From Halosimplex rubrum (lineage in GTDB: Archaea > Halobacteriota > Halobacteria > Halobacteriales > Haloarculaceae), in NCBI RefSeq assembly GCF_013415885.1, contig NZ_CP058910.1, positions 4,402,001 through 4,466,000 on the forward strand: a stretch of 64,000 nucleotides of DNA. The letters run 5' to 3'. A program made the translations under genes and the position numbers. Under the pieces are notes generated by a model. The model was not told where the DNA came from. It did not search any database and worked only from the letters and a program-made list of their open reading frames with translations. Below are positions 1-64,000 of this stretch, one piece after another (the stretch's first letter is position 1; each line of letters starts with the position of its first letter).

Positions 1-1292
1 TCAATACACTGCTTGAAGGGTACACAACAGTCGTCGAAACAGTGCGCAAAACACGGGACCAGCTCAATGTGGCCATTCGTCGTGATGCGCGCACGGTCGA
101 CTGGAGCGATCTCCCGTCAAAGTACGAATTCTACACCTCAGAGCGAAGTCTCTGTGCCCGCCGGTGTATCGAGAGTATGTTGTGTGGGGATTTCGGGCAG
201 TATCCGGATTTTTCATTCGTCGTTGACACCATCAGAGCAGTCCAGAAGACGCCTGTCGACGAGATCGACACGCCATGGGAGTTCGGTGATGGATGGTATC
301 AGCTGATCATTCAGCTTATCGCGATGGCGGCGATGGACGAATTCGCGGGTGAGGTTTTCTATACGGACTTCCCAGAGACGGTCAGCATTCTGGAGCTGCG
401 CGAGTTTCTCGACAACCTGGACGCCTGTTTGCCTCCCGGCTTTGAGCACCTCGCAGCAGAGTCGACGGGTGTGCCTATACTCAGTGCGCCGCAAGTCGAA
501 GCCAGCGGCAGACTCGCCTTTGGCGAGAAGTGGGAGGACGTCAAGCCAACGGTAATTATGAGCGAGACCACTCCGGATGCCCATCCACTGCTGTTCGAAA
601 TATCGGGACACCAGCAGATCTATAGTCCACTACTCGAATGTAGTCTCGAGCGGGACGTACCGCGATATCTCTATCCACGATTTTTCGCGTTCCTGTTGCA
701 GTTTCAAGCGTTCCCGCTGCTGCAAAACGGTTCGACAGCGAAGTCAGGGCATGCTCTCTTGACTGATCTCACGGCAAAGCGAGGGAAGGCGGCCGAGAGC
801 AATCTTTTCAGTATCCTCTCGAAACGAGGTATCGAGTGCTATCATAGCGCCCAACTCCCTCGGAGCGATCCGCACGAGATCGATCTCATCTGTGAGTTGG
901 ACGATGGCCTCACCTTCATTGAGATGAAGTATTTCCGGCCACCGATTCGGCTGCAATCGGCAGAGGGGCTTCGGATCCTCGCGGAAAAATTCGACGAGAA
1001 GATCTTCAAAATCGAGAGCGACCGGGCACCCGGTAGCCCCAGCGGGAAGCCCTTCCCCGAGAAGGTCGACACGTGGGTGGACCAGCCAGCACACTCGACA
1101 TTTACGTCACTGTCGATGGCTGGTGACCGCGTCGATCAGTCGTTGGATCCTGAGTGGACTGAGACAGATCCGCAGCTGTACGTCGTCTCGAATGTGGTGC
1201 CGCCATATTTCACGAAGCGTAATGTTCGCTTCCTGACGGACGTTGAGTTCTTCAAACTCGTGGCCCATGGTGCAGATGATGTGCTAATTTAG
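1..1292 (+). CDS. PD-(D/E)XK nuclease-like protein, 5' partial
   Basis: The frame is open to the first base of the window, so the true N-terminus lies outside; a GTG at 42 is only the first start-like codon inside. About 430 residues are visible. The first 240 are an unrecognised, mostly helical region. The C-terminal part carries an ordered restriction-endonuclease-fold signature: E in RGKAAESNLF, D in HEIDLIC, and E-x-K in FIEMKYF (residues 252, 281, 294 and 296 counted from 42). That order and spacing is known for PD-(D/E)XK enzymes, so a DNA-cleaving role is inferred. A polytopic membrane protein follows 113 bases later from its own promoter. The family could not be named more closely. 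Confidence 0.6.
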   Translation, partial: NTLLEGYTTVVETVRKTRDQLNVAIRRDARTVDWSDLPSKYEFYTSERSLCARRCIESMLCGDFGQYPDFSFVVDTIRAVQKTPVDEIDTPWEFGDGWYQLIIQLIAMAAMDEFAGEVFYTDFPETVSILELREFLDNLDACLPPGFEHLAAESTGVPILSAPQVEASGRLAFGEKWEDVKPTVIMSETTPDAHPLLFEISGHQQIYSPLLECSLERDVPRYLYPRFFAFLLQFQAFPLLQNGSTAKSGHALLTDLTAKRGKAAESNLFSILSKRGIECYHSAQLPRSDPHEIDLICELDDGLTFIEMKYFRPPIRLQSAEGLRILAEKFDEKIFKIESDRAPGSPSGKPFPEKVDTWVDQPAHSTFTSLSMAGDRVDQSLDPEWTETDPQLYVVSNVVPPYFTKRNVRFLTDVEFFKLVAHGADDVLI

Positions 1293-1372
1293 CGATCGTG
1301 GATTCCACTCTGGGAGATCGATTTGCCGGCGAGGCTGCGGAGCTCCGATCCAGCTAGCCGCAAGCGATCTCA

Positions 1373-1379
1373 TTTTTAT
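1373..1379 (+). promoter_or_regulatory. TATA-like box of the membrane protein gene
   Basis: TTTTTAT is centred about 29 bases before the ATG at 1406, the spacing expected for a leaderless haloarchaeal transcript. It suggests the membrane protein has its own promoter rather than depending on the nuclease-like gene upstream. Confidence 0.45.
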
Positions 1380-1405
1380 CGGTTCCGTGTCTGGCTCTCA
1401 TCGAG

Positions 1406-2929
1406 ATGGGCCGACTGCGCAGCGGAAGGTGGATCTTCACGCTCCTCTTGCTCCTCGATTCGCTGCTCTCCGTCTCGGACGAATTCCTCACGGCAACGGT
1501 CCTGGGTTCAAAGGCCGTGCTCTCACTCTCCGGGAATCTTGTTGGCGAGCTCGACCTCGTCATGAACGGGCTCGTCCTGGGGGCTGGCGCATTCCTGCTA
1601 TCCGAGCGCCTGTTCACACGTGCGTGGGCTTCACGGCTGTCGTATCGGCTAATTTTCACAGGCTCCTCGTTTCTGTCGTATCTCGTGTTGGTGTCCAATA
1701 TCGGTGGCAACACCGTCGTTTTCTTCGGAGCATTCCCGATCGTGGTCCAGTGGATCGTGAACTACGTCATCAGTGTCTTCGGTCCCTATTGCGCTTTCGC
1801 GGTGTTATTCTCGAGATGTACCACTCTTGGCTCCCCCACAACTCGGGTTGCTACACTCCGGCTCTCTGCCGTTGTCCTCTCCGCCACGATGCTCTTCGGG
1901 ACGTCATTCTTCGTTCTCGGAAATTTCCTGCCGGTCTTCGAACTGGTCACGGCGATCGGACTGCTCCTCGAGAGCCGGTACGGGAACAGCATCGCCGTCC
2001 TGGGGACTGTCCACCGGTTGGAGCAGTCCATCGCAACGATCACCCAGCATGCGACGACGAACATCCAATCGTATACCGATGCGGTCCTCGTCTATGCTGC
2101 GCTGTTCACGAGTTCGCTGGTCTTCACCCCGACCATTCTCGATTGGGACGTCCTCACCGTCTTCTTTCTGGGCGCAGTCGAGGCGATCGCGACCTGGCAA
2201 CTCACGCTTGCAGCCTATCTCCTCTTGGGCGGGGTGAGTATCGTCGGTGCGGTCGTCGGCTCGGTCTACTTGCTCTGGTACTGGGGCCGTGTGCTGATTC
2301 GGCTGCCATCGCTTGGGGGCCTGATTTCGATCGACGAAACGCCAGTACGGCCACGGGTGGGGGTCGTACCGGGCGTGGTATTGATCAGCGGGGCGACGAT
2401 CTGGCGGGATGCACAGGACGTGGGTGTGTATCGTGGGCGGTTGGGCATCGCGACACCAGCAGGTATTTCGGAGCTCAATCTGTTCGCGCTTGGTTTGATC
2501 GTGGGCCTTCTTGTCTGCATGCTGTACTGGTGTGTCGCCAATTACCGGGCAACGATGCAGTACCGGCCAACAGCCGACCGCGGTACCTTTGCGATCCCGC
2601 TCAGAGCTGTCGAGCACGAACGGGCGATGATCGCGTTGAGTTTCCTGTTTCAGCTCGTCGTGATTTCGACCTTTGTTCTCGAACCGACGATCGTCACGCT
2701 CACTATGCTCGGTCCGTTCTGGCTGTTTCTTGGCTGTTATCTCGTTGTGCAGGTTAGCGCCATGATCGACGACCGACCGTTCGCGCACGCGCTCCTCGTC
2801 GTCGGGCCGGTCGTCTTGGTCGGCCTGTTCCTCCGGTTCGGGATTCTCCCCTTTCAGACGCTTCCGATCATCTCGGTCACGATCGGCTCGACCGTGCTGT
2901 TGGGGCTCAGTTCTCGACAGAATCGGTGA
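1406..2929 (+). CDS. polytopic membrane protein of unknown function
   Basis: The protein has 507 residues and roughly 11 or 12 hydrophobic segments spread over its full length, starting with WIFTLLLLLDSLLSV near residue 9, joined by short loops. No transporter, ATPase or protease motif is visible. Two longer loops occur, one near residues 210-230 and one near residues 375-410, the latter with arginine-rich stretches. The ATG at 1406 is preferred because a TATA-like box lies about 29 bases upstream and no Shine-Dalgarno sequence is present. Its partner to the left is a nuclease-like gene in the same orientation. Nuclease plus membrane protein is a common pairing in defence loci, but nothing here proves a link. 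Function is unknown. Confidence 0.7.
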   Translation: MGRLRSGRWIFTLLLLLDSLLSVSDEFLTATVLGSKAVLSLSGNLVGELDLVMNGLVLGAGAFLLSERLFTRAWASRLSYRLIFTGSSFLSYLVLVSNIGGNTVVFFGAFPIVVQWIVNYVISVFGPYCAFAVLFSRCTTLGSPTTRVATLRLSAVVLSATMLFGTSFFVLGNFLPVFELVTAIGLLLESRYGNSIAVLGTVHRLEQSIATITQHATTNIQSYTDAVLVYAALFTSSLVFTPTILDWDVLTVFFLGAVEAIATWQLTLAAYLLLGGVSIVGAVVGSVYLLWYWGRVLIRLPSLGGLISIDETPVRPRVGVVPGVVLISGATIWRDAQDVGVYRGRLGIATPAGISELNLFALGLIVGLLVCMLYWCVANYRATMQYRPTADRGTFAIPLRAVEHERAMIALSFLFQLVVISTFVLEPTIVTLTMLGPFWLFLGCYLVVQVSAMIDDRPFAHALLVVGPVVLVGLFLRFGILPFQTLPIISVTIGSTVLLGLSSRQNR

Positions 2930-2935
2930 ATGGTG

Positions 2936-3020
2936 ACAGTCCTCGGCGGGCTCGAGTGACTGCGACCGCACTCGACAGCACGCGGTGAAAGCCCTCGGCG
3001 CGCTCGCTGTCTCCGAAACT
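2936..3020. repeat. partial copy of dispersed GC-rich repeat
   Basis: The stretch contains GTGAAAGCCCTCGGCGCGCT, which matches the core of longer copies beginning near 4252 and 9007. The rest of the 380-base gap up to 3309 (2930-3309) holds no convincing gene; a short open frame at 3095-3304 on the minus strand lacks any protein-like signature. Confidence 0.5.
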
Positions 3021-3309
3021 TGGAAAGCACCCTTATATCTCCAGACAGGCCCTGTAACCTACAATATACAGAAATAATCAATATGGAGTTCCAACTACAA
3101 ACGAAACGTGAGTAATATCACAGTCCCTTCACTCCTCTTGAGGCTACTTTCAGAGCCAGAAGTCTCTGAGCAACGCTTGACCAGAATGCCCGCCTCAATG
3201 GTTCCAAAGGCGAGTTCTTTCGAGGAGTACCGATAGCTTCTGATATCCAGTATGGCCGGTGGCTCTTCAGCGGTGAACCTCAAAGAGATCGCTCCGCAAT
3301 CCAACGGCT

Positions 3310-3723
3310 TTACTCTACATCAGTCCACAGGAGCGGTTCAGGGCTTTCTGGTTCACGTTTCGCTAGGAACGCGAGTTCCACATCCTGAAAGGAGAGTGCA
3401 TTCACTCTAGAGAGAATAGCCTCAATGACCTCCATGTGTTCGGTCACCGTTGGCTCACTGTTGAATCGGGCAGTGACAAAGTTTGAGTCCTGCTCAATTG
3501 GTTTTAGACAGTGCTCATCAATGATTCGCTGCAGCTCTTCGAACTGTGTGTCTGAGAGCCCTGTAACATTGATATCGGTCGGATACGCCTGGTAGACTCC
3601 CATTACTGGTTCGAATTGGATTTCGAGGAAGGTTCGATGCTCCACACTGTATAATTCCTCTAAGAGTGCTTCTACTCTCTCTTTCTTCGTTTCCTCTGTC
3701 ACCTCGTTGGTTTTTGAGTTCAT
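3310..3723 (-). CDS. hypothetical acidic protein
   Basis: The protein has 137 residues if started at the ATG at 3723. It is acidic, with an N-terminal charged helix (TEETKKERVEALLEELY) followed by alternating strand-like and helix-like segments. A longer start at 3747 is rejected because that ATG lies inside the TATA-like box; the box at 3746-3757 is about 28 bases before 3723, which fits a leaderless mRNA starting at 3723. No family was recognised. It is an isolated gene between two stretches of decayed and repeated DNA. Confidence 0.6.
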   Translation of the reverse strand: MNSKTNEVTEETKKERVEALLEELYSVEHRTFLEIQFEPVMGVYQAYPTDINVTGLSDTQFEELQRIIDEHCLKPIEQDSNFVTARFNSEPTVTEHMEVIEAILSRVNALSFQDVELAFLAKREPESPEPLLWTDVE

Positions 3724-3745
3724 GCATTCCACTCTCAGCGGCCCC

Positions 3746-3757
3746 ATATACTTTAAT
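3746..3757 (-). promoter_or_regulatory. TATA-like box
   Basis: On the minus strand this reads ATTAAAGTATAT, about 28 bases before the chosen ATG at 3723. It decides the start of the gene at 3310-3723. Confidence 0.45.
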
Positions 3758-3839
3758 CTTTTTTGTTATATTGCAATTTTTTGCACGAAATGAAGTAATG
3801 TAGTAGAATGCATAATAAGATGATGTGCAGACCGTGAGA

Positions 3840-4022
3840 TTATTGAACGAAGTGTAGTGGCGTGATTTTCCGGGATAGTTCGAGCTTCTCGAGTTCGTCA
3901 ACGGGGTTCTCAAGAAACCCAGATGTTCCCTCGATACAGCAGTCCGTGATACATCTCTCGATGCGAGAGAGCGTGATCTCGTGGAACTCGAGGAGACGCT
4001 CATACTGTTCTGTCCGATAGAA
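3840..4022 (-). pseudogene. decayed coding fragment, unknown protein
   Basis: One minus-strand frame reads a protein-like stretch of about 60 residues, with segments such as YERLLEFHEITLSRIERC and FLENPVDELEKLELSRK, ending at a TAA at 3840-3842. It is open only back to an in-frame stop at 4023-4025. A neighbouring frame continues plausibly upstream (TAWREVADSI), suggesting a frameshift. I do not recognise the family. The whole 3724-4677 interval contains no intact gene, only this fragment, a long repeat and three hairpins. Confidence 0.4.
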
Positions 4023-4251
4023 TCAGCCACCTCTCTCCAGGCAGTACAACTACGACGGCGAAGTCCTAGCGAGTCCCATTGGAGGCGACTGCGGAGATCG
4101 TCCCTGTAACACGCTTCGTTTCCATGCATGATTTGCTTCAACTTCTGCCCTCGCGGCAAAATCTCGGACCCGTCACGACAGTCAGCGGGACGACCGGTAG
4201 TCAGTATGTAGGCAACGTGGATTTCAACTGCATTCACCGAACGACTGGGTA

Positions 4252-4614
4252 ACGAGGACCGGACACGACAACGAGTGCTGAAAGCCCTCGGCGCGCTCGC
4301 GGTCGCTGCCCGGGATATCCGCGCTTTCGGCACTACCCGCGCGGATAGGGGTCGCTCAGGCGACTCTCAGCGCGAGCAGGGCGGTCGGCTGCGCCGACCG
4401 CCGCAAACCGTGGCGGCTTCTTGGCGCGGCTTCGCCGCGCCAACGGTCCGAGGGAGCTTCGCTCCCTCGCTATCGCCGCCACGCGCGCCTCGCCCGTTCA
4501 GTCCGCCAGGAATTGGGTTGGGTTCTCGGTCATTGCGGTCGGCTGGTCGGATAGTTTCTGACGGCCCGCCCCGCTCGCCGCGTGCCGTCCGTCGCTTCGG
4601 TCACGACAATTGAG
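4252..4614. repeat. dispersed GC-rich repeat, copy A
   Basis: Starts with GAGGACCGGACACGACAACG and shares several blocks with 9007-9250: the core AACGAGTGCTGAAAGCCCTC, a block around GCGCGGATAG, the block TTCAGTCCGCCAGGA, and the end block around GCCCCGCTCGCCGCGTGCCG. Copy A is interrupted by three perfect hairpins (4380-4469) that copy B lacks. No coding potential is convincing within it. Confidence 0.7.
4380..4469. repeat. three tandem perfect triloop hairpins
   Basis: Three uninterrupted inverted repeats lie within 90 bases, each with a 3-base loop: a 10-bp stem at 4380-4402 (GGCGGTCGGC, loop TGC), a 10-bp stem at 4421-4443 (TTGGCGCGGC, loop TTC) and a 9-bp stem at 4449-4469 (CGAGGGAGC, loop TTC). 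All stems are perfect by direct reading. They lie inside repeat copy A and upstream of the HEPN-like gene. Confidence 0.8.
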
Positions 4615-4677
4615 CAATGTGTGGGCGAGAATAGCGTCGATAATGTAGTTGGAGATACTGACGACTGGTACAACAGA

Positions 4678-5637
4678 ATGCCACCGCTCGATACTGACCA
4701 CGAGCTGGTCTACGACCGCCACGAAGAGGCGATTTACGTCGAGACCGACGAGGACAGGTGGATACGCCATCCCGATGCAAGTCAAGCGGAATTCGGACAC
4801 GTCTCCGAGATCGATGAGCTTGCAACGGATACCTTCGATCTGTTGGACTCGCTCCTACAAACGATCCAAAACCGTACGGAGCTAATCGACCGCAACCAGT
4901 ATTTCTCTCGGTTAGACAAGTTCCAGCGACAGGCAGGGGGCTACTATGAACGGTGCCAGCGACTCCAGACAGTCGCCAAAGAGGGCGACTCCGCGATCCT
5001 CGCGGAGTGGCTGGATGTGCTATACAAGACAAACAAGCTTCTCACCCACTACTTCCGGCAACTCTCGATTGCACAGAGCATCGGGTTCTCTCAACGGCTG
5101 GTGTTCACGTATCTAGGCACGACTGACTATGTGTTCCTCTATGGTTTCGTCAGAAACGCGTGTTCTACGCTCGAATATCTGGGGAAGCTGATCGAGAGTA
5201 GAGGTGGCGCGAACAATATCGGACTCGAGAACCAAGGTGTGAATTTCAAAGCGGTCTACGAGGAACTTCAGGACCAAGGACTCGATGAGACGCTCACAGC
5301 GGAGGCGTGGGTGACGATCCCAACACGGGACAGCCGGATGCGGATGGGTGATGTCGGGCTGGATAGCTCAGAGATGGAGTTTCTGCGGACCAAGCGAAAC
5401 GAGATCGTCCATCATTGCCCCATCGTGGTCGATGAAGAGACAACAGCGCATCTGCCGGAGGATATCCTCACCACGGCTGTACTCACTCAGTCGGATGCCG
5501 AGAAGCTTGTTCAACTGGCATCTCGTGTGCATCTCCATTCCATCGGTATCTTTCTGCAGTACTCGAAAAGTTATACTGAAAATCTCGTCGTCGAATCGTT
5601 TGAGGCAATGGGTATTGAGGACACAGGGAGTAGCTGA
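4678..5637 (+). CDS. HEPN-like protein, candidate RNase
   Basis: The protein has 319 residues from the ATG at 4678; the frame extends upstream through GTG codons at 4621 and 4582, but the latter lies inside repeat DNA. The protein is almost wholly helical and acidic. Near the C-terminus it reads FLRTKRNEIVHH: R240, N241 and H245/H246 match the R-polar-x(3-4)-H pattern known for HEPN domains, which are commonly metal-independent RNases or their scaffolds in defence and toxin-antitoxin loci. No nucleotidyltransferase (MNT) partner is adjacent. The HEPN assignment rests on this motif plus helical content, so it is tentative. Confidence 0.5.
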   Translation: MPPLDTDHELVYDRHEEAIYVETDEDRWIRHPDASQAEFGHVSEIDELATDTFDLLDSLLQTIQNRTELIDRNQYFSRLDKFQRQAGGYYERCQRLQTVAKEGDSAILAEWLDVLYKTNKLLTHYFRQLSIAQSIGFSQRLVFTYLGTTDYVFLYGFVRNACSTLEYLGKLIESRGGANNIGLENQGVNFKAVYEELQDQGLDETLTAEAWVTIPTRDSRMRMGDVGLDSSEMEFLRTKRNEIVHHCPIVVDEETTAHLPEDILTTAVLTQSDAEKLVQLASRVHLHSIGIFLQYSKSYTENLVVESFEAMGIEDTGSS

Positions 5638-6134
5638 AATCGTCGGGAAAATCGGAGGAGATGGGGTGTCTGGGTGAGGTTCGTGTTGCCGATCTTGTAA
5701 CACTCCTCTTTGAGTCGTTTCGATGTAGTTCAGGCGTTCGGTGCTATCAGCGGATGGAACTGCCGAGTCGAGGCGCTCCCCACCGACGAGGCCGCCCTAG
5801 CTGGCACTCCGTCGCACTCGGCAGGAGAATCCGGAATCGCTAACGATCCACGATTGGGGCCTTTGCGCATTGCTCCGCAACGTTGGGTGGCTAGGCTAGA
5901 AGGACTCACCTAGGTTTCAGGGGATTTGCCAAGGGGCGGGACCGAATCATGGTTCAATGCGGATAGGTCATCCAGCGCTTGCATACGCTGGAAAGCTTGA
6001 ATCTTTGGAGTCATTCGAAAGAACCGACAATCAGCACGATGAGCATCGAGTTCCGGATTCCGAAGTGAACTCCGAACTAGATATCTTCCTGAGGTCCTAC
6101 CGGAAACAGCTGATTCCTCGGGACGGATACTCTG
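5638..6134. other. intergenic region with no convincing gene
   Basis: About 500 bases separate two convergent gene blocks (the HEPN-like gene ending at 5637 and the ASCH gene ending at 6135). Short open frames exist on both strands but none has a start signal or protein-like composition. No terminator hairpin was recognised. Confidence 0.5.
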
Positions 6135-6605
6135 CTAATCTGAAGAGTACTGCTCCAGTTTTGTCGGAGACGAATTGCCCGGCGATGCCGCTCCAGATCC
6201 GTTCAGAACGTTTAACTCCGAGTCATCATCGAGGTAGTGAAACGAGACTGGTGGAACGAAGTCATCGATTCGTTCTCTTGGATCGATCGCTTCGTCAAGC
6301 TCTAACACTTGATCGATTCCGATGGCGTATCCTTCTTCGGTGTCTTCGAAATACGCCATAAATCGGTCTCTGTCATCCATTCCAGATTGGTGCCCGAACT
6401 GTTCCCAGAGCTGGCGGGGACTACCTTCTGAGACCTCAGCCATCGTGAACGCACCGACAACTCGCTGAACAGGTGACGACGAGTAAAGATAGACTGTCTC
6501 GACTGCTTCAGGATGGCTGAACGTCGTCTTCCTAAACTCGTACTTCTTACTCCCCCGGAGAATCTTCTCTGCGAACTCCGGCTTAATCGAGAGCAAAACG
6601 TTCAT
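6135..6605 (-). CDS. ASCH-domain protein
   Basis: The protein has 156 residues from the ATG at 6605. The N-terminus LLSIKPEFAEKILRGSKK followed by YEFRK is the typical opening of ASCH domains, a PUA-like fold thought to bind RNA or modified nucleotides; YLYSSSPVQRVVGAF fits the next conserved strand block. The start is decided by a strong Shine-Dalgarno (AAGGAGGA) a few bases before it. It begins inside the 3' end of the upstream PIN-GNAT-EVE gene (23-base overlap), so the two are translationally coupled and probably work together. The last 20-30 residues are low-complexity and polar. Confidence 0.8.
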   Translation of the reverse strand: MNVLLSIKPEFAEKILRGSKKYEFRKTTFSHPEAVETVYLYSSSPVQRVVGAFTMAEVSEGSPRQLWEQFGHQSGMDDRDRFMAYFEDTEEGYAIGIDQVLELDEAIDPRERIDDFVPPVSFHYLDDDSELNVLNGSGAASPGNSSPTKLEQYSSD

Positions 6606-8079
6606 TGATTCCTCCTTTCTCCCGAATGTACTTATAGTCTTCATCAGATATCTCCGACATCACTTGAAGCGGCGCCGTCAATATATCAGTATCTTTTAAC
6701 TCTTCAAAGCTAATCGGACTCTCTAAGTCAAAATGCCACCGAAATAGAAGAACAGTGGTTGGTGACTCTGCCATCTCTTGAATATCTGTTCTAGCAAAAA
6801 CTGACCGCTTGCCCACGACTCTCGAGATACTATCGGCGTTAGTCATTCCAAAGTGTACCTCTTCTAGTACGCCCAACGAGGTCACCTCTTTGTTATCATG
6901 TGACCGATAGAAGAGGAGAATGTCACCCGCTTCCAGTTTCTTGTTTTTCGCACCAGTTAGGTAGGCCTTCTTGATAGCGTTACCCTCCGACTGAAACTCT
7001 CCCACGAATTCGTGTAGCGGGATATCTCGACCAGAATACGCCGGAAATAGCTTGTTGTGATATTCCGGACGGACTGGAATCAGATACTTGTTAACTTCCG
7101 GCCCATCGACGAAAGAGGGATAGAATTTTCGGGCCGTTTCCAGTGGCGACGGGTTATCCCCTTGACCGGGAGTCAGTCGCTTCAGAAAAATCGACTCACC
7201 GTCTACCTCTCTCGAGACCTCTTCGAAGCCGTAAGTCTCTAACAGCTCTACGAGAACGTCATTCGATCCTTCCACGTAGTGGGTAAGATACACCTCCTCG
7301 TGTCCACTGTTGACCGCTTCTCGAATAGCGATCGATATCAGTAGTTCTCCAATCTTCGATCCCCACTTTCGCTCAGAAACCTTTAGCGTGGAGATCTTTA
7401 GACGGCGACTCCGCCCAAGTTCCGGTTCTGAACCGATATTCTCGACTTCGTTACTCTTCAGGATCAGTATGGCGCCCAAGGAATCGTCCTGATTGTAGTT
7501 GACCCACGCTGTCCTGTCCGACTTCGAGCGTGCCCACCCCTCGAAGTCGTATTCAGACTTCAGTGAGTCAAATATTGGGTCGCTAAGGTCCAGATCCCCT
7601 ACGGTCGTCTTGCGAATTGCCCTTGGTCCTTGAATCGTAGCCGTTTCTGACTCGAAGAACTCCCGCCCTTCTTCGATCGAGAACACTCTGTCTTCCAGAC
7701 CCAGCTCGAAGCCCTTGCTGTGAATTTCCTTGTCTTCCGTAATCAAAAAGTCCACATCGTCATTATACACGGAGTAGAGGAGCGCGTTATCAACCCGGTC
7801 GTTGCTCTTCGTAGCTAGTGGCACTTTCGATCGGAACTCCGTATCGTCTTCGTTTGGGTATTCAGGAAACTCCAGGACTACGTAGGTATCTATCCGTGAT
7901 TCGTTCTGTTGCCGTCGCTCTGCGTCGTGGTCGTTCCTAATTTCCTTTTCAGATTGAGGATGAATGAGAATCCGGTGTCCCTCTTTCTTGAGAGAGTTTT
8001 CGAGCCGTCCCAGATCTTCCGGGACGATGGGGTCGTTTTCCCGATGGATGAAGATGTTAGTATCGAATAGAATGTCCAT
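6583..8079 (-). CDS. PIN-GNAT-EVE three-domain fusion
   Basis: The protein has 498 residues. Residues 1-150 look like a PIN ribonuclease domain: MDILFDTNIFI (D6), a conserved acidic pair in KSNDRVDNALL and D in FLITEDKEI. Residues about 185-305 look like a GNAT acetyltransferase (RRLKISTLKVSERKWGSKIG then ETYGFEEV), although the acetyl-CoA loop has K where the second glycine is usual. Residues about 325-490 resemble an EVE/PUA-like domain (YLIPVRPEYHNKLFPAY, AGDILLFYRSH). An ASCH gene overlaps its 3' end. A nuclease, an acetyltransferase and two PUA-like readers suggest sensing or acting on modified nucleic acid or charged tRNA; this is inference. Confidence 0.7.
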   Translation of the reverse strand: MDILFDTNIFIHRENDPIVPEDLGRLENSLKKEGHRILIHPQSEKEIRNDHDAERRQQNESRIDTYVVLEFPEYPNEDDTEFRSKVPLATKSNDRVDNALLYSVYNDDVDFLITEDKEIHSKGFELGLEDRVFSIEEGREFFESETATIQGPRAIRKTTVGDLDLSDPIFDSLKSEYDFEGWARSKSDRTAWVNYNQDDSLGAILILKSNEVENIGSEPELGRSRRLKISTLKVSERKWGSKIGELLISIAIREAVNSGHEEVYLTHYVEGSNDVLVELLETYGFEEVSREVDGESIFLKRLTPGQGDNPSPLETARKFYPSFVDGPEVNKYLIPVRPEYHNKLFPAYSGRDIPLHEFVGEFQSEGNAIKKAYLTGAKNKKLEAGDILLFYRSHDNKEVTSLGVLEEVHFGMTNADSISRVVGKRSVFARTDIQEMAESPTTVLLFRWHFDLESPISFEELKDTDILTAPLQVMSEISDEDYKYIREKGGINERFALD

Positions 8080-8174
8080 TTGAGTAGTCGCCCCTCAGTT
8101 CTATCGTCTATTTTTGTAGAGGAGTCAATAAAACCACAGGGCAACTAGAACATCTCGCATCAGTGTCGTAGTTC

Positions 8175-8459
8175 TCAAAATCCAGAAGACCGGGACTGGA
8201 GAGCAGTATAAACCGCAATGAGGAATGTGCCGAACAGGATCCACGTCTCGATGGAAGAAGCCAGCTCTACGAGATCAAGTGCCAACATGCTGTTGTGGAA
8301 GACAGACTCTTGCGCTTGCGCAAATTCCCCACCGTCTTCGATGTGCGCGGCCTGATACATTGTGCTACTGATTTTGCCGATAGCACCGAATAGAACTGCG
8401 ACGAAAGGCGCTATGAGGACGGCCCGTAGCCACGCAAACCCAGACTCTGCAACGCTCAT
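8175..8459 (-). CDS. small two-span membrane protein
   Basis: The protein has 94 residues with two hydrophobic segments, about residues 12-33 (AVLIAPFVAVLFGAIG) and 67-85 (IETWILFGTFLIAVYTAL), joined by an acidic loop. No family was recognised. It lies 25 bases downstream of another small gene in the same orientation and may be cotranscribed with it. Confidence 0.5.
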   Translation of the reverse strand: MSVAESGFAWLRAVLIAPFVAVLFGAIGKISSTMYQAAHIEDGGEFAQAQESVFHNSMLALDLVELASSIETWILFGTFLIAVYTALQSRSSGF

Positions 8460-8484
8460 CTCTAATTCCGTATTTTTGGCTTGC

Positions 8485-8841
8485 TTAGGAACTCAATCCA
8501 CTAGTGATCGCACCCACGGCAACGACGGCAGCTGCGGTATATTTTGGTGCATCATAGACCGCATGAGCGAGCGGATTGCCAGCCTCTGGGTTGTGCTGGT
8601 CTAACTCGATGGTCCACTTGCCTTCGTACTCCCGGACCTGAAAGCTGTCCGTCTTCTGTTGGTCTCGATAGACGGCCTGGGCACCGGCGCTGATCGACAG
8701 AGCCGATCGCTCGAACTCCGGTGGCAGGCTCGGTTCATCGGTTTTCGGCACCTCGATCTTTTCCCCGTATCCCTGTTTTCGTGCCAACTGCTTCGCCTTC
8801 CACCACGAATAGGCGCGATCGCCGTCATGAGTGCGTGCCAT
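8485..8841 (-). CDS. small hypothetical protein with hydrophobic C-terminus
   Basis: The protein has 118 residues. The N-terminus is basic and helical (YSWWKAKQLARKQGY), the middle reads VREYEGKWTIELDQHNPEAG and the last 20 residues are hydrophobic (TAAAVVAVGAITSGLSS), perhaps a tail anchor. I do not recognise a named family. It precedes a small two-span membrane protein, and both lie upstream of the repeat-rich interval 8842-9736. Confidence 0.5.
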   Translation of the reverse strand: MARTHDGDRAYSWWKAKQLARKQGYGEKIEVPKTDEPSLPPEFERSALSISAGAQAVYRDQQKTDSFQVREYEGKWTIELDQHNPEAGNPLAHAVYDAPKYTAAAVVAVGAITSGLSS

Positions 8842-9006
8842 GAGTATACAAGGAGATCGTCACGAACTACAATAAAGGTTAGTTGACCAAAGTGAAAATG
8901 AAACAGGTCTCGTGTCGACCTCCCTTTAGGCGACGTAGATCACGACAGCGACGAGCCCGGGCTGAAGTACCGGCACCGGCCGGATACCGATCCCTGCTCA
9001 AGAACG

Positions 9007-9250
9007 ACGAGGACCGGACACGACAACGAGTGCTGAAAGCCCTCGGCGGGCTCGCGGTCGCTGCGCGACATATCCGCGCTCTCCGCACCGCCCGCGCGGA
9101 TAGTGGCCCGTGCAGGCAACTGTGGGCGCGAGCCCGCCTCGCCCTTTCAGTCCGCCAGGATTGTGATTGTGTTCTCAGTCGTTGCGGTCGGCTGATTGGG
9201 TAGTTTCTGACGCCCCGCCCCGCTCGCCGCGTGCCGCCCTCCGCTTGCTC
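9007..9250. repeat. dispersed GC-rich repeat, copy B
   Basis: Shares long near-identical blocks with copy A at 4252-4614, including GAGGACCGGACACGACAACG and the 3' block TAGTTTCTGACG followed by GCCCCGCTCGCCGCGTGCCG. Copy B lacks the triple hairpin found in copy A. It opens an 895-base gene-free interval (8842-9736). Confidence 0.7.
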
Positions 9251-9413
9251 ACGGCTCCCTCGCGGGTCACTTCGTTCCCCGCTCGGTCCGAGGCCTCCCA
9301 ACGGTCGGCCTCGCTGTCGCCGTTCGCATCGAGGCGCTCACGAGGCGCTCGCGGGACTCGCGCCTCGCAACGTTCGCGCCTCGCTTCGCTCGCGACCGAC
9401 CATTCCGGGCATG

Positions 9414-9735
9414 CGGGCGCTCGCCGCACCGCGAGCGCCCGTTCCGGGCTAAAATGCATGTGCCTTCGCGCCAGCACCAAGCGCGCTTTCGGTTGCGTCT
9501 CCCTGCGGTCGACGGACGCGAAACCGGCTTGTGTGCTGGCCGCTCGCTCCGGGCGAGACGGCGCGCGGTGCTGGTTGTGGCGTGCTCGACAGCGCGTCTC
9601 GCTCGCGCCCAGGGGGCGCTCGCGAAGGCGCGAGCGAAACGCGCAGACGTGTCTGTCGGACATCGTCGTCGGAAAACCGCGATGTTAGGGCATCGCGGTG
9701 GCGGCGCGTGAGCGCCTTCGGTCTTTGGTGAGACC
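9414..9735. repeat. run of inverted repeats before the OB-fold gene
   Basis: Consecutive inverted repeats read directly: 9414-9441 (11-bp perfect stem CGGGCGCTCGC, 6-base loop); 9592-9609 with 9627-9644 (18-bp arms GCGCGTCTCGCTCGCGCC, one mismatch, 17-base spacer); 9677-9698 (8-bp stem CCGCGATG, 6-base loop); 9703-9716 (GGCGC, loop GTGA); and 9720-9735 (GGTCT, 6-base loop), which ends one base before the ATG at 9737. The density suggests a functional DNA or RNA structure rather than plain spacer. Confidence 0.65.
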
Positions 9736-9736
9736 A

Positions 9737-10546
9737 ATGTCTAGTGAAACGCGATTCGGTAGTAAAGTTTCGGACGCACAGGCAGATGACCAAGATGTCG
9801 AAGCACCGATCGAGGAGGAGCCGGAGCTGCGGCGGTCGGTCGACCAGGAGATCCAGGGCAAGGTCGATACGAACCACCCCGAGGCCAGGCCGGAGGGCAT
9901 GACCCTGGAAGGTGAGGAGAAGTTCCGAGCGCGGGAGGCCGAGATTCGAAGCACTCGCCAGCGGCTGGACAGGCGTCAATCGCCGGGCCGTGAGCAGCGG
10001 ACGCGCGAGGTGGTCAAGTCACAGACGCGCTACGCCCAGGAGGAACCCCCCGAAGATCCACGCACCAAGTTGAGCAAGGAGCAGTTGGCAGAAGTGAACG
10101 AGCGCGCAGCGCAGATCGCCGAGGAACTGGACGGGCGTTCCAGGGCTGGGGCGGCCTACCGACTCGCACAGAAGGTCGCCGAAGGCGTTGACATGCTGAA
10201 CGCGGCGTTGCTGGTCAAAGAGGAGTTGCACGCCTCACCCGGCGTGGCTGTCCCGATCGGGACGCTCGAGGAGGTCCCACGGTCGACAGTCGATATTGAA
10301 GGGACAATCGTGCAGTTGTGGAATTCGGATAATCCCCGGATTCAGCAAGTGGGGTTGATCGAGGACGACACAGCGCGAACGAAGTTCACTGTGTGGGAGC
10401 GAAGCGACCAGCCGTGGGTCGAAGAGGGCCAGACGGTGCGGCTGCGCCACGTCGAGAAAAGTTGGTACGAGGGCCGCGTCTCGGTAGCCGTCACTGGCTG
10501 GAGCACCATTGAGTTCCCGGAACGCGGACGGTGGTGGGGCGAGTAG
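9737..10546 (+). CDS. OB-fold ssDNA-binding-like protein (RPA/SOSS-B-like)
   Basis: The protein has 269 residues from the ATG at 9737; an upstream in-frame codon at 9698 lies inside a hairpin. Residues 1-120 are highly charged and probably disordered or coiled-coil, with repeated E/R runs. Residues about 120-170 are helical (LAEVNERAAQIAEELDGRS). Residues 185-269 read as an OB fold: VDIEGTIVQLWNSD, IQQVGLIEDDTARTKFTVWE, EGQTVRLRHVEKSWYEGR, as in haloarchaeal RPA-like proteins. It probably binds single-stranded DNA during replication or transfer of the element. The run of inverted repeats directly upstream may be its target or its regulator. Confidence 0.75.
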   Translation: MSSETRFGSKVSDAQADDQDVEAPIEEEPELRRSVDQEIQGKVDTNHPEARPEGMTLEGEEKFRAREAEIRSTRQRLDRRQSPGREQRTREVVKSQTRYAQEEPPEDPRTKLSKEQLAEVNERAAQIAEELDGRSRAGAAYRLAQKVAEGVDMLNAALLVKEELHASPGVAVPIGTLEEVPRSTVDIEGTIVQLWNSDNPRIQQVGLIEDDTARTKFTVWERSDQPWVEEGQTVRLRHVEKSWYEGRVSVAVTGWSTIEFPERGRWWGE

Positions 10547-10595
10547 CGGTCACTGACTCCCCTTGTTTTTTGTTCGGCGCCGGACCGACCCAACC

Positions 10596-10645
10596 CCGCC
10601 TCCCCACCCTCCGCTCCGTGCTCGTACCTGCGCGCGCAGCCACGA
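10596..10645. repeat. short dispersed repeat, copy 1
   Basis: The blocks CCGCTCCGTGCTCG and TGCGCGCGCAGCCAC also occur, in the same order, near 29214-29250. It lies in the 277-base gap between the OB-fold gene and the pseudo-methylase gene, which otherwise holds nothing recognisable. Confidence 0.55.
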
Positions 10646-10823
10646 CCTCATTGTGTTTGTAGTCATCGTCGAGAATCTCTTGTTGGCTCGTGACATCCCT
10701 CATAATTTCATTCAGAATTCCTACCGGCGGATCTTGGATGCACTCTAACTGCCCGTTTCTGGACCAGCTAGTAATTTCTCTTCTGTAGAGTTGGTGGCTA
10801 GTGAAAGAATGATGTTTTAATGA

Positions 10824-12758
10824 CTAACCGCGCCAATCATAGTGCTTTGAGTACTCGGCTCTCCGTTTCTCAACCATCTGTTGTGCCCAGCTGACTGCGT
10901 CTTCAAGCCGTTCTTGTGGGCGGAGATCGAATTCAAAGGATTTAATATAATTTACATCAACTAGTTCAGCCCCGCCAATCATTTTCGTTGAGCCTCCATC
11001 TTTTGGGGTTAGACGTGCAAGAACGGTTCTTTGTTTCTCAGCAAGTCGATACTCATCGATATGACCAGAAGCTTCTCGATCCACCATAATACAAAATCCT
11101 GCGAGCCGCATTGTTGTTGCGACACTTCCAGAGAGATCCTGTGAGGGGAAATCCGGAAGATCCTTATCAAGGTGCGCATCGTATCCCATCTCTTCTAATT
11201 CCTGCTTAATATCAATTAGTTCCGCTTCTCTTGCCCCAGTGTAGCTCCCGAGAACGTATACCGAGTTCTCACTCACCTCCATGACTTTCCCTAGAATATC
11301 ACTAAATTCGGGTTCTGCAGGGAGATTTACTTTCCCTTCATAACTAGTCGAGTCAACTTTCCGGAGTTCTCGGTTTAATCCTGGGATTGCGGTTGGTTCG
11401 ACTGCGGGGATATATTCAGAAAGATCAAGTGTATGTCCATTCTCTCGGATCTCCTCGATTGAAACTGTTTTTGCAATCTCGCTATCGTCATTCCACTCAT
11501 CTAGTTCATCAATGACTCGTTCGATACCGTCTTCCGACAAATTATTCCTTGATTCGAATTCTGTGTAGAATTCCTCATCCATCGCGTGGACAAAACGAAC
11601 TTCGTTCTGGCGACCGCTTTTTTTATCCTTATTTATGACTAATATCGCGACAGGGAGACTTGTGTTTGCATAAAGGTTTGGAGGAAGACCAATAACCGCT
11701 TCAACGAGATCGTTGTCAACTAAATATTCACGGTAAACGCGGTCAGACTGCCGGTAGAGAACTCCATGTGATATTAATATCACTCCCCTACCGCCCTCTG
11801 TATTCTCAGCGGGATCGCGAAGCTGGTTAAGAGCATGAAAAATAAAAGCATAGTCGCCCTGATCAGCACGGGGTAAAGGAAGCTCAGTTGATTGGCTGAA
11901 TCGATGAAACCGGTCCTGTTCAAATTCCTCTTTTGCCCAACTTGGGGAGACGGGAAAATCTGCGAAGACGCAGTCAAATTGTTGTAATCTCCCATTTTCC
12001 GTAAACTGCGGGTTCCTGAGTGAATCTCCAATGTGAATTTCTCCATTAAGGCCGTGTGCCTCGAGATTCAAGCCAGCTAAAGAAGCCGTTTGAGGGTGAA
12101 TCTCTTGGCCAGTTAACTCTAATCCCTTTCTATTTGTCTGGGTTTCAAAATTCTGGCCAGCTTTCACTAACAATCCCGCGACGCCGACAGTTGGGTCATG
12201 TACCGATTCTCCTTCTACAAAAGGCCCTGCTATCCTCGTACATAACTGTCTCACTCCACGAGGTGTCGAGTTCTGTGATCCCTGCTTTCCCTCAATGCGA
12301 GCTAATTGATCGAGGAGGTACTCAAACGCGGCCCCTAACTCAGCTGGGGCCGCACTATTTGAATCCAATTGACATCTACTAAGGTGATCTGTGAGTTCCT
12401 GAAGAGCCCCGTCGTGACCAAGTTTAGTGTAGTCCGGTTTAAAGGCCGTTGTCGGGGCTAATGGGTCATTCGGAACATTCGAGATCGCCTGATTCAGTCC
12501 TTCATCGAGGTGGCTCGGGATATTGACTGTCCCCTGCCATCTATTTTCTTTTGGAAGATGAGGAAGGCTTCTGAGATCTGGGTGGTTTTCTGTGGCTGTG
12601 GCATCTAATTTATCTCGTAGATTAGACTCATCTGATGCCATTTTGTAGTATAATAGAGGGATGAGGAATTCTCGGTATTCTGTAACGCTGAGGTTGCCAC
12701 GAAGAATTTCGATCGATTCGTAGAAATATTCCTTGAGAACCGATTTAGAATACGGCAT
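10824..12758 (-). CDS. pseudo-HsdM methylase fused to TIR/NDT-like domain
   Basis: The protein has 644 residues. Residues 1-150 match an HsdM N-terminal helical domain and 160-460 an HsdM methyltransferase core: STPRGVRQL (HsdM: YTPREVVRL), DYAFIFHAL, and LVEAVIGLPPNLYANTSLP. The active site is broken. The SAM loop is DPTVGVAGLL (188-197) where HsdM has DPCCGSGGML, and the catalytic N-P-P-F is D267-F-P-V270. Residues 498-610 form an unrelated alpha/beta domain (VYVLGSYTGAREAEL, then SGHIDEYRLAEKQRTVL with E569) resembling TIR or nucleoside-deoxyribosyltransferase folds. No HsdS or HsdR lies beside it, so it appears to be a stand-alone gene. The gene is markedly AT-rich, indicating recent transfer. 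A defence role is inferred. Confidence 0.7.
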   Translation of the reverse strand: MPYSKSVLKEYFYESIEILRGNLSVTEYREFLIPLLYYKMASDESNLRDKLDATATENHPDLRSLPHLPKENRWQGTVNIPSHLDEGLNQAISNVPNDPLAPTTAFKPDYTKLGHDGALQELTDHLSRCQLDSNSAAPAELGAAFEYLLDQLARIEGKQGSQNSTPRGVRQLCTRIAGPFVEGESVHDPTVGVAGLLVKAGQNFETQTNRKGLELTGQEIHPQTASLAGLNLEAHGLNGEIHIGDSLRNPQFTENGRLQQFDCVFADFPVSPSWAKEEFEQDRFHRFSQSTELPLPRADQGDYAFIFHALNQLRDPAENTEGGRGVILISHGVLYRQSDRVYREYLVDNDLVEAVIGLPPNLYANTSLPVAILVINKDKKSGRQNEVRFVHAMDEEFYTEFESRNNLSEDGIERVIDELDEWNDDSEIAKTVSIEEIRENGHTLDLSEYIPAVEPTAIPGLNRELRKVDSTSYEGKVNLPAEPEFSDILGKVMEVSENSVYVLGSYTGAREAELIDIKQELEEMGYDAHLDKDLPDFPSQDLSGSVATTMRLAGFCIMVDREASGHIDEYRLAEKQRTVLARLTPKDGGSTKMIGGAELVDVNYIKSFEFDLRPQERLEDAVSWAQQMVEKRRAEYSKHYDWRG

Positions 12759-13221
12759 GTGTCTCAGTGCACGTCGATCTGTTAAATAGTTTCTCCGAAC
12801 ATTCAGGGCACTTTACGATAGAGACAATTCAACAGTGGAATTCTCTGGATATTCTTGCCAATCCAGACTACTATGGGGAGTCGTGTCCTGCTCGGAAAAC
12901 CGCTATTGAAGCTACGACAACAGAATGACAGAACTCAGGTCGGTGAAACACTGTCCAAATATAGCGATCAGATCTAAGGCTTCCTTCAACCCGTGTGCCT
13001 AGCTTAGAGATTCTGTAGCGGGTCATAGAATACTTCGAGGAACTGCTCGGCGCGATCGATCATTCACTTGTGATACTCTTCCCAGGTTTCCTTCTCAGCA
13101 AGGGACCCGAGCGTCGAAGCATAATCTTCGCGCTATTACTATTTCGTTGGGCGCCCTCAGACGACTGCCAGAGCAACGTCTTGCCCATCTCGTGTTCCAC
13201 CGCCTCTTGCTCCTGCGTCAC
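12759..13221. other. AT-richer intergenic region, nothing recognised
   Basis: About 460 bases upstream of the pseudo-methylase gene. No protein-like frame or RNA motif was recognised. At its right end the sequence may hold diverged remains of the carbonic anhydrase gene annotated next (a minus frame reading VTQEQEAVEHEMGKTLLW near 13150-13220), but the match is not clear. Confidence 0.4.
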
Positions 13222-13450
13222 AAGTGATTTTCCCACCGGCGTTCCGGTAGATCTGGGCATCCCCAAGTTCGAGTCCGAGCACGTCTTCGACTGGGGCCCG
13301 TTCGTCCATACAGGCGATCACGAGAAGATTCTTGTTCGTCGGGATGCCCTCGCGACGGCGGCGGGCCCAGTTGGACCGCTCTGCGACTGTCTCGTCGACG
13401 TGTTCGTGGTGGTTGTGGTCGTCTGCTATCCTTGGATAAAGGATTGGATC
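13222..13450 (-). pseudogene. N-terminal remnant of a beta-carbonic anhydrase
   Basis: A minus-strand frame reads HVDETVAERSNWARRR, then NLLVIACMDERAPVEDVLGL and ELGDAQIYRNAGGKIT. The order C-x-D-x-R followed by G-D-A-x-x-x-R-N-A-G-G is the signature of the first zinc-binding half of beta-carbonic anhydrases (reversible CO2 hydration). After GGKIT the frame turns into unrelated sequence, and the histidine and second cysteine region is missing. The gene is therefore truncated and non-functional. Confidence 0.7.
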
Positions 13451-13999
13451 GCGAGGAATGTTTGGGTCCGATTGAGGGTGTCATAGAACAGTTCACACGG
13501 TGGTTGACTGGCGAAGCGGGCGTTCTCGATGTGGACAGATGTGAAGCAGGATACCGAGCGGTTCCGCTTTGTGGTGGTAAAGTGGCGCGGCCGGACGACG
13601 AGCGCTGCCGAGTGGACGCTTGGCGGCTGCTGGCGTAGCGGTCGCCCGCCCGCGGGTCGGCAGCGTCCCGGTCCGCAGGTAGTGGCGACACTCTCGATTC
13701 ACGCAATCCTCTGGGGATTCCCCCTCACTATCGGGTTTCAGGCCGGGGTGACTAGAGTGAACGGTGGCGGGGAGTTGGTCGCGATGGCTATGGGCGATGG
13801 GCTGGCACTACCGCCTAAATGGAAACCCGACCGAGGTGGTCGCTTTTCCACTTTGGGGTGTGGCTAAGGCCACCTCCTCAGAATTCACCGCACATCAGTA
13901 GAAGCCATCACCTCGCTGAACCTGGGAGGCCAATCATCAACCGACCCAGTCTGCGGAGGTGAAGATGAGTTTATGACCCATCGATGAGGATTATCCACC
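13451..13999. other. gene-free interval, probable decayed DNA
   Basis: About 550 bases between the carbonic anhydrase remnant and the next intact gene. Several medium-length open frames overlap on both strands, but none has protein-like composition or a start signal. I see no RNA gene or repeat here. Confidence 0.4.
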
Positions 14000-14689
14000 A
14001 TGCAGCGGCCAAGAGAGACTCTTAGGAGATTCGCAGACCCCGTCAAATCTATCGGCGATAGTTTGCGGTTTCAAGGGGTCGAATACTGGTTTCTCTTATT
14101 AGCACTTGTATCACTTATATTAATAAGTTTAGTAAATTATGAGTATAATTTAGATATATACCAAAATCTCATGGCGGGAATCGGCCTTGCTCAAGCCCTA
14201 ATTACTGGATATCTATCATATAAAATATTCAAAATTAGTAGACGGGATTCGGTTCTCCCAAATTTAGACGTTTCACTATCTGATGCAACGTTCGATGAGG
14301 TTCCCATTACAGAACGGACTGATTGTGAGTGTGACGTTATTGTAAAGAATGAATCGTATGGAAGTGCAAAAATAAGAGATATTGGCCTGGTTCTGGAGTA
14401 TGATCTAGAAGTAGTGAATTTTAATAAAGAACCACGGGGAGATGGTGGAATTGTGTACAAGAATAGCAGTGGACCTCCTTTGGTTTTGGATAGAGGCGAA
14501 GAGTTAACCCTCAATATATACATCCCGAGCTATCCTGAACTGGATCAGCTTGTCCTACAGATTGATGAGTCCGATTTAGGAGATCAACGGTATCAAATTT
14601 CAAAGTTCAATATTAGAACAGCCGCTTTAGCAAAACAGACTGACTTGTTTGAGAGGGTTTTAGAACAGCAATCAATTGAGAGAACTTAA
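14000..14689 (+). CDS. AT-rich two-span membrane-anchored protein
   Basis: The protein has 229 residues. Two membrane segments lie near the N-terminus, about residues 30-48 (WFLLLALVSLILISLV) and 55-78 (LMAGIGLAQALITGYL), followed by a basic stretch (KIFKISRRD) and a soluble beta-rich domain of about 130 residues (CDVIVKNESYGSAKIRDIGL). This domain resembles an immunoglobulin-like or CARDB-like fold by pattern, but I could not name it. Codon use is far more AT-rich than the flanking chromosome, indicating transfer. It lies just upstream of an IS6-type insertion sequence. A small membrane-bound accessory protein of the defence cargo is possible but unproven. Confidence 0.6.
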   Translation: MQRPRETLRRFADPVKSIGDSLRFQGVEYWFLLLALVSLILISLVNYEYNLDIYQNLMAGIGLAQALITGYLSYKIFKISRRDSVLPNLDVSLSDATFDEVPITERTDCECDVIVKNESYGSAKIRDIGLVLEYDLEVVNFNKEPRGDGGIVYKNSSGPPLVLDRGEELTLNIYIPSYPELDQLVLQIDESDLGDQRYQISKFNIRTAALAKQTDLFERVLEQQSIERT

Positions 14690-14733
14690 TTTCGAATATT
14701 CTCATTCCTCGCGTCTTATATATACACTCCGCC

Positions 14734-15475
14734 GGTACTGTCTAGTTCAGCGAGTTTGAGAAGCGAGGAGGCCGTAGCGAGAAGTGTCCATGCAACTCGC
14801 AGACCTCCTTAGAGAGCACTTAGACATCGAGAATCAAGACACTTGGGAGAATGAGCGCACGCCGACACCCGTGCGCTGTTTCGCGGTCCGACTTCATTCG
14901 ATTGGGCTGTCACTCCGTGATGTCAAAGCTGTCTTAGCTTGGTTGGGTGTCGATCGCTGCTATCAGGCGGTCTGGAACTGGAAAGAGACACTTGCTGGGA
15001 CGCAAAACGACCCTCCGACGGCGGAGCCGTCGCGGGTCGCGGTTGACGAGAAACAAATAGAGGTAGACGACGAGAAATGGCTCTACGCTGCGATCGACAC
15101 GGACTCGAAACTTCTGCTCGAAGTCGATGCCTACAGCCGCCGCGGGACAGGCCCTGAAGCGGCATTTCTCCACCGTCTCACCGAGAAACACAACGTCTCT
15201 GAAACGGAGTTTCTCGTCGAGGCTGGTGGCTATCTGGCTCCCCTCGCTCGTCACGAGTTGAGCGGTCACCTTGACTATTCCGACCGAAACCACATCGAGA
15301 AATGGTTCCAAACAGTAGCGATGCAGATCGACCGGTTTCACTATTTTTGGCAGGGCAGTCAATCAAGCGCAAAACGGTGGTTACGGCGTTTCAGACACTA
15401 CTACAACCGAAATCGACCGAACCAGGCATTAGATGGACCGACTCCCGCCGAGGAGGTGTTGAACTAGACATTGCC
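14734..15475 (+). mobile_element. IS6-family insertion sequence, about 742 bp
   Basis: The ends form an imperfect 18-bp inverted repeat: GGTACTGTCTAGTTCAGC at 14734-14751, and at the right end (15458-15475) the complement of GGCAATGTCTAGTTCAAC, with 3 mismatches. The element holds one transposase gene. The 8 bases flanking each end (ACTCCGCC and GTCGATAG) differ, so no target-site duplication remains, which suggests an old or rearranged insertion. Confidence 0.8.
14790..15467 (+). CDS. IS6-family DDE transposase with altered catalytic residue
   Basis: The protein has 225 residues, the usual IS6 size. The N-terminal HTH-like part contains SLRDVKAVLAWLGVDRCYQAVWNW. The catalytic core reads VAVDEKQ (D86), FLVEAGGYL (E144, where the family normally has D in FLVD) and RNHIEKWFQ (E170), followed by the typical tail RFRHYYNRNRPNQALDG and TPAEEV. 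So the triad is D-E-E rather than D-D-E, which would be expected to impair activity. The ATG at 14790 is chosen over a GTG two codons upstream. A single-base miscall or a real point mutation could both explain the E. Confidence 0.85.
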   Translation: MQLADLLREHLDIENQDTWENERTPTPVRCFAVRLHSIGLSLRDVKAVLAWLGVDRCYQAVWNWKETLAGTQNDPPTAEPSRVAVDEKQIEVDDEKWLYAAIDTDSKLLLEVDAYSRRGTGPEAAFLHRLTEKHNVSETEFLVEAGGYLAPLARHELSGHLDYSDRNHIEKWFQTVAMQIDRFHYFWQGSQSSAKRWLRRFRHYYNRNRPNQALDGPTPAEEVLN

Positions 15476-15530
15476 GTCGATAGCAACGAATCAAGCGGTC
15501 GAGATTGGAGAATCGTTGACGGGTTAGCGA

Positions 15531-15814
15531 GTCCTGGACGATAAAACCAGAGCACAAATCAAGTCCGCTATTCGTGGGCTCCTCACCATCACGGAACCAC
15601 AGGACGACCTCGAAGAACTCACCGACAATCTCCCCCTAGACGTGAAGCCGCTCAACATCTCCTGCGCGCCGGAGTACCTCCTTGAATTCGACGTGTACTT
15701 GAACCACCCGGAAAGGATGATGCTCATCACCGAAGAGCCAATAGACTGCCCCACCACGAGAGCGGTGAACCGCTCTCGACGCTCGCCGAGCTGGCCGAGG
15801 ACTACGCGGCCTAG
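15531..15814 (+). pseudogene. frameshifted coding remnant, unknown protein
   Basis: A protein-like frame (IKSAIRGLLTITEPQDDLEE, then PEYLLEFDVYLNHPERMMLI) runs to about 15750 with no start codon of its own, and after a frameshift continues as HHESGEPLSTLAELAEDYAA to a stop at 15812-15814. The composition is typical of haloarchaeal proteins. I do not recognise the family. It lies just right of the insertion sequence, which may have removed its 5' end. Confidence 0.45.
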
Positions 15815-15843
15815 AGAAGGATCTGCTCGAAGTTATCTGCCTG

Positions 15844-16062
15844 ATGGCCGACCTGCCGGAGTTTCTGGACAACCGCGAGGGGTACGTCTTCGGCGACTTC
15901 GCGTTCACGAATCTGTTCTGCTACGACGGGACGCTGGCGTTCGCGTTCATGTGTCTGGTCAACTATCCGGCCAGGAAGATGTACCAAGATGGGGCGTTCG
16001 AACTTGGGCGGAAGGTTGGGTTGCCGGTTGAGCCGAGAACAGAAGATATTCTGGATGGATAG
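15844..16062 (+). CDS. short hypothetical protein, possibly a fragment
   Basis: The protein has 72 residues (MADLPEFLDNREGYVFGDF, then CYDGTLAFAFMCLVNYPARK). The same frame remains protein-like upstream of the ATG (GLEKDLLEVICL), so the ATG may be internal and the whole a 3' fragment of a larger gene truncated near the insertion sequence. No family was recognised. Confidence 0.35.
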   Translation: MADLPEFLDNREGYVFGDFAFTNLFCYDGTLAFAFMCLVNYPARKMYQDGAFELGRKVGLPVEPRTEDILDG

Positions 16063-16126
16063 TGGGTTCCTACAACCACAATTACTTGTTATAGGAATTG
16101 AAAGATCGCCGGAAGAGGTACACCGA

Positions 16127-17746
16127 ATGGAGCAGGACCGACTAATTCAACGAAGTACTGATCCAATCTACGTTTACTACCGCGAAATCCAGCAGACCGA
16201 TCTTCATACTAAGACCATCGACGCAACAGATAGTATCTTGAATTTCAACGACGTTCTAGACGGATTTGAACGTCAAAGTGGCCTCCACAATTTTGAGGAG
16301 CTGGAAATGGCGCAGAATCCGAAGCTGATGCTGAATTCAATTTTTGACTCATATCCAGACCACGATCAACAGCAGTGTGCGATGCTTGTGAATGACTTTT
16401 GTCGGAGTATGCAGACCAGCGCGCGTCAAGAAGGAAAATATGCTGTTCTAATTGTAACCGCTGATTCTATCTTCGTTTGTCATACTGATTCTAAGGAAAA
16501 GTCGATCACGAAGAGCGTTGACGTTATTGAACGACTCCTTGACACAGACAATGTCAACAAATATGTGGAGTTCCGAAATCAGGATGATGGGGAGACTAAT
16601 TCTGTACGTCATTTCGAACAACATAAAACGAAGTCACTGTCGGATTGGCTAGGAATTGAACCATTTGAGATCGCATACGAAGATGCAGGAGAAGTCAGTA
16701 TATTCACCGAGATAGACGACTCAACGGCCGCATTTCAATATTCAAAGGAGGAATTCGAGGACAAGTTCCTCCATTCAGACTCTCAGTATGAACTCATTGA
16801 GGATGTGTTTAGGACCCCTCAGAATGAATACCCGATTAAGCAAATCCAATTTGGTCGGCGAAATTATGATTCAACTGACGACTTCCTTCAGGATTTCTAT
16901 AGCCTATATTACGATGTTCGGACTTATAGAGAACATTTCAACCAAGTTTCGAGCTCAATGGAGCCTTGGCAATCGAAGGTATACGATCACGAGAACAAGG
17001 TAACTGAAGGTAAAGATGGAAAACGTCTCGTTGTCAAGAATCATGACCGATTCAATATTGTATTCGCAGGTCGTCAGATTGAATTGTCGGCCCAGTGGCG
17101 GATCGACCTTACACAGAAATTCTTGGATGGTACTCCTGTCCAATTGATGCACGCTGGTGAGCCGTTTAGCGAGGAGCCCGTCAATCTTGGTTGCTTTGAG
17201 ATCTACAACGATGTAGAATTAGGTGATATAGGGGAGCTAAACCGTCTATACAGTACACTCCGCAAAGGTGGAACAGGCAAACACCTATCCGATATATTAG
17301 CTTATGTTATCTTTGTTGTAGCCGCAGAATGGTCTGATCCCCCGCTATCCCGTTTTTTCCCTCAGCTCGCTTCTAAATATGCAAACCGACTCGATGCAGA
17401 AGGCGTTGTTATCCGAGACGAAGATGATCTGATTGAGTTCAAATCCAACGAGTGGTTCGGGATTGATGATAACGATGAATTAGCGGAGCGAATCACGAAA
17501 GAGATTCAGGGTAATACTCAACTCTTGATCGGCGGGATTGATGAAGAAGATCAACGGATTAGGCCGATTAACCGGAATCGGTTTGATTCCGAACGGAATG
17601 CTGCGATACAAGATAAAGTTGAGAGTCTCAACGGAAATCACCACTCGATAGATCTGAAGTCAGTTAGGCTCGGCAACGGAGATTGCCTATTGTTCGTTTT
17701 TTCTGTTCAGGGTGATCAGACCTTTGGTCTTGATGCGATAGCATAG
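16127..17746 (+). CDS. AlbA_2/Schlafen-like protein, AT-rich
   Basis: The protein has 539 residues from the ATG at 16127; the frame continues upstream, but the stretch before this ATG overlaps the preceding gene and has GGAAGAGG as a plausible ribosome site. Residues 1-400 are an unrecognised mixed alpha/beta region. The C-terminal 120 residues read DLIEFKSNEWFGIDDND (E437, K439), ERITKEIQGNTQLLIGGIDE and IQDKVESLNG, in the order expected for an AlbA_2 (Schlafen-type) domain, known in nucleic-acid-binding and RNase proteins. The gene is AT-rich against its surroundings, suggesting transfer. A role in phage defence or nucleic-acid control is inferred. Confidence 0.5.
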   Translation: MEQDRLIQRSTDPIYVYYREIQQTDLHTKTIDATDSILNFNDVLDGFERQSGLHNFEELEMAQNPKLMLNSIFDSYPDHDQQQCAMLVNDFCRSMQTSARQEGKYAVLIVTADSIFVCHTDSKEKSITKSVDVIERLLDTDNVNKYVEFRNQDDGETNSVRHFEQHKTKSLSDWLGIEPFEIAYEDAGEVSIFTEIDDSTAAFQYSKEEFEDKFLHSDSQYELIEDVFRTPQNEYPIKQIQFGRRNYDSTDDFLQDFYSLYYDVRTYREHFNQVSSSMEPWQSKVYDHENKVTEGKDGKRLVVKNHDRFNIVFAGRQIELSAQWRIDLTQKFLDGTPVQLMHAGEPFSEEPVNLGCFEIYNDVELGDIGELNRLYSTLRKGGTGKHLSDILAYVIFVVAAEWSDPPLSRFFPQLASKYANRLDAEGVVIRDEDDLIEFKSNEWFGIDDNDELAERITKEIQGNTQLLIGGIDEEDQRIRPINRNRFDSERNAAIQDKVESLNGNHHSIDLKSVRLGNGDCLLFVFSVQGDQTFGLDAIA

Positions 17747-18043
17747 TTTCACATTCACTACTCTTTCCTTCCCATCATTGCTGAATACTTGTATCTCCCG
17801 GACTGAAAGCCAGAAATACGGAGTAAATTTTTACTGAGTCCGTCAGACTTAATCCTTTCACAAACCACCCCAAATTGGCCGAGCACCCAGCCGACGCCCC
17901 CTCCGAGCACTACAAAGTAGAATACTGCGCTGCGAGCGACCGTTGGCGCCCGGGTCCGAACGGCGATTTCCTGGCAAGTCGTGTTCCGGTATTTTTCTCG
18001 CGGGGACCGAATGAGTGGCCCCACACGTGGGCCGGGTCACGCA

Positions 18044-18439
18044 ATGAATCTCGAAGTTGTCGACCCTCACAGTGAGGCATTGTTCGAGTTCCTCTGGTGT
18101 CCGGTCTGCGGACACGAGGTGTTCAGTCACATTCCCTTCGAGGTGGTGTTCTGCAAGGACTGCAACACACGGGTCGACCTCCGGGAGTCCCACGAGACAC
18201 GCGGCTACGAGGAAGCGGTCCGCGTCTGCTTCGACACCGAGACGACCTGGAACCTACACGTCGACGAGAAACTCCGACGCGATCTCCCCGACGGGTCAGC
18301 GCGGGTGAAGATCATCGGTGCGTCAAGTGCCTACGACGTCGACTGGTGGAGTCCGGAGCCAGGCGAGGCGTGGCGGCCGGTCGAGCGTGGGGAGTTCAGC
18401 GATATCGAGAAACTGGACGAGGTGTCAAACCTGGCTTGA
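18044..18439 (+). CDS. haloarchaeal zinc-ribbon protein
   Basis: The protein has 131 residues from the ATG at 18044; an earlier in-frame start at 17981 gives an unconvincing basic extension. CPVCGH near residue 19 and CKDCN near residue 37 form a four-cysteine zinc ribbon. The rest is acidic and ends EFSDIEKLDEVSNLA. Such small proteins are common on haloarchaeal plasmids and integrated elements, but I cannot give a function. It lies upstream of the ArdC-like gene in the same orientation, separated by 309 bases that contain its neighbour's regulatory repeats. Confidence 0.6.
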   Translation: MNLEVVDPHSEALFEFLWCPVCGHEVFSHIPFEVVFCKDCNTRVDLRESHETRGYEEAVRVCFDTETTWNLHVDEKLRRDLPDGSARVKIIGASSAYDVDWWSPEPGEAWRPVERGEFSDIEKLDEVSNLA

Positions 18440-18516
18440 ACGGCTCAATACCACAGCAACTCTGCGGACTTGGTGTTGCGCCGGCGGCGGGTGTACGATA
18501 ACTTGCCTCGAGTCAT

Positions 18517-18563
18517 CTTATGTAACAGTACCGCGCTTTATAGCTCGTCAATTGTTACATAAG
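18517..18563. promoter_or_regulatory. 11-bp perfect inverted repeat flanking a TATA box
   Basis: CTTATGTAACA (18517-18527) is repeated exactly in inverse at 18553-18563 (TGTTACATAAG). The 25-base spacer contains CTTTATA (18536-18542), a TATA-like box pointing toward the ArdC-like gene. Two operator half-sites bracketing a TATA box fit binding of a repressor dimer or tetramer. No cognate regulator was identified. Confidence 0.6.
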
Positions 18564-18690
18564 GTCGTCGTAGTCGGTTGGAATGGCGCCTGTGGCGTCC
18601 CAAACTGATCCACCGGGACTCAGCTTCTGCCATGTCGCCACATGTTCTCGGTACCACTGCTGTTCGGGGACGCTCACGGTGGGTTTGTGT

Positions 18691-18711
18691 GCGCCCCGAT
18701 GGGTGGGGCGC
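18691..18711 (+). promoter_or_regulatory. leader hairpin GCGCCCC-N7-GGGGCGC
   Basis: A perfect 7-bp stem with loop GATGGGT lies 37 bases before the ATG of the ArdC-like gene. Nearly the same hairpin (loop GATGGGC) precedes the SWIM gene, and related C-run/G-run hairpins precede the DUF6735-like gene and the TFB gene. Confidence 0.6.
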
Positions 18712-18748
18712 GTCCTGCCGGAGGCGCCTCGCAATGGAGTCGTAATTC

Positions 18749-19672
18749 ATGGACTCGACGACCCAGTCGGTCTCGTTCGATGAGGCCGACACGCGAGACG
18801 CCGAGATGCACAGTGCGATCGACGAGTGGATCGACGATCTGGTCGGGGCGGTCGACGAAGCGCGAGCCAGCGAGGAGTTTCAGGATTGGCTCGACATGCA
18901 ACAGCGCTTCCACGACTACTCGTATCGGAACACGCTGTTGATCAAACGGCAGTGTCCCGAGGCGACGAAGGTTGCGGGATATCGGACGTGGCAGGAGGAG
19001 TTCGACCGGCACGTGAAAGAGGGTGAATCGGCCATCTGGATCTGGGCGCCGATCGTCACGACGCGCTGTCCCGAGTGTGAGAACGCGCCCAGTTACCACG
19101 AGCAGATCGGGTGTGAGTACGACGAGACGCCACCCGAGGAGTGGTCGGAGGGACTGGTCGGGTTCAAGCCCGCATCAGTGTTCGACGTCTCCCAGACCGA
19201 GGGTGAGCCGTTGCCCGAACTGGAAACCGCGGCGACCGGAGAGACTGGCGATTTACTCGGCCGGTTGTTTGACATCGCAGACGCGGTCGGGGTGTCCGTA
19301 CGTGTCGTGCCAGACGAGGTGTGGGGGCACGGGAACGCCGACGGTGTCTGTACGTGGCCAGATGGACAGGACCAGCAGCCGGTCGTCGAGGTACGGGATC
19401 GGCCGGATCGGGCTGCGATCGCTGGGACGCTCGTCCACGAGTACGCCCACGCGTTGTTGCATTCAGGGGAGCTTGACGTGTCCGAACGGGCCAAGCGTGA
19501 GGTCGAAGCGGAGGCCGTCGCGTACATCGTCGGCCGGCACTGTGGGCTGGATATGAGCGGGTCGGCGTTCTACTTAGCGGCGTGGGACTCGGACTCGGCG
19601 GACGCGATCCGGGACCGGTTGAAACGGATCAGTAAAACGGCAATGATGCTCCTTAGGTATCTCGGGGACTAA
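18749..19672 (+). CDS. ArdC-like N-domain with HExxH metalloprotease
   Basis: The protein has 307 residues. Residues about 20-110 resemble the ArdC ssDNA-binding domain (FHDYSYRNTLLIKRQCPEA, KVAGYRTWQEEF, WIWAPIV); ArdC proteins are known anti-restriction factors of conjugative elements. Two CxxC-type cysteines follow (CPECENAP). Residues 160-307 read as an ImmA/IrrE-type zinc metalloprotease, with LVHEYAHALLH (H230, E231, H234) and a later acidic ligand region (EVEAEAVAYIV). It probably protects the element's DNA during transfer or cleaves a regulator. A hairpin leader and a TATA box bracketed by inverted repeats lie upstream. It neighbours a type I restriction operon. Confidence 0.75.
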   Translation: MDSTTQSVSFDEADTRDAEMHSAIDEWIDDLVGAVDEARASEEFQDWLDMQQRFHDYSYRNTLLIKRQCPEATKVAGYRTWQEEFDRHVKEGESAIWIWAPIVTTRCPECENAPSYHEQIGCEYDETPPEEWSEGLVGFKPASVFDVSQTEGEPLPELETAATGETGDLLGRLFDIADAVGVSVRVVPDEVWGHGNADGVCTWPDGQDQQPVVEVRDRPDRAAIAGTLVHEYAHALLHSGELDVSERAKREVEAEAVAYIVGRHCGLDMSGSAFYLAAWDSDSADAIRDRLKRISKTAMMLLRYLGD

Positions 19673-19770
19673 CAATTCGACGTTCTGTGGGCACTCTACA
19701 GCGGATAGCAAGGCAACGAGGCCTTGACGACACAATGTGAGGTGCAGCTTCAATTTCCACCCTGCGACGC

Positions 19771-20514
19771 TCAGACCGTCAGCGTGTTTCCGTTTAGCCT
19801 GAGCCACTCACGACGATCCTCATAATCCGGGATGAGCGCACCAACTGTATTCCAGAACGAGTCAGAATGCTCCTCGTGTATTGAATGCGCCAGCTCGTGA
19901 ACGATGACGTAGTCCTGGATTCGGACGGGTGCCAGTATCAGTCGCCAATTAAGACGAGCCGTACCGTCGTCGTATTCTCCCCATCGGCCATCGATCTCTC
20001 CAGCTTCAATAGACACTTCGTCGACCCCTAGCCTCGATTCGTACCGAGATGCCCGTTCCGGAAGTTCCGCTTCAGCCTGCTCAATGAACCAGTCGACAAC
20101 TGCCTGGCGCTTTCGGCGAATACTGACCTTGTCACCGTCGGCATCGAACCGGTGGACACGGAGCGTAAACGTCTGCTCATCGAACGACAGCTCGGGTTGG
20201 GACACATCCGCCTCAACGACTTCGAGTGGATACTGCCGCCCCCGGTATTGGAGCTTCTCACCGCTCAAATACTCCTTCGGATACGGCGGCCCCGCTTGCT
20301 CTTTCAGGCCGTACAGTTTCTCCAAGATCCATTCCTGACGGGAGTCGAGTACTGACTCAACGTCGGTCATCGTTGCATCCATCGGGGCCTTCACGGCCAG
20401 CTCCAGAGACTCGTCGATCGAGAGAGTCATCGTCTCCCGGTTTTCGGACCAGTCGATCGTGTACGGAACGACTGTCTGGCCGATGTGGTGGTGGCGTTGG
20501 AGTTGCTCGCTCAT
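19771..20514 (-). CDS. YgjP/SprT-like metallopeptidase of the hsd operon
   Basis: The protein has 247 residues. VIVHELAHSIHEEHSDSFW (H206, E207, H210, and a third histidine H216) is the zinc signature of the YgjP/DUF45 family, related to SprT-type peptidases; the tail DYEDRREWLRLNG also fits. Its ATG overlaps the hsdR stop by 4 bases (ATGA), so it is the last gene of the hsdM-hsdS-hsdR operon and translationally coupled. This peptidase is often found after hsdR in type I restriction loci, where its job is not well defined; control of HsdR level or cleavage of a partner is possible. Confidence 0.8.
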   Translation of the reverse strand: MSEQLQRHHHIGQTVVPYTIDWSENRETMTLSIDESLELAVKAPMDATMTDVESVLDSRQEWILEKLYGLKEQAGPPYPKEYLSGEKLQYRGRQYPLEVVEADVSQPELSFDEQTFTLRVHRFDADGDKVSIRRKRQAVVDWFIEQAEAELPERASRYESRLGVDEVSIEAGEIDGRWGEYDDGTARLNWRLILAPVRIQDYVIVHELAHSIHEEHSDSFWNTVGALIPDYEDRREWLRLNGNTLTV

Positions 20515-23474
20515 TGGTAGTGAGCGCGCGCCAATTCGATGACGCGGCTGGTAAGTTCCCGGCGTTCCTCAGCTGAGAGCTCGATCTCAGACCGGTACAG
20601 TTGGCCAGTCACTTCCTTGCGCATCTTGTTCTGCAGATGCGTTCGTTCCTTCCACTCGACCTTGGTCACGAACTCCTCAACGGTCCCGACCAACTCAGCA
20701 GTGAGTTCGACGAAGTCCGCTTCTTCGATATCGTGTTCGCCCAACACGTCCTCGACCGCGTGGTAGAACGATAGGTCGGTTTCGTCACGGAGACCCTTGT
20801 TGCGGGCTCTCTTGTCGCGCGACCGGATCTCGTCCATCAGCGTCCGCAGCTCCTCGATGGTTTTCTGTTCGCTAAGTCGCCCTTCACGGTACTTCTCAAT
20901 GAGCTCCTCCAGCCGTTCTTTGAGAGACCCGTATTGGACCGGGTCCTCGTCCAACCGGACGTTGATCTCGTGCTCGATCGCATTCTGCATCTCACTCGCA
21001 CGGGCTTCGTCGCTCTCTAAGTCTTCAAGTTTCGCACCAAATTCGACCTCGTCCATGATCGAGACCGGCTCGTCGTTCAGGATCTCGATGCCCTGTGAGG
21101 TGATGTGGTCTTGGATGAGCTTTCGCACCTTCGCCCCTGCTCCTTCGAGGTTCATCGTCTCGTCGCGGTAGCGTTCCTTCGCCTTTCCGTAGATGGTGCT
21201 GAGCTGGTCCAAATCGTCGCGGTACGGGTTCGCCATCGGGTCCGGGAGGACAATGTCCATCAACTGCGAAAAGCGCTTGAACGCGTTCTTGAACTCGATG
21301 CGTCGGTCCTCGGGTTCGAGCGACTGAACACACGCTTCGACATCGTCGAGATCCTCGAAGAACGAGACCGCCTTGTTGTGGGCTGCCTCAAGATCTCCCT
21401 GTTTGTCTTTAACCGGCACCATCGCCCGCTCGACGTCCTTCGAGCTGAACATCGCCAGCGCCTCCTTCAGTTCGTCCGAGACGCCGTAGTAGTCGATGAC
21501 GAGCCCATGGGTCTTGTCCTCGAACGGACGATTCACGCGAGCGATCGCCTGTAACAGGCCATGTTCACGCAGCGGTTTATCGAGGTACATCACCTGGGCC
21601 ACCGGTGCGTCGAACCCCGTCAGGAGCATATCGCAGACGATGAGCAACTCGACCTCGCCATTGGGATCGACGAACGACTCCTTGTACTGGCTCTTCTCGG
21701 CGTCGCTTGGCGTCCATTGCTTGATGTGCTCCTCGTCGTTGTGCCCCTCAGAGACGATCACTCGCGACTCCGGCCCGTTCAGGCTGTCGAGGGTTTCCTT
21801 GTATCGGATCGCCGCCTCCTTGCTGGTGGTGACGACCATGCCCTTGAACGGGGCCGGAACGTCGTTTTCGAAGTGCTCGACAATATCCAGCGCGACCCGG
21901 TCGATGCGCGGCTGTGCCTCCGCGAGATCCTGCGTACGGGCGTAGCGCTTCTGAATCTCTGCTTTTTCTTCCTCGGTCTTCTCCGAGAAGATACGATCGA
22001 ACAGTCGGTCCAGCGTTTCGCCTTCGAGGTGGATGTCGGCGAGACGGCCCTGGTATAGAATTTCCACCGTCGCGCCGTCTTCCAGCGACTGGTCAATGGT
22101 GTACGTGTCGATATAGTTTCCGAACGTCCTGCGAGTGTTGACTTCGTCTTTCTCGATCGGCGTACCAGTGAACCCGACGTAGAAGGCGTTCGGGAGCGCA
22201 GTCCGCATATTATTCCCGAGATCCTTGTCCTGGGTCCGATGGGCCTCGTCAGCCATGACGTAGATGTTCTCGTTCCGGGAGAGCACGGGGAACTCATCTT
22301 CTTCGTCGTCGGTGGTCTGGAACTTGTGGATGAGCGTGGTGATCGTCTCGCCGGCGTCGTAGCTAAGCCGATCACGGAGGTCCTCGATGCTATCGGCCTT
22401 CTTCGGGTTCGGGAAGCCACAGCGTTCGAAGGTCGCGTGAATCTGGTCGTTCAGCGCCCGCCGGTCGGTGACAAGCACGAGCGTCGGATCGTCCTTGAGT
22501 CGGCGGAGCTTCAGCGCGAGGAACAGCATCGTGAGCGATTTCCCCGAGCCCTGGGTGTGCCAGACGACGCCGCCGTTGGCTTCGCGCTGGCCACGCTTGT
22601 CGATCCGCTCGAGGGCCTTCCGGACCGCTCGATACTGCTGGTAGCGAGCGACCATCTTGATCGCCCCGCTCTGGCGGTTCTCGAACACCGTGTAGTGGCG
22701 CAGTTGGTCGAGCAGGCGTTCGGGCTCGAACAGCGCGTAGAGCATCCGGTACTGGTCGGGGAGATAGCCGTCGAGATCGAACAGGCCGATGAGTTCGTCG
22801 TCTTCCAGCGGGTAGGCGTCCCGCCAGGGCTTGTACTGGTCTTTCGGTGTCCCGTATGTCCCCATCACCGCACCCTCCATCCAGACGGCGACTGAGAATT
22901 GATTATACCGGAAGAGTTCCTCAGCGCCTTCCGACTCACCCTCCCGTTCGTTCTGGTACCGGGTGAGCTGATCGAGCGCCTCTGAGCGTGGTTCTTTGAT
23001 CTGGGGGCTCTTGCACTCGACAACCCCGAGTGGGATGCCGTTGACGAACAGCACGATGTCGGGCTTGACGACATCGACTGGTCCCGCGACCCGGAACTGA
23101 TTGAGCGCGAAGAAGTCGTTGTTCTCGGGGTTCTCGTAGTCGATGTACTGGACCGTCTGATGTTGCTTCCCGTGGCCGCGGTCCTGCTCGACGGCGATGT
23201 GACGGACGAGTTTCTCGTGGATCTGCTCGTTCTCGTCCATCGTACTCGTCCCGGCGACCTGCTGGATCTCCCGAACGGCCTTGTTCAGATTGTTCTCGTT
23301 GAGCCAGGGGTTCAGGCGCTCGACGGCGTTACGCAGTCGGGATTCGAGTACGGCCGAGGATTCCGTCTCGCGGGGGTCGGCCCAGGTGGTCTGTTGCTGG
23401 TCTAAGACCACCCAGCCGAGTTTCTGGAGAGTTTCGAGGGCGGGTCGTTCGGACTCGGCGTACTCGTCAGGCAT
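20511..23474 (-). CDS. hsdR: type I restriction enzyme R subunit (HsdR)
   Basis: The protein has 987 residues, normal for HsdR. The N-terminal nuclease domain shows D139 in VVKPDIVLF and E153-C-K155 in GVVECKSPQ (PD-(D/E)XK). The helicase motor follows: HTQGSGKSLT (Walker A, residues 306-315), DEAHRT (409-414) and later motor motifs (MLLTGFDAP, ARVNRPFEDK). The C-terminal 300 residues are helical, for assembly with HsdM and HsdS. The enzyme translocates and cuts DNA that lacks the cognate methylation. It starts 2 bases after the hsdS stop and overlaps the next gene by 4 bases, so the operon is tightly coupled. Confidence 0.95.
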   Translation of the reverse strand: MPDEYAESERPALETLQKLGWVVLDQQQTTWADPRETESSAVLESRLRNAVERLNPWLNENNLNKAVREIQQVAGTSTMDENEQIHEKLVRHIAVEQDRGHGKQHQTVQYIDYENPENNDFFALNQFRVAGPVDVVKPDIVLFVNGIPLGVVECKSPQIKEPRSEALDQLTRYQNEREGESEGAEELFRYNQFSVAVWMEGAVMGTYGTPKDQYKPWRDAYPLEDDELIGLFDLDGYLPDQYRMLYALFEPERLLDQLRHYTVFENRQSGAIKMVARYQQYRAVRKALERIDKRGQREANGGVVWHTQGSGKSLTMLFLALKLRRLKDDPTLVLVTDRRALNDQIHATFERCGFPNPKKADSIEDLRDRLSYDAGETITTLIHKFQTTDDEEDEFPVLSRNENIYVMADEAHRTQDKDLGNNMRTALPNAFYVGFTGTPIEKDEVNTRRTFGNYIDTYTIDQSLEDGATVEILYQGRLADIHLEGETLDRLFDRIFSEKTEEEKAEIQKRYARTQDLAEAQPRIDRVALDIVEHFENDVPAPFKGMVVTTSKEAAIRYKETLDSLNGPESRVIVSEGHNDEEHIKQWTPSDAEKSQYKESFVDPNGEVELLIVCDMLLTGFDAPVAQVMYLDKPLREHGLLQAIARVNRPFEDKTHGLVIDYYGVSDELKEALAMFSSKDVERAMVPVKDKQGDLEAAHNKAVSFFEDLDDVEACVQSLEPEDRRIEFKNAFKRFSQLMDIVLPDPMANPYRDDLDQLSTIYGKAKERYRDETMNLEGAGAKVRKLIQDHITSQGIEILNDEPVSIMDEVEFGAKLEDLESDEARASEMQNAIEHEINVRLDEDPVQYGSLKERLEELIEKYREGRLSEQKTIEELRTLMDEIRSRDKRARNKGLRDETDLSFYHAVEDVLGEHDIEEADFVELTAELVGTVEEFVTKVEWKERTHLQNKMRKEVTGQLYRSEIELSAEERRELTSRVIELARAHYQ

Positions 23475-23476
23475 AG

Positions 23477-24814
23477 TTAGTCGGTGTCAACGCGAACTTT
23501 GCCAGTGAGGAGATCCTGCATGAGGCCGCGTTTTAGTTGTTTTAGCTCGATCTTCCGTTCCTTCTCTATTGATACTCTCTGGTCAATAGTAGATAAGATG
23601 TCGACGATTTCTCGCTGTTCTTCGGTAGATGGAACCGGAATGCGAAGTTCATTAATCAATCCAGTATTCAACCCGTCCATTATCGCTCCGTGGCTGAATG
23701 ACTCGATTTGGTGCTTGACAATACGTGAACTTCGCAGAACTCCACTCAGATACTCCGGAAGACAGAATGAAGGATCAATACGAATCCTGAACAAATGATA
23801 GTCCATTATTCCTTTTCTTGCATCATCAGGAAGTACAGCAGCATCTCCTATCGTTCCCATCCGTGTTAAGAGGACATCGTCAGGCACAACCTGATATTTT
23901 TCTAAATCATGGTATTTCTCTTCCGTCACATACTGGCCTCCTTTCTCGAAATCTCCAGAATTGATGTTCGCTTGTCGATATATTTTGTAGCCCGAGTCGG
24001 TGAACTCTTCCTTTTGGAGTTTACTTCCGTATGGTCCGGTTTGAACCACACTGGACGCTGGAGTGGGAAAGTTTTCGAGCCGTCTCAATTCCCATGACTC
24101 AGGTAGGGGTATTGAGAGTGGCCCGACCACTACATCACTTTTAGATTCGCTTCGAGCCCCATTATCAAGGAGCCGGTGGGCGATTCCCTTTTTCAGTTCC
24201 TCGAACTTCTCGATAATCTCGTCTGTCTGTTGAATCTGCTCGTCGACCGTCGAGAGGATGTCGACGACTCGGCGCTGTTCGGGGAGCGGGGGGAGCGGGA
24301 TAGTTAGATTCCCTTTGAATACGTCACTCGGAACCCGTTGGCGTCCAGTCGAACCTTCCATCAAGGAAATAGTGACCGACCGAAATTCGGGGAGATTGGA
24401 GAGGTAGTAGACAAATCGCTCCTCAATCACGCCCTCGCAAGGGTGGAAAACGAGGAACTCTGTAGAGCCAGAACCGACCTCGGTACTCATTCCGTCGATG
24501 AATGTGATCTTCCCGTTTTCAGTACATGGCGTGATTTTAGCGTAGACGGTATCTCCGTTCTTGAACCACGTCGTCGTACAATCGTCTTTCTCCCGCTGAG
24601 TCCAGTATTCGATGGTCTGCTTTTCTTCATCAACAGCGTCCATCGGGAGGTAATCGAACGGGCCGTTGTCGGGCTTATCGTATTTCGGGTTAAGCTCTAT
24701 GGCCTCGTCGAAAGGAACGATATCCCACTCATCCGGTATCGGAATCTCACGAGGTCCGAGTTGGACGGTTTTGTAGCCTTCTTGCTGATCGGACTGTTCC
24801 AAGGCTTCACTCAT
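23477..24814 (-). CDS. hsdS: type I restriction enzyme S subunit (HsdS)
   Basis: The protein has 445 residues with two target-recognition domains, each followed by the conserved spacer helix: PLPPLPEQRRVVDILSTVDE after the first and VPSTEEQREIVDILSTIDQ after the second. TRD1 begins GPREIPIPDEWDIVPF and TRD2 begins GPLSIPLPESWELRRLENF. It sets the DNA sequence recognised by the HsdM and HsdR subunits. The ATG overlaps the hsdM stop by 4 bases. The gene is visibly AT-richer than hsdM and hsdR, most strongly in the TRD2 half (about 23480-24170), which fits exchange of recognition domains. Confidence 0.93.
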   Translation of the reverse strand: MSEALEQSDQQEGYKTVQLGPREIPIPDEWDIVPFDEAIELNPKYDKPDNGPFDYLPMDAVDEEKQTIEYWTQREKDDCTTTWFKNGDTVYAKITPCTENGKITFIDGMSTEVGSGSTEFLVFHPCEGVIEERFVYYLSNLPEFRSVTISLMEGSTGRQRVPSDVFKGNLTIPLPPLPEQRRVVDILSTVDEQIQQTDEIIEKFEELKKGIAHRLLDNGARSESKSDVVVGPLSIPLPESWELRRLENFPTPASSVVQTGPYGSKLQKEEFTDSGYKIYRQANINSGDFEKGGQYVTEEKYHDLEKYQVVPDDVLLTRMGTIGDAAVLPDDARKGIMDYHLFRIRIDPSFCLPEYLSGVLRSSRIVKHQIESFSHGAIMDGLNTGLINELRIPVPSTEEQREIVDILSTIDQRVSIEKERKIELKQLKRGLMQDLLTGKVRVDTD

Positions 24815-26373
24815 CGATATTCTAACTCCTCCATGTACTCCTGCAGTTCCTCGTCGCTCTCCTGACGCTCCTCAGCAAGCCGATCCAACTCCCGTAGCTT
24901 CTCGCTCACGTCGATGGGTTCCTCTGGCTCGGTCGTATCGACGTAACGCGGCACATTCAGGTTCCAGTCGTTCTCCTCGATTTCCTCTAGGTCGACGAGC
25001 CGACTATGATGGTCCTCTTCGCGCCCCGTCTGGAACGTCTCAGCGAGGTACTCAACACCCTCATTAGTTAGTTGATTCTGATTCGAGAGCTCTTCGAACA
25101 CCTGTACGTCCGACTCTCGAAGCGTCTGATCCTCGGCGTAAATGAAGTGGACCTTCTCAGCTCGCTCCGCGGGCTTGTCCTTGTTCAAAATAAGGATACA
25201 GCCCGGCGAGGAGGTGTTGTAGAACAGGTTCTCCGGTAGCGCGATCACAGCCTCGACGAGGTCGTTCTCCAGAATCGGCTTGCGGATCTTCTTTTCCGAA
25301 CGCGAGCGGAATAGCACCCCGTTGTCCATCACGACACCCGCCTTTCCAGTCTCGTTGAGCGAAGCGATCATGAGCTGAATCCAAGCCCAGTCGCCGCGGT
25401 TCGACGGCGGGAGCCCGTACGGGAAGCGGTTGTACGGTTCGTTCTCTTCGACCCACTCCTTGCTCCACTCTTTCTGGTTCCACATCGGGTTCGCGATGAC
25501 CCTGTCGAACACCTCCAGCTCGTCATGCTTATTGACGCGCTTCGGTTCGGTGATAGTGTCGCCCTTCTCGATCTTGGCGTCGTAGAGTTCATGCAGCAGG
25601 ACGTTCATTTGGCCGATGGCCCACGTGTTCAGGTTTTTCTCCTGACCGTACAGCGAGATGTCCTCCATATCGCCGCCCGACTCACGGATGTGCTCGGCGG
25701 AGTAGATGAGCATTCCACCGGAGCCACAGCAGGGGTCGTAGACGCGATGCCCGGGCTCGGGATTGACGCATTTGACGATGAGGCGGACGACTTCCCGTGG
25801 CGTGTAGAACTCACCGCCTTTCTTGCCTGCGTCGTCGGCAAATTCGCGGATGAGGTACTCGTAGGCCCGCCCGAAGATGTCGGGGTCTTCGAGGTCGACG
25901 TTCCGGTACCGGTGCTTCGAGAAGTGCGAGACGAGATCCGAGAGGAGTGAGTCGGGCAGCCGTTCCTTGTCGTTGAAGTCGACCGTCGTGAGCACACGAT
26001 CTTCGATGGGGTCGTTTTCGTCTTCGATCGCCGCGAGCGCCTTGTTCAGCGCAGCCCCCACGTCGGTTTCCTGAGCTTTGATGTGATCCCAGCGAGCGCG
26101 CTCGGGAATCCAGAACTCCTCGTGGATGTCTCGATCCTCCCGGGCAGTTGCTTCGTCGATCCCATATTCTTCGGCGACCTCCTCCGTCTCCTCGTCGAAG
26201 CGGTCGTTCGCCCGCTTGAGAAACAATAGACCGAAGATGTAGTTCTTGTAGTCCGCGGAGTCGATGCTCCCGCGCAGCTTGTCGGCAGCCGCCCATAGGT
26301 GGTCTTCGAGCGTTTCGAGAGTGAGTATATCGGGTTCCGTTCCAGGCAGCGTCGCCTGGTCGCCGTCAGACAT
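24811..26373 (-). CDS. hsdM: type I restriction enzyme M subunit (HsdM)
   Basis: The protein has 520 residues. An N-terminal helical domain (LEDHLWAAADKLRGSID, YIFGLLFLKRANDRF) is followed by the methyltransferase core: GGEFYTPREVVRL (187-199), the SAM loop YDPCCGSGGML (212-222) and the catalytic ANPMW (294-298), a normal variant of the N-P-P-F motif. It methylates adenine in the target set by HsdS and is required for restriction. It is the first gene of the four-gene operon; an inverted repeat overlapping a TATA-like element lies just upstream. It also serves as the in-window reference that exposes the broken motifs of the protein at 10824-12758. Confidence 0.95.
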   Translation of the reverse strand: MSDGDQATLPGTEPDILTLETLEDHLWAAADKLRGSIDSADYKNYIFGLLFLKRANDRFDEETEEVAEEYGIDEATAREDRDIHEEFWIPERARWDHIKAQETDVGAALNKALAAIEDENDPIEDRVLTTVDFNDKERLPDSLLSDLVSHFSKHRYRNVDLEDPDIFGRAYEYLIREFADDAGKKGGEFYTPREVVRLIVKCVNPEPGHRVYDPCCGSGGMLIYSAEHIRESGGDMEDISLYGQEKNLNTWAIGQMNVLLHELYDAKIEKGDTITEPKRVNKHDELEVFDRVIANPMWNQKEWSKEWVEENEPYNRFPYGLPPSNRGDWAWIQLMIASLNETGKAGVVMDNGVLFRSRSEKKIRKPILENDLVEAVIALPENLFYNTSSPGCILILNKDKPAERAEKVHFIYAEDQTLRESDVQVFEELSNQNQLTNEGVEYLAETFQTGREEDHHSRLVDLEEIEENDWNLNVPRYVDTTEPEEPIDVSEKLRELDRLAEERQESDEELQEYMEELEYR

Positions 26374-26391
26374 ACGTCAGTAGTTCTGCTC

Positions 26392-26407
26392 TGGTGTAAT
26401 AACACCA
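26392..26407. promoter_or_regulatory. 6-bp inverted repeat over the hsd promoter
   Basis: TGGTGTAATAACACCA is a 6-bp stem around AATA, 19-34 bases before the hsdM ATG, overlapping the TATA-like run TTATTA on the minus strand. The position suits an operator that would control the whole restriction operon. Confidence 0.4.
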
Positions 26408-26630
26408 ACGTCGTGGGGGCGCCAGCTTGACCGACCGGCGTCGCATCAAGGACTCGCGACTGTGAGGACTCGAAACTGTGAGGAGAGAGTCTCGGGCGGA
26501 TTCCCTAGGTTGGCTCAGTGGAGACGAATATTCCGGACTATCTCGGTACGATGTATATCACGACGAACCTGGATAGACCCGGAGCCAGTGCTAGGCGTGC
26601 CGGTGATTTGTCTCTGTGCGATTGGTTTCT

Positions 26631-26656
26631 CGCCCCCTGGGAGCGGTGCGGGGGCG
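26631..26656 (+). promoter_or_regulatory. leader hairpin CGCCCCC-N12-GGGGGCG
   Basis: A perfect 7-bp stem with a 12-base loop (TGGGAGCGGTGC) lies 22 bases before the ATG at 26678. It is related to the hairpins before the TFB, SWIM and ArdC-like genes. The rest of the 26374-26677 gap contains only the hsd promoter region and unremarkable sequence. Confidence 0.55.
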
Positions 26657-26677
26657 CCCGATCCCCCGCGGAGTACA

Positions 26678-27328
26678 ATGGGACATCGCGCACTCATCGC
26701 GTACGAACGACCGGACAGCACGTACAACATACACTACTCACACTGGGGTGCCCAGGACCTTAGACTCAAACCTGCCATCACCGCTAAGACGCCCTTTGGC
26801 GGTGACGACTCAGATCGAACCCTCCGTACCGTTCACCGGCGTCTGCGAGAGACCACCTCCAAACGTGCCGTCGATCGACTCCTGGACGGCCGAGAACTTC
26901 CCGCCCGACAGATCGACATCGAACCGCGGGCGATCCAACTCACCGTCGACGAGATCATCGACGAACACCTCGATTTCCTGCACCACGAAGCGTGCTACGT
27001 CGTCGACACCGACTGCCGAGTCACCGCCTATCGCACCCACTGGTTCGGCCTGCAGCACGACTGCGAGACGATCGACGACGCCCCCACGGTCGGCAACGGC
27101 GCCCTCCGAACCGTGCGGTGGCACGACGGCGAGCCCGTCGGCGACGGCTTCGCCCAGGGGGAGTTCCGCGGGCTGAAAGCCACCGTCGGCGACATGCTCG
27201 ACCGCGATGTCTTCACGAGAGCGGAAGCCATCGAGTACATGGCCCGGAAACTCGACGAGTGGACCGACGACACTGAGGCGCTGATCGTTCGCAGGCCGCG
27301 GCTCGTCGAGGACGAGCACGAGTACTGA
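26678..27328 (+). CDS. DUF6735-like haloarchaeal protein
   Basis: The protein has 216 residues from the ATG at 26678; the frame runs far upstream, but the sequence before the ATG contains the leader hairpin and is not protein-like. The opening MGHRALIAYERPDSTYNIHY is typical of a haloarchaeal family common on plasmids and integrated elements, which I believe is DUF6735. No catalytic motif is visible; the protein is acidic with a His-rich middle (DEHLDFLHHEACYVV). It heads a same-strand group with TFB, a zinc-ribbon protein and a SWIM protein, which suggests an element-maintenance module. Confidence 0.6.
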   Translation: MGHRALIAYERPDSTYNIHYSHWGAQDLRLKPAITAKTPFGGDDSDRTLRTVHRRLRETTSKRAVDRLLDGRELPARQIDIEPRAIQLTVDEIIDEHLDFLHHEACYVVDTDCRVTAYRTHWFGLQHDCETIDDAPTVGNGALRTVRWHDGEPVGDGFAQGEFRGLKATVGDMLDRDVFTRAEAIEYMARKLDEWTDDTEALIVRRPRLVEDEHEY

Positions 27329-27364
27329 GTCGAATCCCGGCGTCTCGCGACGGTCGGGTTTGTC

Positions 27365-27388
27365 GCCCCCGAGAGGAGTGCGGGGGGC
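27365..27388 (+). promoter_or_regulatory. leader hairpin GCCCCC-N12-GGGGGC
   Basis: A perfect 6-bp stem with a 12-base loop (GAGAGGAGTGCG) lies 29 bases before the TFB start at 27418. The AGTGCGGGGG run resembles the GGTGCGGGGG run of the hairpin before the upstream gene. Confidence 0.5.
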
Positions 27389-27417
27389 AGGACAGACTCG
27401 CCTCGCGCTGACTTTCG

Positions 27418-28356
27418 ATGGCGACGACAGATCCCTACCAACGTGACTTCGACGAACAGCCCGACGAATCGATCCCGGCCGACGAGTGTCCCGAGTGCGA
27501 TGGACGGCTCGCCACAGACGGCGGGGAGACCCGCTGTACTGACTGCGGGCTCGTCGTCGAGGCGTGTCGGCTCGACCGACGCGGCCCACGCACCTTCGAC
27601 GACGACACCGACCGGCGGCGAACGGGCGCGCCGATCACCGAAGCGCGCCACGATCGCGGGCTCTCGACGGAGATCGGCCACACGACCGACGCCAACGGTA
27701 ACCAGCTCTCCGACCGGAAACAGCGACAACTCGCTCGGCTCCGCCGTGAACACACCCGCGCGAAGTGGCGCTCGAAGGCCGAACGCAACCTCGCCCACGG
27801 CTGTACGGAGATCGCCCGGATGGTCGGCGCGCTCGGCCTCGACCACCAGCACCGCGAGCAGGCGAGTGCGTTGTTCCGCTCGGCCCAGAACGAGGAGCTT
27901 CTGCACGTTCGCTCCATCGAGGCGTTCGCCGCCGCGGCCGTCTACGCGGTCTGTCGGTGTACGACCGCGACCAGAACCCTCGGTGAGGTCGCAGCGGTCG
28001 CGCAGGTCGACCGCGACCGCGTCGCCAACGCCTACGCCGTCTGCAACGACGATCTGGGCTTACTGGCGCCGCCACAGCGACCCCGGGAGTACCTCCCTGG
28101 GCTTGCGTCGGCGATGGACGTTCCAACAGAAACCGAGTCCCAGGCACGGTCGCTCGCCGAGCGGGCGTGGGACGCCGAGGCCAGCATCGGCACGCATCCA
28201 GCGGGGTTCGCGGCGGGCTGTCTCGCCGTCGCCTGTCGGGACCACGGCGTGGACATCACCCAGCTCGACCTCGCCGCTGCCGCGGACGTGAGTCCGGTGA
28301 CAGTTCGTGACCACCGCGACACGGTCGCGGCCAACAGGGCGGCGTGGGCCCGATGA
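27418..28356 (+). CDS. tfb: transcription initiation factor TFB paralogue
   Basis: The protein has 312 residues. An N-terminal zinc ribbon (C24, C27, C40, C43: CPECDG and CTDCGL) is followed by a B-finger/linker stretch (GAPITEARHDRGLSTEIG) and two cyclin-like repeats (about residues 115-205 and 215-312, the second containing VSPVTVRDHRDTV). TFB recruits RNA polymerase to TATA-TBP. Haloarchaea often hold several TFBs, and copies on mobile elements may redirect transcription to element genes. The B-finger is intact enough to suggest activity. The stop overlaps the next ATG (ATGA), so the gene is coupled to a small zinc-ribbon protein. Confidence 0.93.
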   Translation: MATTDPYQRDFDEQPDESIPADECPECDGRLATDGGETRCTDCGLVVEACRLDRRGPRTFDDDTDRRRTGAPITEARHDRGLSTEIGHTTDANGNQLSDRKQRQLARLRREHTRAKWRSKAERNLAHGCTEIARMVGALGLDHQHREQASALFRSAQNEELLHVRSIEAFAAAAVYAVCRCTTATRTLGEVAAVAQVDRDRVANAYAVCNDDLGLLAPPQRPREYLPGLASAMDVPTETESQARSLAERAWDAEASIGTHPAGFAAGCLAVACRDHGVDITQLDLAAAADVSPVTVRDHRDTVAANRAAWAR

Positions 28357-28508
28357 GAGTCGGCTGGCTCCGTGACCGCATGCTCGGTCTCGATCCACGA
28401 GTCGAGCGCATCCGCGAGTGTCGCCACTGCGGGACAGCGGTCGACGTGTCGACAATCTCGTGTCCGGCCTGTGGGCGGTCGGCCATCGCGACCTACGAGA
28501 TCAGATAG
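28353..28508 (+). CDS. small zinc-ribbon protein coupled to TFB
   Basis: The protein has 51 residues, overlapping the TFB stop by 4 bases. CRHCGTAVDVSTISCPACG gives two CxxC pairs, a complete zinc ribbon. The N-terminus (MRVGWLRDRMLGL) is basic and helical. Coupling to TFB suggests a transcription-related partner, but this is inferred from position only. Confidence 0.6.
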   Translation: MRVGWLRDRMLGLDPRVERIRECRHCGTAVDVSTISCPACGRSAIATYEIR

Positions 28509-28534
28509 GCATGCACCGCACGGTTGGGCTGTCG

Positions 28535-28555
28535 GCGCCCCGATGGGCGGGGCGC
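28535..28555 (+). promoter_or_regulatory. leader hairpin GCGCCCC-N7-GGGGCGC
   Basis: A perfect 7-bp stem with loop GATGGGC lies 25 bases before the SWIM gene ATG. It is identical to the hairpin before the ArdC-like gene except for the last loop base. Confidence 0.6.
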
Positions 28556-28580
28556 TCGGATTCGGGCGCTCCGGAGACCA

Positions 28581-29030
28581 ATGCACCCACTCGAACGACT
28601 GGCGTTTCCGACCCGCGTCGTAAAGCGTGCCCAGTACGAAGCCTTCGAGTTCTCGCTCGTCGACGATGGCGTCCTCGTCCGCAACGAGAGTCACGCCGAC
28701 CCCAGCGACCACGAGTATCTCGTCACTGTCGCGGACGGCCTCCCCACGGCGTGTACGTGCCCGGCCGACGACCACTACGAGGGCGCGTGTAAACACCGCG
28801 TCGCCGTCGCGATTCGACGGCCACTCCTCGCTGCGGCGACGGCCGCGGCCGACGCCCAGTCGGTCGCCGCGGACGGCGGTCGCGTTCCGTCGTCGGTCGC
28901 TGATACTCCTGATTCACCGTCCGCACAGGACGAACCCGCGGCGCCTACCGACGAGACGTGCGCGGACTGCATCGGCGAGTTTCCCTGCTGGGAGTGCGTT
29001 CGGACCGGCCGCAAGGAACTGCCCGACTAG
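28581..29030 (+). CDS. SWIM zinc-finger protein
   Basis: The protein has 149 residues from the ATG at 28581; the upstream extension of the frame includes the leader hairpin and is rejected. The SWIM motif C-x-C-x(n)-C-x-H is seen as CTCPADDHYEGACKH (C58, C60, C70, H72), preceded by the usual strand block HEYLVTVADGLPTA. A low-complexity linker follows, and the C-terminus carries a second Cys cluster (CADCIGEFPCWEC). SWIM domains bind DNA or proteins and are common on haloarchaeal elements. The stop overlaps, in a CTAG palindrome, the stop of a possible gene remnant on the opposite strand. Confidence 0.8.
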   Translation: MHPLERLAFPTRVVKRAQYEAFEFSLVDDGVLVRNESHADPSDHEYLVTVADGLPTACTCPADDHYEGACKHRVAVAIRRPLLAAATAAADAQSVAADGGRVPSSVADTPDSPSAQDEPAAPTDETCADCIGEFPCWECVRTGRKELPD

Positions 29031-29200
29031 CTGATACCGGTCGTCGTCGTGCCGACCGCGAAGCGATAGTTCGCTGCCGTCGTGGTTTCGTTGCTCGCAG
29101 CGCACGAATCGTCTGTCAGCGGCATGTGGCGGACGATGATTGCTCCCCAGTAGTGGCCCTGGTGGAGTCCAAGCCGATACGATCCTGTCCACCCGTACCC
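29027..29200 (-). pseudogene. possible 3' fragment of an unknown protein
   Basis: A minus frame reads a protein-like tail (SYRLGLHQGHYWGAIIVRHM, then SNETTTAANYRFAVG) ending at a TAG at 29027-29029. Upstream the frame becomes arginine-rich and enters repeat DNA, so only a 3' end may remain. No family was recognised. The remaining gap to 29520 holds only a short dispersed repeat. Confidence 0.3.
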
Positions 29201-29251
29201 CGCCGCCCCGCCCACCGCTCCGTGCTCGCTGCGCTGCGCGCGCAGCCACAA
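29196..29251. repeat. short dispersed repeat, copy 2
   Basis: Shares CCGCTCCGTGCTCG and TGCGCGCGCAGCCAC, in the same order, with 10596-10645. It lies in the 490-base gap between the SWIM gene and the CPBP protease gene. Confidence 0.55.
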
Positions 29252-29520
29252 CCCGGTGTGGCCAACAGATGGCCGTGCTTGACCACAGAGACCTATACAG
29301 GCGGTGCGACATCGTCGGTACTTGACGGCGTCGAGATCGCCGGACGTCCCTCGATCATCTCGGAGGGAACGAACGGGCACGTTGTGCGTCCGGCCTACTC
29401 GAAATGACCGATGTCGTGCCCACCGCGGATGTGGGTGTCGCCACCACTCGCTTGCACAGTGGGATCCCAGTGTAAAACCGAACGTCAGGATCGGCTGTCC
29501 TGCGGTCGACGGGACGGGGC

Positions 29521-30375
29521 CTAACCCTCGTCGTCACATTGGCGGGGCGACCGCTCGACTGTCTCGGCGGCTCGCAGTGGGTACGCCATCGTGCCTCGGC
29601 CGACGGTCGCGACCCTGACCAGATACGTTTCGCCCGGGGTGACGTCGGTCACGCGGAGCTGCTGTCCATCGCTGGTTCGCGCCGAGTAGAGCCCATACGA
29701 CGGCTCGGTGTGCTGGGCGACGGTCACCCAGTACTCTTCGCCGGGCGCGAGGATGTTCGGGTGGGCGACCCTGACGAATCGCCGGGCCACCCGGGCGAGG
29801 ACCACAACCAGATTCGTCAACATGTGGAGGGCGATCGCAGCGTCCCCCTGTCCATGGAGCCACAGGTACAACAGGAACAGTCCGCTGAGGAGATGTGGGA
29901 GGATGTACGGCGTTCGACCGAAGTAGACGTGCAGGGACGCCCAGCCAGCCGTCGCAGCGATCGACACGAGGAGGAGAACTGCGGTGGAGTCACTGGCCCG
30001 TCGGCTCGCAACCACCGGAATCCCCCGGAAGAGTATCTCTTCGATGATGGGGACCAGAACGACGGTATCGAGCGCCCGCAGCAGATCACGAACGGTGACC
30101 TGTGTGTTCGCCGCTTCGGCCTCTTTGAGTTGGGCTGTTGTCACAGGTGACGGTTCGGACGACCGCTCGCCTGACCGGTCGGTCCGCAATCCGTCGTCTC
30201 GGCACAGTAGCCTCACCCGAGCGTGAAACGTTGGCAGTATCCTGATTAACAGGAGTTTGCAGCCACCCACAAGCGCCCAGGCCAGCAGGAGACTCCCGGG
30301 ATCACCGCTGCGGATCTGTGCGACCCAGGTCGTGACCACCTGCCAACCGGTGGTCGCGATCTCGTCGAGCACCAT
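29521..30375 (-). CDS. CPBP-family intramembrane metalloprotease
   Basis: The protein has 284 residues with about five or six membrane segments. All three family motifs are visible: EEILFR (E112, E113, R117), the histidine of ASLHVYFG (H149) and ALHMLTN (H184, N188). CPBP (CAAX-protease-like) proteins are membrane glutamic-type or metal-type proteases, in bacteria and archaea often linked to bacteriocin processing or immunity. The C-terminal 75 residues form a soluble beta-rich tail (EEYWVTVAQHTEPSYGLYSA, TPGETYLVRVATVG), resembling a fibronectin-type domain by pattern, which is an unusual addition. It is a single gene on the element. Confidence 0.8.
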   Translation of the reverse strand: MVLDEIATTGWQVVTTWVAQIRSGDPGSLLLAWALVGGCKLLLIRILPTFHARVRLLCRDDGLRTDRSGERSSEPSPVTTAQLKEAEAANTQVTVRDLLRALDTVVLVPIIEEILFRGIPVVASRRASDSTAVLLLVSIAATAGWASLHVYFGRTPYILPHLLSGLFLLYLWLHGQGDAAIALHMLTNLVVVLARVARRFVRVAHPNILAPGEEYWVTVAQHTEPSYGLYSARTSDGQQLRVTDVTPGETYLVRVATVGRGTMAYPLRAAETVERSPRQCDDEG

Positions 30376-30681
30376 CGGTACTGTTTGGACTCTTATCGTC
30401 GTGGTCTCGCCGCGGACTGTCGGCTGGTTTCGGTGTCGAGTCCGTCGCGGACGCTCTTTCGCGGGGGCGAACTGTCCCGGATCGATTCCAGCTGTCGGTG
30501 GCGTGTTGCGATCATCGTTGAGTGGTCTCGGCTGCGATTTGGGTTCGGGGGGGTCCGGGCGTCGTGGTCAGCGGTCTCCCCGTTCGTGTCGTCACTAGTC
30601 GGTCGGGAAACTCGGAGACCGGGTCCCTGGAAATCCTTTTTGTTCGTTTGGATATTACAACAACCGATCAACATATCGAAC
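30376..30681. other. intergenic region, nothing recognised
   Basis: About 300 bases between the CPBP gene and the 3' end of the conjugation ATPase gene. G-rich runs occur near 30548, and a short AT-richer patch at 30640-30680 lies just beyond the ATPase stop and could hold its terminator, but no clear hairpin was seen. Confidence 0.35.
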
Positions 30682-33600
30682 TTATTCGAGTAGTGTGTCC
30701 CGCACGTACTCGGCCGGATAGATCGCCGTCATGCCCGGCCGGTCGATCCGGAACTGCTGTGGTGGGGTGTTGGGACTGTAGGTCTTCTCGACGCGAGGGT
30801 CGCCCTCCGGTGGGTCGTTCAGGACCGACAGCACCTGGTGGCCGTCCGTGCGGGACATGACGATCCAGATCGCTTCCTCGGGGTCGCAGGCGGCCATCTT
30901 GTCGTAATCTTCGGGGACTGCCCGGTGGACGTCGTTGTTGATGCGTTCGACCTCGACGGTGACGACGACGTTGCCCTCGCTGTCGAGGCCGGCCACGTCG
31001 AGGCGGCGTCGGTCGTAGCCCCCGTCGTCGGCGTCGAGATCGGCGCCGTCGCCCATGAACGCCGCTGCCGGGAGCGACCCCTCCTGAAGTTCGTGGTAGG
31101 GAGAGACCGTCTCGACGGCCGACTCGGGGTCGTCTCTGTACTGTTCTTCGAGTAACTCGATCCCCAGTTCGACGCCGAAGACGTGTTCGCTGGACTCCTC
31201 GAGGTCGCCCCGGCCATGACCGTAGTCGACGCCCCGTCGATAGGATTCGCCGATAGCGTCCCGTCCGGCGGGCGAGACAGAGTACATGCGGTGTGGATGG
31301 TCGGTGTCGTGTCGCACTAGATCCGCGTCCAGCAGTGGCTGGAGCTGCTCCCTGTCGATCCCGACGTATTCCTCCAGACGGAGCATCGAGTCCGTCTTGA
31401 GGTCGTACTCCGGTGGGTCGTAGCGGCGCTGTTCGGCGTTGTAGACTGTCTGGACGAACAGCAGCTGCGTCAAGGACCATTCCGAGGCGAGGATCTCTTC
31501 GGCCGAGAGCTTCAGGTTGCACTCACAGACGGGGATGTCGTCGGTGTCGACCACCTCAAGAGTGTGACAGCACTCGATGGCCCGGATCATCCCGTCGATG
31601 GATGGGTCGTAGCGATTGTCACACCGGTCACAGCATAGCGCATCGGCCCGGTCGTTGTAGGCGACACAGTCGGGCATGCGCCGCGTATGTGGTAGGAGTG
31701 TGTCGGTACGGAGATCCGGATGGATCGGCTCCGCGGATTGGGCCGTCTCAGCGTCTGTTGTGTCGGCCTCGCCGTCGGCCTCGTCGGACGCCTCGTCGTC
31801 CGGAGTCGACTCGACGGCGTCGTGCTGTCGAAGGCCCGCCGTCTCGGCAGTCCGCTCACGGACTTCCGCGAAGGCGGCCTGGAACGCGCGCTCTTCGGCC
31901 TCCGAGAGCGGGTCGTCGCTGGCCGGATGCCCTGCCGGGGCCGCGAGCGACTGTGCCAGGAACGGTCGCACCGTTCGCTCGCCGAACTCGGTTCCGGGAC
32001 GGACGAGCCACTCGCCGCGACTCATGCCGGTAAGGCGCCTGTCGACCGCCTCAGGCGACATCGCGTCCGTCGCGAGGACGCGCGACAGGTCCGTATCGAC
32101 CGCGACGTTCCCGACGACGAACGTCGCCGTCTCGTTGAGCGCTTCCTGGTAGGTGTCGCGGTCGGGATCGGGCGAGTCCAGCTGTTCGAGAAACTGCAAG
32201 CCAAGCGCGAGCGAGAGGCCGAAACTGCGCCCCTCAGAGAGCAACGTGTCGAGCAGTTTCGTCGCTCCGATATCGCGCGCCTCTTCGAGATAGAGATTGA
32301 CCTGTGGCGGATCCTCGTCGGCGTAATCGCGACGCTGCTCGCGGGCTTTGAGCGCCGTCCAGCAGTTCGAGAGGATGACCAGTGTCAGCGTCCGCTTGAC
32401 CGTCCCGTCCATCCCCGCGAAATCGAAGATGACGACCGTGTCCTCGTCGATGAGTTCGGTGAAGTTGAAGGATGGCTGGGTCGATTCCGGCCCGTCGTCC
32501 GCGCCCTCGGCGGGGGTGTGTTCGAAGACCGGGGCGAGTCTGCCGTCCGTCGCGATCGTCTCGACGCGGCCGACCGCACCGCCGAGGATGCTGTTGAAGA
32601 CGTCGCGGTCACGCTCGTCGAGGCCGTTGAAGTAGTCGGTCAGGGTCTCGTCGGTCGTCGACGGCATCGCCTCACCACGCTGGGTCCGCTGGAGCGCGTC
32701 GTACAGGTCCGCGTGGGAGATCACGTCGCTCCCGTGGACGGGGTCGTAGAGCGCGCGGATGTGGTTGCGGATCGCCTTGACCGACTCGGCAGCCTTGCCG
32801 TAGGCCTCGGCACCCATCACGCCCTTGAGGATCTCCGCGTAGTGGTTGGCCTTCCGCGAGCGGGCCTCTTCCCTGGGGACGCCCGCCTCGAGAAGCGGTT
32901 CGATGTCGAAAAAGGAGAAGGCGGGCAACACGCGCGACAGATCGAAGTATCGCACGTCGTCGAGGTCGCCGTATTCGGCGTAATGGGCTCGGAGATACTC
33001 CTCGGCGGTGCCACCCCCCTTGTAGTCGAAGAGGATCTCGGGGCCGTCGGTCGCCGCGGCGTTCGTGACGATCCCGCCTTCGAGGAGGACGGACTTCCCG
33101 GAGCCGGTGTCCCCGACGACGACGAGGTGGCGGTCCTGGTGGCTCGGCCGGAGATAGAACGGCTGGCCGTAGGGCTGGCGGTCGTGTGTCAGTGGCATAC
33201 ACAGCGCCATCCCCGGTGGCGTGTACCGCATGAGCTGCTGTGGCGGGGGAAGCATCAGCGCGGTCTGTTCTATCGGCCGCGTCGCGAGCGCGCGGGTGCC
33301 ATCGGGTGTGAGGTCCGTCCCGTCGACGAGACACAGTCCCGGGAGTTCCGCTGGCGCGACGACGATCCCCCGGCTCCGGAACTGGTTACACGGGAGCTTG
33401 TTCGCAACCGATTCGTAGGTCTCCGGATGGACCGTGCGTTCGAGCAAGTCCTCGAACAGCGCCGTCCCCGGTGGCGTCTCGCCGAGCGGCTTGAGATCCG
33501 CGTCGGTGACGACCTCGCCGCGTATCTCGTGATACGGCCCGTCGACACCGCTCAGAGCAGTCGTCAGCTGCCGAGCGACTGTCTCGGCACGCTGTTTGTC

Positions 33601-34587
33601 CGTCCGCGTCAGCGCGACGGCCCGCGCAGAGACGCGGAGCGTCCGCTGTGGATCACGCTCGTCGATCGCCTCGATGCGCTTGCGGTTCGACGCCGGCGGC
33701 GTGTATCGCTCGCGCTCTTCCTCGGTCCGCGGAGAGACGGCCTTCCAGAACCGGCCACCCAGCGAGGCCGTCCCGTCCTCGAGTTCGGCACGATACTCGT
33801 CTGCTTGCCCGCTCCAGTCGCCGTAGGACTGACAGACCAGCTGGTAGACGACCGGGACCGATGCGTTGCTCATCGTCTCAATCAGCGCCGCGAGTGACGG
33901 TCCATGGGACCCGTCGTGCTCGCTCCCGGACCGGTTCGATCGACGAGACGATGACTTCGAGCGACGCGTCGACGCTGTCCGGTCGGCAAACGGCGTCAGC
34001 GGTGTCTGCCAGTCTCGACTCCGCTTCGTCTGGCCGTAGTAGTCGACGCCCGCGACGTACGGTGTGACCGTCGTGTCGAGCACTTCGCCGGTCGGAAACG
34101 TGATCGAGTGGCCGCCCGTTTTCGGGTCGGCGATCGGCAGGAACTCCTCGACGTATCGCGGATGCCACGTGACATCCCGCAGTTCGTAGGTCGACGGGAA
34201 ACACTGCCGGAGGAGCCCGCGCAGGTCTTCGATCAGCTCGGCATCGTTCGTCCCGACGAGATACCGGAGCTGCGGGTCGGGGCGACCGTCGGAGACGATC
34301 ACCCATTCGACGAGCGGCTCCCGTCGCTTCCCCCGGATCGTCCGGAGCACGCCGGTCTGTGTCCGGTCGGCGAGCAGTGCCTCGATCCGTCGCATCGCTC
34401 GCGTCACAGCGGTCGGGTCGACTGATGTCTCCGCGGGCCGGATCTCGATGTACGGACGAGGTTCGATCCTGTCGGCCATCGATGCGGACTCGTCGGTCCG
34501 TATCTCGTCCGCGACCGGAACCGGAACCGCCGGCGTGGTGTCCGTGGCTGGCTGCTCGTCCCCGCCATCGGGCGCGTCACTTGCCAT
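30682..34587 (-). CDS. conjugation-type VirB4/HerA-like ATPase with extra domains
   Basis: The protein has 1301 residues, typical of large haloarchaeal element ATPases. An N-terminal region of about 450 residues is followed by the P-loop LVVVGDTGSGKSVLL (about residues 490-504), Walker B VVIFDFAGMDG and YLEEARDIG, as in VirB4/TraC/HerA transfer motors. Next is a cysteine-rich segment (CCDRCDN, CECN) likely to bind zinc, then a winged-helix-like part (YSVSPAGRDAIGESYRRG). The last 110 residues (D1197 in RRLDVAGL, E1212-V-E1214) look like a PD-(D/E)XK-fold domain with E-x-E in place of E-x-K. It probably powers DNA transfer between cells. The whole gene is single and unbroken. Confidence 0.8.
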   Translation of the reverse strand: MASDAPDGGDEQPATDTTPAVPVPVADEIRTDESASMADRIEPRPYIEIRPAETSVDPTAVTRAMRRIEALLADRTQTGVLRTIRGKRREPLVEWVIVSDGRPDPQLRYLVGTNDAELIEDLRGLLRQCFPSTYELRDVTWHPRYVEEFLPIADPKTGGHSITFPTGEVLDTTVTPYVAGVDYYGQTKRSRDWQTPLTPFADRTASTRRSKSSSRRSNRSGSEHDGSHGPSLAALIETMSNASVPVVYQLVCQSYGDWSGQADEYRAELEDGTASLGGRFWKAVSPRTEEERERYTPPASNRKRIEAIDERDPQRTLRVSARAVALTRTDKQRAETVARQLTTALSGVDGPYHEIRGEVVTDADLKPLGETPPGTALFEDLLERTVHPETYESVANKLPCNQFRSRGIVVAPAELPGLCLVDGTDLTPDGTRALATRPIEQTALMLPPPQQLMRYTPPGMALCMPLTHDRQPYGQPFYLRPSHQDRHLVVVGDTGSGKSVLLEGGIVTNAAATDGPEILFDYKGGGTAEEYLRAHYAEYGDLDDVRYFDLSRVLPAFSFFDIEPLLEAGVPREEARSRKANHYAEILKGVMGAEAYGKAAESVKAIRNHIRALYDPVHGSDVISHADLYDALQRTQRGEAMPSTTDETLTDYFNGLDERDRDVFNSILGGAVGRVETIATDGRLAPVFEHTPAEGADDGPESTQPSFNFTELIDEDTVVIFDFAGMDGTVKRTLTLVILSNCWTALKAREQRRDYADEDPPQVNLYLEEARDIGATKLLDTLLSEGRSFGLSLALGLQFLEQLDSPDPDRDTYQEALNETATFVVGNVAVDTDLSRVLATDAMSPEAVDRRLTGMSRGEWLVRPGTEFGERTVRPFLAQSLAAPAGHPASDDPLSEAEERAFQAAFAEVRERTAETAGLRQHDAVESTPDDEASDEADGEADTTDAETAQSAEPIHPDLRTDTLLPHTRRMPDCVAYNDRADALCCDRCDNRYDPSIDGMIRAIECCHTLEVVDTDDIPVCECNLKLSAEEILASEWSLTQLLFVQTVYNAEQRRYDPPEYDLKTDSMLRLEEYVGIDREQLQPLLDADLVRHDTDHPHRMYSVSPAGRDAIGESYRRGVDYGHGRGDLEESSEHVFGVELGIELLEEQYRDDPESAVETVSPYHELQEGSLPAAAFMGDGADLDADDGGYDRRRLDVAGLDSEGNVVVTVEVERINNDVHRAVPEDYDKMAACDPEEAIWIVMSRTDGHQVLSVLNDPPEGDPRVEKTYSPNTPPQQFRIDRPGMTAIYPAEYVRDTLLE

Positions 34588-34895
34588 CTGGCCTTTCCCC
34601 CCTTCGGACTGCTCCGAGCGACATTCCTTCCCCTCGACTGTGATCGTGATCGCACGCTCGACTGATGAACCGGTCGACTCCCCACGACAGGGACTCCGAA
34701 TGGCCCGAGGCCTGGCGGTCCCCCCATGGCGCGGTCGTCACCTGACCAGACGCTCGCATACCAGGTCCTGATATCCTCATGCCATATTAATGTAGTTGGA
34801 TCTGAATATGTAGGCGATTGGTTCCGGGGTGAATCGCGCGACGTGTTTTTCGCGCCCGCGAGGGGTGGCGGCCGCGAACAATTGGCCGTATATCA
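34588..34895. promoter_or_regulatory. divergent promoter region, conjugation ATPase and integrase
   Basis: 308 bases between two divergent genes. An AT-rich island at about 34781-34800 (CATGCCATATTAATGTAG) is the only TATA-like candidate; it lies about 105 bases before the integrase operon, so that operon may have a leader. No protein-like frame is seen. Confidence 0.35.
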
Positions 34896-35360
34896 ATGAC
34901 TGAGAGCAAACCAGCAACGCCGACGGCACGTCTCGGCATCTACAAACAGCTCGACGCGGTTCCCGAGTCGTTGCGACTCGGCAGCTACGCCGACCGCTAC
35001 GATGGCACCGACATCTGGTCGACGTGGGCAGACCAGGCGACAGCGACGCACACCAGTCAGCGATACACCACTCACGTCGACCGGACTGCGCGGACGTGGA
35101 AGCAACACATGGCCGACCGCGGTCGACACCACGCACTCGCACGCCCACTGGACATCGAGACCTGGGCGGAGACGATCCTCGACCGGTGCCAACCGCTCTC
35201 GGCCTACCAGATCTACTTCACGAAGCTGGAAGCGTTCTACGAGTGGCTACGGTACCACCCCGACCACGTCCACTGTTACAATCCCGTCCTGATGGCGGCC
35301 GCACAGCACGACGCCGTCGCGACGATCTGGGCGGCGAAGATCGCGCGGAGGGAGTGCTGA
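34896..35360 (+). CDS. orphan core-binding (SAM-like) protein, integrase partner
   Basis: The protein has 154 residues, all helical: SYADRYDGTDIWSTWADQAT, RYTTHVDRTARTWKQHMADR, LSAYQIYFTKLEAFYEWLRY. This pattern matches the N-terminal core-binding domain of tyrosine recombinases (it parallels TQYRIAFQQWRTYMADVGRH in the next gene) but there is no catalytic domain. The stop overlaps the integrase ATG (TGATG), so the two are translationally coupled. It may act as a recombination directionality or accessory factor. It is too intact to be just a decayed integrase, but an ancient split gene is an alternative. Confidence 0.6.
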   Translation: MTESKPATPTARLGIYKQLDAVPESLRLGSYADRYDGTDIWSTWADQATATHTSQRYTTHVDRTARTWKQHMADRGRHHALARPLDIETWAETILDRCQPLSAYQIYFTKLEAFYEWLRYHPDHVHCYNPVLMAAAQHDAVATIWAAKIARREC

Positions 35361-36490
35361 TGGCACCGCGTGACCCCGCGCAACTCCGGGCGACCCTTGC
35401 CGACGGCTTCGACTGCGAGGTCGACCCGCTCGAAACGTACGAATCGACCTTTCGAGAGGTGACCGCTGACCCGTTCGAGTTATTCGTCACTGATGTGCTC
35501 CGTGGTGGCGATATTGCCGACCGAACCGTCACGCAGTATCGGATCGCGTTTCAGCAGTGGCGAACCTACATGGCCGACGTCGGTCGCCACCCGGCGTGTC
35601 CGAACGCTGCCCATGTTCGTGGGTTCGCACGGTGGCTCCAGGTCGAACAAGGGAACGACGCCGTCGCGACGATCCGGCAGAAACTGCAGAAACTCGACCG
35701 CGCGTTTCGATTCTGGCAGCGAGACTCGGCACTCCCACACACCGAACGGTACAATCCGGTTGCTCTGGCGCGCGATCAGATCGACTGGGAGACGTTCGAC
35801 GACACCGCGGACAAATCTCCCCCGCCGATCTCGCGTGCGGAACTCCAGGCCCGAATTGGGAGCATCACCGACCTCCGAACCCAGGTACAATTGGCGACGC
35901 AGCTCAAGCTCGGGCTGCGGGTAGGCGAACTCTGTAACGTCCGGCTACAGGATGTCAACTTGGTGGACGAGGAACTCACCGAGTACTATCCGTTGGGGAC
36001 ACACGAGCGCCTCGCTGGCCGGCCGAATGCGATCTACATCCCGTCGAAACACGAACGAGACGGCAACAAGTCCCACGTTCCACGGATCCTGCCACTCGAC
36101 GCCGAACTCCAATCACTCCTCCGTCGATATCTCCGCGTGCGGCCGACATGGATCGACGACTGGCTGTTCGTCTTGTCCGGTGGCGGGCCAGTCGGTACGA
36201 AGACTGTCAATCGAGCGTGGAAGGAGACGTTCCATCCAGCGTTTGCCGAGACGGCAGAGTACCGAGCGATCACCTCCCACTTCGGGCGTCATTACTTCAC
36301 GACGTACTGGCGGACGGAACAGGATCTCCCGCGCGAGCTCGTTCAGTACATGCGTGGCGATGTCGTCGGTGATCCAGCCGCAGATGACTCTGCGATGCAT
36401 CACTACCTCCACACCTATTACGAGGACATTGAGGAGCCGTATCGACGTGAGATATACAGTCTCGATGTCTCGGTGCCACAGCTCAGCTGA
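35360..36490 (+). CDS. int: tyrosine recombinase / integrase (XerCD/SNJ2-like)
   Basis: The protein has 376 residues from the ATG at 35360. An N-terminal core-binding domain (RTVTQYRIAFQQWRTYM) is followed by the catalytic domain: R in LKLGLRVGELCNVRLQD, K region SKHERDGNKSHVPRILPL, H-x-x-R-H in SHFGRHYFTTYW, and a tyrosine in MHHYLHTYYED. It catalyses site-specific integration and excision of the element. It is coupled to an orphan core-binding protein upstream. Its stop falls in the palindrome TCAGCTGA that also holds the mutS stop, which places it at the very edge of the chromosome; no tRNA gene is adjacent. Confidence 0.88.
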   Translation: MAPRDPAQLRATLADGFDCEVDPLETYESTFREVTADPFELFVTDVLRGGDIADRTVTQYRIAFQQWRTYMADVGRHPACPNAAHVRGFARWLQVEQGNDAVATIRQKLQKLDRAFRFWQRDSALPHTERYNPVALARDQIDWETFDDTADKSPPPISRAELQARIGSITDLRTQVQLATQLKLGLRVGELCNVRLQDVNLVDEELTEYYPLGTHERLAGRPNAIYIPSKHERDGNKSHVPRILPLDAELQSLLRRYLRVRPTWIDDWLFVLSGGGPVGTKTVNRAWKETFHPAFAETAEYRAITSHFGRHYFTTYWRTEQDLPRELVQYMRGDVVGDPAADDSAMHHYLHTYYEDIEEPYRREIYSLDVSVPQLS

Positions 36491-39206
36491 CGTCAGCGTC
36501 GCTGTCGTCGAGTTGCTCCTGCCAGGTCTGGACTTTCGCCATCAGTTCGACGGGTGATGTTTCGTTGACATCAATGTTCCCGAGTTCGTCGAGGATGGCT
36601 TCGGTCTCCGGATCGAGCGACTGACCGTTCTGTTCCTCGGCGGGCGCCTCTATCTGGCTCCCGTCGGTCGCGACTTGCTGCTGGGAACCGTTCGAGTCAC
36701 CGGCCACGAGCTCGCCAGACCCCAGATCGAACACGACCTGTTCGGTCCCGCCGCCGTCTCCCCCGTCGCTCCCCTGGACTTCGATCGCTTTCTCCTCGCG
36801 GAGTCTGTCGAGCACGTCACGTGACCGATCGACGACGGGGTCGGGGACGCCGGCGAGATCCGCGACGTGGACACCGTAGGACCGGTCGGTCGGCCCGTCC
36901 TCGACGGTCCGCAGGAAGGTCACGTCACCGTCGCGTTCGTCGGCTGCAACGTGGACGTTCTCCACTGTCGGCAACTCCTTACCCAGTGCCGTGAGCTCGT
37001 GGTAGTGCGTCGCGAAGAGGGTCTTGGCCTGGATCTGGTTAGCGAGATACTCCGTCGCCGCCCACGCGATGGAGATGCCGTCGTACGTCGCGGTCCCGCG
37101 GCCGACCTCGTCGAGGATCACGAGCGACTCGTCGGTCGCCGAGTGGAGGATATTGGAAAGTTCCTGCATCTCGACCATGAACGTCGACCGGCCCTGCGCG
37201 AGTTCGTCCAGCGCCCCCACTCTCGTGTAGATACCGTCGACAAGCCCCACCCGCGCCGAGCGGGCGGGGACGAAGCTGCCGACCTGGGCGAGTAGCGTGA
37301 TCAGCGCCGCCTGGCGCATGTACGTCGACTTCCCGCTCATGTTCGGGCCGGTGACGACGAGGAACTGCCGCTCCTCATCCATCCGGAGGTCGTTCGGGAC
37401 GAACTGCGTCGTCTGCTCGACGACCGGATGTCGTCCCTGCTCGACCGACAGTTCGCGCCCGTCGGAGAGTTCGGGCCGGGTCCAGTCGTTGCGGACGGCG
37501 TGGGCGGCCAGGCTCGCCAGCGCGTCGCACTCGGCGAGCGCCCGCCCGGTCTCCTGCAAGATCTCGGCCCGCGCGGCCACCCGGTCGCGCAGTCGCTCGA
37601 AGATCTCCCGCTCCATCTCGTGGCGCCGTTCCTCCAGTCGGAGGATCGCCCGCTCTTTCTCCGCGAGTTCGTCGATAACGTACCGTTCGGAGTTTTTGAG
37701 CGTCTTTATCTGCTCGTACTCCTCGGGCACCTGGTCGGTCTCGCTCTTGCCGACCTGGATGTAGTAGCCGTCGGTCTTGTTGCGGTCGACCGAGAGGTGG
37801 GTGATGCCGGTCTTGCGCTTCTCCCGCTCGGGCAGTTCCTCGATCCAGTCGAGCGCCGACTCGTGGTCGTCGACGATCTCGTCCAGTTCGGGGTCGAACC
37901 CTCGCCGGATCAGCCCGCCCTGCGTCACGGTTCCCGGCGGGTCCTCGACGAGCGCCTCGTCCAGGTCGGCGGCGAGTTCGGCGGCGGCCGCCCGATCCGG
38001 GCGGTCGAGCACGTCCGCGAGCGGCGAGTCGGCGAGTCGCTCGGTCTCGGCGACCAGTTCGCCGACCGCCGGTAACAGCGCGAGCGTCGTCTGCACCGCG
38101 CGCAGGTCGCGGGCGTCGGCGCTGCCCGACGCGGCCTTCGAGGCCAGCCGTTCGAGGTCGTAGGCGTCGCCCAGCGTCTCCCGCAACTGGTCGCGAGCCA
38201 TCGCCGACTCGGCCAGCGCCGCGACGGTCGACTGGCGCCGAGTGAGGACCTCGCGCGAGCGGCGCGGGCGCTGGAGCCACTCCCGGAGGAGCCGCCCGCC
38301 GGCGCTCGTGACGGTGTGGTCGACCGTGTCGAACAGCGACCCCGACCGCTCGCCCTGCATCGTCTCCGTGAGTTCGAGGTTGCGCTGGGTCGTCGCGTCC
38401 AGGTCGACGTAGGCGGACTCGTCGAACGACTGCAGACGCGTCATCGACGCCAGCACGCCCGCGCCCGTCTCGTCGACGTAGGAGACGACCGCGCCCGCCG
38501 CGCGGACCGCGGCGTCCGCGTCGGCGATGCCGACGCTCTCCAGGGTCTCGCCGCCGAACTGCTCGCGGACGCGGTGGCGAGCGCGGCCCGGCGCGAACGC
38601 TTCCGTGGTGTGCAGCGACAGCGAGGCGTCGGTTCGCTCGCGGACCTCGTCGAGGAAGCCATCGTCCGAGCGGATGTCGGGGCCGGGCAGCACCTCCGCG
38701 GGGTCGAACTTGTACAACTCGGTGAGTGCCGCGCTCGTCGCGTCCGCCCCCGACTGCTCGGTGACGAGGAACTGCCCGGTCGTCACGTCCGCGACGGCGA
38801 TGCCGTAGGTGGCGTCGTCGCCGTCTCCGTCCTCGCGGACGACCGCCGCGAGGTACTGCGCGTCGTCGTCGCTCGTTTCGAGGTGGGTGCCCGGGGTCAC
38901 GATTCGCGTGATCTCCCGGGCGTGGCCGTCGTCGGTCTCGTACTGGTCGGCGACGGCCACCCGGTAGCCCCGCTCGACGAGCGCGGAGAGATACGGCGTC
39001 AGGTCGTCCAGCGGCACGCCGGCCATCGGATACGACGAACCGTGGGACCCTTTCTGTGACACCTTGAGATCCAGCTCGTCGGCGACGAGCTCGGCGTCCT
39101 CCGCGAAGAACTCGTAGAAGTCGCCGCACTGCATCGCGAGAATGTCGGCGTCGGTCTCCTCCTTGAGCGAGAGGAACTCCCCGACGATACCCGTCGCCTC
39201 TGTCAT
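36483..39206 (-). CDS. mutS: DNA mismatch repair protein MutS
   Basis: The protein has 907 residues from the ATG at 39206; an in-frame upstream extension to 39290 lacks similarity to the conserved start MTEATGIVGEFLSLKEE. Domains in order: mismatch-binding domain I (MQCGDFYEFFAEDAELVADE), connector, lever/clamp, and the ATPase with Walker A TGPNMSGKSTYMRQ and Walker B VILDEVGRGTATYDG. The C-terminal 130 residues are Gln/Asp/Ser-rich with a final helical tail (TSPVELMAKVQTWQEQL). It recognises base mismatches and starts repair. The convergent integrase gene of the mobile element overlaps its last codons by 8 bases. Confidence 0.96.
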   Translation of the reverse strand: MTEATGIVGEFLSLKEETDADILAMQCGDFYEFFAEDAELVADELDLKVSQKGSHGSSYPMAGVPLDDLTPYLSALVERGYRVAVADQYETDDGHAREITRIVTPGTHLETSDDDAQYLAAVVREDGDGDDATYGIAVADVTTGQFLVTEQSGADATSAALTELYKFDPAEVLPGPDIRSDDGFLDEVRERTDASLSLHTTEAFAPGRARHRVREQFGGETLESVGIADADAAVRAAGAVVSYVDETGAGVLASMTRLQSFDESAYVDLDATTQRNLELTETMQGERSGSLFDTVDHTVTSAGGRLLREWLQRPRRSREVLTRRQSTVAALAESAMARDQLRETLGDAYDLERLASKAASGSADARDLRAVQTTLALLPAVGELVAETERLADSPLADVLDRPDRAAAAELAADLDEALVEDPPGTVTQGGLIRRGFDPELDEIVDDHESALDWIEELPEREKRKTGITHLSVDRNKTDGYYIQVGKSETDQVPEEYEQIKTLKNSERYVIDELAEKERAILRLEERRHEMEREIFERLRDRVAARAEILQETGRALAECDALASLAAHAVRNDWTRPELSDGRELSVEQGRHPVVEQTTQFVPNDLRMDEERQFLVVTGPNMSGKSTYMRQAALITLLAQVGSFVPARSARVGLVDGIYTRVGALDELAQGRSTFMVEMQELSNILHSATDESLVILDEVGRGTATYDGISIAWAATEYLANQIQAKTLFATHYHELTALGKELPTVENVHVAADERDGDVTFLRTVEDGPTDRSYGVHVADLAGVPDPVVDRSRDVLDRLREEKAIEVQGSDGGDGGGTEQVVFDLGSGELVAGDSNGSQQQVATDGSQIEAPAEEQNGQSLDPETEAILDELGNIDVNETSPVELMAKVQTWQEQLDDSDADVS

Positions 39207-39330
39207 ACAGGGTGGTGTGTCCGAACCGAGGTAAAAGGCTACGGGTCCGCGGCGAACGTGGTCGACCGGGAGGACGGGGTCGCCGTCCATGTTTCCGAGT
39301 CCATCTCTTCTGAAAACAGTTTGCCTGGGA

Positions 39331-39369
39331 TCACTCGTAGTCGACGCCCGCCTGGTCGAGTTCGAGGAG
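39331..39369 (-). pseudogene. 3' tail remnant of a sugar isomerase-like gene
   Basis: The minus strand reads LLELDQAGVDYE and a TGA, closely matching the last residues of the intact isomerase/epimerase at 39812 (ELESAGVAYE). The stop context is also similar. It appears to be the leftover 3' end of a duplicate, or of the original gene before the toxin-antitoxin DNA was inserted. Confidence 0.5.
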
Positions 39370-39414
39370 TGAACGGGCGCAAGGTATTCTCAACTCGAAT
39401 ACATCGTATGCAAC

Positions 39415-39636
39415 ATGAGCACGTCCATCCGCATCTCCGAGGCGACGAAGCGAAAGCTCGAGGCGCTGAAACGAGACGACGAGACGTTCGACGACCTGCT
39501 CGATCGACTGGCCGTCAGTCGAACCGAGGCCGAGGTCCGCGAGATGGCTGGATTCGGTGGCGACGGTGTCGCGGACGGGATGAGTGACGCTCACGGGGAT
39601 CTGAACGAGTCGCTCGAAGCGCGTTCGAGCGAGTGA
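39415..39636 (+). CDS. vapB: VapB-like antitoxin
   Basis: The protein has 73 residues. The opening MSTSIRISEATKRKLEALKR is a ribbon-helix-helix-like DNA-binding start known in haloarchaeal VapB antitoxins, followed by DDETFDDLLDRLA and a disordered acidic tail that would wrap the toxin. It is intact. A toxin gene starts 2 bases after its stop but has lost its middle. The antitoxin may persist as an autoregulator or simply as a relic. Confidence 0.8.
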   Translation: MSTSIRISEATKRKLEALKRDDETFDDLLDRLAVSRTEAEVREMAGFGGDGVADGMSDAHGDLNESLEARSSE

Positions 39637-39638
39637 CG

Positions 39639-39784
39639 ATGCTCTGTCTCGACAACGACGTCTTTCGGAAGTACACCAATGAGCCGCCCGACAGGCGGGG
39701 GCGACCCTCGCGACGGCGAACGCGAACGATTTCGACAAGCGCCCGATCCACGAACTGATGGACGTCGACATCGTCGACACGTAG
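39639..39784 (+). pseudogene. vapC: VapC-like PIN toxin with internal deletion
   Basis: The start MLCLDNDVFRKYTNEPP is a PIN-domain N-terminus with its first catalytic D. After about 20 residues the frame breaks, and another frame reads ATLATANANDFDKRPIHEL then MDVDIVDT and a TAG at 39782-39784, the typical PIN C-terminus. About 100 internal residues, including the other catalytic acids, are gone. The toxin cannot be active as an RNase. Confidence 0.8.
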
Positions 39785-39811
39785 ATCTGTCGACCGCCGC
39801 CCCGTTCGACG

Positions 39812-40651
39812 CTACTCGTAGGCGACGCCCGCCGACTCCAGTTCCCCTTTCAGCGCCTCGGCCGCGGCCTCGAACCCCTCGGGGCCGCTGTAGCCGTAGT
39901 CCGAGCCCGCGAAGGCCAGATGGGGCTCCAGCGACAGCGCGCCGTCGAAGCCCCGATCACGGAGTGCGGCCACGGTCTCGCCGATGCGGCCGTCGCCCTC
40001 GCCGGCGGGTCGGATCCCCCCACGCTCGCCGAACTCGGCGTCCTTGACGTGGACCTGTTCGACGTACTCGACGACCTGCAGCAGCGCGTCGGGGTACGGT
40101 CGCACGCCGATTTCGAGGTAGTTCGCGGGGTCGAAGACCGCACGGAGGTGCGGTGAGTCCACGGTCGTCAGGAGATCCCGCATCCGCCCGGGCGTGTCGC
40201 CGTAGATGTCCTTCTCGTTCTCCAAGAGGAGTGTCACGCCCGCGTCGTCGGCCTTTTCGACGGCGACCTCGGTCCGGCGCAGGACCTCCTCGCGGTGGTC
40301 GGCGGGATCGTCGCCGTCGGGAATGTAGTAGGAGAACACGCGCACCCCGTCGGTGTCGAAGCGGTTCGCGAGTTCGAGCGCGCGGTCCAGGCGCTCCATG
40401 TGGGGCTCGAAGTCGTCTTCGATCCCGATCTTGCCGGTCGGCGAGCCGATGGAGGTGACCGAGAACCCGCGGTCGTCCAGCGTCGCTTCGAGGTCGTCGA
40501 TGCGGTCCTCGGAGAGGTCCAGCGCGTTTTCGTTCCAGACGCCGCGCAGGTCGAGGTGGGAGATGTCGAGCGATTCCAGGGTCGACAGCTGGTCGTCCAG
40601 ATCGTCGGCGATCTCGTCGGCGAACCCGCTGATCGGCAGGGGGTCGGTCAT
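39812..40651 (-). CDS. sugar phosphate isomerase/epimerase (TIM barrel)
   Basis: The protein has 279 residues with the xylose-isomerase-like TIM-barrel pattern: ISGFADEIADDLDDQL at strand 1, LDISHLDLRGVWNENALDL, GVRVFSYYIPDGDDP, VTLLLENEKDIYGDTPGRM (glutamate metal ligand), LRAVFDPANYLEIG, VEQVHVKDAEFGERG and ALSLEPHLAF. The E, D, H and E ligand positions of the family are present. The substrate is not determinable; related enzymes act on inositols, tagatose, erythrulose and similar sugars. A Gfo/Idh/MocA oxidoreductase lies nearby, as is common for sugar-catabolic sets. Confidence 0.88.
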   Translation of the reverse strand: MTDPLPISGFADEIADDLDDQLSTLESLDISHLDLRGVWNENALDLSEDRIDDLEATLDDRGFSVTSIGSPTGKIGIEDDFEPHMERLDRALELANRFDTDGVRVFSYYIPDGDDPADHREEVLRRTEVAVEKADDAGVTLLLENEKDIYGDTPGRMRDLLTTVDSPHLRAVFDPANYLEIGVRPYPDALLQVVEYVEQVHVKDAEFGERGGIRPAGEGDGRIGETVAALRDRGFDGALSLEPHLAFAGSDYGYSGPEGFEAAAEALKGELESAGVAYE

Positions 40652-40720
40652 GACTCGCGGGTCGAGGCGTGGGACCGTCTGTCTTGCGCCCCCGGAGAGG
40701 TGCGCCCGTAGTGGCGCCGG

Positions 40721-41608
40721 TCAGACCGACCGTTCCGTGACGGTGAACGCCGTCGGGCCGACCTCGTAGACCGTGTCGTCCGACGTGGGCGCGCCGGCGG
40801 CGTCGAGCCACCCCAGCGGCGTCCGAAAGAACCCCCGGTCCTCGGTGTGGACGCGGACGGTCGACACCCCCTCCCGCCGCAGGCACGCGATGCATCGGAG
40901 TTCCCACTGCCCGTGGCACACCTCCGGTGGGACGGCGACCGTCTCTTCGGCGTTCGGTCTGGCGCTGAAAGTGGTCGTCAGCGAGTGGTCGCGCTCGTCG
41001 AACCGCTCGTCGCGGATCTCGATCGCCGAACCGGACCGCGTCGTCTTCGCGTCGCCCGGCGGCGAGAGCGTCATCGATTCGCCGTCGACGACGAAGCGTG
41101 CGACCGCCAGGACGTCCGGGTTCGACGCCCAGACGCCGTAGGCGAACTGGCCGGCGCCGTAGGCCTTCCCGGCTCCCCAGTCGACGTCCTCCGGTATCGA
41201 CCCCCTCCCGTTGGCCAATCCGAAGCGCATCGACTCACCCTCCCCGAGATCAGCCGACCCGCCCTGGTCCTGGCGTCGGTCGGGGAGCCGGAACCAGCGC
41301 CCCTCGAACAGTCGATACACTCTCGGAAACGTGAGCGAAACGCGAACGCCCGTGTTCAGGCCGTTCTCCAGGGTAAATGCGACCGGCTCCGAGGGCGCCG
41401 GGACCTGTTCGCGGTCGGGCACCAACACCAGGTCGCCGTTCCGGTTCGCGACCCCGTGGTAGCAGGTCGCGTCCCCGCCGAACGCGCTCGTACACGGTTC
41501 GCCCGCGAACCGCGAGTCGGGGTTCGAATCGGGGCCGGTGTCCAGCAACCCACCGCAACCGGCCAGCGCGGCGCTTCCGAGGACGCCACAGAAGTCGCGT
41601 CGGCGCAT
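40721..41608 (-). CDS. Tat-exported lipoprotein of unknown function
   Basis: The protein has 295 residues from the ATG at 41608; the frame extends upstream without protein-like sequence. MRRRDFCGVLGSAALAGCGG is a twin-arginine signal with a lipobox-like AGC, so export by Tat and lipid anchoring outside the membrane are expected. The mature part contains scattered cysteines (CTSAFGGDATCYHG, CHGQWELRCIACLR) and beta-rich sequence. No enzymatic motif was recognised. It is likely a cell-surface binding or structural protein. Confidence 0.75.
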   Translation of the reverse strand: MRRRDFCGVLGSAALAGCGGLLDTGPDSNPDSRFAGEPCTSAFGGDATCYHGVANRNGDLVLVPDREQVPAPSEPVAFTLENGLNTGVRVSLTFPRVYRLFEGRWFRLPDRRQDQGGSADLGEGESMRFGLANGRGSIPEDVDWGAGKAYGAGQFAYGVWASNPDVLAVARFVVDGESMTLSPPGDAKTTRSGSAIEIRDERFDERDHSLTTTFSARPNAEETVAVPPEVCHGQWELRCIACLRREGVSTVRVHTEDRGFFRTPLGWLDAAGAPTSDDTVYEVGPTAFTVTERSV

Positions 41609-41672
41609 ACGACGACCGATGTCCGTTACCACATAGTTCCTGTCGGACGATAAACCGGTCGTTTGAACCTGG

Positions 41673-42749
41673 CTACGCGACCCCCACCGGCTCGCCACGT
41701 TCGGCGGACTCGTAGATGGCCTCGATGATCGCGACGGCCTTCCGGGCCTCGCTCGCGTCGAGCATGTACGGCTCGTCCGTCCGCCGGGCGTCGAGGAAGT
41801 CGGCGATGTTGCGCCGGTGGTTGGCGTAGTCGATGCTCATCGGGTCGGCGGCGCCACCTCCAGACTCCGTCTCCCCGAACTCCGCGCGGACCGCCTCGTC
41901 GTCCTCGCGTTCCTCCCGGAACCGCCAGGTGACGAGTTCGTCCTCCTCGATCTCGGCGGTGCCGTCCCGACCCGCGATCTGGAGCCGTTTCAGCGACCCC
42001 GGGTACATCGAGGTCGCGCCCAGGATCTGTCCGAGCGTCCCGTCGCGGTAGCGGAGGACCGCCACGGCCGAGTCCTCGACCTCCACGATGTCGTCGTCGT
42101 GGGCGCGTCGCGCGGTGTAGGCGAACACCTCCTCGACGGGGTTTCCGTTCGACTCGCCGCCCGCGCCGCCTGCGCTCGCGATCCACTGGATCGCGTCGAT
42201 GCCGTGGATCGACTGGTTCATCAGCGCGCCGCCGCCGTCGAGTTCCTCGGTGCCCTGCCACGCGCCGTCGTAGTAGCCGTCGTCGCGCCACCACGGGACG
42301 TAGGCGTTGGCGACCGAGAGGGAGCCGAACCGGCCATCGCTGGCGGCCTCGCGGAGCTTGCGGACGACGGGGTTGTACCGCTGGTTGAAGATCCCGCCGA
42401 GCCGGATCCCCGCCTCGTCGGCCGCGGCGACCATCTCGTCGATGCGGTCGGTCGTGATCTCGAGGGGCTTCTCGCAGAGCACGTCGACGCCGCGGTCGGC
42501 CGCGGCGAGGGCGGGTTCGAGGTGGGCGCCGCTGGGCGTACAGACCGAGAGCACGTCGACGGCCTCGGCGTCGAGCATCGCCTCGGTGTCGGCGTACCAG
42601 GTGCAGTCGTACTCCTCGGCGAACTCGCGGCCCCGTTCCTCCGTTCGGCAGGAGCCGGCGACCAGTTCGGCCCCGTCAATGTCGGCGACCGACTCGGCGT
42701 GCATCGCCGCGACGGCACCGATCCCGGCGATCGCGATGCGGACTGTCAT
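41673..42749 (-). CDS. Gfo/Idh/MocA-family oxidoreductase
   Basis: The protein has 358 residues from the ATG at 42749. The N-terminal Rossmann fold begins MTVRIAIAGIGAVAAMHAES (GxGxxA variant), followed by VDVLSVCTPSGAHLEPALAA and the family motif VLCEKPLEI (E-K-P). The C-terminal sheet domain contains GGGALMNQSIHGIDAIQWI, the conserved G-G-x-x-x-D/N-x-x-x-H-x-x-D block. It oxidises or reduces a sugar or polyol with NAD(P); the exact substrate cannot be seen. It lies in the same orientation as the Tat lipoprotein and the isomerase and may belong to a sugar-utilisation set. Confidence 0.9.
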   Translation of the reverse strand: MTVRIAIAGIGAVAAMHAESVADIDGAELVAGSCRTEERGREFAEEYDCTWYADTEAMLDAEAVDVLSVCTPSGAHLEPALAAADRGVDVLCEKPLEITTDRIDEMVAAADEAGIRLGGIFNQRYNPVVRKLREAASDGRFGSLSVANAYVPWWRDDGYYDGAWQGTEELDGGGALMNQSIHGIDAIQWIASAGGAGGESNGNPVEEVFAYTARRAHDDDIVEVEDSAVAVLRYRDGTLGQILGATSMYPGSLKRLQIAGRDGTAEIEEDELVTWRFREEREDDEAVRAEFGETESGGGAADPMSIDYANHRRNIADFLDARRTDEPYMLDASEARKAVAIIEAIYESAERGEPVGVA

Positions 42750-42941
42750 GTCCCGCGGGTTCGCGACGCCCGAGGAAAAAACCATCCAAGCGGGCGAACC
42801 GTTCCCCGAGTCGACCGGCGCGCCCGTCGGCGGCCGGTTCGTCCCCGGTGTACCGGTCCCGCCGCCCGGTGGTAGCGGCCACCTCTCGGCCCGAAGGCGA
42901 GTCGTTTTTACCCCTCCCACTGGTCCAGTTGGGACGAACAG

Positions 42942-44717
42942 ATGGCCCTCCTCGATCCGTTCCGGCGGGCGAAACGTCAGGTCGGCGACGACCTCCGCGC
43001 CGACCCGTACCTCCCGTACATCCTGCTGGCCGCCCTCCTGCTGTCGTCCTTTTGGGTCTGGCATCGCTTGCCCAACTTCGCGACCCGGGACGAGCGCTGG
43101 CGCGTGGTCGACCCCGTCGAGGTACTGGCGACCGTCCTCGACGACCCGCGGCTCGGCTCGGTCTCCGAGGGCGTCGGCTACTGGCGGACCTACGGCTCGG
43201 CGATGTATCTCGCCGCGATCGCCCTGGTCCCGGTGCTGGTCGTCGCCCTCGCGACGGACGCGTTGCCCGCCTTTGCCGACATGGGTCGCCACCTCGACGT
43301 GGGCTTCTGGACCCACTGGCTGCGGACGCCCGGGTGGATGTGGACCTGGGGCGTCCTCCTCGTCCGACTGGCCAACGTCGCGATGGCCGTCGGCTGCGTC
43401 TACGTCGTCTACCGCATCGGGACGACGCTCCGTGACCGCCCGACCGGCCGGCTCGCCGCCGCGCTGTTGACGGTCACCTGGGCCCTCCTCATCCTCGCCC
43501 ACGAGGGCGGCGAGGACGTGCCCTCACTGTTCTTCCTGCTGCTGTCGCTGTACTTCGCGATCCGCTACGTCGAGACCGGCGTCGACCGGCTGTTCTACTG
43601 GGGCGCGCTCGCCGGCGGCGTCTCTATCGCGTTCAAGCTCTCCGGCGGCGTCAGCGCGGTGATGCTCGGCGTCGCGCACCTCCAGCGCGCCCGCCGCTCC
43701 GAGGCGGGGATCGTGAGCGGGTCCGTCCGGCCGACGTTCCTCGCGACGGGCGTCCTGATAGGGGTCGCGACCGTCGCCGCGGGGTATCCGAGCATCCTCT
43801 TCGGCGCCCCGGCGGAGTTCGCCGGTCGGCTCGCCCGCGCGTTCGGGTCGAAGTCCGAGCCCCACGGCTGGCTCGTCCGGCCGAGCTGGTGGTGGATCCT
43901 CCGGAGCTACCTCCACGGCGTCGGCCTCCCGCTGGCCGTGGCCCTCGCCGGCGGCGCGCTCGCGGCCCTGGCGCGGGTCCGCGAAGATTCGCTGCCCGCC
44001 GACGGCCTGCGGCTGGCGCTGGTCGGCGTCGCCGTCTACCTCGCGGTGTTCTCCTCGTGGCGCTACGTCCGCACGCACCACCTCCTGCCGGTGGCCGCGC
44101 TGCTGGTCGTCGTCCTGGCGGTCGGGCTCGCCCGCCTGCGCGAGCGCCGACCCGCGGTCGGACGCGCGGTCGTCGCCGTCCTGCTCGTCACCAGCGCGGC
44201 CTACGCGGGCGCGGGGACGCTCGCCTACGCCTCCCAGCCCCGCGACCAGGCGGTCGACTACCTGCGAAGCGAGGCCGGCGCGAACGGCACCATCGAGACC
44301 TACACGCTCGACCCGCAGGACGCGGCCGTGCCCCACACCGACCGCGTCGACGCCCGCTTCGGCGTCGCCCCCGACACCTTCGAGTTCCGCTGTCCCGCCT
44401 TCGTCGTCCTCAACTACCACAGATCGGTCCTCTATCTCGCCCCCGACAGCTGGGGCAAGCGGGCGGCGGTCCTCTCGAACGACGCGACCGAGGAACACGT
44501 CCGCGCCCTGCTCGCCGAGGACACCTACCCCTACGAGGTCGCCGGCGAGTACGGTCGAACCCCGCGATTCCTCGACGGAAAGGGTCGCGCACCGATGTCC
44601 CAGCGACTCCTCAGGGTGAGCCTCCGCCCGCGGACGATGCAGTACGGCGACCCCCAGGACATGGGCGTCGACCAGTACACGGTCGTCCTCCGGCGGACCG
44701 GCTCCTGCGAGACGTGA
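42942..44717 (+). CDS. polytopic glycosyltransferase (GT39/ArnT-like)
   Basis: The protein has 591 residues. After a short cytoplasmic N-terminus there are about 10-12 membrane segments (YILLAALLLSSFWVW near residue 27, then WDEx-like loop NFATRDERWRVVDP, and repeated spans to about residue 430), followed by an extracellular C-terminal domain (FEFRCPAFVVLNYHRSVLYL). This is the architecture of GT-C glycosyltransferases that use lipid-linked sugars to decorate proteins or lipids, including the D-E pair in the first loop. The substrate is unknown. It is divergent from the Gfo/Idh/MocA gene with a 192-base gap. Confidence 0.75.
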   Translation: MALLDPFRRAKRQVGDDLRADPYLPYILLAALLLSSFWVWHRLPNFATRDERWRVVDPVEVLATVLDDPRLGSVSEGVGYWRTYGSAMYLAAIALVPVLVVALATDALPAFADMGRHLDVGFWTHWLRTPGWMWTWGVLLVRLANVAMAVGCVYVVYRIGTTLRDRPTGRLAAALLTVTWALLILAHEGGEDVPSLFFLLLSLYFAIRYVETGVDRLFYWGALAGGVSIAFKLSGGVSAVMLGVAHLQRARRSEAGIVSGSVRPTFLATGVLIGVATVAAGYPSILFGAPAEFAGRLARAFGSKSEPHGWLVRPSWWWILRSYLHGVGLPLAVALAGGALAALARVREDSLPADGLRLALVGVAVYLAVFSSWRYVRTHHLLPVAALLVVVLAVGLARLRERRPAVGRAVVAVLLVTSAAYAGAGTLAYASQPRDQAVDYLRSEAGANGTIETYTLDPQDAAVPHTDRVDARFGVAPDTFEFRCPAFVVLNYHRSVLYLAPDSWGKRAAVLSNDATEEHVRALLAEDTYPYEVAGEYGRTPRFLDGKGRAPMSQRLLRVSLRPRTMQYGDPQDMGVDQYTVVLRRTGSCET

Positions 44718-44844
44718 CTCCGGTCGCCGGGTCGCGCCGACCCGTCGCCGGTCGGACCGCCCGAGGCCGACCCGTGCCGCCGCGAGTGTGCGCGGTCACC
44801 GCTATAACGGGGTTTAAGCGGGCTCGTTCGCTAGCGGCGGGTAC

Positions 44845-45924
44845 ATGAGCGACAGCGAGTACGACGTGGTCGTGGTCGGCGGCGGACCGGCGGGGCTGAC
44901 GGCCGCGCTCTACACGACGCGGCTCGGGCTGGACACCGCCCTGGTCGACCGCGGCGGCGGCCGCGCCGCGATGATGCAGGACACCCACAACGTCATCGGC
45001 GTCACCGAGGAGACCAGCGGCGTCGAATTCCTCGAGACCGCCAAATCGCAGGTCGAATCCTACGGCGCCGACGTACGCCGGGACTTTATCGAGGCGGCCG
45101 AGCGCGTCGACGACGGCGACGGCCCGCGGTTCCGGCTGGAGGGCGAGGACGCCGAATACGGCGCCGACAGCGTCGTCCTGGCGACGGGCTTCTCGGACAC
45201 GCGGCCGGACCCGCCGCTGCCGCCGACGGGTCGCGGCCTGCACTACTGTCTGCACTGCGACGCCTACATGTTCGTCGACGAGCCGGTGTACGTGATGGGC
45301 ACCGGCGATTCGGCCGCCTACGTCGCGATGATCATGCTGAACTTCACCGACGACGTGGACGTGTTGCTGCGGGGCGACGACCCCGAGTGGAGCGACGACA
45401 CGGCGGCGATGCTCGACAATCACCCCGTCGACGTGGTCGAGGCGGAGATAACCGCCTCCAACCGCGACGACGACGGGTGGCTCGAGTCCTTCGAGTTCGA
45501 AGACGGGACAGTCCGGGAGTACCGCGGCGGCTTCCCGATGCTCGGCTCGGAGTACAACACCGACCTCCACGAGTCGCTCGGCTGCGAGATCGACGGCGAC
45601 GGCACCGTCGCCGTCGACGACCACGGCCGCACCAGCGTGGACGGCGTCTACGCCGTCGGCGACGTGACGCCCGGTCACAACCAGATCCCCGTCGCGATGG
45701 GCCAGGGCGCCAAGGCCGGCATCGCGATCCACATGGACACCCGGCCGTTCCCGCGTTCGACGGAAGACATCGACGAACTCGGGCCGGTCTCCTCGGGTGA
45801 CGTGCCCGCAGTCTCGGAGGAACTGCTCGCGACGGCGGTCGCCCACGAGGGTCACGCCGCTGGCCCGCGGGTCGAAGCGGCCGAGGAGACCGAGAGCGAA
45901 GAACAGCCGGCGGACGGCGACTGA
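44845..45924 (+). CDS. thioredoxin-reductase-like FAD oxidoreductase
   Basis: The protein has 359 residues. The FAD dinucleotide fold is seen in VVVVGGGPAGLTAALYT, the redox pair as C135-L-H-C138 in HYCLHCDAYMF, the NAD(P) fold in VYVMGTGDSAAYVAM, and the C-terminal FAD motif in GVYAVGDVTPGHNQIPVAMG. The order is that of thioredoxin reductase, about 40 residues longer because of an acidic C-terminal tail. It probably passes electrons from NAD(P)H to a thiol partner; the pair C-L-H-C differs from the usual C-A-T-C, so the partner may not be a classic thioredoxin. Confidence 0.88.
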   Translation: MSDSEYDVVVVGGGPAGLTAALYTTRLGLDTALVDRGGGRAAMMQDTHNVIGVTEETSGVEFLETAKSQVESYGADVRRDFIEAAERVDDGDGPRFRLEGEDAEYGADSVVLATGFSDTRPDPPLPPTGRGLHYCLHCDAYMFVDEPVYVMGTGDSAAYVAMIMLNFTDDVDVLLRGDDPEWSDDTAAMLDNHPVDVVEAEITASNRDDDGWLESFEFEDGTVREYRGGFPMLGSEYNTDLHESLGCEIDGDGTVAVDDHGRTSVDGVYAVGDVTPGHNQIPVAMGQGAKAGIAIHMDTRPFPRSTEDIDELGPVSSGDVPAVSEELLATAVAHEGHAAGPRVEAAEETESEEQPADGD

Positions 45925-45983
45925 GCACCGCCACGCCGTCGACCCAAAGTTTGAATTGTGTCGTCGAGAGTGACATCCGTATC

Positions 45984-46070
45984 ATGGTACAGACCGCGCC
46001 CGTCCTCGTTGCGACGGCCGGAACCGCTCCGCTCGACCCGACGACGGCCGGGTCCGCCCGGGGTGAGTAG
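45984..46070 (+). CDS. possible 28-residue leader peptide
   Basis: A short frame, MVQTAPVLVATAGTAPLDPT and on to a TAG at 46068-46070, ends 3 bases before the ATG of a small membrane protein. It starts 45 bases after an AT-rich patch (TTTGAATTG) that could act as promoter. It could be a real small gene or an upstream leader. No similarity was recognised. Confidence 0.3.
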   Translation: MVQTAPVLVATAGTAPLDPTTAGSARGE

Positions 46071-46073
46071 TGT

Positions 46074-46316
46074 ATGCCGGCGAAGACCGGGGCGTCACAC
46101 GCGCTCGCCGCCCTCGTGAGCATGCTGGCCGGGACCGTCCTCTCGAAGTACGTCTGGGAGTTGCTCCCGCCGCTGGCGTCCGTCGGGGAGTCGGTCTCGG
46201 CGGGCCTCGTCGCCGCCACCGGCGTCGCGCTCCCGCGGCCGCTGTCGGGGTCGCTCGTCGTCATCCTCGGGCTCTCGTTCGTCTGGGGCACGATCTACCA
46301 CTACGCCCGCCACTGA
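46074..46316 (+). CDS. small two-span membrane protein
   Basis: The protein has 80 residues with two hydrophobic stretches (ALAALVSMLAGTVLS near residue 10 and GSLVVILGLSFVWGTIYHY at the end). No family was recognised. It follows a possible leader peptide by 3 bases and is convergent with another small membrane protein 35 bases further on. Confidence 0.55.
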   Translation: MPAKTGASHALAALVSMLAGTVLSKYVWELLPPLASVGESVSAGLVAATGVALPRPLSGSLVVILGLSFVWGTIYHYARH

Positions 46317-46351
46317 CGCCCCGGTCGGGTGGCGTCGACGCCGGCTCGGCG

Positions 46352-46561
46352 TCAGGACTCGGAGTCGATCCCGTAGACGTGGTCGACGCCGAGGTAGACG
46401 AACCACACCATCCAGACGGTGAAGATGACCAGCCACGCGCCGTACTGGACGTAGGGGTGGGGGACGAGGACGTAGGCGACGAACAGCAAAGCGGCGGCGG
46501 TGACAGCCGCGGCCACGTTGTACCGCGTCGGTGCCAGGGCGTCCCGGAGGAGGTCCCGCAT
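46352..46561 (-). CDS. small membrane protein
   Basis: The protein has 69 residues from the ATG at 46561 (a GTG at 46588 would add nine basic residues). Two membrane spans are visible (AAAVTAAALLFVAYVL and YGAWLVIFTVWMVWFVYL), with a short tail DHVYGIDSES. No function can be assigned. It is convergent with the preceding small membrane protein and lies just downstream of otsB. Confidence 0.55.
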   Translation of the reverse strand: MRDLLRDALAPTRYNVAAAVTAAALLFVAYVLVPHPYVQYGAWLVIFTVWMVWFVYLGVDHVYGIDSES

Positions 46562-46627
46562 CGAGCGTAGCGTTCGGTCCCGGGCCACATTACTGTTGGC
46601 AGCCGTCGAGAGGCGCCCTCACCGCGT

Positions 46628-47449
46628 TCACCCGCACTGGGCGTCGGCGACCAGGTCCAGCAACTCCCGCACGTCGCGCTGGTCCCCCAGCCGGTAGTCC
46701 GCGGCGGTCTCGCGCTCGCCGACGAGGACGCCGAGACCGTCCTCGCGGTCCGCCAGTTCGCGGAACGCGTCCTCGTCGGTCACGTCGTCGCCGACGTAGA
46801 GGGGGTGCCAGTCGTCGGGTGCCTCGTCGGCCAACTGCTCGACGGCGCGGCCCTTGTCCCGGTCGACGGCGGGGCGGATCTCGCGGATCGCCTTGCCGTC
46901 GCGGACCTCCATGCCGGGACCGCCGGCGTTCGTCGCCTCCTCGACGGTGTCGCGGACGATGTGCTCGACCTCGGGGACGCGCTCGTCGGGCACGTCGCGG
47001 ACGTGGACCGTCGCGGTGAGGTCCTTGTCCTCGATCTCGACCCCGGGGACGTGCGCGAGACGGTCGTCGAGGCGGTCGCAGACACGCGCGACGGCGTCGC
47101 GGCCCCGGCGGGCGTCGGGCGCGACCGACCGCCGGCCGTCGACCCGGCGTTCGAGGCCGTGGTTGCCGGCGTAGGCGATCCCCTCGACGGCGACCCGCTC
47201 CCGGAGATCGGCGAGTTCGCGGCCGCTGACGACGGCGACGCGGACGGACTCGCAGTCGCGGAGGGCGACGACGCGCTCGCGCAGCGGCGGGGGCATGGCC
47301 GCGGCGTCGGGGTCGTCGACGATGGGGGCGAGCGTCCCGTCGAAGTCCAGCGAGCAGACGACGCCGGGGGCGGCCGCGAGGCGGTCGGCGACGGTCTCGC
47401 GGGCGAGCCACAGCGGCGTGGCGTCAGTGGTCTGCACGGGTGGGGACAC
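46628..47449 (-). CDS. otsB: trehalose-6-phosphate phosphatase (OtsB)
   Basis: The protein has 273 residues. The HAD nucleophile motif is LDFDGTLAPIVDDPDA (D35, D37), VAVVSGRELADL supplies the second motif, GNHGLE is the trehalose-phosphatase-specific loop, and YVGDDVTDEDAF gives the final acidic motif. It removes phosphate from trehalose-6-phosphate to give the compatible solute trehalose. It overlaps the 3' end of otsA by 26 bases, so the two enzymes of the pathway are coupled. Confidence 0.93.
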   Translation of the reverse strand: MSPPVQTTDATPLWLARETVADRLAAAPGVVCSLDFDGTLAPIVDDPDAAAMPPPLRERVVALRDCESVRVAVVSGRELADLRERVAVEGIAYAGNHGLERRVDGRRSVAPDARRGRDAVARVCDRLDDRLAHVPGVEIEDKDLTATVHVRDVPDERVPEVEHIVRDTVEEATNAGGPGMEVRDGKAIREIRPAVDRDKGRAVEQLADEAPDDWHPLYVGDDVTDEDAFRELADREDGLGVLVGERETAADYRLGDQRDVRELLDLVADAQCG

Positions 47450-49013
47450 CCCCGTCGGGGCTGGCGACGCTGGCGACCGCGCCGAGCACGTCGGCCAGCC
47501 ACGAGTCGAGGTCGTCGTCCTCGACGCCGTCGGCCAGCGCGTTCGCGCGCCGGCGGCGCTCGCGCTCGGACATCGACAGCGCGTCGTCGAGCGCGGCGGC
47601 GAACCCTTCCGTGTCGTGCGGGCGGACGGAGACCGCGTGCTCGCCGAGGACGTCGTGGACGCCGGCCTGGTCGCTCAGGACGAGGACGCCGGGGTCGTCG
47701 CCCCCCGCGGCGACGAACTCCTGGGCGACGAGGTTCATCCCGTCGCGGACCGGGCTGACGACCCCCAGGTCGGCCTCGCGGTACAGCCCCGCCAGCCCCT
47801 CGTCGGAGACGTAGTCGGTCGTGTAGACGACGGGGCGCCAGTCGTCGGTCGCGAAGCGGTCGTTGACCCGCTCGACGGCCGCCTCGACGCGGTCCTGATA
47901 GTCGGCGTAGGCGGGGATGGCCGAGCGGCTCTCGGTGCCGACCTGGACGAAGGTGAACTCGCCGCGATAGGCCGGTCGCTCCGCGAGGAGTCGCTCGATG
48001 GCGTCGAGGCGCTGGACGATACCCTTGGTGTAGTCGAGGCGGTCGACGCCGACGCCGAGCCGGGTGTCGCGGTCGATGCCGCGGTTCTTCCGGAAGGCGG
48101 CGCGGAAGCCGGCCGCCTCCGCGCTGTCGGCCTGCTCGCGGATGCGGTCGACCGGGACGCCCATCGGCGCGGCCCGGACCGTCGTCGTCCGCCCGCGGTA
48201 GTCGACGGTCCCGGCGTCGAAGTCCACGGCGGTCCCGTCGAGCCCGCGGTCGGCGCTCCGGAGGAAGGCCTCACAGTACCGGGGAACGTGGAAGACGAGC
48301 AGGTCGTTACCGAGCAGGCCGTCGAGGATCGCCGCCCGGTTGGGACAGGCCCGGAACGTGTCCCAGCCGGGCCACGGGATGTGCCAGGTGTGGGCGAGCG
48401 TCGGGTCGGCGCTCGGTCCGCCGACGTGACGGCTCTCGCCGCTCCCCTCGGCGCCGGTCCGCTCGCGCACCTGTCGCGGCGCGAGCGCGAGGTGGTAGTC
48501 GTGGAGCCAGACGAGCGGGTCGCCGTCGGCGTCGGCCGCGGCGTCGGCCATCGCGTCGGCGAACTGGTCGTTGACCCGGCGGTAGTCCACCCAGGCGTCG
48601 CCGCAGCTCTCGACGGTGCCCAGCGCGGCGTGACACAGCGGCCACAGCACCTGGTTGGCCACCTCGTAGTAGTACCCCTCGACCTCGTCTTCGTCGAGCC
48701 ACAGCCGGCGGAGGGCGTAGGAGTGCTCCGCGTCGTCCGGCGGGACCGAGACGGTGTCGTCGCCGTCGACGACGGCCGCGTCGGCCTCGCCGTCGCCCCA
48801 GGCGATCCACGTGCCGTCGACGCGGCGCATGACCTCGTCGAGGCCGGCGGTCAGCCCCCCGGTCGGCCGGTCGACCGTCACCTCGCCGTCGTCGCCGTAG
48901 TCGTGCCTGTACGGTTGTCGGTTCGAGGCGACGACGAGTCCGTCGCCGACCGCCGCCAGCAGTCGGTCGAGGTCGGTCTCGACTCGGTCCGCACGCAGAT
49001 GTGTGTTCGGCAT
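47424..49013 (-). CDS. otsA: trehalose-6-phosphate synthase (OtsA, GT20)
   Basis: The protein has 529 residues, usual for GT20. VASNRQPYRHDY at the start, GGLTAGLDEVMRRVDGTWIA, VWLHDYHLALAPRQV, the trehalose-synthase segment LGVGVDRLDYTKGIVQRLDA and GMNLVAQEFVAAGGDDPGVL are all characteristic. It joins glucose from a nucleotide sugar to glucose-6-phosphate. Trehalose protects halophiles against osmotic and other stress. The gene is followed by otsB on the same strand with overlap. An M48 protease gene lies upstream in the same orientation. Confidence 0.94.
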   Translation of the reverse strand: MPNTHLRADRVETDLDRLLAAVGDGLVVASNRQPYRHDYGDDGEVTVDRPTGGLTAGLDEVMRRVDGTWIAWGDGEADAAVVDGDDTVSVPPDDAEHSYALRRLWLDEDEVEGYYYEVANQVLWPLCHAALGTVESCGDAWVDYRRVNDQFADAMADAAADADGDPLVWLHDYHLALAPRQVRERTGAEGSGESRHVGGPSADPTLAHTWHIPWPGWDTFRACPNRAAILDGLLGNDLLVFHVPRYCEAFLRSADRGLDGTAVDFDAGTVDYRGRTTTVRAAPMGVPVDRIREQADSAEAAGFRAAFRKNRGIDRDTRLGVGVDRLDYTKGIVQRLDAIERLLAERPAYRGEFTFVQVGTESRSAIPAYADYQDRVEAAVERVNDRFATDDWRPVVYTTDYVSDEGLAGLYREADLGVVSPVRDGMNLVAQEFVAAGGDDPGVLVLSDQAGVHDVLGEHAVSVRPHDTEGFAAALDDALSMSERERRRRANALADGVEDDDLDSWLADVLGAVASVASPDGGVPTRADH

Positions 49014-49118
49014 GTCGAGCTACCCGTCTTTCCCTCGCCAGGGGGGTATGGCCGCGGCTTGCACCTGCGGGGACACGCCGCGTCGTCTGCGGGCCCGTGT
49101 TACGGCGGTAGGATCCCT

Positions 49119-50420
49119 CTAATCGGCGTTCGCTGCGGGGGTATCGTCGCCGTCGCTGGCGGCCGCGCCGGCCCGCCGACGGATGTCCCGCACCCGCTCG
49201 GGGATCGGGGGATGGGTGTAGTGGAACGTCTCGTAGAGGGGGTGGGGGAAGGGGTTCGAGAGGTTCTCGCTGGCGAGGCGGGTGAGCGCGTCGACCATCG
49301 GCTCGCCGTCGCCCATCACGTCGACGGCGAAGGCGTCGGCCTCCCGTTCGTGGGCCAGCGAGAGCCGGTTCTCGACGGGGCTCGTGAGCCGCGAGAGCGG
49401 CTGGAGGACGAGCGCGGCCAGAGCGAGCCCGGCGTAGACTGGTTTGCCCGCCCCCGTCGCCAGCCCGAACAGCTCGTAGAGCCAGGGGCCGGTAACCAGT
49501 TGATAGGCGACGAACAGCAGGACGCCCATCTGGACCGCCGAGGCGCCGACGCGCTTCCAGATGTGAGCCTTCTTCCAGTGGGCGAGTTCGTGGGCGAGCA
49601 CGCCCTGGAGTTCGTCGGTCTCCATCTGTTCGACCAGCGTGTCGAACAGCACGACCCGCTTGGTCGCGCCGAACCCGACGAAGTAGGCGTTGGAGTGGCC
49701 GCTGCGGCGGCTGGCGTCCATCACGTAGATCTGCGAGCACTCGAAGCCGGCGCGGTCGAACACCTCGGTGACGGCGTCGTGCAGCTCCCCTTCCTCGACG
49801 GGCTCGAAGTCGTTGAACAGCGGCGCGATCACGCGGGGGTAGATCACCATCATCGAAAGGGAGAAGACGACGAACAGCGCCCAGGCGCCCAGCCACCACA
49901 GGCCCGGGAACGACTCGACGACCCACATGACCGCCGCGGCGATGGCCGCGGTGAACACCAGCGCGACCGCGAGCCCGACGAGTTTGTCGCGAACCCAGAG
50001 CCGCGGCGACTGCTCGTTGAACCCGAATATCTCCTCGACGACGAAGGTGTCGAAGAACTCGAACGGGAGCGAGGAGACCTGGAGGAGAACGACGACGCCG
50101 AGGAAGAAGACGACGCCCGAGGGCACGGTCCCGAGCCCCAGCGACTCGACGGCGGCGACGGCGTCGGCCAGCAGGCCGGAGTACAGCACCAGCAGGATCA
50201 GTCCGAGGCCGACCCACGCCTCCAACTGGGAGGCGCCGGTCGTCGCGCGCTGGTAGCCCAGCAGCTCGTCGGTATCGTCGACGTCGAGCCGGTCGTCGAA
50301 CCACTCGGCTTCGCGGGTGACCGCCTCGGCGCCGTACCGGACGTTCAGCGCCGCCAGCCAGGTGAAAAACGCCTCCGTCCCGACCAGCAGGGCGAGGAAG
50401 GCGACGTGGAGTGCGAGCAT
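49119..50420 (-). CDS. M48 zinc metalloprotease (Ste24/HtpX type)
   Basis: The protein has 433 residues. Several N-terminal membrane spans (residues 1-25, 68-90, 100-118, 150-190) precede the active site LAHELAHWKKAHIWKRVGAS (H277, E278, H281) and the third ligand in ENRLSLAHEREADAFAVD. NDFEPVEEGELHDAV before the active site is typical of the Ste24/CAAX-protease branch of M48. It is an integral-membrane protease, probably for quality control of membrane proteins or prenylated substrates. The start is the ATG at 50420. Confidence 0.88.
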   Translation of the reverse strand: MLALHVAFLALLVGTEAFFTWLAALNVRYGAEAVTREAEWFDDRLDVDDTDELLGYQRATTGASQLEAWVGLGLILLVLYSGLLADAVAAVESLGLGTVPSGVVFFLGVVVLLQVSSLPFEFFDTFVVEEIFGFNEQSPRLWVRDKLVGLAVALVFTAAIAAAVMWVVESFPGLWWLGAWALFVVFSLSMMVIYPRVIAPLFNDFEPVEEGELHDAVTEVFDRAGFECSQIYVMDASRRSGHSNAYFVGFGATKRVVLFDTLVEQMETDELQGVLAHELAHWKKAHIWKRVGASAVQMGVLLFVAYQLVTGPWLYELFGLATGAGKPVYAGLALAALVLQPLSRLTSPVENRLSLAHEREADAFAVDVMGDGEPMVDALTRLASENLSNPFPHPLYETFHYTHPPIPERVRDIRRRAGAAASDGDDTPAANAD

Positions 50421-50584
50421 ACCGGCCGATACGGAAGCGGCCCATTAAATCCCCTCGCTGGTCGTCTCGCCGACCCGCCCCGGGCGAGTCGCCGCGGCTT
50501 CCGCTGGGTCGCGAGATCCGGCCGTTCGGGCGGTCGATCGACCCGTTCGTGTCGGGCACCGATTCGGGGGACCTTACCGGATTG

Positions 50585-50600
50585 TTCCTATCCAAAGGAA
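50585..50600. promoter_or_regulatory. inverted repeat TTCCT-N6-AGGAA before katG
   Basis: A perfect 5-bp inverted repeat with a 6-base spacer lies 38-53 bases before the katG start, next to a TATA-like CTTATG (50603-50608) that is about 30 bases before the ATG. The position suits a redox or metal-responsive repressor. No regulator gene is adjacent. Confidence 0.35.
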
Positions 50601-50634
50601 GCCTTATGCAACAACAACACTGCTAGAACAATGA

Positions 50635-52797
<2,163 letters not shown>

Positions 52798-52864
52798 CTC
52801 GCAGGTCGGCCCCTCCCACGGCTTTTCGGTGGGCGTATTTTGGGGCTGTCGCCCGTAGGGCGAG

Positions 52865-53060
52865 TATGCTGAGCGAAGCCGACCTCTACTGTGGGACCTG
52901 CGAGCGGTCGGTCCGCCGCGAGGAGACCGCCCGGCGCGAGCCGGTCGCCGACCTCGACCCCGACAAGTTCGTCGGTCGGCAGGCCGGCCTCGGCCAGGAG
53001 CGGTTCGGCGTACTCGGCGGGGTCGTCCACCGGGGAGAGCCTGACGGCGGGCGGAGCCAT
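52865..53060 (-). other. ambiguous short coding signal downstream of katG
   Basis: On the minus strand from an ATG at 53060 the sequence reads MAPPAVRLSPVDDPAEYAEP then LLAEAGLPTDELVG, which resembles the N-terminus of a GNAT acetyltransferase, but no acetyl-CoA loop follows before the frame enters katG antisense. On the plus strand an ATG at 52866 gives a CxxC start (LYCGTCERSV) that soon becomes arginine-rich. One of these may be a truncated gene; I cannot decide which. The 52798-53165 gap holds nothing else. Confidence 0.3.
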
Positions 53061-53165
53061 GTGCGTCCCGTCGGCCGGCGCCGACAAGGAACTTGCCCGT
53101 CGAACCCCCCGTGCAGTTCCGCCACCCTCACCGCTTTGTGACTGGAAGCCCCAGCCGTGTCTGCT

Positions 53166-54032
53166 ATGGCTGACGACGTATACAACGAGAGTGACACGTT
53201 CGATATCGGCGGGGAACTCACGGTGAAACGGCTCGGGTTCGGTGCGATGCGACTCACCGGTGAGGACATCATCGGCCGCCCCGACGACGAGGAGACCGCA
53301 CGGAACGTCGTCCACCGGGCGACGGAACTCGGCGTCGACTTCATCGACACCGCCGACTCGTACGGGCCGGGGACGAGCGAGCGCATCCTGCGGGAGGCGC
53401 TCGGCGAGATCGACGCGGACCCGGTCGTCGCGTCGAAGGCGGGACTGCTCCGCCACCGCGACGGCGAGTGGCCGACACACGGCGACCCGCAGTTCCTCCA
53501 CAATCAGGTGCTCGCGAGCCTCGACCGACTGGGCGTCGACAGCATCGACCTCTACCAGTTCCACCGGCCGGACCCCGAGACCGACTTCGAGGACTCCGTC
53601 CACGCCTTCGCCGAGATGAAAGACGCCGGCCAGGTCGACCACGTCGGCCTCTCGAACGTCACCGTCGAACAGTTGGATCTCGCCCGCGACATCGTCGACA
53701 TCGCGACGGTCCAGAACCAGTACAACGTCGCCTACCGCGGCGACGAGGACGTACTCCAGGCTTGCGAGGAGTACGACGTGGGCTTCATCCCGTGGGGACC
53801 GCTGTACACCGTCGACGACGACGGGGTCGCGGGCGTCCTCGACGAGGTCGGCGAGGCCCACGACGCCAGCCGGCGACAGGTCGCGCTCGCGTGGCTGCTC
53901 CACCACTCGGACGTGACCCTGCCGATCCCCGGCACCTCCAGCGTCGACCACCTCGAGTCGAACGTCGCCGCCTCGCAGGTCGAACTCACCGACGAGGATC
54001 TGGCGGCGCTGAACGATATCGACCCGCAGTAA
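53166..54032 (+). CDS. aldo/keto reductase
   Basis: The protein has 288 residues from the ATG at 53166. The TIM-barrel family pattern is clear: KRLGFGAMRLTGEDIIG, VDFIDTADSYGPGTSERIL (catalytic D and Y), VVASKAGL (catalytic K), IDLYQFHRPDPE (catalytic H), VDHVGLSNVTVEQL, VQNQYNVAYRG, FIPWGPLYTV and the NADPH-binding PIPGTSSVDHLESNVAA. It reduces aldehydes or ketones with NADPH; the substrate cannot be predicted. It is a single gene followed by a convergent cold-shock array. Confidence 0.92.
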   Translation: MADDVYNESDTFDIGGELTVKRLGFGAMRLTGEDIIGRPDDEETARNVVHRATELGVDFIDTADSYGPGTSERILREALGEIDADPVVASKAGLLRHRDGEWPTHGDPQFLHNQVLASLDRLGVDSIDLYQFHRPDPETDFEDSVHAFAEMKDAGQVDHVGLSNVTVEQLDLARDIVDIATVQNQYNVAYRGDEDVLQACEEYDVGFIPWGPLYTVDDDGVAGVLDEVGEAHDASRRQVALAWLLHHSDVTLPIPGTSSVDHLESNVAASQVELTDEDLAALNDIDPQ

Positions 54033-54194
54033 CGGCGTCGCTCGCCGTTTTTGCCGTTTCGCGTTCGACCGGTGAGCGACGGCGTCGCTCGTCGACGCGT
54101 GATCTGGGGAACCGACGGCGCCGTCGCTCGTCGGTGTGAGAGTGGTAGAATTCGGAGTCAGCCCGTCGCTGACGCCGTAGTCGGAGTCAGCGAC

Positions 54195-54389
54195 TTACAG
54201 TCGGGTGAGGTTCGACGCGCGCGGGCCTTTGTCGGCCTGCTCGACGTCGAACTCCACTTCCTCGCCCTCTTCGAGGTCGGGGCCGCCGACGTCTTCCATG
54301 TGGAAGAACACGTCCTCGTCCTCGTCCTCGGCGTCGATGAAGCCGTAGCCACCGGTGTCGTTGAAGAAGTCGACCTTGCCTTTCGCCAT
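54195..54389 (-). CDS. cspA: cold-shock domain protein, copy 3
   Basis: The protein has 64 residues: MAKGKVDFFNDTGGYGFIDA with RNP1-like GYGFI and RNP2-like VFFHMEDV. The family binds single-stranded RNA/DNA as a chaperone. It is third in a tandem array, starting 2 bases after the second copy ends. It differs from copies 1 and 2 at several residues (DAEDEDEDVFF, TRL end), while those two are identical to each other. Confidence 0.92.
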   Translation of the reverse strand: MAKGKVDFFNDTGGYGFIDAEDEDEDVFFHMEDVGGPDLEEGEEVEFDVEQADKGPRASNLTRL

Positions 54390-54391
54390 CG

Positions 54392-54586
54392 TTAGAGGCG
54401 CTCCAGGTTGGTCGCTCGCGGACCCTTGTCCGCCTGCTCGATGTCGAACTCGACTTCCTGACCTTCTTCGAGGTCGGGGCCGCCGACGTCTTCCATGTGG
54501 AAGAAGACGTCGTCGTCCGCGTCCTCAGTCTCGATGAAACCGTAACCGCCGGTGTCGTTGAAGAAGTCGACCTTTCCGGAGGCCAT
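54392..54586 (-). CDS. cspA: cold-shock domain protein, copy 2
   Basis: The protein has 64 residues and is identical in sequence to copy 1 (MASGKVDFFNDTGGYGFIET and on to RATNLERL), with RNP1-like GYGFI and RNP2-like VFFHMEDV, although the two genes differ at many third-codon positions. Its ATG overlaps the stop of copy 1 by one base (TAATG), so it is translated by coupling. Confidence 0.92.
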   Translation of the reverse strand: MASGKVDFFNDTGGYGFIETEDADDDVFFHMEDVGGPDLEEGQEVEFDIEQADKGPRATNLERL

Positions 54587-54780
54587 TAGAGGCGCTCCAG
54601 GTTGGTCGCTCGCGGGCCCTTGTCGGCCTGCTCGATGTCGAACTCCACTTCCTGTCCCTCTTCGAGGTCCGGACCGCCCACGTCCTCCATGTGGAAGAAA
54701 ACGTCGTCGTCAGCGTCCTCAGTCTCGATGAAACCGTAACCGCCCGTGTCGTTGAAGAAATCAACCTTACCGGATGCCAT
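54586..54780 (-). CDS. cspA: cold-shock domain protein, copy 1
   Basis: The protein has 64 residues, the first of three tandem copies. The single-OB-fold cold-shock pattern KVDFFNDTGGYGFIE, VFFHMEDVGGPDL and EFDIEQADKGPRATNL is complete. A TATA-like box lies about 29 bases upstream, and no other promoter is seen inside the array, so all three are probably one transcript. Nucleic-acid-chaperone and cold or stress adaptation roles are known for the family. Confidence 0.93.
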   Translation of the reverse strand: MASGKVDFFNDTGGYGFIETEDADDDVFFHMEDVGGPDLEEGQEVEFDIEQADKGPRATNLERL

Positions 54781-54804
54781 TGCAACTATACACAGACGCG
54801 GGGG

Positions 54805-54813
54805 ATGTATAAG
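54805..54813 (-). promoter_or_regulatory. TATA-like box of the cold-shock array
   Basis: CTTATACAT on the minus strand is centred about 29 bases before the ATG of copy 1, consistent with a leaderless or near-leaderless transcript for the three-gene array. Confidence 0.5.
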
Positions 54814-54944
54814 GATTCCGAGAGAACCGTTACCACGACCCGTCGCGTCCGTGAGAGTTTCTCGACGGCCGGCAGCTCGCCGCCATCGACCGGTTCGGGG
54901 CCGCGGGCGAGGGGTTTTAGTCCGGGGGCACGCAGGTTCGAGTG

Positions 54945-55697
54945 ATGAGCGATGTCGCCGAACCGCTGTACGTCGGCGCGGCCTGGTCGGAGGGATCGTG
55001 GTTCGCGGTGGCGTTCGACCGTTCGGGGTTCGACCACGCCGCGGTCTTCGACGAGGTCGGGGACCTGTGGGTCCGCTACGAGGAGCGCGCCGAGCGCGTC
55101 CTCGTGGACGTGCCGGTCGGCCTCGTCGAGGAGGGCGAGGAGGGCCGGCGCTGTGACGACCTCGCGCGGCGCGTGCTGGGGCCGATGAGCGACGCGGTCG
55201 TCACGCCGCCGGTCAGGGAGGCGACGCGCAAGCGCCGCTACCCCGCCGCCCAGCGCGTCAACGAGCGCAAAGCCGGTCGCGGCATCTCCGAGCGGGCGTT
55301 CGCGATGAGCGACGGGATCGTCGCCGTCGACGAACTCCTCCAGAACGTCCCCGAGGCTCGGGCGGCCTTCGCGGCCTCCCAGTCGGAGGTCTGCTTCCGC
55401 GCGTTCGCGGGCGAACCCCTCGAACACGACACGGCCTACGCCGCGGGGTACGCCGAACGGATGCGGACGCTCGCCCAGCACGACCGCGACGCGCCGCCGG
55501 TCGTCCAGGCTGCCGCCGCGGCCACCGAAGGGTACGAGGTCGCCGTCGCCGACGTGCTCGACGCGGTCGCGCTGGCCTACACCGCCGCCCCGGGCGACGG
55601 CACCCTCCGGACGCTCCCCGCGGACCCGCCGACCGACGCCGTCGGCCTCCCGATGGCTATCACCTACCGCGCCGACGCCCCGCTCGTGGCCGAGTAG
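54945..55697 (+). CDS. DUF429-family protein
   Basis: The protein has 250 residues from the ATG at 54945 (a GTG directly before is also possible). The family pattern is seen in PLYVGAAWSEGSWFAVAF, RVLVDVPVGLVEEG, RCDDLARRVLG, MSDAVVTPPVREA, NERKAGRGISERAFAM, VCFRAFAGEP and DVLDAVALAYTA. DUF429 proteins have an RNase-H-like fold and are widespread in archaea; their biochemical role is not established. It is divergent from the cold-shock array. Confidence 0.88.
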   Translation: MSDVAEPLYVGAAWSEGSWFAVAFDRSGFDHAAVFDEVGDLWVRYEERAERVLVDVPVGLVEEGEEGRRCDDLARRVLGPMSDAVVTPPVREATRKRRYPAAQRVNERKAGRGISERAFAMSDGIVAVDELLQNVPEARAAFAASQSEVCFRAFAGEPLEHDTAYAAGYAERMRTLAQHDRDAPPVVQAAAAATEGYEVAVADVLDAVALAYTAAPGDGTLRTLPADPPTDAVGLPMAITYRADAPLVAE

Positions 55698-55798
55698 CGG
55701 GCTCGACCCGCCGGGGCCGAACCGCCACGCGCGGGGCGCCGGATCGCGGACCGCACGGCGTCCCGGGCGCTTTTCCGGCGCCCGTACGGATCGATTTC

Positions 55799-56017
55799 AT
55801 GGCCTACACGTGGCAGTACTACGACCTGATCCTGCTCGGCGTCTTCGCGAGCATGGGCACGGGATTGGCCGTCGGGACGTTCACCGAGGTCGCGGCGACC
55901 ACGGCCGTGCTCGCCGCCGGCGTCGTGGCCGTGGCGCTCATCGGCCACGCGCTGTTCGTCAACGGTCCCGGCGACGGCGCCGACGACCTCACCGACGAGG
56001 TCGACGCGCTGAACTGA
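55799..56017 (+). CDS. small membrane protein
   Basis: The protein has 72 residues with two membrane spans (LILLGVFASMGTGLAVG and TTAVLAAGVVAVALIGHALF), ending in an acidic tail (DGADDLTDEVDALN). It matches small conserved membrane proteins of haloarchaea by general pattern only. It lies between the DUF429 gene and the cytosine methyltransferase gene. Confidence 0.65.
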   Translation: MAYTWQYYDLILLGVFASMGTGLAVGTFTEVAATTAVLAAGVVAVALIGHALFVNGPGDGADDLTDEVDALN

Positions 56018-56157
56018 TCGGGATGTCCATCTGTAGAAACTATGAAGTCATGACGTCGGTAAATCGACCGCGTCTCACACGTCGACCTTCCGAAGCGCGG
56101 ACGAAGACCGTGTGACAGGCGAGAGGCGTTGGGCGTCGAACGACCGGTCCGTAAGGC

Positions 56158-57369
56158 TCAGTCGGTGAATTCGAGCGTCGCTTGTTTCGTCGGTCCGCCG
56201 ATCGCATCGCGCCGTTCTCGGAATTGTTCGACCGGGAGCGCCCCGGAGCGGATGGTTTTGATCCGGTCCCGGTCCTCGTCGGTCGTCTCCATCTCGTACA
56301 CGGCCTCTTTGAGATAGTAGCCCAGCGCCTCACCGAGATACGGCGGTACCGCGTTCCCGATCTGTTGTCGAATCGAGACGAGTCCGCCGGTGAATCGGTA
56401 CGAATCGGGGAACGTCTGGAGCCGCGCGCCCTCGCGCGGCGTGAGCCCGCGGTCCTGGAACGGATGGATACACCGAGCGCTCGACGGCTTGGACATGTTC
56501 GAGGTGATTGCCACGGCGGGCTCCCGAGAATCCAGACGGGAGTACGAGTTGTGATACCCCGACGACGGCTGGAGTTCGTCCGGGATCTCCGTCCGGTTCC
56601 CGCCGTCGGAGATGTGAGCGATCATCTCCACCATGTCCTCGTCGTGGTTGGCCGCCTGATGCATCGTCAGCTCGTCGTTGTCGCCCCGGAGGTCGTCCTG
56701 AATCACCGTCTCCGGAGGTTGATCGTACTCGGTCGCTTCCTCCCCAGCCGTTACTTCCGGGAGGTCTCCGATGCCGCCGATGACACCCGGTGTCCGGACC
56801 GGGTCCATCTCGAATCCGTCGATGGAGTGCTCCGGCGCTTCACCCCTGAACGCGAGTACGATCAGCCGTCGTCTGTGCTGTGGGACGCCGAAGTCGGACG
56901 CCGTGACGACGTTCGGCGTCACCTCGTAGCCGATGTTGGCGAACGACTCCTTGACCGCGTCGAGGAACTTCCCGTCGGCGGTGTTCTCCATCCCGCGGAC
57001 GTTCTCGAATATCGCTGCGTCCGGTCGCAGTTCGTCGACCCACCGGATGAAGTCGGTGAACAGGTGATTCCGGTCGTCCGACCCGTCAGGGCTCACGACT
57101 TCCGAAAAGCCCTGACACGGCGGGCCGCCGGCCACGAGATCGACCGAGTCCCGGCCCACTATCTCGGGGATCTCGTGGGAGTCGACGTCCCGGATGTCTT
57201 CGGTCAGGTCGTCCGGTTCGAACCCGTCCCGATTTTCCGCGTACGTCGCCCGGGCGTCGTCGTCCACTTCGACGGCGTGGAGCGGCTCGAACCCCGCGTT
57301 TTCCAGTCCCTCCGAGAGCCCCCCGGCGCCGGCGAAGAGATCGACGTACTCGATATCCTGACTGCCCAT
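56158..57369 (-). CDS. dcm: DNA cytosine-5 methyltransferase
   Basis: The protein has 403 residues. All key motifs are present: DLFAGAGGLSEGLENAGF (motif I), GGPPCQGFSEV (motif IV with catalytic C85), FENVRGM (motif VI), QHRRRLIVLAF (motif VIII) and, after the recognition domain, LTPREGARLQTFPDSY and IRQQIGNAVPPYLGEAL (IX-X). It methylates C5 of cytosine in a target that cannot be deduced. A restriction-endonuclease-like gene is divergent to it, so it probably protects host DNA from that enzyme. Confidence 0.93.
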   Translation of the reverse strand: MGSQDIEYVDLFAGAGGLSEGLENAGFEPLHAVEVDDDARATYAENRDGFEPDDLTEDIRDVDSHEIPEIVGRDSVDLVAGGPPCQGFSEVVSPDGSDDRNHLFTDFIRWVDELRPDAAIFENVRGMENTADGKFLDAVKESFANIGYEVTPNVVTASDFGVPQHRRRLIVLAFRGEAPEHSIDGFEMDPVRTPGVIGGIGDLPEVTAGEEATEYDQPPETVIQDDLRGDNDELTMHQAANHDEDMVEMIAHISDGGNRTEIPDELQPSSGYHNSYSRLDSREPAVAITSNMSKPSSARCIHPFQDRGLTPREGARLQTFPDSYRFTGGLVSIRQQIGNAVPPYLGEALGYYLKEAVYEMETTDEDRDRIKTIRSGALPVEQFRERRDAIGGPTKQATLEFTD

Positions 57370-57592
57370 CTGGTTCGGAGATTAGTCGATATCGCACTTA
57401 ATCGTTCGTACTTCCGGGGGTGGCGGACTGCCGAATGCTCGCGGTTCGATGCGTTCGTCCGCAACATTGAACCCGGTCGTCCGCTAGTCGTGTCGCGTAT
57501 GACTGTCGTAGGGCCTGTCTCGGCGGATCCGGTGGTCGCTTTCGTCTGCTCGCACGGGTCGAATCGGTTCTTCAGCTCCGGAGGCACGGAAG

Positions 57593-58756
57593 ATGGGGCG
57601 TGAACGGTCAGAGCGGGAGCGAGAGGTGATATCCGAGTTTCTCTCCGACTACTTTCCGGAGCGGTGCGGGAACGGCACACAGGGGAAGCTCCGCGAGGCG
57701 GACGGTGAGAGTTCCGACGAGATATCGGATTCGGAACTGGGAGAGATCGAGTCGATGGTCGACCGGGTCGAGGACGCGTTCAGTACGTCGAAGGGGACGC
57801 TCGGGCTCGCGATCGACTTTCTCATGGTTGCGGAACAGCTGTCCCGAGTCGACGACCGCCTCTCGGGGTTCGACGGTTCCATCGATCGGGTTCAGATCCT
57901 GGACTGGTACGAGAACACCGCGAAGACGACGCTCACCCCGAAGTACGACGGTGAGCGGTTCTCGATCCGGTCGGTCCACAACGACGTGATCGACCTGTTC
58001 CGCGAGGATCTCGAGCGGACGAACTTCCCCAGCTCACCCGGACACCACACGGGAGAGTGGGAGCGGTACGACGACCTGCTGGAGTCCAGTTTCCGACTGT
58101 CGAGCGCGGGCCGGTTCGAAGCCGCGCAACGAATCTTCGACCTCGGGCTAGAGGAACTCGCGGCGCGGGCGTTCGACACCCGAGAGCCGCCGTTCCCGGA
58201 TCCACTGAGGGAGATATTGAACGACTACGAACGGAGCCACCCCGAAGAGGAAGGCGGACTCACCTATCAGGCACTCTGCTACGGGTACGTGAAAGCGAAG
58301 TGGTCACATCTGTCCTTCCGGGCGAGCAAAGTCCGGACGGGATCGTCTCGACAGCACCGGCACGGCGATATCGACGGATACTACGGCCCCGATCTGATGC
58401 TCTCCGTCGAAGTGAAGGACCGAGACATCCTCACCACGAACGTCGACAGCGAACTCGGAACGATGATAGAACTGGCCGAGCGGACGAACGTGGTGGTCGT
58501 CGCGGTCTGCAAACACGTAGACGAGGGGGCTGCGAACATCCTGGATACCGCGGGTGTACGCGTCGTCACCGACGAGGATATCGACGCAGAACTGCCACTC
58601 TGGGACTATCACAAGCAGAACCGAGCGATCCAGGGGATGGTCCACTTCCTGGCGAGCATCGAAGAGGACCCCGCGGCGGTTCAGCGACTGCTTCGATTTA
58701 TCCAGACGGTGGACCCGGAGAACCCGGCGTTGGCACATCTCTCGGGTGACGAGTAG
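57593..58756 (+). CDS. type II restriction endonuclease-like (SacI-type)
   Basis: The protein has 387 residues. An N-terminal helical region is followed by a nuclease signature: H-G-D259-I-D261 in RQHRHGDIDGYY, then E273-V-K275 in LMLSVEVKDRD, i.e. D-x(11-13)-E-x-K of the PD-(D/E)XK fold. Segments such as TTLTPKYDGERFSIRSVHND and LTYQALCYGYVKAKW resemble the SacI family as I know it. It should cut DNA at sites left unmethylated by the divergent cytosine methyltransferase. The 223-base gap between the two genes presumably holds both promoters. The exact family is uncertain, but the restriction role is well supported by context. Confidence 0.75.
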   Translation: MGRERSEREREVISEFLSDYFPERCGNGTQGKLREADGESSDEISDSELGEIESMVDRVEDAFSTSKGTLGLAIDFLMVAEQLSRVDDRLSGFDGSIDRVQILDWYENTAKTTLTPKYDGERFSIRSVHNDVIDLFREDLERTNFPSSPGHHTGEWERYDDLLESSFRLSSAGRFEAAQRIFDLGLEELAARAFDTREPPFPDPLREILNDYERSHPEEEGGLTYQALCYGYVKAKWSHLSFRASKVRTGSSRQHRHGDIDGYYGPDLMLSVEVKDRDILTTNVDSELGTMIELAERTNVVVVAVCKHVDEGAANILDTAGVRVVTDEDIDAELPLWDYHKQNRAIQGMVHFLASIEEDPAAVQRLLRFIQTVDPENPALAHLSGDE

Positions 58757-58833
58757 GTGAGACGGACATCGTTCCGACCACGACTGACGAGCCGGCAACA
58801 GAGATATCGTGTCGGCGAGCCAACGGGGCGGAT

Positions 58834-59520
58834 ATGGAGCACGAGATCTCCCACAGACCTTCCTACGCACAGTTGACCCTCGACCTCGGCCCGGGCGAGT
58901 CCGTCCGGTCGGAGGCGGGCGCGATGGTGAGCAAGTCGCCGTCGGTCGACGTGGAGACGAGCGCCGAGGGCGGCATCTTCAAGTCCATCTCGCGGTCGCT
59001 GTTCGGCGGGGAATCGTTCTTCATGAACACCTTCTCGGCGCCCGACGGCGGGCAGATACAGCTGGCGCCGGCCCTGTCGGGCGACGTGCAACACCACGAC
59101 CTCGGCGACGAGACACTGTACGTCCAGTCGTCGTCGTTCCTGGCGTCGGACCCGACGGTCGAGGTGGACACCGAGTTCGGCGGCACGAAGACCTTCTTCG
59201 GCGGCGAAGGGCTCTTTCTGCTGCGGCTGTCGGGGAGCGGTCCCGTCTTCCTGTCGAGCTACGGCGCCATCGACGAACACGAGGTGACCGCCGACGAGTC
59301 GTTCGTCGTCGACACGGGCCACATCGTCGCCTTCGAGGGGTCGCTGTCGTTCGACGTGCGGAAGGTCGGCGGGCTGAAGTCGACGCTGTTCAGCGGCGAG
59401 GGGCTCGTCTGCGAGTTCTCCGGCGAGGGGACCGTCTGGACCCAGACCCGCAGCCCAGACGCGTTCCTCTCGTGGCTCATCCCGAAGATCCCCCAGCGGA
59501 ACACGACCACGACGACCTGA
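58834..59520 (+). CDS. AIM24-family protein
   Basis: The protein has 228 residues. The family pattern is clear: LTLDLGPGESVRSEAGAMVS, SLFGGESFFMNTFSAP, LAPALSGDVQHHDL, YVQSSSFLASDPTVEVDT, FFGGEGLFLLRLSGSGPVFL, DTGHIVAFEGSLSFDVRK and FSGEGLVCEFSGEGTVWTQT. AIM24/TIGR00266 proteins form a beta-rich, trimer-like fold; their role in archaea is unknown. The start is the ATG at 58834. It is a single gene. Confidence 0.9.
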   Translation: MEHEISHRPSYAQLTLDLGPGESVRSEAGAMVSKSPSVDVETSAEGGIFKSISRSLFGGESFFMNTFSAPDGGQIQLAPALSGDVQHHDLGDETLYVQSSSFLASDPTVEVDTEFGGTKTFFGGEGLFLLRLSGSGPVFLSSYGAIDEHEVTADESFVVDTGHIVAFEGSLSFDVRKVGGLKSTLFSGEGLVCEFSGEGTVWTQTRSPDAFLSWLIPKIPQRNTTTTT

Positions 59521-59578
59521 GCCGGCGAGCCGCCGTGCTCGTCGAACGGTCGGCGGATCCCGCACAATCGTTATGCCA

Positions 59579-59596
59579 AGTCCGTCCGAACGGACT
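59579..59596. promoter_or_regulatory. 7-bp inverted repeat before the winged-helix gene
   Basis: AGTCCGT-CCGA-ACGGACT is perfect and lies 4-21 bases before the ATG at 59600, between a TATA-like TTAT (59570-59573) and the start. This position suits an autorepression operator for the regulator it precedes. Confidence 0.55.
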
Positions 59597-59599
59597 GGC

Positions 59600-59968
59600 A
59601 TGAGCGAACGAGCCGAACTCGATACGGAGTCGCTGGCGTCGCGCGTCGTGGCCGCGGGCGTGGTCGAACTGTCCGTGCGCGACGAGACGCCGGCCCACGC
59701 CGGCGAGATCAGGCGGGCCTGCAACGACGCGGTGGACGCGGTCGAGAGCGACGTGCTCGGCACGGTGACCGAGGCCGAGGTGGCCCGGACGCTGAACGAG
59801 CTCGAAGCCGACGGCGTCGTCGAGGGCGCGCGCGACGACACGTCCCCCACGGGGAAGGGGCGGCCGGACTACCGGCTGGTCCCCCCCGCCGACGCGGTCC
59901 GCGGGGCGCTCGCCGACGACGACCGCACCGCGGCGCTGGCCGACCGCGTCGACGCGCTCGATTCCTGA
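59600..59968 (+). CDS. winged-helix transcriptional regulator
   Basis: The protein has 122 residues from the ATG at 59600; an ATG at 59573 would run through the inverted repeat. It is all helix then wing: RACNDAVDAVESDVLGTVTE, EAEVARTLNELEADGVVEGA, SPTGKGRPDYRLV. The pattern of a recognition helix followed by the K-G-R-P-x-Y-R wing is common in archaeal regulators. The targets are unknown, but the inverted repeat directly before its start suggests it controls itself. Confidence 0.75.
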   Translation: MSERAELDTESLASRVVAAGVVELSVRDETPAHAGEIRRACNDAVDAVESDVLGTVTEAEVARTLNELEADGVVEGARDDTSPTGKGRPDYRLVPPADAVRGALADDDRTAALADRVDALDS

Positions 59969-60073
59969 CCGCCGCTCGAACCGCACGCTCCGCGGGACCG
60001 GCTCCGAACCGGCGAGGCGTTCGATCGCCGACCGGCACAAAACCCATGTGTCGCCGAGCGGACTCCCCGGTGT

Positions 60074-60217
60074 ATGCTCCAGGCAGAACTCGAAGTGTGT
60101 ACGGACTGTGGCGTAGTGCATATGGAAGGCGGTCCGGCGCCGACGAACGTCAGCGAGTGCTCGGCCTGCGGCGGCCGCGTCGAAGACATCGAACTCGACG
60201 ACCTGGTCGGGTTGTAG
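60074..60217 (+). CDS. small zinc-ribbon protein
   Basis: The protein has 47 residues. CTDCGVVHMEGG and CSACGG form two CxxC pairs of a zinc ribbon, and the tail is acidic (RVEDIELDDLVGL). It resembles the many tiny zinc proteins of haloarchaea, which are often conserved but uncharacterised. It is convergent with the next gene. Confidence 0.65.
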   Translation: MLQAELEVCTDCGVVHMEGGPAPTNVSECSACGGRVEDIELDDLVGL

Positions 60218-60259
60218 GGTACGACCCGGGGACCAGCGTGCCCGGACGACGAGCGCCGG

Positions 60260-60829
60260 TCAGTCGAGCACGCGGCGCCGCTCGGTGAACGTCGCCGTCC
60301 CCCCGTCCCAGCGGACGGTCGTCTCGATGCGGACCCGGCCGTCGTTTCGAGCGACGCGGAGTATCTCGCCCAGCGAGAGCTCGATCCGGGCGGTCCGATC
60401 GGCCGACGCGTTCGCCGAGAGGTTCCCGAAGCGGTGGTCCCGGCTCCAGATCCGGCTGTCGGCTGCGCGGATCCGCGTCTCCACGGTGACGTTCCGGAGG
60501 GACTCGGTCCCGTTGTTCGTGACGTTGGCCGTCACCCGGCGACAGCGGTCGCCGCAGTTTCGGATCTCCTTCACGTCGAGGTCGACCGCGTCCGTTCCGT
60601 TGGGTCGCGGCGTTTCGCTCTCGTTCGGCGTCCGAGCGGCGGCGTTCGCGTCCGAGCCGACGCGATTCGCGTCCCGCTCGGCGCCGACGGCGGACGGCGC
60701 ACCGGGCCCTGCGGGACCGGCGACGGCGACCCCGGCCCAGGCCAGCGAGGCGGCCAGCGCGAGCGCGGCGACGGTCGGTATCGACGGGGGGAACGCGTCG
60801 GTGCCGGTCTCCCGGTCGAGGCGGGTCAC
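60260..60829 (-). CDS. membrane-anchored CARDB-like surface protein
   Basis: The protein has 189 residues from a GTG at 60829, chosen because the upstream sequence becomes arginine-rich. A hydrophobic N-terminal segment (TVAALALAASLAWAGVAVAG) acts as signal or anchor. A polar linker follows, then a beta-sandwich-like domain: VKEIRNCGDRCRRVTANVTN, LRNVTVETRIRA and VRIETTVRWDGG. It is probably outside the cell. The start is uncertain. Confidence 0.6.
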   Translation of the reverse strand: MTRLDRETGTDAFPPSIPTVAALALAASLAWAGVAVAGPAGPGAPSAVGAERDANRVGSDANAAARTPNESETPRPNGTDAVDLDVKEIRNCGDRCRRVTANVTNNGTESLRNVTVETRIRAADSRIWSRDHRFGNLSANASADRTARIELSLGEILRVARNDGRVRIETTVRWDGGTATFTERRRVLD

Positions 60830-60957
60830 ACGGGGGTTCGGGGACCGCCGTGCAAGAACTGTGGGCCGGCATCGACAGGGTGGTCCCGGGTCGCTCGCGC
60901 GCCGAGGTCGAGACCGGACCGGGAGTTTCTCCACGCGGTCCGCCCAACGGACGAGCG

Positions 60958-61884
60958 ATGACAGACCACGCGAACCGCGGGTATCGTCGGCTGTTCGGCG
61001 ACGGCTTCTCCGTCGGCCTGTTCTTCCCGATCACGACCGCCGACGGCCCGGTCCCGCCGCTGGGCGAGCAGACCGAACTCGCCGCCTACGCCGAGGACCT
61101 GGGGTTCGACGCGCTGTGGTTCCGCGACGTGCCGCTGTTCTGGCCGCGGTTCGACGACGCCGGCCAGGTGTACGACCCCTGGGTGTTCCTCTCGCATATC
61201 GCCGCCAACACCGACGAGGTGGCGCTGGCGACGGGCAGTATCGTCCTCCCGCTGCGCCATCCGCTCCACGTCGCCAAGGCCGCGGCGTCGGTCGACCGGC
61301 TGTCGGACGGACGGCTCGTCCTCGGCGTCGCCAGCGGCGACCGGCCGCCGGAGTACCCCGCCTTCGGCGTCGACGAGGACGACGCCGGCGAACTGTTCCG
61401 CGAGTCCGTCCGGACGCTGCGGACGGTCTGGGCCGAGGAGTATCCCGAACTCGACACGCCCTTCGGGACCCTCGACGGGTCGATGGATCTCCTGCCGAAG
61501 CCGACGACGGAGACGCTGCCGCTGCTGGTGACCGGCCACGCCGGGCAGTCGCCGGAGTGGATCGGCGAACACGGCGACGGCTGGGTGTACTACCAGCGGA
61601 CCGCCGCGGACGTGGCCGAGCAGGTCGACGACTGGCGAGCGGTGGCGGGGGAGAAACCGTACGTGCAGGTGCTCCACGTCGCGCTCGCCGAAGATCCGAC
61701 GGCGGGACCGGAACGAATCCACCAGGGGTACGCCGCCGGGACGGACTGGCTCCGCGAGCACGTGCGGGACCTGCGCGACGCGGGCGTCGACCACGTGATG
61801 GTGAACGTCCGCCAGACCGACCCCGACCGCGACGTGCGGGCCGTGCTCGACCAGTTCGCCGACGAGGTGCTGGACGCGCTCTGA
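60958..61884 (+). CDS. F420-type luciferase-like oxidoreductase
   Basis: The protein has 308 residues from the ATG at 60958. The TIM-barrel bacterial-luciferase pattern is clear: SVGLFFPIT, LAAYAEDLGFDALWFRDVP, LSHIAANTDEVALATGSIVL, HPLHVAKAAASVDRLSDGRL, VLGVASGDRPPEYPAFGVDE, LPLLVTGHAGQSPEWIGEHG, DGWVYYQRT and VNVRQTDPDRD. Such archaeal enzymes mostly use reduced F420 or FMN; the substrate cannot be deduced. It is divergent from the surface-protein gene. Confidence 0.88.
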   Translation: MTDHANRGYRRLFGDGFSVGLFFPITTADGPVPPLGEQTELAAYAEDLGFDALWFRDVPLFWPRFDDAGQVYDPWVFLSHIAANTDEVALATGSIVLPLRHPLHVAKAAASVDRLSDGRLVLGVASGDRPPEYPAFGVDEDDAGELFRESVRTLRTVWAEEYPELDTPFGTLDGSMDLLPKPTTETLPLLVTGHAGQSPEWIGEHGDGWVYYQRTAADVAEQVDDWRAVAGEKPYVQVLHVALAEDPTAGPERIHQGYAAGTDWLREHVRDLRDAGVDHVMVNVRQTDPDRDVRAVLDQFADEVLDAL

Positions 61885-61992
61885 GCGCCGAGGGCGCCGG
61901 TCGCGATTCCGCCGCGAACGCGCCGTCCCGGTCCAGTCTGCCGCTACGGACACGCTTTTTCCCGCGTATCGAGTCCCTGGGATAGAACCGCC

Positions 61993-62715
61993 ATGACGCT
62001 CACACCCGAGAAGCGAGACCGGCTGGAGAACCTCCACAGCGCGCTTATCAACGACATCACCGACGAGATGGGCATCGACGACAACGTCATCCCCGGCACG
62101 CGCATCCGCCCCGTCTGGTCGAAGGAGCCGACCGTGGGCACCGCCCACACGGCCCAGCGCGTCGATATCGGCTACGCCGAAGGGGAGTGGGACCCCGAGG
62201 ACGACGGCGACGACGAGGACGAGGACGCGACCGAAGACGACCGCGACGCCGAGGACATCGACTTCTTCCAGTACCTCGAAGCCACCGAGGAGGGTGACTT
62301 CGTCGTCATGGCCGCGCCGAAGGACACCGAGGTCGGGCTGTGGGGCGAACTCCTCAGCACGATCGTTCAGGAGAACGGCGCGACCGGCGCGCTCATCGAC
62401 GGCCCCACGCGGGACTCGACGATGATCGAACAGCACGAGTTCCCCGTCTGGTCGGACGGCCACAGCGCCATCGAGTCGTTCGGGCGCGTCAGTTTTCGCG
62501 AGTGGGACGTGCCCGTCGAGGTCCACGACGTGACCATCGCGCCCGGCGACGTGATCTTCGCCGACTACCAGTCGATCGCGGTCATCGACCCCGACATCGT
62601 CGACGAGGTGCTCGAACGCGGCGAGGAGGAGCTCGAACAGGAGAACGCGGTCCGCTCGGACATCCGCGACGGCGACAGCGTCTACGAGGTGTGGGACCGC
62701 TACGGCACGCTGTAG
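61993..62715 (+). CDS. RraA-family protein / HMG-aldolase-like
   Basis: The protein has 240 residues. The pattern of the RraA/4-hydroxy-4-methyl-2-oxoglutarate aldolase family is visible in LHSALINDITDEMGIDDNVI, VGTAHTAQRVDI, DFVVMAAPKDTEVGLWGELL (the metal-binding GxxxG block), GATGALIDGPTRDSTMIEQ (the conserved G-x-x-x-D-G-x-x-R-D) and GDVIFADYQSIAVID. A very acidic insertion (residues about 65-95) is unusual. It may be an aldolase or a protein-interaction member that lost catalysis; the family contains both. Confidence 0.85.
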   Translation: MTLTPEKRDRLENLHSALINDITDEMGIDDNVIPGTRIRPVWSKEPTVGTAHTAQRVDIGYAEGEWDPEDDGDDEDEDATEDDRDAEDIDFFQYLEATEEGDFVVMAAPKDTEVGLWGELLSTIVQENGATGALIDGPTRDSTMIEQHEFPVWSDGHSAIESFGRVSFREWDVPVEVHDVTIAPGDVIFADYQSIAVIDPDIVDEVLERGEEELEQENAVRSDIRDGDSVYEVWDRYGTL

Positions 62716-62758
62716 AGTAGTGTGACCCGCGCGGGCGATCCGCGGTCGAGCCCGACGC

Positions 62759-62884
62759 TCACAGGTCGAACAGCCGCGCCGCGGCGCCGGCCAGCAGGAT
62801 CAGTGCGCCCAGGATGAAGGTCCCGGGAACGGGGAGGACGAACACGAGGGCGCCGGAGACGAGGATCTTCGTCGAGAGTCTCAT
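62759..62884 (-). CDS. 41-residue membrane protein
   Basis: MRLSTKILVSGALVFVLPVP followed by TFILGALILLAGAAARLFDL gives one or two membrane spans with a short loop, ending at a TGA at 62759-62761. Position between two genes and consistent hydrophobicity support coding, and it resembles tiny conserved haloarchaeal membrane proteins, but no family could be named. Confidence 0.5.
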   Translation of the reverse strand: MRLSTKILVSGALVFVLPVPGTFILGALILLAGAAARLFDL

Positions 62885-62957
62885 GTCGGGTTCACGGGCG
62901 GCGTCCGGACGGTTGTGAGTTTGGTCGGATCGGCTGGCGCCGTCGCCCCCATTCCGG

Positions 62958-64000
62958 TCACTGCAGATACCCCAACTGTTCGAGTCGCGCCTTGCGCTCG
63001 GCGCCGATGGAGACCGATCCGCGCTCGCCGGCGGCGTCGACGGAGTCGAGCCAGTCGTCGAGCGCGTCGGTCAGGTCGGCGACGAGGTCGGGGCGAGCCT
63101 CGGACACGTCGGTCGCCTCGGCCGGGTCGGCGTCGAGGTCGTAGAGGCGTTCGGAGCCGTCGGAGCCGCGGATCAGTTTGTGCTCGTCGGTCCTGATGGC
63201 CCGCAGCGACCGGTCGTAGGTCCGGAGGTCCTCGGGCACCCGACCGAGGTTGCGTTCGAGCGCGGCCATCGACGGCTGGGGCGCCACGTACTCGCTGACG
63301 ACGAACTCCCGAGCGGGAGTCCCGGCGTCGGGGTGGAACGAGGTGCCGTGGAACCGCTCGCGAGCCTCGGGCGCCTCGATGTCGGCGGCGTCCAGCAGCG
63401 TCGGCGGGAGGTCCAGCAGGCTCACGAGGGCTTCGAGGTCCGACCCGCCGGTGAACGCGCCGCCGTGGAGGACGAGCGGCACCCGAACGAGCGTGTCGTA
63501 GAGGCAGTACTGGTGGTCCATCATGCCGTGGTCGCCGACGTTCTCGCCGTGGTCGGCGGTGACGACGAGGATCGTGTCCTCCCACTCCCCGGCGGCCTGC
63601 AGGGCGGTCCGGAGCGCGGCCAGTTGCTCGTCGAAATAGGTGATCTCGCCGCGGTACAGCGCCCGGAGGAGCGCGAGGTCGCGCTCCGAGAGGTCCAGAT
63701 CGCCGGCGAGGAACTCCCACGGTTTCTGGGGCACCTCCATCGCCTCCTCGTAGGTGGCGCCCTCGGGGAGGTGGCGCTCGGTCGTCTCCCGGGGCGGCCG
63801 GTACTCCAGGTGGGGTTCGAGGTAGTTGACCAGCAGGAAGAACGGATCGTCGCTCGACCGGTCGGTCACCCAGTCGGCGATCCAGTTCGTCGAGCGCTCG
63901 GCGCCGTCGTCCGAGCGGTCGCGGACGAACTGCCGGTACAGCGTGTTGGCGGCGTTGACCACCGGGTTGCCGTCGAACAGTTTCCGGGCGACCAGACGGG
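62958..64000 (-). CDS. sulfatase, 5' partial
   Basis: The frame continues past the right edge of the window. The visible 347 residues include the second half of the sulfatase/alkaline-phosphatase fold: FFLLVNYLEPHLEYRPP, YRGEITYFDEQLAALRTALQ, EDTILVVTADHGENVGDHGM (metal-binding D-H-G-E), QYCLYDTLVRVPLVLHGG, LLDLPPTLLDAADIEAPEAR, FHGTSFH and SEYVAPQPS, YDLDADPAEATDVSEARPDL. The N-terminal part with the formylglycine C/S-x-P-x-R motif lies outside. It probably removes sulfate or phosphate groups from surface glycans or similar substrates. Confidence 0.9.
   Translation of the reverse strand, partial: RLVARKLFDGNPVVNAANTLYRQFVRDRSDDGAERSTNWIADWVTDRSSDDPFFLLVNYLEPHLEYRPPRETTERHLPEGATYEEAMEVPQKPWEFLAGDLDLSERDLALLRALYRGEITYFDEQLAALRTALQAAGEWEDTILVVTADHGENVGDHGMMDHQYCLYDTLVRVPLVLHGGAFTGGSDLEALVSLLDLPPTLLDAADIEAPEARERFHGTSFHPDAGTPAREFVVSEYVAPQPSMAALERNLGRVPEDLRTYDRSLRAIRTDEHKLIRGSDGSERLYDLDADPAEATDVSEARPDLVADLTDALDDWLDSVDAAGERGSVSIGAERKARLEQLGYLQ

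Follow-up and report, generated by a model that had tools for sequence, protein, structure and literature searches.

An overlapping PIN-GNAT-EVE and ASCH gene pair of Halosimplex rubrum is a candidate toxin-antitoxin-like defence unit of the PDC-M11/GevTA kind

The window, i.e., the whole stretch of 64,000 nucleotides of Halosimplex rubrum DNA that was analysed, carries two overlapping genes on its minus strand. The first (6583..8079) encodes P0001, a PIN-GNAT-EVE protein of 498 aa that belongs to PDC-M11A and is the presumed toxin (open reading frame, PADLOC model PDLC04422, AlphaFold2 model). The second (6135..6605) encodes P0002, an ASCH protein of 156 aa that belongs to PDC-M11B and is the presumed antitoxin (PADLOC model PDLC04424, AlphaFold2 model, fold match to ZmASCH). 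As originally predicted, both the fusion gene and the ASCH ORF are present at these positions, which is confirmed by the ORF list and the sequence. The end of the toxin gene and the start of the ASCH gene share 23 nt (6583..6605, minus strand), and a Shine-Dalgarno site AAGGAGG (6611..6617, minus strand) is found 5 nt ahead of the ASCH ATG, such that both the strong Shine-Dalgarno site and the gene overlap of the original prediction are upheld. The site is located inside the toxin gene, where it codes for the GG of the GGINERF tail. The respective ASCH start is at 6605 and not at the ORF's first ATG (6644).

The pair is part of a stretch of lower GC content (mostly 43-61% across about 1-26 kb, with one 1-kb step at 68%), which is bordered by sequence of 62-75% GC. 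Relatives of the pair are found in prophages and plasmids. Both observations are in accordance with the proposed placement in a mobile element, which is nevertheless only partly borne out, i.e., no integrase of clear identity is among the window proteins scanned. On the same strand, 2.7 kb from the pair, follows a lone HsdM-like N6 DNA methylase (10824..12758; Pfam N6_Mtase E 4e-62). A complete type I restriction-modification operon (hsdM, hsdS, hsdR) together with a YgjP-like gene (19771..26373, minus strand; Pfam, PADLOC) lies 11.7 kb away. About 190 C-terminal residues of the lone methylase extend past its N6_Mtase match and look Rossmann/TIR-like by eye. A weak similarity to the N-terminal domain of the anti-restriction factor ArdC is found on the plus strand beside the type I operon (18749-19672).

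P0001 matches the PADLOC PDC-M11A model with E 1.8e-160 over residues 1-496 of 498. Its single-sequence Pfam matches are weak (GNAT 3e-4, which is over the cut-off; PIN_3 0.011; EVE 0.023), and so is the single-sequence ASCH match of P0002 (E 8e-4). Among 57 aligned family members, E<=0.01 is reached by PIN_3 in 22, by EVE in 18 and by Acetyltransf_1 in 13 cases. Given the PADLOC and family-member matches, the weak Pfam matches of both proteins are not due to chance. The PIN domain covers aa 1-145 (7645..8079, minus strand; Pfam PIN_3, acid conservation) with the acids D6, E46, D97 and D116 (also D94), the GNAT domain about aa 150-305 (7165..7632, minus strand; Pfam Acetyltransf_1, VIA, conservation) with the acetyl-CoA loop G240-S-K-I-G244-E, and the EVE/PUA-like domain about aa 325-498 (6586..7107, minus strand; Pfam EVE in family members, VIA, N367).

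The AlphaFold2 model of P0001 (pLDDT 89.7, pTM 0.86) was compared with solved structures. Here, the middle domain superposes on the GNAT structure 1wwz (VIA Z 15.3, rmsd 2.4 over 142), while the C-terminal domain shows a PUA-like fold with ZmASCH as its best solved match (VIA Z 14.5). PIN-family matches were found for P0001 as well; that PIN structures are absent among its best 50 structure matches is no evidence against the PIN fold. Taken over Pfam and PADLOC, and for the GNAT, EVE and ASCH parts also over the AlphaFold2 fold comparison, the original domain calls stand, with the PIN fold as a prediction from sequence.

To describe residue conservation, we used 45 non-redundant PIN-GNAT-EVE and 40 non-redundant GNAT-EVE proteins; the family comparison as a whole comprises 181 assembled loci, among which the window's own locus is counted twice. 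Within the PIN-bearing members, D6 is invariant (45/45), and E46 (D or E), D97 and D116 are kept in 44/45 each. P0001 has all four acidic active-site residues of a PIN ribonuclease. Five residues, i.e., Y177, W182, K228, G244 and, in the EVE domain, N367, are invariant in all 85/85 proteins, while G240 is found in 45/45 PIN-bearing members and in 31/40 GNAT-EVE proteins. With the fold and the acetyl-CoA loop G240-x-K-x-G244, P0001 has the features of a GNAT acetyltransferase. This conservation of the PIN acids as well as of the GNAT loop shows that both enzyme halves are under selection, and neither looks dead. The original expectation that these residues would decide which half is active is not supported as an either/or, i.e., the sequence gives no choice. 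In the compared proteins, the constant core is GNAT-EVE, while the PIN domain is an optional part that archaeal forms and some of the bacterial ones have in addition. These features fit a nucleic-acid-directed toxin-like unit, and a sensor-effector acting on charged tRNA is a reasonable reading of them. Because the GNAT structure matches rank N-terminal protein acetylases above the tRNA-acetylating TacT, a tRNA target in particular is weakly supported; it would follow from the analogy with GNAT toxins and from one locus with tRNA genes. That is, in the Lactobacillus prophage Lj965 (L015:3319-3894), a single case, the genes of four tRNAs (Ser, Glu, Tyr, Phe) directly precede the GNAT-EVE gene.

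The second protein, P0002, matches the PDC-M11B model with E 1.3e-46, and its gene adjoins gene A. Its AlphaFold2 model (pLDDT 90.2, pTM 0.81) superposes on ZmASCH with VIA Z 19.4 (rmsd 1.7 over 132 residues). ZmASCH of Zymomonas mobilis (crystal structures 5GUQ/5GUS) itself matches PDC-M11B (E 6e-29), and its Tyr47 and Ser128 correspond by alignment to Y41 and S121 of the family, which are invariant (55/55). The position of its Lys53 varies in the family and is Q47 in P0002. By sequence match, fold match and the retained equivalents of Tyr47 and Ser128, P0002 is of the ZmASCH kind. Within plasmid records, a ZmASCH-like gene is found in 35, of which 27 are also among the 33 with a GNAT-EVE match. 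Since ZmASCH, a member of the family, has been reported to cut ssRNA and to bind nucleic acids (Kim et al. 2017, PMC5615036), the ASCH protein may be more than an inhibitor.

We also compared the profile of the ASCH family with the EVE domain of the toxin. The relationship between the two extends over 131 columns (probability 89%, E 2e-6), while the GNAT and PIN controls yield 0.7% and 0.5%, respectively. Given this relatedness between the toxin's reader domain and the antitoxin, the ASCH protein may silence the toxin by replacing that domain or its RNA ligand. Taken together with ZmASCH being the best solved match of the EVE domain, silencing via a shared ligand or via mimicry is possible.

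P0002 also superposes on the ac4C-bound structure of E. coli YqfB (Z 9.2, rmsd 2.2 over 95 residues). A GNAT writer and an ASCH amidohydrolase of the YqfB kind that undoes its acetylation would be a pair of opposite activities. The catalytic residues of YqfB are Lys21, Thr24 and Arg26 (PMC6972931). At the same spacing, the ASCH family has K20, E23 and R25, such that the nucleophile Thr24 is replaced by E23 in 55/55 members, and the Lys-Thr-Glu triad is not found. We thus set aside the assignment as a YqfB-kind ac4C amidohydrolase and regard the writer-eraser explanation as very unlikely.

Next, we studied the junction of the two genes. Clustering at 80% ASCH identity resulted in 108 clusters, 88 of which have a toxin directly upstream. 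The overlap is exactly 23 nt in 79/88 of these, a share that is biased upward because the ASCH-anchored scan patterns contain LLSIKP, which also sets the overlap; among the loci fetched via toxin similarity, 11/19 show the 23-nt overlap outright. It recurs from haloarchaea to coliphages. Over 105 distinct junctions, ASCH always begins with ATG (105/105) and the toxin stop is TAA (99) or TAG (6), i.e., the stop is an out-of-frame reading of the conserved I-K (or I-R, V-K) codons at the ASCH start. A Shine-Dalgarno string of at least 5 nt is present at 29% of the 105 junctions vs. 1.6% of random windows from the same genes. From these data, the conserved toxin tail GGI(D/N)ERF partly doubles as the ASCH gene's ribosome-binding site and start. 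In alphaproteobacterial loci, the ASCH gene is located upstream and the toxin has no GGI(D/N)ERF tail.

Two further arrangements were observed at this junction. In 16/80 viral loci (L024, L026, L039, L041-L044, L048, L053, L054, L056, L073, L077, L078, L080, L081), the toxin consists of two ORFs split at the GNAT-EVE linker, and the EVE ORF keeps the 23-nt overlap with ASCH. In another locus (L137:6526-7023), an overlap of likewise 23 nt is found between a nucleotidyltransferase gene and a solo ASCH gene, and the former closes with a toxin-like tail (LDERFTVS).

We surveyed 392 genomes of the phylum for the co-occurrence of both genes and obtained 32 full-length open toxins and 54 ASCH places. 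An adjacent ASCH gene accompanies 30/32 full-length toxins, i.e., almost always, as the original prediction had expected. The two exceptions are a full-length toxin at a contig end without an adjacent ASCH gene (G471) and a full-length toxin whose adjacent ASCH is reduced to its C-terminal half, with an intact ASCH gene 2.2 kb further on (G322). The 54 ASCH places, in turn, are found beside a full-length toxin (30), beside a partial or broken one (9), or beside none reaching the threshold (15), where the last number is an upper bound of true solo ASCH genes, since at least two of the respective loci (G290, G380) adjoin a diverged GNAT protein below the threshold (GNAT-DUF365 in G290). Three partial-toxin cases (G430, G320, G255) are at or near contig ends, and one genome (G384) holds a PIN-only remnant that has lost D116. 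The PIN-only remnant at L258:2152-2962 (D116 lost) overlaps an intact ASCH gene by 23 nt after an internal GNAT-EVE deletion. The single-protein scan of genome contigs with P0001 gave no matches since its patterns are too specific; the ASCH-anchored scans succeeded.

In complete E. coli genomes, the toxin is found in 274/5426 and ASCH likewise in 274/5426, where both were counted separately such that the sets may differ. In strain MSI001, insertion of an IS5-family element disrupts the toxin and leaves ASCH intact; in SCU-485, both genes as well as neighbouring genes are damaged. According to the psiM100 record, the larger part of the toxin gene belongs to an inserted fragment, and ORF5 is similar to ORF5 of psiM2; by homology, psiM100 ORF5 is an ASCH protein. 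On a Halalkaliarchaeum plasmid (L007:8001-9502, near type I-B cas genes), the toxin is frameshifted and ASCH is intact.

Overall, the toxin is rarely without its partner (ASCH adjacent in 30/32), while 24/54 ASCH places are without a full-length toxin next to them, as is characteristic of toxin-antitoxin pairs. That is, the loss is one-sided, which is the pattern expected of an antitoxin. Antitoxin-only loci could also represent independent functions, e.g., restriction accessories. We inspected the genes upstream of the 21 ASCH loci without an adjacent toxin match (20 'solo', 1 'other'). Among the 10 proteins scanned, HsdM, stand-alone PIN, nucleotidyltransferase, AbiEii-like, DUF1828 and Bro-N proteins are found, and no single replacement toxin emerges.

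In six of these surroundings (L134, L144, L147, L170, L154, L114), the gene ahead of a solo ASCH gene encodes a stand-alone PIN (as in L144), a DUF1828, an AbiEii-like or a Bro-N protein. In a second type of pair (L267, L270), ASCH adjoins a GNAT protein that also has a PUA-like part, which is DUF365 in L267, while one single protein (L151:2348-4045) combines ASCH with a GNAT that has an EVE-like part. Two proteins of about 710 aa (L186:1849-3990, L190:450-2579) each adjoin a ZmASCH-like gene; the former consists of GNAT followed by PIN and a C-terminal part without Pfam match, and the latter has a GNAT domain.

The loss pattern also bears on an explanation without any antitoxin. Here, EVE and ASCH would recognise base modifications of foreign nucleic acid, on which GNAT and PIN would act, with ASCH as co-sensor or regulator. 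This is close to the views of Bell et al. (2020) and Iyer et al. (2013). It draws on EVE and ASCH folds binding modified bases in other proteins, as described in passages of Bell et al. (PMC7641849), on alphaproteobacterial HTH-ASCH annotations, and on the binding of nucleic acids by ZmASCH (PMC5615036). We consider it doubtful, since one-sided loss suits an inhibitor better than an obligate co-sensor.

Relatives in phages provide further evidence on the roles of both genes. Escherichia phage PhiR47_2 (PV340567.1) annotates its homologues as 'GevT toxin' and 'GevA antitoxin', and both match PDC-M11A/B. Here, gevT-gevA directly follow cI in the same direction and precede kil and gam, i.e., they are at the position behind cI where lambda carries rexA-rexB. 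SopEPhi, which is P2-like, carries between its A-like and Q-like genes two unknown genes that overlap by 23 nt, and the first of them matches P0001. The respective P2 interval is, as we assume, a defence hotspot.

PIN-less GNAT-EVE proteins are typical of phage contigs, while PIN forms are typical of cellular genomes with restriction genes. This division would be expected if PIN forms destroyed RNA that had been marked by viral GNAT-EVE proteins, an interplay of writers and breakers (Bell et al. 2020). Yet PIN forms keep the full GNAT loop (K228 and G244 in 45/45), which would be superfluous for a pure destroyer, and we thus judge the interplay unlikely.

The link to restriction genes was quantified for the surveyed genomes. 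HsdS or an HsdM-like N6-methylase is found within 10 kb of 16/32 full-length toxins vs. 0.8 expected by a simple Poisson estimate, where only N6_Mtase matches with E<=2.2e-38 (65) and mostly one match per HsdS gene were counted and lower ones dropped. In six relatives (G271, G479, G385, G412, G465, G459), the ASCH frame continues into HsdS. These fusions are located directly behind the toxin; 5/6 are followed by hsdM further on in the same direction, while the sixth is at a contig end. A Methanohalophilus locus (L148) likewise shows an ASCH-HsdS fusion by Pfam (Methylase_S 1.7e-29) and is probably the same locus as G465. In one further genome (G477), a PIN part is joined to a weak HsdS match. 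With regard to ASCH-anchored genome loci, Hsd genes are found for 10/41 PIN pairs, 8/19 solo ASCH genes and 0/4 GNAT-EVE pairs; in viral contigs, for 1/67 GNAT-EVE pairs (1/71 for genome and viral loci together). These relatives suggest, by their gene arrangement, that the pair is tied in some microbes to a DNA-cutting defence enzyme.

If ASCH is the antitoxin, its fusion to HsdS hands the restraint of the toxin over to the restriction complex. ASCH might thus tie a latent toxin to the type I complex, such that a virus disabling or dismantling the complex would free the toxin and translation would stop. There is precedent in EcoprrI, for which the respective passages in the literature describe PrrC as a latent tRNA nuclease in a type IC operon that is freed by T4 Stp (PMC3874165, PMC3014915). 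The six in-frame fusions behind the toxin, the excess of restriction neighbours within 10 kb and the distribution of Hsd genes among PIN pairs, solo ASCH genes and PIN-less pairs argue for such a PrrC-like guard. On the other hand, the window's own ASCH is free-standing with the complete type I operon at some distance, half of the sampled toxins have no restriction neighbour, and prophage forms have almost none. Furthermore, Bell et al. take the HsdS fusion, in the passage concerned, as conferring modification specificity. We therefore regard the PrrC-like guard as possible, if on the improbable side. Rather tentatively, we put forward that it would be a guard module made from unrelated parts, in which the ASCH antitoxin, covalently joined to HsdS in some archaea, links a translation toxin of the PIN-GNAT-EVE form to the type I restriction complex.

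Our preferred reading, to which we assign a probability of roughly 0.7, is that the two genes belong to the PDC-M11/GevTA kind of toxin-antitoxin-like defence pairs, in which ASCH restrains a two-domain RNA- or tRNA-directed toxin. The PADLOC models, the toxin and antitoxin names in PhiR47_2, the conserved residues and the coupling count for it, and so do the loss pattern, the prophage slot at the rexAB position and the proximity to restriction genes. The G322 and SCU-485 loci, the reported ssRNA cleavage by ZmASCH, the possibly independent functions of antitoxin-only loci and the ranking of the GNAT structure matches count against it. Domains, conserved catalytic residues, coupling, one-sided loss and the association with restriction genes are read from sequence; what we infer is the identity of the toxic gene, tRNA as its target, the event that sets the toxin free and protection against viruses. 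In detail, the first gene would yield a harmful protein, whose EVE domain would hold an RNA ligand, most likely tRNA. The GNAT domain would acetylate this ligand, most likely at the amino group of aminoacyl-tRNA, and the PIN domain would cut RNA. The ASCH protein, produced from the overlapping gene with its own ribosome-binding site, would keep the toxin silent, and infection or loss of the element would remove the ASCH protein and thereby free the toxin.

The family spans haloarchaea to lambda-like coliphages, the coliphage form being the one counted above in E. coli. The analysis turns a listed candidate into concrete questions, i.e., which of the genes is toxic and whether PIN, GNAT or both act. 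Further questions are whether ASCH-HsdS fusions are guarded tripwires and which role the reported ssRNase ZmASCH plays as a PDC-M11B member. If the guard model is true, type I restriction would have a further guard in addition to, and independent of, PrrC, which would be of wide interest.

Finally, we compared the pair with known systems. It is an ordinary member of a catalogued family, and its domain combination is not new (PADLOC, Bell et al. 2020). The original prediction is right as to its anatomy and in part as to its function. For PDC-M11, a candidate phage defence system in PADLOC, both genes match at full length or nearly so and are adjacent; we found no difference, and the window pair is a haloarchaeal member. 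Bell, Wolf and Koonin (2020, PMC7641849), who credit Iyer et al. (2013), predict in the passages on these operons that (PIN)-GNAT-EVE fusions form toxin-antitoxin systems together with a second gene, which encodes a PUA-like ASCH protein. They find PIN forms close to type I restriction and GNAT-EVE forms in prophages, and report that ASCH is fused to HsdS in Methanohalophilus; as of these passages, none of the modules had been characterised in such systems. Their operons share architecture, ASCH partner, restriction and prophage neighbourhoods and the HsdS fusion with the family studied here. The 23-nt overlap, the loss pattern, the assignment of ZmASCH to the family and the guard model go beyond the respective passages. 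Our literature search found no paper on the GevT/GevA names or containing 'PDC-M11', and no toxicity, neutralisation, acetylation or phage tests of the whole unit in searchable papers. GevT/GevA of PhiR47_2 share the M11A/M11B families, the gene order and the 23-nt overlap with the window pair, but are without PIN domain and set in a lambda-like immunity region. PrrC resembles relatives of the window pair in being a toxin-like RNA effector within type I restriction operons; it differs in being an unrelated NTPase-nuclease, as given in passages of PMC3014915, that is kept latent through the Hsd complex itself.

Follow-up and report, generated by a model that had tools for sequence, protein, structure and literature searches.

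What can a protein do that retains most of HsdM, the methylase subunit of type I restriction-modification (RM) systems, and that ends in a domain which ordinary HsdMs do not carry? The question is raised by one gene in a 64,000-nucleotide stretch of Halosimplex rubrum DNA (hereafter, the window). A first-pass annotation, made from the letters alone, had described its product as a catalytically dead HsdM scaffold fused to a TIR-like or nucleoside-deoxyribosyltransferase (NDT)-like domain, and had proposed it as a defence protein. A conserved HsdM-like scaffold with a probably TIR-like domain, in mobile or defence-rich surroundings, is what the present analysis also supports; several of the accompanying claims had to be revised.

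Architecture of the fusion gene

The gene and its parts, with the evidence for each, are the following.

10824..12758 (-), HsdM/TIR-like fusion gene, 644 aa (open reading frame; four full-length relatives)
11394..12758 (-), HsdM-like part, residues 1-455, made of HsdM_N-like helices and an N6_Mtase domain (Pfam; alignment with ordinary HsdMs)
12255..12287 (-), pocket loop around GSQNSTPR, residues 158-168 (alignment; about GG[QE]F[FY]TP in ordinary HsdMs)
12168..12197 (-), motif I DPTVGVAGLL, residues 188-197 (alignment; subfamily norm DPT[VCAS]GS[GAS]GML)
11949..11960 (-), motif IV D-F-P-V, residues 267-270 (alignment; subfamily norm N-F-P-F)
11307..11393 (-), junction at residues about 456-484, the place of the lost HsdS-binding tail (alignment; PMC9613975 for the function of the tail)
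10827..11306 (-), C-terminal TIR-like alpha/beta domain, residues about 485-644, with the invariant E569 in SGHIDEY

The open reading frame was confirmed at 644 residues, as was the AT-richness of the gene (46% GC, compared to 62% for the window). N6_Mtase (PF02384) was matched in Pfam at residues 141-452, with 210.7 bits for a cut-off of 20.4 (E 4e-62), and HsdM_N gave a weak match at residues 17-91. Against the NCBIfam hsdM equivalog the fusion scored 122 bits, below the cut-off of 242.75; the true HsdM of the window also falls below it, at 228.5 bits. The strings DPTVGVAGLL, D-F-P-V and SGHIDEYRLAEKQ are all present in the fusion protein, and DPCCGSGGML and N-P-M-W in the HsdM of the window (24811-26373), as had been reported. 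The separate C-terminal domain is likewise real, and absent from ordinary HsdMs.

A family under purifying selection

Using the C-terminal part as a query, three further full-length fusions were found among 391 haloarchaeal genomes, in Natrarchaeobius chitinivorans, Haloarcula sebkhae and Halarchaeum rubridurum; a fifth was found in PLSDB, on plasmid pHGLR3 of Haloferax gibbonsii. Because the same fusion recurs at four other loci, it constitutes a family rather than a chance event. Its five members are spread across several haloarchaeal lineages, one of them being plasmid-borne, and the GC content of their genes is 46 to 51%, under the 62% of the window. The window copy is 45 to 48% identical, over its full length, to the fusions of Natrarchaeobius, Haloarcula and Halarchaeum. 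In the HsdM tree the fusions require two changes, and a single origin is recovered in 40% of bootstrap trees. No relative of the fusion was found in the viral contigs searched, the matches in the phage records searched were ordinary HsdMs only, and a literature search retrieved no HsdM-TIR fusion.

For the Haloarcula/Halarchaeum pair, dN/dS was 0.22 in the HsdM part and 0.04 in the C-terminal part; for the Natrarchaeobius/Haloferax pair, the values were 0.12 and 0.11. Purifying selection thus acts on both halves of the fusion. Across fusion groups, identity is about 41% in the HsdM part and 56 to 67% in the C-terminal part. The selection test contradicts the notion of a decaying hsdM, fused by accident, pseudogene-like and without function, which we consider very improbable: the long branch of the fusions and the loss of 36 out of 100 non-pocket positions that are invariant in ordinary HsdMs would suit it, but the frame is open and the architecture the same in five genomes, with dN/dS of 0.04 to 0.22.

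Catalytic motifs of the HsdM part

The first-pass annotation had regarded both motif I and motif IV of the fusion as abnormal, by comparison with the window's own HsdM. The ordinary HsdMs of the fusion's own subfamily give a different picture. All 28 of them have N-F-P-F as motif IV, 27 (one exception) have DPT[VCAS]GS[GAS]G[MF]L as motif I, and they also carry a pocket loop of about GG[QE]F[FY]TP. Since DPTVG and N-F-P-F are the subfamily norm, the contrast with the N-P-M-W HsdM of the window mixes two subfamilies, and motif I as a whole is not anomalous. What stands as genuine departures of the window copy are the D for N and V for F of D-F-P-V, S193V within motif I, and the GSQNSTP loop. 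The ordinary HsdMs nearest to the fusion are encoded on haloarchaeal and Salinibacter plasmids, in complete hsdM-hsdS-hsdR operons of which almost every one also includes a SprT gene. A literature search returned nothing on the NFPF motif.

The pocket is not in the same state throughout the family. The Natrarchaeobius and Haloferax gibbonsii fusions have the full catalytic set (NFPF, GGQFYTP, DPTVGSAGML), while the Haloarcula and Halarchaeum fusions have DFPI and GGGFITP; three out of five, including the window copy, therefore have a degenerate methylation pocket. For methylation by adenine methylases, the aromatic residue of motif IV matters. As it is lost in the window, Haloarcula and Halarchaeum fusions, methylation by these three is unlikely, to judge from their motifs. 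The description of the protein as catalytically dead may thus hold for these copies; it is not a family trait, because the two others keep the full set. The fusion is conserved in four relatives, but not with D-F-P-V: two of them have N-F-P-F and two D-F-P-I. Homologues that combine the same C-terminal domain with an intact motif IV and with adenine methylation had been named as the case that would speak against the proposal; as far as sequence can tell, half of this case exists, in the form of relatives with the intact motif and the domain.

A selective loss of catalysis in the window copy was considered and is unsupported. Among columns invariant in ordinary HsdMs, this copy retains 14 of 20 in the pocket and 64 of 100 elsewhere (P = 0.80), so that the pocket is eroded no more than the rest. 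Judged by these columns, the erosion of its HsdM part is general, and not pocket-specific.

As a separate observation, some type I operons contain two HsdMs (L045:7983-12415; also L138/L146 and L139/L147). In both genome pairs read, one HsdM is N-F-P-F and the other N-F-P-Y. This parallels the NPPF/NPPY pair of HsdMs in PacII, which makes m6A and m4C (PMC9613975).

Loss of the HsdS-docking tail

The HsdM fold had been described as kept end to end. This is not so: in the alignment, all five fusions lack the C-terminal tail by which ordinary HsdMs bind HsdS. Their sequence diverges from HsdM shortly past the start of the tail and then continues into the new domain, which takes the place of the tail. 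In PacII, the tails of the M subunits and HsdS together make up a four-helix bundle, and deletion of the tail abolishes M-S assembly (PMC9613975). Since the docking tail is lost in all five, canonical work with HsdS is unlikely, even for the fusions with an intact pocket. The first-pass annotation had supposed that the HsdM part senses methylated or modified DNA; such a role is hypothetical. No target-recognition domain (TRD) or HsdS partner was found for the fusion, and no hsdS remnant lies beside the gene, the only hsdS found in the search being that at 23477-24814.

The C-terminal domain

No match above any cut-off was obtained in Pfam or NCBIfam for the C-terminal 160 to 170 residues. The nearest approach was TIR_2, with 14.8 bits for a Pfam cut-off of 28 (E 0.04); NDT and DUF4062 had zero Pfam matches up to E 10. 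In the AlphaFold2 model of the domain (pLDDT 42), strands and helices follow one another as in TIR/flavodoxin folds. Its best Foldseek match in the PDB is BcThsB (E 1.3e-4), and 29 of the top 50 matches, counted manually for a query model of pLDDT 42, are TIR-containing chains. The models of the domain and of the whole protein were built from four sequences only and are poor (pLDDT 42 and 45), which makes the Foldseek result suggestive rather than conclusive. In VIA-align, whose fold list excludes NDT and DUF4062, TIR was tied with other alpha/beta folds at Z 6-7. The hhalign comparisons with haloarchaeal TIR and NDT sets were non-significant, with a probability below 1% for the four haloarchaeal NDTs.

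The glutamate singled out in the first-pass annotation, E569, proved invariant in the 15 copies of one alignment (A7) and also in a wider one that includes distant relatives (A8). It is placed in the helix after the third strand, as is the Glu of TIR domains. From the Foldseek matches and this invariant Glu, the domain is best read as TIR-like. Foldseek favours TIR, but the profiles are non-significant and the model is poor; the name TIR-like, rather than TIR, is used for this reason.

The domain is also the C-terminal part of proteins of 330 to 375 residues with other N-terminal parts, which occur in haloarchaea and in a single genome from a different family of the phylum. A more distant copy occurs in a Priestia plasmid protein, encoded beside a DUF2326 protein; the idea that the N-terminal part of this protein is an effector-associated death-like domain was dropped, as Pfam holds no such match. 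Distant copies were also seen on pentapeptide-repeat proteins outside the haloarchaeal order (L117, L118), and annotated pentapeptide proteins of bacterial plasmids bear one as well.

With such a variety of partners, the HsdM part could be a mere oligomerising or DNA-tethering platform, a viral factor acting directly on the TIR-like domain. The better conservation of the C-terminal half across groups and its union with several unrelated N-terminal parts are in line with this; the HsdM part, however, is maintained by purifying selection and is almost complete in each of the five fusions, and we think a platform role unlikely.

The same domain also ends CarB in six genomes of one genus (L029, L030, L031, L033, L034 and L036), with the Glu retained and the SGH loop degenerate. 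Its presence on a housekeeping protein implies that it is not always an effector. The C-terminal region of CarB is allosteric in known enzymes. The main rival to our explanation draws on this: the C-terminal domain would bind a nucleotide-like ligand, which it may also do on CarB, and regulate an orphan HsdM that still methylates, at least in Natrarchaeobius and H. gibbonsii. It was raised because of the CarB copies and of the two fusions with intact NFPF, GGQFYTP and DPTVGSAGML. We rate it as rather unlikely, given that the fusion has no target-recognition subunit of its own and has lost the docking tail in five cases out of five, that three of the pockets, that of the window copy among them, are degenerate, and that the domain occurs with unrelated partners too.

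Genomic setting and mobility

The gene had been described as alone, with no hsdS or hsdR beside it. This is correct for its immediate neighbours, but the window holds a complete type I RM operon, which begins 7 kb from the fusion gene and shares its strand; a transposase-like gene separates the two. In two relatives an operon of this kind is adjacent to the fusion. The components of the window's operon are listed here.

19771..26373 (-), complete type I RM operon, of the type adjoining the fusion gene in two relatives
24811-26373 (-), HsdM
23477-24814 (-), HsdS
20511-23474 (-), HsdR
19771-20514 (-), SprT-type metalloprotease

At the Natrarchaeobius and H. gibbonsii loci, SprT-HsdR-HsdS-HsdM is the immediate neighbour of the fusion gene and is convergent with it, so that an RM operon is adjacent or within 8 kb at three of the five loci. 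No RM operon was found within about 8 to 10 kb of the fusion at the Haloarcula and Halarchaeum loci. HsdMs at least 89% identical to that of the window are present in 13 of 381 genomes, two of which are fusion carriers; this co-occurrence gives P = 0.006 (Fisher test) when genomes are treated as independent, which they are not fully. The fusion gene was absent from 11 other loci of that RM operon, 20 kb being read at each. A comparison of the Natrarchaeobius locus with genome G174 reveals a clean 2.3-kb insertion, flanked by SprT and by a neighbour gene that is shared, with the fusion gene as its only content. Given that this insertion contains the fusion alone and that the operon is absent at two loci, we conclude that the fusion is a separate single-gene cassette, which tends to lie near the RM operon and is independent of it.

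The proximity to RM operons at three of five loci, together with the co-occurrence, might mean that the fusion is an accessory M subunit, replacing one HsdM in the neighbouring type I complex and damping or redirecting restriction with no killing. This seems quite unlikely to us: the HsdM-HsdS docking tail is missing (PMC9613975), the tree places the fusion and the neighbouring HsdM in different HsdM subfamilies, and two loci have no RM operon nearby.

Other features of the surroundings were recorded. Two adjacent genes at 6135-8079 (-) match the PADLOC candidate system PDC-M11 (A, E 1.8e-160; B, E 1.7e-47), and a GC-rich segment (8879-9737, 68% GC) with long arginine-rich open reading frames on both strands lies beside the AT-rich island. 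A small zinc-ribbon-like gene at 17981-18439 (+) shares 77 to 80% DNA identity with L024:1808-2272 and L025:6356-6688, which belong to the loci of two other fusion carriers. This common gene hints at related mobile elements.

A proposed sensor or decoy with a TIR-like effector

The architecture, the loss of the tail, the conservation and selection, the mobility and the invariant Glu are observations. The explanation that we tentatively prefer, while granting it somewhat less than an even chance, is that the fusion is a single-gene mobile accessory protein, probably antiviral, made of an HsdM-derived sensor or decoy and a TIR-like effector. A haloarchaeal HsdM of the N-F-P-F subfamily has lost its HsdS-docking tail and gained the TIR-like domain in its place. 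Freed from HsdS, and with a pocket that is degenerate in three of the five, the HsdM part may act as a sensor or decoy. Its binding to DNA, or to a phage anti-restriction protein that targets HsdM, would cause the TIR-like domains to gather; these would use E569 to act upon NAD+ or some other nucleotide, leading to growth arrest or to the death of the infected cell. The TIR-like fold, this activity and the triggering through the HsdM part are presumed.

Several points go against this explanation: the models are poor (pLDDT 42 and 45), TIR_2 is below the Pfam cut-off and hhalign against TIR and NDT is non-significant, two fusions have an intact-looking methylase pocket that a pure decoy does not need, the domain ends CarB in one genus, two of the five loci are devoid of a nearby RM operon, and most copies of the RM operon are without the fusion.

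A narrower version, which we consider doubtful, is that of an integrated decoy, in which an HsdM copy carries the TIR-like effector and an anti-restriction protein directed against type I RM triggers abortive infection. If true, the system would consist of one polypeptide, in archaea, built from the phage's own target, HsdM. Archaeal antiviral systems beyond CRISPR and RM are poorly known (PMC12988326). An HsdM without its HsdS dock and with a TIR-like domain offers a testable case of restriction machinery turned sensor, and an unannotated family of TIR-like domains moves among HsdM fusions, small stand-alone proteins, CarB and pentapeptide-repeat proteins.

Comparison with known systems

The N-F-P-F type I HsdMs of H. 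walsbyi PL100, Haloarcula sinaiiensis pHsi117 and Salinibacter ruber pSR56 resemble the fusion in the fold of residues 1-455 (about 38% identity) and, for two of the five fusions, in the motif set. They differ from it in owning the tail, hsdS, hsdR and a SprT gene, none of which is attached to the fusion. The Mad2 methyltransferase of MADS is comparable, being a type I-like methylase that belongs to a defence system of a non-classical kind, and gives a weak match; membership in MADS was rejected, the Mad2 score being 17.5 bits for a cut-off of 720 and no other mad genes being present among the neighbours scanned.

Thoeris ThsB and SPARTA TIR-APAZ are Foldseek neighbours of the C-terminal domain and have a Glu after the third strand, and in SPARTA the effector is also joined to a nucleic-acid-binding partner. 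Unlike these TIR effectors, the C-terminal domain scores under the Pfam TIR cut-off and is non-significant in profile comparison.

The proposed logic is shared with PrrC of EcoprrI, in which a type I RM operon comes with an accessory, potentially lethal activity. PrrC is an anticodon nuclease that guards the type I RM enzyme, is held by the complex and is encoded inside the operon (PMC3874165). The fusion, in contrast, is one HsdM-derived chain whose gene is not part of the operon and in some cases has no such operon close by, and ABC ATPase and anticodon nuclease domains of the PrrC type had no Pfam match in it. Ocr and similar anti-restriction proteins bind to the methylase core at its DNA groove (PMC3874165), and PARIS is a defence induced by anti-restriction proteins (PMC11455837). 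The trigger suggested here for the fusion would be of the same kind, a phage anti-restriction protein, whereas PARIS is an AriA/AriB system without an HsdM part. The guarding by PrrC, the binding of the methylase core by Ocr and the induction of PARIS are precedents with which a sensor or decoy built from HsdM would fit.
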